Assembly: GCA_003170035.1 (NCBI GenBank)
Contig: PMZX01000206.1
Coordinates: forward strand, 6,685-20,785
Length of the DNA stretch: 14,101 nucleotides
Source: Myxococcales bacterium
GTDB lineage: Bacteria > Myxococcota_A > Polyangia > Fen-1088
Reading direction: 5' to 3'
Shown in pieces: positions 1-14,101 of the stretch (position 1 is the stretch's first letter; every line of letters starts with the position of its first letter). Under the pieces are notes generated by a model. That model worked only from the letters and a program-made list of their open reading frames with translations. It had not been told where the DNA came from and did not search any database. The translations under genes and the position numbers were made by a program.

Positions 1-1005
1 GCGCGTGCCGCCTTCCACGTGGCAACCAGCGCACGGCTTGTCTGCGAACTGCCCCTTGTGCACTCCCCGGTGCTGGTGACAGGTGACGCACGCGCCTGGG
101 CTGTACGTGAGCTGCTTACCCCGTTCGTGGCACTTGCGGCAGTCCAGGGTCTGATGTTTGCCGAACAGGGCAAAGCCGAAGCGGCGATGGTCCACCTTGG
201 CTTCTTTCCAGGGACGCCCGGTGAAGTGGCAGGAGGTACACTTGGCGGTGTCGACGGTCACCGGGTGGAAAGGACGGTGGCAGTCGGCGCATTTGCGTGG
301 CGGGGTGCGACCCGCCATCTGAGCCTTGGCGTGGCACTTGGTACAAGGCTGTTCCAGGTGCTTCCCATCGAACGCGATCCCCGAGTAGCGGCCGTGCGGC
401 TCCAACCACTCGGACAGGTGCATGCCGCGCACGAACTTGCCAGCGGGATGGCAGGTGTCGCACTTCTGGGCGAGCTGGGTTTCGGTGAAGGCATGGACGT
501 TCTTGTGACAGCTCTGGCAATCCTGCGAACGGCCGAGATAGGTGATGCGACCCGACTTCATTCTCCGGGTGTGGCAGGAGGTGCAGGCGACCTTGGCGTG
601 GTTGTTTATGAGCGAGAATCCGGTCTTGCTGTGGTCGAAGGTTTCGTGCCCGCCCACGTGCTTCCAGTCGATGATGTTGAACTCTCGCCCCTTGTGCTCG
701 GGGTGACAGCGCAGGCACGGCCCGGTGAACGTTGCGTGCAGACCACGATGCTTGGCCAGCTCATCCTTGAGCGTCTTGTGGTCGTGGCAGCCGAGGCACT
801 TGGCGTCCGTAACACCGTGATTGGCCTCGTGGCACTGCGGGCAGCCCTCCGAGTTGTCGAAGGCGGCATGGCTCTCGTTGAGCGGCCCGGGCGCCACCCG
901 GAAGAAAGACTGCTGCGCGACCACCAGAGGAATGGCGAACAGGCTCGCCAAGAGCAAGCAGCCAAGGCCGAGCAGGCGCGTTCTTGTCGTCGACCGAGGC
1001 CTCAT
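1..1005 (-). CDS. Exported multiheme c-type cytochrome with at least 12 haems (3' end outside window)
   Basis: The frame opens at an ATG overlapping the TPR gene stop (ATGA, 1005-1002) and runs without a stop to the window edge, 335 codons. Residues 1-30 are a signal peptide (basic MRPRSTTRTR, hydrophobic core, VVA before QQ). Twelve CXXCH motifs start at residues 55, 70, 97, 141, 163, 182, 221, 239, 256, 289, 306 and 325, roughly one per 23 residues, with many additional His available as distal ligands. Repeated units of the form H-x2-F-x-H-x-K-T-x-F (such as HETFDHSKTGFSLINNH) followed by CTSCH match multiheme cytochromes of the cytochrome c3/c7-like type in delta-proteobacteria. It is probably periplasmic and moves electrons toward or away from the outer-membrane barrel. 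Final haem count unknown because the gene is cut. Confidence 0.93.
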   Translation of the reverse strand, partial: MRPRSTTRTRLLGLGCLLLASLFAIPLVVAQQSFFRVAPGPLNESHAAFDNSEGCPQCHEANHGVTDAKCLGCHDHKTLKDELAKHRGLHATFTGPCLRCHPEHKGREFNIIDWKHVGGHETFDHSKTGFSLINNHAKVACTSCHTRRMKSGRITYLGRSQDCQSCHKNVHAFTETQLAQKCDTCHPAGKFVRGMHLSEWLEPHGRYSGIAFDGKHLEQPCTKCHAKAQMAGRTPPRKCADCHRPFHPVTVDTAKCTSCHFTGRPWKEAKVDHRRFGFALFGKHQTLDCRKCHERGKQLTYSPGACVTCHQHRGVHKGQFADKPCAGCHVEGGTR

Positions 1006-2327
1006 CGCCGATGTCGCGCCTTTGCCTTGGACTTGCCCCGGCCGGGCTTCTTGATCTGTTTCTTGGGCTTCTCCTGCGGTTCCAATACGACCGGCGGATT
1101 CTCGGCCGGGCGGGGCTCGGGCTCAGCAAGTGCAGCCACTCGGGCTGCGGCCAGACTGGAACGTCGCGGCCAGTCCTCGAACGCCGTCAGGTCGCGCGCC
1201 AGCCCGGTGGCCTTGGCCTCGACCAGCCAGTCGAATGCATCAAGCACGAAGGCTGCCTGGCCATTCACTGCTGCAATGGCCTGGCCAAGACTGCGCCTGG
1301 CTGCGACCGGATCGTTCGCGCGAGCCTGCGCGAGCGAGAGGGCGAAGTCTTGCTGAAAGAGCGCAACTGCCGGAGCGGGACGCGCCGACGCGGCCGCGGG
1401 GGTGTTGGCGGCCCGCGCGCCGGCAAACTGTTTCGCTGCCAGACGCGCCCAGGCCGAGTCCGGCGCGACGCGCGCCAGACTGTCGACCTGTCTGCGGACA
1501 GCCGCCTGGTTTTCCTGGCGAGCCTCGAACCACGCTTGTTCGTAGCGGTGGGCCAGCCACAGCGGGCCGAGCTCAAAGGCTCGATCCCAAGCTTGCCGAG
1601 CCGCCTTCACATCGCCTTTGTATTCGAGGGCGGTGGCCAGCAGATAGTGGAACTCGGGATCTCGGTCAAAGGTCGGGCGCATCGACTCCAGTTCAGGCAA
1701 ACGTGTGGCCCGCTCCTGTCGTGACGCCACGGCCAGGTCGGCCAGGATTCGTTGCCCGGATGCGGGAATGGTTGCCGCAGACGAGAGATACGGCCGGATG
1801 CGGCCGAGGCGGGCGGGGTCAGCGTCCTGGTACCGGTATAGAGCCGCCTCGCTGCGCACCATGAGATCGAGGTGAGGATCGTGCTCGTCGAGTGTGGCCC
1901 TCGGACCACGCAGAAGCGCGAGGAACTGCGCGACCCGATCCAGCTCACCCTCCTTGAGGAAGGTGGCCAGACTGCGCGCCACATGCTCGCGTTCTTCGAC
2001 CGCCCGGCGTGCAAGGCCCGAGCGCACGATCCAGCCAGCCACCGCCCCGACGCCGAGGACAAGCGCCAGCAGGGCGAGTCGTCTGAACGGGGCGCCATGC
2101 CGTCGTGTCGTGCGGGTTGCGCCCAGGTATTGCCCAGGATCGAGCCACGGACCGAACACACTCTCGCCGAACAGGCTGGCCAACTGGCGGTCGAAGCCGG
2201 AATCCCCTTGGTCGCGCGTGACCGCCTCTCGGTGGGCACGGCCCGCTTGGCTCTCGTCCGGCCGAGGACGGAGTCCGGGGCGCCCATCGCTGTTTGGTGG
2301 GAATGAAGGGCCCCGTGTGGTCACCAT
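1002..2327 (-). CDS. Membrane-anchored TPR-like protein of the cytochrome gene group
   Basis: The product has 441 residues. About 80 polar N-terminal residues end in a basic cluster (RTTRRHGAPFRR) before one membrane helix (about 84-101, LALLALVLGVGAVAGWI). By the positive-inside rule the N-terminus is cytoplasmic and the rest periplasmic. Residues 105-390 are helical with TPR-like repeats (FHYLLATALEYKGDVKAARQ, RAFELGPLWLAH, SLAQARANDPVAARRSLGQ). The C-terminus is Pro- then Lys/Arg-rich (KPKKQIKKPGRGKSKAKARHRR). Periplasmic TPR proteins assist cytochrome assembly (the TPR part of CcmI/NrfG binds apocytochromes), so a role in maturing or assembling the flanking cytochromes is plausible but inferred. 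GGGAG lies 6 bases before the ATG. The stop overlaps the next gene as ATGA. Confidence 0.82.
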   Translation of the reverse strand: MVTTRGPSFPPNSDGRPGLRPRPDESQAGRAHREAVTRDQGDSGFDRQLASLFGESVFGPWLDPGQYLGATRTTRRHGAPFRRLALLALVLGVGAVAGWIVRSGLARRAVEEREHVARSLATFLKEGELDRVAQFLALLRGPRATLDEHDPHLDLMVRSEAALYRYQDADPARLGRIRPYLSSAATIPASGQRILADLAVASRQERATRLPELESMRPTFDRDPEFHYLLATALEYKGDVKAARQAWDRAFELGPLWLAHRYEQAWFEARQENQAAVRRQVDSLARVAPDSAWARLAAKQFAGARAANTPAAASARPAPAVALFQQDFALSLAQARANDPVAARRSLGQAIAAVNGQAAFVLDAFDWLVEAKATGLARDLTAFEDWPRRSSLAAARVAALAEPEPRPAENPPVVLEPQEKPKKQIKKPGRGKSKAKARHRR

Positions 2328-3052
2328 GGATTACTCCCATGACAGGGGGCGGTGGTACCCGCGCAGGTCTTGGTCACCGGATCCCAGGTGCCGGATGGCG
2401 GGATGACATCGACAAGACCGTCAACGTGAAGATAGGGGTCAAGGATGGTCTTCAAGTCAGCAGAAACCACATTGCTGTGGCAGGTGTCGCAGGAGTACGC
2501 GCTATGCAACGGATGCGAGGCGCCCAGACCCGCCGCGGTCATGGCGTGGCATGAATTGCATTTGATCTGCGAACCATCGACCTTGGTCCAGCGGGGTGGG
2601 GCTGGGACGAAGGTTCCCGGCAGGGGGCCGCCGTGACAGTAGGTATTCGTGCAGGTTTCGGTCGTGCGGTTCCAGGCTGGAGAGGCCCCTAGGGTTTGCG
2701 CCAGCGATCCGAATTCCACCACCGTTCCACCGGAGAAAGGATCCGGGTGGGCGTCACCGTCCATCACGGTGGGCACCGGGTGGCATTCCTCGCAGGCGAC
2801 TGGGCCGGAGATGGATCCCTCTTGCATGTGGGACTGATGGGCGCCGACGCCGATGTAACTCGTGCTGGTTGATCCGTTGACCGCCAGCGGAGGAGCCGCA
2901 TTCTTCGGGCTGCCGTGGCACGAGTAACAGTTGAACTTGGCCGGGAGACCATCGCCGAGCGGGCTGCGCTGACAGCCCACTCCGCACAACAGCAGCACCC
3001 CGACTAGAACGGGCGATGGGCCCTGTATTGGGCGGCAAGAAGCGCGGCCCAT
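2321..3052 (-). CDS. Putative outer-membrane lipoprotein multiheme cytochrome with CXXCH, CX4CH and CX6CH motifs
   Basis: The product has 243 residues. The N-terminus has a hydrophobic core and GVGC at 24-27, a reasonable lipobox. Haem-binding motifs: CYSCH 42-46, CEECH 87-91, CTNTYCH 134-140, CNSCH 165-169, CDTCH 188-192, and a C-x6-CH at 230-238. The order, with YCHG, CNSCH and CDTCH blocks spaced by His residues, is that of the Geobacter-type CxxxxCH/CxxCH family, found in outer-surface cytochromes of metal-reducing delta-proteobacteria. Four haems are secure; the two longer motifs may or may not bind haem. GGAGG lies 7 bases before the ATG, which overlaps the barrel stop (TGATG). The stop overlaps the next start by 7 bases. 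Likely role: electron exchange at the outer membrane together with the barrel. Confidence 0.85.
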   Translation of the reverse strand: MGRASCRPIQGPSPVLVGVLLLCGVGCQRSPLGDGLPAKFNCYSCHGSPKNAAPPLAVNGSTSTSYIGVGAHQSHMQEGSISGPVACEECHPVPTVMDGDAHPDPFSGGTVVEFGSLAQTLGASPAWNRTTETCTNTYCHGGPLPGTFVPAPPRWTKVDGSQIKCNSCHAMTAAGLGASHPLHSAYSCDTCHSNVVSADLKTILDPYLHVDGLVDVIPPSGTWDPVTKTCAGTTAPCHGSNPW

Positions 3053-4455
3053 CAGAAATCCTCCCGAAGGGAAAGAAACACCGACTGAATGGTCCGGTCG
3101 ACGATCTCCGCGGTGTAGCGTGCGCGCACCTCCAGCCAGGGCAGGGCGCGCACCGCGACCGTCCCGAAAACGGTGCGGGCATTCTGCAGCTCTTCTACGT
3201 CGCGGTAGTAGTTGACCTTCCAGCGCTGATAGTAGGTGCCGGCTTCGACCTTGACCCTGCGGATGGAGTAGCCGGCCGATCCGCCGAGGGTCAGGAACGA
3301 ATCATTGGCCAGGGACCAGGGGACGTAGTTCCATTCGAGGATTCCCGTTGCGAAGAGGCTCTTTAACCCCAGGTTGTTGACCTCGGTCTGAAAGTAGACG
3401 CCGCCGGTATTGCGATTGAACGGGCTCTCGGCACCACGCAGAAGCTGGCGGACGCGCCATCCCGCACGCAGATTGAGAGTGGTGAGCTGGCCCAGCCCGA
3501 TCTCCTTCCAGACTTCCAGACGAGCGCGCAGATTGGGCAGGCTGGGGCCGAGGAGTGAGTAGAATGGGTTTTCGTTCTCGCTGATCTCGCCCAGGGTCCG
3601 GAGCTGCGCGCTGGCCTGGGCATCTATCCCGGCGCTGATGGACGGAAATGCCATGCGCAGGGCGCCCCCGGCATGGGACGCGCTCCGGTTGAGCCCCCGC
3701 ACGAAAAGCCTGGCCCAGCCGTTCTCGAAGCGCGTCGACAGGGTCAGGCCATAGGAATGGGCGTAGACCCAGTCCCTTTGCTGCGCGTCCTGGGAAAGAA
3801 CCGTGTCGTGCTCGAAGCGCGAGTCGACCTCGAGGCGAAGGTTCTCGCTCGGTCGATACCCCGCGCCCGCGCACATTACCCAGTTCTCGAACAGCCCCGG
3901 CTGTACCTCGAAGAAGTGGACAGTCCGTCCCGCGTAGCCGAAGAGTGAAAGCTGGCGCTCCCACAGGCGCAGGCCCAGCGACCCTCCGTCGAAGGTTATC
4001 GGCAATCCATGCTCGCTCGCTTGCCGACCGAGGCGCAGGTATTCGAGCGGAAGACTGCGCCGCCATTCAGCCGACAGCGCGTAGACCACGATGAGGGGCT
4101 GGCGGTAGTCAGACGTCTCCCCGAACAGGTCGGGCTGGCCCGAGGGCACATGCCCATCGAGGTCGTACCAAAATGCGGCTGAGATCTGGCCCTGCAGATG
4201 ATCGCGATAGCCCCTGCCTTGCCCATCGAGAGTCAGCCGCAGGTCCTGGTCGGGCGTCGGGTTGGCGGCGACCGGCACCCCGAGCACCCCGGATGTGGCC
4301 GCTGACCCTGACGGGGCGTTTCGCACGCGATACTCCTGCGCGAGCGACAGGTCACCGGACCACGCGCGCTCAGGCTCGACCCGCACTTGTGCGGTAGCAG
4401 CGGCGGACTCCGGTCCGGCAAGGGTCGCGAGAAGGGTCAAGGGCCACAGAACCAA
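3052..4455 (-). CDS. Outer-membrane beta-barrel protein, candidate porin of a porin-cytochrome conduit
   Basis: The product has 467 residues. A hydrophobic leader (VLWPLTLLATLAG) with an Ala-rich cleavage region (AAATA) is followed by alternating polar and aromatic beta strands throughout (for example SLGLRLWERQLSLFGYAGR and RVKVEAGTYYQRWKVNYY). The C-terminal residue is Phe, as recognised by the outer-membrane assembly machinery. There is no plug domain, TonB box or CXXCH. Size and context fit the barrels that sheath multiheme cytochromes in porin-cytochrome complexes, but sequence alone does not separate this from a generic barrel. The start is uncertain: a stop lies in frame at 4479-4477, the only upstream candidate is the TTG at 4455, its Shine-Dalgarno is poor and the n-region lacks a basic residue. 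The stop overlaps the next start by one base (TGATG). Confidence 0.8.
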   Translation of the reverse strand: MVLWPLTLLATLAGPESAAATAQVRVEPERAWSGDLSLAQEYRVRNAPSGSAATSGVLGVPVAANPTPDQDLRLTLDGQGRGYRDHLQGQISAAFWYDLDGHVPSGQPDLFGETSDYRQPLIVVYALSAEWRRSLPLEYLRLGRQASEHGLPITFDGGSLGLRLWERQLSLFGYAGRTVHFFEVQPGLFENWVMCAGAGYRPSENLRLEVDSRFEHDTVLSQDAQQRDWVYAHSYGLTLSTRFENGWARLFVRGLNRSASHAGGALRMAFPSISAGIDAQASAQLRTLGEISENENPFYSLLGPSLPNLRARLEVWKEIGLGQLTTLNLRAGWRVRQLLRGAESPFNRNTGGVYFQTEVNNLGLKSLFATGILEWNYVPWSLANDSFLTLGGSAGYSIRRVKVEAGTYYQRWKVNYYRDVEELQNARTVFGTVAVRALPWLEVRARYTAEIVDRTIQSVFLSLREDF

Positions 4456-4722
4456 GGGACAACTCGGACTGGGCGGTCAGTTTGGCGCCTGCGGACTCGG
4501 CTCGATCGCGATCGCGGGCAGCGGCAGGTCGGCGTCCAAGATGGTCTGTTCGTTCAGCGGGTGGTGACACATGGAAGACGACTCCGGCCTGGGGTGCTGA
4601 AGCTAAGGTCGTTTGGAGAACTGATCCCGATCCCCCTCCGGCAGGTAGAAGCAGCCGCGAGTGCAGCCCCTCCTGCGGCAGACTCGATGGCTAGACTGGG
4701 GGCGGTAGTCAAGAAAGACAAG
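4456..4722 (-). other. 267-base spacer upstream of the beta-barrel gene, with a possible short open frame
   Basis: This is the largest gap in the window. It contains a TTGACT (4712-4707) without a convincing -10 partner. It also holds a 31-codon open frame at 4572-4477 (MCHHPLNEQTILDADLPLP...), with GGAG 9 bases before its ATG, which stops 22 bases before the TTG proposed for the barrel gene, in the same frame. No terminator-like hairpin with a T-run is visible. The promoter of the electron-transfer gene group is most likely here, but I cannot point to it. Confidence 0.35.
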
Positions 4723-5097
4723 CTAGAAATCCGTGGCCGACGGCATCTTGGAATGCCGCAGACGCGCGACTTCCGCCCTTGCACTCTCTGCCAGCGATCC
4801 GTCGGGGAAGCGTGCCAGCAGCGTCTCCAGGCGCGCGATCGCCAGGGCCAGGTTCCCCTGTCGCTCGGCGGCCATGGCAGAGGTGAACAGATCGTTCTGC
4901 TCGGCGAGATTCGACTGCAGCGATTGTCGGGCGCCACCCACCGGCACTTCCCGTGCGCGAATCTTCGGCCCGGCGATCCCGGACCGAGTCCGGTCGCTCG
5001 ACTTCGGCTTCTCGCTATTCGGGCTTATCGGCCCTGTCCGCCGGTGAAACAAGCCGGATTCTGGGGTCGTCTGTTCGCAGCCCACCGAATGGCTCAC
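4723..5097 (-). CDS. Short protein resembling the C-terminal TPR tail of FecR-type proteins; possible gene remnant
   Basis: The open frame has 124 residues from a GTG at 5097, 3 bases after the VIT-VWA stop. Only the last 60 residues look like a real domain: a TPR-like helix pair (LAEQNDLFTSAMAAERQGN, then ALAIARLETLLARFPDGSLAE) as commonly seen at the C-terminus of myxobacterial FecR-domain proteins. The N-terminal 60 residues show no domain and no transmembrane segment. In another frame, an ATG at 5101 overlapping the VIT-VWA stop (TGATG) opens 28 codons (MREPFGGLRTDDPRIRLV...) and then hits TAG at about 5015. That is a more usual coupled start and could be the true N-terminus of a gene since deleted or shifted. 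I regard this as a truncated or decayed gene, with a small translated protein as the alternative. Confidence 0.5.
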   Translation of the reverse strand: MSHSVGCEQTTPESGLFHRRTGPISPNSEKPKSSDRTRSGIAGPKIRAREVPVGGARQSLQSNLAEQNDLFTSAMAAERQGNLALAIARLETLLARFPDGSLAESARAEVARLRHSKMPSATDF

Positions 5098-5100
5098 GCA

Positions 5101-7677
5101 TCAGAACCTGATCGTCACCTCCAGCGTTCCCTCGGGCGCGGCCTTGGCGAGAGTCGTCGACGATTCGCCAGTCAGCTTGTTGGCAATGGCAGCTGCTGTG
5201 GCTTCGTCACCGGCCAGACGCTCGACCTTGGTGATCTTTCCCGCCCGGTCGACTGTGACCCGGAGACGAAGCGTGCTGCCGGGTTTGGCTTGCGGGCAAC
5301 CTTGCTGTTCGGCCACGCGGCGAATGATGGCGAGCAGGGCCTTGCTGTCACCCAGATTCTGACTCTTGCCGGGTGTCAGCCTGACCGAGCACACGGGCGC
5401 CTTCTTATCCTTGGCGGCCTTGCCCTCGGCCTCGTCGTTGCCGTCGGCGAGCGCATCCACTCTTCCGCCCTTGCCGGCCCCTCGCGCTGTGGAGGCAAGT
5501 CCCGAGATCGGGGCGCTGGGTGCGGCGGAAGCTGGTTTGGGGGCGACCATCGGCCGCGACTCCGATTTCTTGGCCGCGCGCAACGGCTGGGCGGCCGGCG
5601 CGCCTGTAACGTGCGAGTAGGCAATCCCACGCAATGCCTGTTCGGGTCCTGCTGAGCCAACCGCGAGATTGGACACGCCCTCGGGCATGGGAAGCGGCTG
5701 GCGCACGGTCTCCAGTTGCCCAGCGCGATTCACCACCTGCGAATCCACCGCCACGAATGAGGTGAACGGGGTGAGCAGGCTGTAGCCCAGGCCCAGACCG
5801 GTGATCGTGTCCTCGACCTCCTGGCCGCCGCCCATGTGCAGTTCGTCTTCCAGGATCTCGACCCACTTGCGCGCCCACAGCGCGCGCAACGCCGCGTTTT
5901 CCCGGCGCGCATCGGCCGGGCGCAGGTCGATGCTGTGTGCGAACTTCCCGCGGCCGCTGCGGCCGGTGATCTCGATCTTGCCCGGCCGGTCTCCCTTGTA
6001 CTTGCCGAAGAGCAGGAGCGGTCGCTCGGCCAGCAGGTCAGGCACCTTCTCGGGCGCGACGTCGTAGGCGTCAAAGCCCTGCATGTGCACCTGGATGTCA
6101 GTCAGCACCGGGCGCTCGATCATGTGGCGCAGCTTCTCGGCCTGTGCCGCGGCCTTTTCCGGACGCGACACCACGAACGGCTCGCCCAGACCAGCGCGCG
6201 CCATGCCCTCGATCAGCCCGCGGTTGACCGACGAGCCGATGCCAAAGGCAAACAGGTTGGCCTGGTCCAGCCGCTCGCGGATGAAGCGGAAGGCCTGTGC
6301 CTCCACGCCCACGTAGCCATCGGTGATGACCACCACGGTGCGCGAGGTCCCGCGGCCCAGGGATGGAATTGCGTAGGCCGCCTGCAATCCGCCCATCAAC
6401 TCGGTGCCGCCGCCTCCGCTCTGGCGCAGGATCACGTCCAGGCCCTCGCGGACGTTCTTTTCATTGGCCGGCCTGGAACCCGATGGGCTCCACACGTAGT
6501 TCGCGCCTGAGAAAAGCGCCAGGTTGAAGTGGTCGGTGGGGCGCAGTCGCGACAGCAGCTCGCGCATCAGCGTCTTGGCCGTGTCCAGGGGGAAGCCGTG
6601 CATGGAGCCGGACACGTCGAGCAGGAAGATGTACTCGCGCGGGGGAATGTCTGCCTCGCCGGGCCGACGGGGGGGCTCCATCAGCATAGCGAAAAACTTC
6701 TCGCCCGGGCGGTCGGGTCCCGCCGACGGTTGTTCAAACAGTAACAGGCCCGTCTCGATCTTGTCGCCGGCCAGTCGGTAGTGCAGGACGAAGTCCTTGT
6801 TGCCGCCGCCCGATTGATCGAGACGGACGTCTGCGGTGGTGGGTCCCGCGTAGCTGACCGCGATCTTGTGCGAAGGCGACGATACTTCCTTGAGCGCGAT
6901 GCCGGTCTGCATGTGAACCTTGATGTCAAAGGCGTAGGGTTCCTTCTCGCTCTCGGACAGGTGGGGATTGGCCATCCATTGATCGGTCTTCGGGTTGGCC
7001 CCGCCGGGATAGCGCGGGCCCACCACGGTCGGGTAGACGAACTCGTAGGTGGCGTTCTCGGGCAGGATCATCTCGCTGTAGTCGAGTTCGACCTCGATGC
7101 GGTCGCCGGGCATGATGTTGGCGACGCTGGTGGTGAAGACATTGGGCCGCTCCTGTTCGAGCAGCGAGGCCCGCTGCCCGGCGCGCTTGGCCGCCTCATA
7201 CTCGGCCCGCGCTTCCTGCTTGCGCGCGATATGCGCCTCGATGGTGCGCGCGCCAATCCTCATGCGCATGGCGTGCACGGCTGCGCGGGTCGAGGCGGGA
7301 AACACGTACACCGCCTCGATGGGCTTGCCGGCGCTGTTCTCGAAGACCTGGTGCACCTTGACCGCCGCGATGACCCCGGCAATGTCCACCTCGGCGCGCG
7401 TCTCCTTGAGCGGCAGGCGCTCTGTCTCTGGATTGCCCCCTGCCACATAGAAGTACGGTGCCAGGGTGCGATCGTCGGATGGATCGGCCTGATCGCGTGG
7501 GCCGCCGGCAAAGCCGACGCCGCCAGTGTTGTGCAGGCCCTTGAGCACCGCGGCCGGGCTCTTGGCAACGGCCTTTGCGGACGGATCGCCGGCCGCGCCA
7601 GCCGCGCGATCTGCGCAGACCAGCAGGCCAACTAGGGTGAGAACGCCAACCATTCTTTGAGTTTTCACGCAACGCAT
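5101..7677 (-). CDS. Exported VIT and von Willebrand A domain protein with AgmX/PglI-like C-terminal domain
   Basis: The product has 858 residues. A signal peptide (about 1-28, core GVLTLVGLLV) is followed by a VIT domain (about 85-205, with VHQVFENSAGKPIEAVYVFP and ANIMPGDRIEVELDY). A VWA domain begins near 348; its metal-ion-dependent adhesion site DVSGS is at 354-358, with a later ITDG. Next comes the segment with LLTPFTSFVAVD typical of bacterial inter-alpha-trypsin-inhibitor-like proteins. A linker rich in Ala, Lys and Pro leads to a C-terminal domain (about 762-858) matching that of the 188-residue protein at 8445-9011, including a Cys pair about 30 residues apart. VIT-VWA proteins are envelope proteins thought to bind ligands or other proteins through the metal site; no specific role can be assigned. 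The stop lies within 4 bases of the next open frame. Confidence 0.9.
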   Translation of the reverse strand: MRCVKTQRMVGVLTLVGLLVCADRAAGAAGDPSAKAVAKSPAAVLKGLHNTGGVGFAGGPRDQADPSDDRTLAPYFYVAGGNPETERLPLKETRAEVDIAGVIAAVKVHQVFENSAGKPIEAVYVFPASTRAAVHAMRMRIGARTIEAHIARKQEARAEYEAAKRAGQRASLLEQERPNVFTTSVANIMPGDRIEVELDYSEMILPENATYEFVYPTVVGPRYPGGANPKTDQWMANPHLSESEKEPYAFDIKVHMQTGIALKEVSSPSHKIAVSYAGPTTADVRLDQSGGGNKDFVLHYRLAGDKIETGLLLFEQPSAGPDRPGEKFFAMLMEPPRRPGEADIPPREYIFLLDVSGSMHGFPLDTAKTLMRELLSRLRPTDHFNLALFSGANYVWSPSGSRPANEKNVREGLDVILRQSGGGGTELMGGLQAAYAIPSLGRGTSRTVVVITDGYVGVEAQAFRFIRERLDQANLFAFGIGSSVNRGLIEGMARAGLGEPFVVSRPEKAAAQAEKLRHMIERPVLTDIQVHMQGFDAYDVAPEKVPDLLAERPLLLFGKYKGDRPGKIEITGRSGRGKFAHSIDLRPADARRENAALRALWARKWVEILEDELHMGGGQEVEDTITGLGLGYSLLTPFTSFVAVDSQVVNRAGQLETVRQPLPMPEGVSNLAVGSAGPEQALRGIAYSHVTGAPAAQPLRAAKKSESRPMVAPKPASAAPSAPISGLASTARGAGKGGRVDALADGNDEAEGKAAKDKKAPVCSVRLTPGKSQNLGDSKALLAIIRRVAEQQGCPQAKPGSTLRLRVTVDRAGKITKVERLAGDEATAAAIANKLTGESSTTLAKAAPEGTLEVTIRF

Positions 7678-7684
7678 GTTTAGG

Positions 7685-7691
7685 ACCTCCT
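7685..7691 (-). promoter_or_regulatory. Strong ribosome binding site of the VIT-VWA gene
   Basis: AGGAGGT lies 7 bases upstream of the ATG at 7677 and confirms that start. Confidence 0.8.
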
Positions 7692-7728
7692 GCCCCAGGG
7701 TAGAAGTTCGAGGGGCGACACTGTCCTG

Positions 7729-7754
7729 GAACGCACGGCCCGGGAGAAAGATCT
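7729..7754 (-). promoter_or_regulatory. Duplicated leader element, copy 2 (upstream of the VIT-VWA gene)
   Basis: On the minus strand this reads AGATCTTTCTC, two bases, then GGGCCGTGCGTTC, almost identical to 9065-9090. It ends 52 bases before the start codon at 7677. Downstream both leaders also share GGGGCAGGAGG around the ribosome binding site. Conservation outside the coding region suggests a shared control signal or a duplication that included the 5' region. Confidence 0.5.
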
Positions 7755-7758
7755 GGTA

Positions 7759-8136
7759 TCAGCACCCAATCGAGCGGATGGGATAGGCGCGGATTCGGGC
7801 GTCTCGTGTCACGACGACCAGCCCATCGGCCAGTGCTTGAGCGACCAGGAGGCGATCGAAGGGATCGCGGTGCAGGGCAGGAAGTCCCTGCAGCGACCTG
7901 ATGTGGCGAAGGCAGACCGGAAGCTCGGTGAAGCGCTGGCGTTGCATCTGTTCCGCCAGGTCAGAAGGCGCATCCAACTTGCCCAGGGCTCTTTTGATCT
8001 CAATCTCCCATGCCGAGGCCACGCTGACGAACACGGTGTTGCCCGGATCCTGCAGGCGACGGCGCGCCTCAGCAGCCAGTTCGCCCGGGCGCGCGAGTGC
8101 CCACAGCAGGGCGTGCGTGTCGAGGAGCAGCTTCAC
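7759..8136 (-). CDS. vapC: VapC-family PIN-domain toxin (ribonuclease)
   Basis: The product has 125 residues, a normal length for a PIN-domain VapC. The four acidic residues of the metal-dependent nuclease site are present: D6 in LLLDTHALLW, E44 in SAWEIEIK, D94 in HRDPFDRLLVAQA, and D112 in VVTRDARI. VapC toxins cleave specific tRNAs or rRNA when freed from the antitoxin; the target here is not predictable. The GTG start overlaps the antitoxin stop, with GGTGG just upstream. All catalytic residues are intact, so the pair is likely functional. It lies between two paralogous AgmX-domain genes and may be a later insertion there. Confidence 0.92.
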   Translation of the reverse strand: MKLLLDTHALLWALARPGELAAEARRRLQDPGNTVFVSVASAWEIEIKRALGKLDAPSDLAEQMQRQRFTELPVCLRHIRSLQGLPALHRDPFDRLLVAQALADGLVVVTRDARIRAYPIRSIGC

Positions 8137-8408
8137 TTACCACCGCGGCGCGGGCGCGGTTTGGCCGCAGGGACGGGCTCGCCCTCGAAGAGCTTGATCA
8201 CATCGTCGGGTGTTGCGTCGAAGTCGTCGGCCATGCGGACTTTGCCTTCCCAGCCGCCCAGTGGTCGCGCCGTCCGGTCAGGTGTGCAGGGCACCAGCTT
8301 GACGTAGGGACGCCCGGCCTTGGCGATCACGATTTCTTCGCCGGCCAGGGCTTCTTCGAGCAAGCGCGAAAGGTGGGTCTTGGCCTGCTGGACGTTGATC
8401 AACTTCAC
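8133..8408 (-). CDS. Phd/YefM-family antitoxin of a VapC toxin-antitoxin module
   Basis: The 91-residue protein starts at a GTG and reads MKLINVQQAKTHLSRLLEEA, then IVIAKAGRPYVKLVP. This is the N-terminal DNA-binding fold of the Phd/YefM antitoxin family. The C-terminal part, with DDFDATPDDVIKLFEGE, is the segment such antitoxins use to occlude the PIN toxin active site. A basic Pro/Arg tail (AAKPRPRRGGK) extends beyond where these proteins usually end. The antitoxin comes first and overlaps the toxin by 4 bases (GTGA), the usual arrangement for keeping the antitoxin in excess. It should bind and neutralise the VapC below and repress the pair. Confidence 0.9.
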   Translation of the reverse strand: MKLINVQQAKTHLSRLLEEALAGEEIVIAKAGRPYVKLVPCTPDRTARPLGGWEGKVRMADDFDATPDDVIKLFEGEPVPAAKPRPRRGGK

Positions 8409-8443
8409 AGACTTAGTCTGGTCTGGTCTGCTGGAAGAGTCAA
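8408..8443 (-). promoter_or_regulatory. Candidate promoter and autoregulatory operator of the toxin-antitoxin pair
   Basis: A TTGACT hexamer (8443-8438) lies just after the preceding stop. A perfect 13-base palindrome, CAGACTTAGTCTG (plus strand 8408-8420), abuts the GTG start, next to tandem TCTGG units on the plus strand. Phd- and VapB-type antitoxins commonly bind palindromes over their own promoter, so this is a plausible operator. No good -10 hexamer is seen at the right spacing. Confidence 0.4.
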
Positions 8444-8444
8444 C

Positions 8445-9011
8445 TCAGCGCCCCGCCCGCCGGAGGCTGATCTGCGCGACGCCCGTGGTGGCCGAGTTGA
8501 CCTTTGACAGGGAAACCTGCCCCACCAGCTTGCGACCAAGGTCGTCGCCTAGCTTCTCGTCGCCGGACAGTCTTTCGGCCGCCGTGATCTTCCCACCGCT
8601 GTCGATGGAGAGGCGCAGACGTAGGGGATTGGCTGTCTGTGCGGAAGTACAGGGCTCGGCCTTCGGCCCGCGTTGAATGACGGCGACTGCCGCGCGCAGA
8701 TCCCCCACTTCGCGGTCGCTCTCCGGTCTTGCCTCAAGCCTACAGGTCGTCTTTCCTCCCGTATCGTGGCCGTGGGCACCCTGTCCGTTTCTCTCGCGAC
8801 CGCGGCGGTGCTGGTCGAGTTCTTCTTCGGGAAGGCCGGCGAGAGGGTCGGGTGGAACTTGGCGCCGGTCGCTGATCAGGCCTTTCGGCCGTGCGCCGAT
8901 CGCACCGTCGGCATGAGCGGCCAGGGCGTGGTGGTCTGAGAGTGATTCTGCTGCGCAAAAGAACGTGGCAAGGCAGAGCACGACTTCCTCGGACGGGTGC
9001 GCGCGTCGCAT
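8445..9011 (-). CDS. Small exported protein with AgmX/PglI-like C-terminal domain
   Basis: The product has 188 residues. The ATG at 9011 has AGGAGG 6 bases upstream. A hydrophobic stretch at about residues 9-21 (VVLCLATFFCAA) looks like a signal peptide, followed by a low-complexity charged linker to about 85. The last 100 residues form a compact domain (NPLRLRLSIDSGGKITAAER, then LSGDEKLGDDLGRKLVG) that resembles the C-terminus of the VIT-VWA protein encoded at 5101-7677. It is the type found at the C-terminus of AgmX/PglI proteins and loosely similar to TonB C-terminal folds. Both versions keep two cysteines about 30 residues apart (TCRLE and EPCTS here), possibly a disulfide. It probably works in the periplasm or at the outer membrane; its partner is unknown. 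The N-terminal linker has no recognisable similarity and could hide an old frameshift. Confidence 0.75.
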   Translation of the reverse strand: MRRAHPSEEVVLCLATFFCAAESLSDHHALAAHADGAIGARPKGLISDRRQVPPDPLAGLPEEELDQHRRGRERNGQGAHGHDTGGKTTCRLEARPESDREVGDLRAAVAVIQRGPKAEPCTSAQTANPLRLRLSIDSGGKITAAERLSGDEKLGDDLGRKLVGQVSLSKVNSATTGVAQISLRRAGR

Positions 9012-9064
9012 GGCGGGCCTCCTGCCCCCGGGGGTGGTGGCGGCACCGGGGGACCTACGCCTTT

Positions 9065-9090
9065 GAACGCACGACCCGCTGAGAAGATCT
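9065..9090 (-). promoter_or_regulatory. Duplicated leader element, copy 1 (upstream of the short AgmX-domain gene)
   Basis: On the minus strand this reads AGATCTTCTC, then a variable pair, then GGGTCGTGCGTTC. It matches 7729-7754 almost base for base. It ends 54 bases before the start codon at 9011 (52 for the other copy) and overlaps the last bases of ccmD. I cannot assign a known sigma-factor consensus. It may be a promoter, an operator or a relic of gene duplication. Confidence 0.5.
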
Positions 9091-9223
9091 ACAAGCCGGG
9101 CTTCACCCGCTGGCGCAGATCTTCGATCTCACCGTCGATTCGCGCCACGCGCCGCCCGATCAGCGCGACATAGGTGAACACCGCCCCCCAGATGAAACCG
9201 TAGGCCAGGGCCACGTAGGTCAT
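9089..9223 (-). CDS. ccmD: Small membrane protein CcmD
   Basis: CcmD is a small inner-membrane component of the CcmABCD complex, needed for release of holo-CcmE. This 44-residue protein starts with an ATG overlapping the ccmC stop (ATGA) and ends at TAG, 9091-9089. It has one hydrophobic segment (about residues 3-22, including ALAYGFIWGAVFTYVALIG) followed by a basic, charged cytoplasmic tail with RRVARIDGEIEDLRQRV. This topology, the size and the position directly after ccmC are those of CcmD. The sequence is too short for identity by similarity alone, so the call rests largely on context. Confidence 0.85.
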   Translation of the reverse strand: MTYVALAYGFIWGAVFTYVALIGRRVARIDGEIEDLRQRVKPGL

Positions 9224-9924
9224 GATGACTTTCCCTCCGCATCTTCAACCGCAATCGCCAGTTCCACCAGGCGCGCCTGGGCGCGCTCGACGCGCATTCG
9301 CACGGTCAGCAGCACGCCCCACAGGGCGCTAAAGATGGCCAGCGACAAGAAGAAGGGTAGGCGCATCCCCGAGGCCAGTGACGAAACGACCTTGGTGGTG
9401 GGGTGCAGGCCGCGCCAGACGTTGACGCTGAGGTAGACCAGGGGCACGTCCGCCGCTGCGAACAAGGCCATCGCTGCCGCCAGCCGGCGGCCACCTGCGC
9501 CGCCATAGCGTCGTGCCAGCCCGTAGGCGATCAGTATCAGCCAGAGCAGCAGCGAGGAGGTGAGGCGTACATCCCAGGTCCAGAACACGCCCCACGCCGC
9601 CCGCGCCCACAGCGGACCGGTTACCATCACGCACAGGCCAAACAGCACGCCCAGTTCGGCGCTGCACACCGCCAGCCGATCTCCGCGTTCGGAGCCGCGA
9701 AACAGGTAGGCCAGACTGCCGCCCGCGCACACGAAGGTGGACAGCATGAGCAGCCAGGCGCAAGGCACGTGGAAGTAGAAGATCTTCTGTACGATGCCCA
9801 TGGTCTTCTCCAGCGGCGCATTCGCGACCAGGAAAATCACGACGAAGAACCCGTGCATGGTCAGCAACAGGCCCACCAGGAAAGGAGTGCTGGACTTGTG
9901 GGCCGAGGGCATGCGCGAAAGCAT
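9220..9924 (-). CDS. ccmC: Haem handling protein CcmC
   Basis: CcmC presents haem to the chaperone CcmE on the periplasmic face of the inner membrane. The 234 residues contain about six membrane segments, the tryptophan-rich WWD-type region at 103-121 (including GPLWARAAWG and FWTWDVRLT), and the two family histidines flanking it: H52 in FHVPCAW and H174 in GLHPTTKV. Together these are diagnostic. The ATG at 9924 has GGGAG about 8 bases upstream; a Met at residue 5 is an alternative start. The stop overlaps the ccmD start as ATGA. Confidence 0.95.
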   Translation of the reverse strand: MLSRMPSAHKSSTPFLVGLLLTMHGFFVVIFLVANAPLEKTMGIVQKIFYFHVPCAWLLMLSTFVCAGGSLAYLFRGSERGDRLAVCSAELGVLFGLCVMVTGPLWARAAWGVFWTWDVRLTSSLLLWLILIAYGLARRYGGAGGRRLAAAMALFAAADVPLVYLSVNVWRGLHPTTKVVSSLASGMRLPFFLSLAIFSALWGVLLTVRMRVERAQARLVELAIAVEDAEGKSS

Positions 9925-9927
9925 AGC

Positions 9928-10629
9928 TCAATCTCCCATGACGACCGGCTCGAACGTCCACAGCCCGACCACCACGAACACCACGTCGAGGGCCGCGAGA
10001 AAGCGCGTCCAGAACAGCGCGGGATCCAGATCCGGGGCCGCAGGGTCGAGCAGATAGGCGGTTGCACGACTGGCCGCCAGCAGCACCGGGATCACGATGG
10101 GGAAGAGCAGGGCGCCCAGAAGCGCGTCGCGGCTGCGGGCGCGCAGGAGCGCCGCCGAGAAGATCACGCCCACCGAAGCAAAGCCGATGGTTCCCAGCAG
10201 CAGCAGCAGGCCCAGCCAGAGGGCGTGCGGCCAGAGCACGGCCGAGAACAGCGCCGCGAGCAGAGGCGTCAACAGCAATTCCACCAGGAACATGATGGCC
10301 GCGGTGGCTGCCAGCTTGCCGGCATAGATCGCCGAGCGCGGGACCGGCGACAGCAGCAGCGAGCGGATGGCCTCGCTCTCCCGTTCGCGGTCAAAGGTGC
10401 GCGACAGGGCCACCGTGCCCGAGAACAACACCGCAACCCACAGGATGCCTGCGACCACATCGGGGCCGACCGTGACTTCTTGACCCGAGATGAAGGCGAA
10501 GGAAAACACCAACACCACCAGCGCGGCCATGAAGCCCATGGTGTAGAGCACCTCGCGACTGCGCCCCTCGATGTGCAGATCCTTCCAGGCGATGCGCCCG
10601 GCCTGACCAGCCCAGCTAGGCCTTGCCAC
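9928..10629 (-). CDS. ccmB: Haem exporter membrane subunit CcmB
   Basis: CcmB is the membrane partner of CcmA in System I cytochrome c maturation. From the GTG at 10629 the product has 233 residues, close to the usual CcmB length of about 220-230. A cytoplasmic start with WKDLHIEGRSREV is followed by about six hydrophobic segments. The loop TFDRERESEAIRSLLLSPV after the second segment is characteristic of the family. The open frame extends upstream to 10725, but that part is Arg/Pro-rich, overlaps ccmA and looks like read-through in a GC-rich frame. The stop is followed after 3 bases by ccmC, whose GGGAG ribosome site lies within the end of ccmB. Confidence 0.93.
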   Translation of the reverse strand: MARPSWAGQAGRIAWKDLHIEGRSREVLYTMGFMAALVVLVFSFAFISGQEVTVGPDVVAGILWVAVLFSGTVALSRTFDRERESEAIRSLLLSPVPRSAIYAGKLAATAAIMFLVELLLTPLLAALFSAVLWPHALWLGLLLLLGTIGFASVGVIFSAALLRARSRDALLGALLFPIVIPVLLAASRATAYLLDPAAPDLDPALFWTRFLAALDVVFVVVGLWTFEPVVMGD

Positions 10630-11332
10630 GAGTGGCCTCCTCGTAGAGAGCGCGAACCTCGTCGGCGGAGAAACTCGTGCGGGTTTCGTCGCAGGCCACG
10701 CGGCCACGGCGAAGCACGACCACATGCGTGGCGATGGCAGCGGCCGCCACGAGATCGTGAGTCACCAGGACCACCAGCCGCCCCGCCTCCCGCTCGCGTT
10801 GCAGCTCGCCGGCCAGCCACGCGGCGCCGGCAGGGTCGAGGGCCGAACCTGGTTCGTCGAAGAGCAGGATCTCGGGCTCGTGCAGCAGGGCGCGCGCCAG
10901 CGACAGCCGTTGCAGCATGCCGCGCGAGAAGGTCCGCGCCGCCCCTTCACGCCGGACGCCGTCCAAACCCACGCGCGCCAACATCTCGTCGATGCGGCGC
11001 TCGCCGTTTGCGATCCCGTACAGCGAGGCAAACAGGCGCAGGTTCTGTCGGGCAGAGAGATCTCCGTACACACCCGGTTCGTGGCCGACGTAGCCGATGC
11101 TGGCGCGCAAGCGGCTGTGGCGCGACAGGTCTTCATCGCCCAGGATGATGCGGCCCTGCGACGGTTGCGACAGCGTCGAGAGCAGGCCGAGCAGGGTGGA
11201 CTTGCCGGCGCCGTTGGGGCCCAGCACCGCCGCCACCCGACCAGGGACGAAGGCCAGCGACACGTCGGCGAGCGCCCGGTGCCGGCCGAAGGTCTTGCCG
11301 ACGTTCACCAGGCGCAGCTCACGCTCGCTCAT
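10616..11332 (-). CDS. ccmA: Haem exporter ATP-binding subunit CcmA
   Basis: CcmA is the ATPase of the CcmABCD complex, whose ATP hydrolysis releases holo-CcmE from CcmC. The 238 residues have a complete ABC nucleotide-binding domain: Walker A GPNGAGKST at 38-46, a signature of the form FSRGMLQRL at 135-143, Walker B ILLFDEP at 155-161 and the switch His in THD at 192. The FSRGM-type signature and the YVGHEP stretch after the Q-loop region suit CcmA-type ABC proteins better than generic transporters, and the neighbours ccmB and ccmC settle the identity. The gene begins 4 bases after the previous stop with only a weak Shine-Dalgarno sequence, so coupled translation is likely. Its end overlaps the ccmB start by 14 bases. 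Confidence 0.95.
   Translation of the reverse strand: MSERELRLVNVGKTFGRHRALADVSLAFVPGRVAAVLGPNGAGKSTLLGLLSTLSQPSQGRIILGDEDLSRHSRLRASIGYVGHEPGVYGDLSARQNLRLFASLYGIANGERRIDEMLARVGLDGVRREGAARTFSRGMLQRLSLARALLHEPEILLFDEPGSALDPAGAAWLAGELQREREAGRLVVLVTHDLVAAAAIATHVVVLRRGRVACDETRTSFSADEVRALYEEATRGKA
10636..10641 (-). promoter_or_regulatory. Ribosome binding site that fixes the ccmB start
   Basis: A perfect AGGAGG lies inside the end of ccmA, 6 bases upstream of the GTG at 10629. It favours that GTG over the longer open frame reaching 10725, which would overlap ccmA by over 100 bases. Confidence 0.75.
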
Positions 11333-11336
11333 GGGC

Positions 11337-13046
11337 TCACACGGACCTGCCGCCAGGCCTTCTCACGTCGGTGTCGCCAACCCGCTCAGCATCCATGGCC
11401 ACGAGCGCGGCCATCAGTTCGGCCCGCCGCTGGGCCAGCGGCGCGTCGTCAGCCCCCGCGGCCCGCCGCGCGCGTTCCACTTCCACCAGTTCGGCGAGGA
11501 GCTGCTCGCGCCGACTGCTGCCCAGGTCCTTGGGCCGCTCCTCCGTCCCGGGCCTTCGCAGGCCCAGCATGGCCGCGAACGCCAGCGCAGCGACCAGCAC
11601 CGTCGCGATGGTCTTGCCCAGACTACCGCGCGCAGGCAGGCCGGATATGGCGATGCTCAGGACCCCATTGCGGGGCACGCTGGCGAACTGGAAGAGCTGC
11701 ATTCGCGCTCCCCGATCATCCGTCTGGGAAGGCATGGCCTGCAGGCCGGGCGCCGTGAGGGTCAGGTGAGCCGTCTCCGGCACCATGACCAGCGGGCTCT
11801 CGATACCGAGTGGCATGGGCTGGCGGAACGTGATTCTGCTTTCGCCGGCCGTGGGCAAGAAGAAACCGAACCGGGCCTGCACCGGGATCCCGGAAGAACT
11901 TGCCGGCGGAACCGCTTCCCGCAGGAACATGGTCGAACTTTGGTCCGGCTCCAGGCGCGCGCCGCCCTCGATCGCGCTTCCGTTGCTGGCCCCGGCAGGA
12001 AGGGGAACGGGAAGGCCGCCTTGGCCAGGGCTGAAGACCCGGTCGGATGTGTTCTCCAGCACCAGATTCTCCATGACCGCCAACGCGTCTTCACGCAGGT
12101 CGATGAGCATCTTGGACGAACTGGACACCTGCAAGACCGATGGGTCGCTGGTCTGGCCGGGCACGCGTAGCTCCCCGGCAGCACCACGCTCGGCTGACAG
12201 ACGGATGCGACCGCTGCCGAGTTGTACGCCGTCGCGCTTGATGACAGCCGTGTATTCGTAGGGGTCGCCGGTCTGCAGTCCCTGGAAGCGGACGAATCCA
12301 TCCTTGTCGGAGCTGCTGGTCACGAACTCTATGTCGTCTGGCCTGCCGGTGCTGCGTTCCAGCTTTACCTCCTGGCCAGCCATGGGCGCGCCGTTGCTGT
12401 CGACCAGACGCAGCTCCAAGCTTCCCGCAGCCAGGCCGGCTTTTTCAGCCACTGCTCCCGGGAGCGCGCGAACCGCCGGCTGGGCCGCGTGGCTGCCATG
12501 CCCGGGCGTGCTTGCGTGTGGATTGGCCTGCGCGCTTGCCCCTTCGCCGTCGCCGTCGCCTTCGCCTTGGCCCTCGCCTGCCCGGGAAAGCAGCATGAGG
12601 CGCGCGCCTCCCTGGGCCGGGACGGCGAAAGACGCGGTTTGCAGTTGCTCGCCATCGACCACGGCTTGGGCGTGAAACTCGGCGCCGACGGGAAGATCGG
12701 AGAATGTCGCGCGGCCATCGGACTTGGTTTCTTCCGTCCGCTCGGTGGCCTTGCCACCCGGAGCGGTCACCGTGGCCACGACTTTGACCTCGACAGCCGC
12801 ATTGGACAGCGAGCCGCGACCCACCCGCACGGTCACCGTGCCCACCGGCAGGTCGCCGACCATCAGAGGACGCGCTGCCATGGCTTGCGCATCGTGCTCT
12901 CCCGCTGGCGGCTGCGCGACGGCAGTCCCGGCAAGAAGCAGCAGCATCGCTGATATGGGAACCCGGCAGGGTGGCGGGCGGTCCCGAAGCCCCCGCAGGG
13001 GGAGCCGGCGGGCTCCCCACGCGACTAGGCAGGAACGCCGATTCAT
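11337..13046 (-). CDS. Exported, membrane-anchored protein with Ig-like/carboxypeptidase-regulatory-like repeats, within the ccm operon; function unknown
   Basis: The protein has 569 residues. The start at 13046 is chosen because a GGAGG lies 7 bases upstream, the ATG overlaps the ccmF stop, and a signal peptide follows (basic n-region, core about 31-43, likely cleavage after VA at 44). The frame stays open further upstream but there overlaps ccmF. Two beta-rich regions at about 66-155 and 205-298 show the pattern of carboxypeptidase regulatory-like or Ig-like modules (VGDLPVGTVTVRV; GSLELRLVDSNGAPMAG). They are separated by a Gly/Glu/Asp low-complexity linker (158-169) and a His-containing stretch (177-187). 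A second beta-rich part covers about 310-475. One membrane helix (477-496) precedes a cytoplasmic helical tail rich in Arg, Glu and Ala (512-553). I do not recognise a named family. Its place between ccmF and ccmA suggests a lineage-specific partner in cytochrome maturation; this is inference. Confidence 0.85.
   Translation of the reverse strand: MNRRSCLVAWGARRLPLRGLRDRPPPCRVPISAMLLLLAGTAVAQPPAGEHDAQAMAARPLMVGDLPVGTVTVRVGRGSLSNAAVEVKVVATVTAPGGKATERTEETKSDGRATFSDLPVGAEFHAQAVVDGEQLQTASFAVPAQGGARLMLLSRAGEGQGEGDGDGEGASAQANPHASTPGHGSHAAQPAVRALPGAVAEKAGLAAGSLELRLVDSNGAPMAGQEVKLERSTGRPDDIEFVTSSSDKDGFVRFQGLQTGDPYEYTAVIKRDGVQLGSGRIRLSAERGAAGELRVPGQTSDPSVLQVSSSSKMLIDLREDALAVMENLVLENTSDRVFSPGQGGLPVPLPAGASNGSAIEGGARLEPDQSSTMFLREAVPPASSSGIPVQARFGFFLPTAGESRITFRQPMPLGIESPLVMVPETAHLTLTAPGLQAMPSQTDDRGARMQLFQFASVPRNGVLSIAISGLPARGSLGKTIATVLVAALAFAAMLGLRRPGTEERPKDLGSSRREQLLAELVEVERARRAAGADDAPLAQRRAELMAALVAMDAERVGDTDVRRPGGRSV
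12541..12579 (-). repeat. Imperfect hexanucleotide repeat encoding a Gly/Glu/Asp linker
   Basis: Degenerate tandem copies of a GGCGAN-type hexamer (minus strand) encode alternating Gly with Glu, Asp or Gln at about residues 157-169 of the 569-residue protein. It joins the first beta-rich module to a His-containing segment. It is probably a flexible linker and a site prone to length variation. Confidence 0.6.
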
Positions 13047-14101
13047 TCTGTCGCCTCCGTGCCAGCAGCAAGGCGCGCCTGCAATTCTTCCTCGATGAAG
13101 GCACGGCGTTCTGCGCTGGTGATTGCTTCCTGCCTTAGCAGCGGATCGATCATGCGGTACCAGGCAAGAGCCGTCAGCCCGAGGCCAAGTCCGCCCACAC
13201 CGAGCACCACCAGCGGCGCGCCCAGGCGCAGGCGAGCGAGCAGCACGCCAAAGACCAGGGCGGCGGCTGCCCCTAGCAACGTGATGGCCACGCTGCTCGA
13301 CGAAAAGCGAATGCGGGACACGGCGCGGACCGATCGGCCGTCGGGCAGCAGCACCAGAGTCGTGGCCGTGGCCATGAGCAGAAACCCCAGCCACATCCAG
13401 TCGACCAGAGGGTTGCTGACCAGCTTGAGAGCCGCCGTGCCGCCGTCCATGTCGTGGTTGCCCATAGTGACATAGAGATCCTCAGCCAGACCACGCAGGA
13501 TGGCGACCTGGGTGGCCGGCTCCTCGGGTCGTTTGTCGTAGACCCAGCGCGCCGGGAGCAGCTGACCGGCAGGCTTGCCGTCGAGCAGGACGGTGAGTTC
13601 GGCCGTCACCATCTGCTTCTGTCGATCCTCGGTCTGAGAAAACCCGTCAAATCGGATGCCATACTTGCCAAAGCTGTGGGTCTGGCCGACTGACAGGACC
13701 ACCGATTCCTCGTGCTGGAAGGCCTGGCCAGCAAAACCCAGGAACATGAGGGCGACGCCGAGATGGACCAGGTAGCCGGCGTAGGGGCGGCGGATCCGGT
13801 AGAGGAGCGCGCCGAGTGCGGCGCCCGGGCCCTGGCCCGTGCTGCGCATCCGGCCGGCTACGCCGCGGCCGATTTCCTGGACCACCGCTGCGGCGATGAA
13901 GCCCGACAGTGCTAGGCAGAGCAGCGCGGCCTTGGACGAGCCCAACCCGCCGATGGCGCAGGCGCCGGTGGTGACGATTGCCGCGACCACCGGCGCGATG
14001 AGGCGCCGGCGCACCTCGGGCAGCGCGGTTCGGCGCCAGGCCAAAATGGAGCACAGCCCGGTGAGCAGCAGGAGCGCGATCCCGATGGGCACCATCCAGC
14101 G
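13043..14101 (-). CDS. ccmF: Cytochrome c haem lyase subunit CcmF, 3' part (5' end outside window)
   Basis: CcmF is the inner-membrane haem lyase of System I; it takes haem from CcmE and joins it to CXXCH motifs on the periplasmic side. 352 residues are visible and the frame stays open to the window edge (codons for Arg-Trp precede the first Met, at 14095), so this is roughly the C-terminal half of a protein usually near 650 residues. Family marks, numbered from that Met: PYAGYLVHLG with a probable haem-ligand His at 111, a periplasmic segment around 130-225 containing the EDLYVTMG stretch, and the closing DWMWLG membrane segment at 232-250. CcmF normally ends soon after this. Here about 100 residues follow (251-350), with two more hydrophobic segments (about 268-287 and 293-312) and a charged helix. 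The stop overlaps the next start (ATGA), so the two are translationally coupled. The family call is firm; the role of the extension is unknown. Confidence 0.92.
   Translation of the reverse strand, partial: RWMVPIGIALLLLTGLCSILAWRRTALPEVRRRLIAPVVAAIVTTGACAIGGLGSSKAALLCLALSGFIAAAVVQEIGRGVAGRMRSTGQGPGAALGALLYRIRRPYAGYLVHLGVALMFLGFAGQAFQHEESVVLSVGQTHSFGKYGIRFDGFSQTEDRQKQMVTAELTVLLDGKPAGQLLPARWVYDKRPEEPATQVAILRGLAEDLYVTMGNHDMDGGTAALKLVSNPLVDWMWLGFLLMATATTLVLLPDGRSVRAVSRIRFSSSSVAITLLGAAAALVFGVLLARLRLGAPLVVLGVGGLGLGLTALAWYRMIDPLLRQEAITSAERRAFIEEELQARLAAGTEATE

Follow-up and report, generated by a model that had tools for sequence, protein, structure and literature searches.

A probable PCC3-like electron conduit with an unnamed barrel family and a 27-haem cytochrome in a genus of Myxococcota

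PCC3, a porin-cytochrome system described in 2017, combines long periplasmic cytochromes with an inner-membrane cytochrome b (He et al. 2017, PMC5566968). In that survey its periplasmic cytochromes have 22-39 aa per haem (median 26), and its inner-membrane proteins, which have five transmembrane helices, share with those of PCC4 a published signature of two WX3HX13H motifs and one SGXXG. The long periplasmic cytochromes of Gallionellaceae PCC3 carry 21, 24 and 27 haems (PMC10734462), and a wire spanning the periplasm has already been proposed (PMC5566968, PMC10734462). Two questions are open for most conduits: the way electrons take through the periplasm, and the portion of a long cytochrome that goes into the barrel.

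The window analysed here (the whole stretch of 14,101 nucleotides) comes from an uncultured peatland bacterium. Its genes very likely encode haem proteins arranged in a chain, together with a pore in the outer membrane, by which electrons move between the inner membrane and the outside. The relevant features are:

1..1005, minus strand: N-terminal 335 aa of a cytochrome with 12 CxxCH motifs and a Sec-type signal (Pfam Cytochrome_C7 and Cytochrom_c3_2 over cut-off)
L002:5676-6680 (contig coordinates), minus strand: second piece of the cytochrome, past a 2-N gap (by visual count, 14 further CxxCH plus the tail of one that is cut)
1002..2327, minus strand: predicted membrane-anchored TPR-like protein, 441 aa (PF07719; hydropathy)
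2321..3052, minus strand: small lipoprotein c-type cytochrome, 243 aa, lipobox GVGC (TIGR01904 and PF09698 over cut-off; motif counts)
3052..4455, minus strand: predicted outer-membrane beta-barrel, 467 aa, TTG start (AlphaFold2 model m901f4c2e1f67)
9220..11332, minus strand: cytochrome c maturation genes, upstream context of the conduit genes
9220-9924, minus strand: ccmC (Pfam matches of the ccm genes over cut-off: PF01578, PF03379, PF00005)
9928-10725, minus strand: ccmB (NCBIfam ccmA/B/C matches below cut-off)
10616-11332, minus strand: ccmA (same Pfam and NCBIfam basis as ccmC and ccmB)
13043..14095, minus strand: C-terminal part of a haem lyase CcmF/NrfE (PF16327 over cut-off), upstream context

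The sequence-only reading had described four overlapping co-directional genes, and the ORF coordinates bear this out. All four lie on the minus strand: the barrel gene (4455-3052) overlaps the lipoprotein gene (3052-2321) by 1 base, which overlaps the TPR gene (2327-1002) by 7 bases, which in turn overlaps the cytochrome gene (1005 to the window edge) by 4 bases. The left window edge is an assembly gap: the scaffold has a 2-N gap immediately beyond this edge, and the cytochrome ORF is broken there. The leftward extension that the same reading had proposed as a check yielded, in order, the rest of the cytochrome, a redox protein of the inner membrane and another lipoprotein cytochrome, a dihaem protein with a Ser/Gly linker.

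The barrel is modelled with 22 strands (pLDDT 82.8, 52 input sequences), in a run that superseded a poor earlier one on 7 sequences (pLDDT 63). Among the candidates scored were 137 homologues; the 120 listed carry no Pfam domain and the family has no name. One candidate relative, in genome G016 (E 2.4e-4, 77 residues, internal stop), was rejected, profile A3 giving only E 5.4 at that locus. The window barrel has no NCBIfam match at E 0.01, PF11854 matched one of 52 family members (E 0.0083), and a genome scan for MtrB/PioB matched 0 of 20 genomes, with 14 controls likewise silent. The plasmid collection had no barrel match, and sequence searches of solved structures, run both with the single barrel protein and with profile A3, returned no meaningful relative. 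Foldseek neighbours are generic barrels, including substrate porins, ushers and receptors, and an MtrB-like chain is absent among the 50 matches listed in either fold search, such a fold still being possible. The TTG start codon holds an identical position in all six species, and the signal peptide has no basic residues. The earlier description of an outer-membrane barrel ending in Phe is supported for the barrel by the 22-strand model and falls for the terminal Phe as a conserved feature: the last residue is F in one and L in four of five sister proteins, and Y in the distant G040 protein. Mean entropy is 1.41 at lumen-facing and 1.70 at lipid-facing strand positions (p 0.017), the former being more conserved, a contrast that gives mild support at most because the faces were assigned by hydrophobicity.

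The lipoprotein had been credited with four to six haems, in agreement with its motifs: four CxxCH, one CxxxxCH and a candidate CX6CH near the C-terminus, the lipobox being read by eye. It is on account of this CX6CH that we give the haem number as 4-6; the lipoproteins of sister species have CX6CH or CX8CH. An outer-membrane location is presumed. When haem motifs are masked, CxxxxCH lipoproteins from other clusters match the window lipoprotein about equally well, and by this comparison the surface lipoprotein family is not specific to this barrel. The TPR gene occurs in 6 of 39 genomes, all of one genus. The notion of a membrane-anchored TPR protein is retained in qualified form, with one predicted transmembrane segment (about 79-97, hydropathy) and a single weak PF07719 match below cut-off (E 0.0023). 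The protein may be an apocytochrome chaperone, a candidate of the CcmI/NrfG type.

For the exported cytochrome at least 12 haems had been claimed; 12 CxxCH motifs lie inside the window, and the count is 27 in the full-length orthologues of four sister loci, which are 694-698 aa long, or 25.7-25.9 aa to each haem. This protein is presumably periplasmic. Among solved structures its matches are all weak and fall on multihaem proteins that are unrelated (E 0.076 at best, or 0.0022 with profile A2, whose alignment omits the window's own split cytochrome and the cut L012). The adjoining inner-membrane protein is encoded next beyond the window on its downstream side; it is 626 aa long and fuses an iron-sulfur domain to cytochrome b. 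Sixteen invariant Cys, two WX3HX13H motifs and SGXXG are found in 8/8 aligned sequences (alignment A4); the Cys would correspond to four 4Fe-4S clusters in a HycB-like domain and the motif pair to a dihaem cytochrome b. ORFs with two or more WX3HX13H number 25 of 1242 in the fetched, partly duplicate loci. A simple hydropathy scan predicts two transmembrane segments in the window organism and five, four and three in L074, L072 and L077, respectively. By eye the N-terminal domain looks CRP-like, though no model matched. The inner-membrane profile, A5, is matched by a 292-aa Rhodocyclaceae protein at E 8e-28. Those relatives of the membrane part that have an organism name come from Cloacimonetes, Kofleriaceae and Rhodocyclaceae. 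The G040 cytochrome has 30 relatives, the few with an organism name being Armatimonadota. Judged from such matches, conduit parts other than the barrel are not confined to Myxococcota.

The conduit cluster is kept in five sister species as far as contigs extend, in two of the five to the last gene, and in the window genus the barrel and long cytochrome belong to one overlapping run with the lipoprotein and TPR genes between them. A sixth congener (G001, about 93% complete) is without the barrel, the TPR protein, the 27-haem cytochrome and the inner-membrane protein alike, its only cytochrome match being weak and covering 71 residues. Outside the genus, a multihaem cytochrome gene adjoins the barrel gene in 9/9 readable loci, and a lipobox-bearing CxxxxCH/CxxCH cytochrome comes next in 5/6 readable barrel loci, G110 having no haem protein behind its cytochrome. 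This synteny supports the proposal of a porin-cytochrome conduit whose surface subunit is small. It already contradicts a chance neighbourhood, in which the barrel gene would be unrelated to the cytochromes: the pairing recurs in seven other families of the phylum and the parts are jointly absent from G001, which makes coincidence extremely improbable, and no observation speaks for it. A barrel that has no recognised function and has substrate porins, ushers and receptors among its fold neighbours might instead be a porin that admits solutes to a multihaem reductase or a detoxification system in the periplasm, with no extracellular electron transfer. We regard this as unlikely in view of the same 9/9 and 5/6 loci and of family scans of the cluster proteins, which showed no catalytic reductase domain.

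As a whole, the cluster very likely forms an electron conduit across the envelope, operating in the manner of PCC3. Sequence comparison establishes its gene content, synteny, haem motifs, b-haem ligand pattern and the two modules of the cytochrome, and the barrel fold is predicted. We infer localisation, assembly, electron flow and the role of the TPR protein as follows. The inner-membrane protein, with its HycB-like 4Fe-4S domain and dihaem cytochrome b, would exchange electrons with quinol, with a cytoplasmic donor or with both, and connect to the 27-haem cytochrome, an elongated protein of the periplasm. The N-terminal module of this cytochrome would point toward the inner-membrane protein, and its C-terminal module would go into the 22-stranded barrel. 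At the outer surface the 4-6-haem lipoprotein, perhaps with the Ser/Gly-linker dihaem lipoprotein, would trade electrons with an extracellular partner in either direction, and the TPR protein would aid haem loading onto the 27-haem apoprotein.

The two modules emerged from a CxxCH-masked comparison. The N-terminal module is common to cytochromes that mostly adjoin a cytochrome-b protein, the C-terminal module to cytochromes that adjoin this barrel. Barrel-partner cytochromes match the masked C module in 7/9 loci (of the other two, L030 runs off its contig and L099 is unmatched), and 0/12 masked control cytochromes do so below E 0.1. Likeness through mere CxxCH spacing is contradicted by matches that persist with the motifs masked. 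Among 21 non-genus cytochrome loci, the barrel is present in 7/7 with the C module versus 2/14 without, and the inner-membrane motif pair in 5/6 with the N module versus 1/15 without; because a locus entered the table through a hit to the barrel, a cytochrome, the lipoprotein or the inner-membrane protein, Fisher values are descriptive and the selection itself produces part of the N-module association. The module table comprises 29 loci, one of which has no cytochrome. Neither L012, whose contig is cut, nor the window's own L002 is among them, and the non-genus part of the table also leaves out the second cluster of the window genus (L069-L071). Cytochromes kept without the barrel, which the sequence-only reading had named as evidence against a conduit, do exist in part, for the N-module type: some families that lack this barrel retain it, in most cases next to the inner-membrane protein and at times with a different OMP-like ORF. 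The masked C module was found in loci with this barrel only, but its exclusivity is not proven, because unmasked profile A2 gives weak C-terminal matches in barrel-less G033, G025, G024, G029 and G001.

We tentatively propose that nature has fused an inner-membrane-docking N module to a barrel-entering C module, the 27-haem protein being the chimera that results and forming one covalent wire from inner membrane to surface. This wire would displace a diffusible periplasmic relay and have its own TPR chaperone, and across Myxococcota the barrel-docking end would have been swapped together with the barrel, a joint reading that is plausible yet short of probable. It is likewise plausible, if short of probable, that the C module alone serves the barrel as in an ordinary Pcc conduit, that the inner-membrane protein has another partner and that no direct link exists; the remaining haems might then be an electron reservoir or be fed by small diffusible periplasmic cytochromes. 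The motif pair is absent from all non-genus barrel loci examined (near some of which lie a HybA/NrfD-like ORF, by eye, in L032 and 5-haem ORFs in L029, L034 and L035), and barrel relatives pair there with cytochromes down to 11 haems, so the barrel family does not require a periplasm-crossing wire. In the window genus, however, the N module is of the type mostly found beside the inner-membrane protein, and the inner-membrane gene adjoins the cytochrome gene. An inward flow, with extracellular electron uptake from, for example, Fe(II) or a syntrophic partner, is compatible with the conduit and plausible, though short of probable. PCC3 came from a survey of Fe(II) oxidisers and is drawn with an extracellular donor (PMC5566968), and the 4Fe-4S domain could feed cytoplasmic reductions, but nothing in the sequence fixes the direction.

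Comparative genomics suggests separate inner-membrane-docking and barrel-docking ends in one protein, which would make both open conduit questions testable with short constructs. Barrel profile A3 and the C-terminal module provide markers for the Myxococcota conduit family. Predation is better known in Myxococcota than extracellular electron transfer, and methane production in peat faces competition from respiration with Fe(III) and humics.

A comparison with described conduits places the locus nearest PCC3 in gene plan and motifs. The window-genus cluster has a porin, a putatively extracellular multihaem cytochrome, a long, presumably periplasmic cytochrome whose haem spacing lies inside the PCC3 range, and an inner-membrane protein with both WX3HX13H motifs and SGXXG. 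In contrast to PCC3, its barrel has 22 strands rather than up to 42 predicted regions, its surface cytochrome 4-6 haems rather than a median of 34, and its inner-membrane protein 626 aa with a fused iron-sulfur domain rather than about 300 aa; the cluster also has an extra TPR gene and sits in Myxococcota. PCC4 subgroup II has an inner-membrane protein of the same motifs and a PF13247 iron-sulfur partner gene, the two being annotated as one in one genome, but differs in having three periplasmic cytochromes (4, 5 and 10 haems) and no extracellular one (PMC5566968). Pcc systems of the OmbB-OmaB-OmcB kind resemble the locus in an 18-22-segment barrel adjoining a periplasmic cytochrome and in outer-membrane cytochromes that often have atypical CX3-15CH, as in the CxxxxCH of the window lipoprotein; their periplasmic cytochromes carry 5-14 haems in the survey, a range that leaves out the count of 27, and Anaeromyxobacter Pcc is described there without an outer cytochrome (PMC4245776). 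Geobacter ExtABCD, compared by description, likewise has two small lipoprotein cytochromes; since Ext and OmcB components show no homology among themselves, none is expected by default between Ext and the window cluster (PMC6148476). With MtrCAB and PioAB only the functional plan is common: no MtrB/PioB family match (TIGR03509, PF11854) exceeds cut-off, the barrel has 22 strands and not 26, and the cytochrome 27 haems and not 10. Among the titles and abstract openings listed from open-licence literature, none reports this barrel family or a PCC3-like cluster in Myxococcota. The "unfamiliar composition" of the sequence-only reading is to be tempered as to plan, given that PCC3 was described in 2017, and holds for the smaller barrel and surface cytochrome and the fused inner-membrane protein. 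The plan appears to be a known one, that of PCC3, while the unnamed barrel family and the putative fused 27-haem wire seem unusual.

The scaffold carrying the window (G000:C185:6685-20785) spans 23,028 bases and has a 2-N gap directly at the window's left edge, past which the cytochrome gene resumes. Two further genes of the cluster lie beyond the window (positions in L002, the window's own locus):

L002:3762-5642, minus strand: iron-sulfur/membrane protein of 626 aa, left of the cytochrome
L002:2582-3718, minus strand: Ser/Gly-rich dihaem lipoprotein with two CxxCH motifs, left of the iron-sulfur/membrane protein

As far as seen in sister species of the genus (L012-L016), the gene order is barrel, lipoprotein cytochrome, TPR protein, 27-haem cytochrome, inner-membrane (iron-sulfur/membrane) protein and dihaem lipoprotein. 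This six-gene cluster is complete in L015 and L016. Five of the six genes are present in L013, where the contig is nearly over at that point, and in L014, where the sixth (the dihaem lipoprotein) has no match among the matches listed; the L012 contig stops within the cytochrome gene. L014 has the 27-haem orthologue at full length (L014:13415-15511). In the dihaem lipoprotein, which is conserved in L015 and L016, the haem domain comes after a long Ser/Gly linker of low complexity; the protein could possibly serve as a surface stalk.

A VIT/VWA protein is encoded upstream of the conduit (window 5101-7677; TIGR03788 match below cut-off), with orthologues in L013, L014 and L016 and no match in L015. 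The C-terminal part of the product of window 8445-9011 resembles this protein's tail by eye, and small ORFs of L014 and L016 match the tail region. The interval separating the VIT/VWA gene from ccmC encodes a Phd-like antitoxin and a PIN-domain protein (window 7759-8408).

Barrel, TPR gene and 27-haem cytochrome occur in six of the seven genomes of the genus, counting two in which the cytochrome is incomplete (G000, scaffold gap; G002, contig end). The inner-membrane gene was not found in G002, whose 6,011-base contig stops within the cytochrome. Searches of the G001 genome (about 93% complete) found barrel, TPR and inner-membrane proteins all absent and a weak, partial cytochrome match. The genus, G001 included, also encodes a second triad, composed of a CxxxxCH lipoprotein, an OMP-like protein (about 420 aa; a 331-aa ORF in L069) that matches neither the barrel profile A3 nor Pfam, and a 13-haem cytochrome:

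L069:5142-8942 (G000:C275): second triad
L070:24-4343: second triad
L071:7908-11714: second triad

The window barrel matched no Pfam or NCBIfam family at E 0.01. Of 7994 candidates scored with profile A1, 137 proteins were recovered; the 120 that were listed are all without a Pfam domain, and two bear informative names (Polyangiaceae, Myxococcota). The barrel was found in 10 of 377 genomes drawn from the phylum, G000 included, and a second draw of 377 searched with profile A3 again yielded 10, with G110 new. An AlphaFold2 model (52 sequences; pLDDT 82.8, pTM 0.75) has 22 strands, the final one stopping at residue 466, and its structural matches, among those listed, are outer-membrane barrels of diverse functions. 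Since the first modelled strand starts at residue 32, there would be no space for a plug domain.

We read ten barrel loci outside the genus (G040, G294, G162, G060, G211, G170, G065, G226, G272 and G110). The G272 contig stops within the barrel gene, and in all nine remaining loci the gene after the barrel encodes a multihaem cytochrome, with 25, 11, 5 (cut by the contig end), 11, 13, 18, 11, 11 and 13 CxxCH motifs. Some of these ORFs are over-extended at the N-terminus, and a loose lipobox pattern before the first haem, sought in eight of them, matched solely in G065, within the over-extended stretch of its ORF. The gene past the cytochrome is readable in six loci; five (G040, G211, G170, G065 and G226) encode a CxxxxCH/CxxCH lipoprotein cytochrome, each with a lipobox-like match, and the corresponding position in G110 is without a haem protein. 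Visual inspection showed DGLP or something similar after the lipobox in the window's protein and in those of G040, G170, G065 and G226. Gene order is barrel-lipoprotein-TPR-cytochrome in the window's genus and barrel-cytochrome-lipoprotein elsewhere. The G040 lipoprotein cytochrome (L017:9867-13055) has 1062 aa with 20 CxxCH and 7 CxxxxCH motifs, and the window lipoprotein aligns to it at several consecutive places, as if this surface subunit had been enlarged through internal duplication.

The inner-membrane protein begins with a domain that matched no family model and that we take to be CRP-like in look. In an eight-member alignment, 16 cysteines are invariant, as are W438/H442/H456, S478/G479/G482 and W598/H602/H616. 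Family matches at E up to 0.1 were Fer4 (8/8), DUF4405 (5/8) and the ferric-reductase domain (4/8), and the solved structures nearest by sequence to the iron-sulfur part are HycB subunits. Two WX3HX13H motifs plus SGXXG are described as the inner-membrane signature of PCC3 and PCC4, published conduit classes (PMC5566968), and are present in all eight proteins. Across the fetched loci, which in many cases overlap, 25 of the 1242 ORFs with 200 aa or more have at least two WX3HX13H motifs.

With each CxxCH masked as X, the 27-haem cytochrome resolved into two modules. Its N-terminal part (about 30-170) matches other-family cytochromes in L072, L074, L076, L078, L080 and L081, and its C-terminal part (about 560-685) matches barrel-partner cytochromes in seven of nine loci; none of 12 control cytochromes fell below E 0.1. 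Among 59 cytochrome ORFs at E 1e-4, N-module and C-module loci share no member outside the genus. There, N-module loci have the paired WX3HX13H motifs in 5/6 and the barrel in 0/6, and C-module loci the barrel in 7/7 and the motif pair in 0/7, figures limited by the picking of loci through barrel, cytochrome, lipoprotein or inner-membrane matches, so that the N-module association is partly built in. The window's genus combines both modules with both partners, whose genes lie within a single cluster. In the N-module loci L074 and L076, a beta-barrel-like ORF ending in F or W follows the cytochrome and has no significant A3 match, which suggests that the barrel may have been swapped together with the barrel-docking end of the cytochrome. 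Cytochromes with 20-35 haems also occur in other families of the class, mostly adjoining motif-pair proteins (iron-sulfur part present or not), some with OMP-like ORFs; L076 has no motif protein within the stretch read. Judged by sequence, these clusters are perhaps further PCC3-like conduits:

L074:7634-13819: 20-35-haem cytochrome locus
L076:7854-12013: 20-35-haem cytochrome locus
L078:7557-11458: 20-35-haem cytochrome locus
L080:4120-10953: 20-35-haem cytochrome locus
L081:4828-10249: 20-35-haem cytochrome locus

Electrons would most likely pass, in either direction, along inner-membrane protein, 27-haem protein, barrel and surface lipoprotein. MtrA, with 10 haems, is a 104 Å rod (PMC4245776). 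Scaled to 27 haems, this would give about 280 Å for the 27-haem protein. Such a length would suffice for a typical periplasm plus outer membrane. The TPR and cytochrome genes overlap by 4 bases, and ccmC, ccmB and ccmA are sited about 7 kb from the TPR gene, with ccmF farther along. Apocytochrome handling is the role suggested for the TPR proteins CcmI and NrfG (PMC3601427); on these grounds we propose that the TPR protein of the window may act as an apocytochrome chaperone.

The window cluster shares its overall plan with PCC3, in which a periplasm-spanning role has been proposed for periplasmic cytochromes with 21, 24 and 27 haems (PMC5566968; PMC10734462). We keep the two apart because the porin and surface cytochrome depart from the published PCC3 description, a distinction drawn from that description. 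As a porin-cytochrome conduit in the broad sense, the window cluster has the defining features tested. New relative to the known plan are the unnamed barrel family, the iron-sulfur/cytochrome-b fusion, the two-module cytochrome and the TPR partner.
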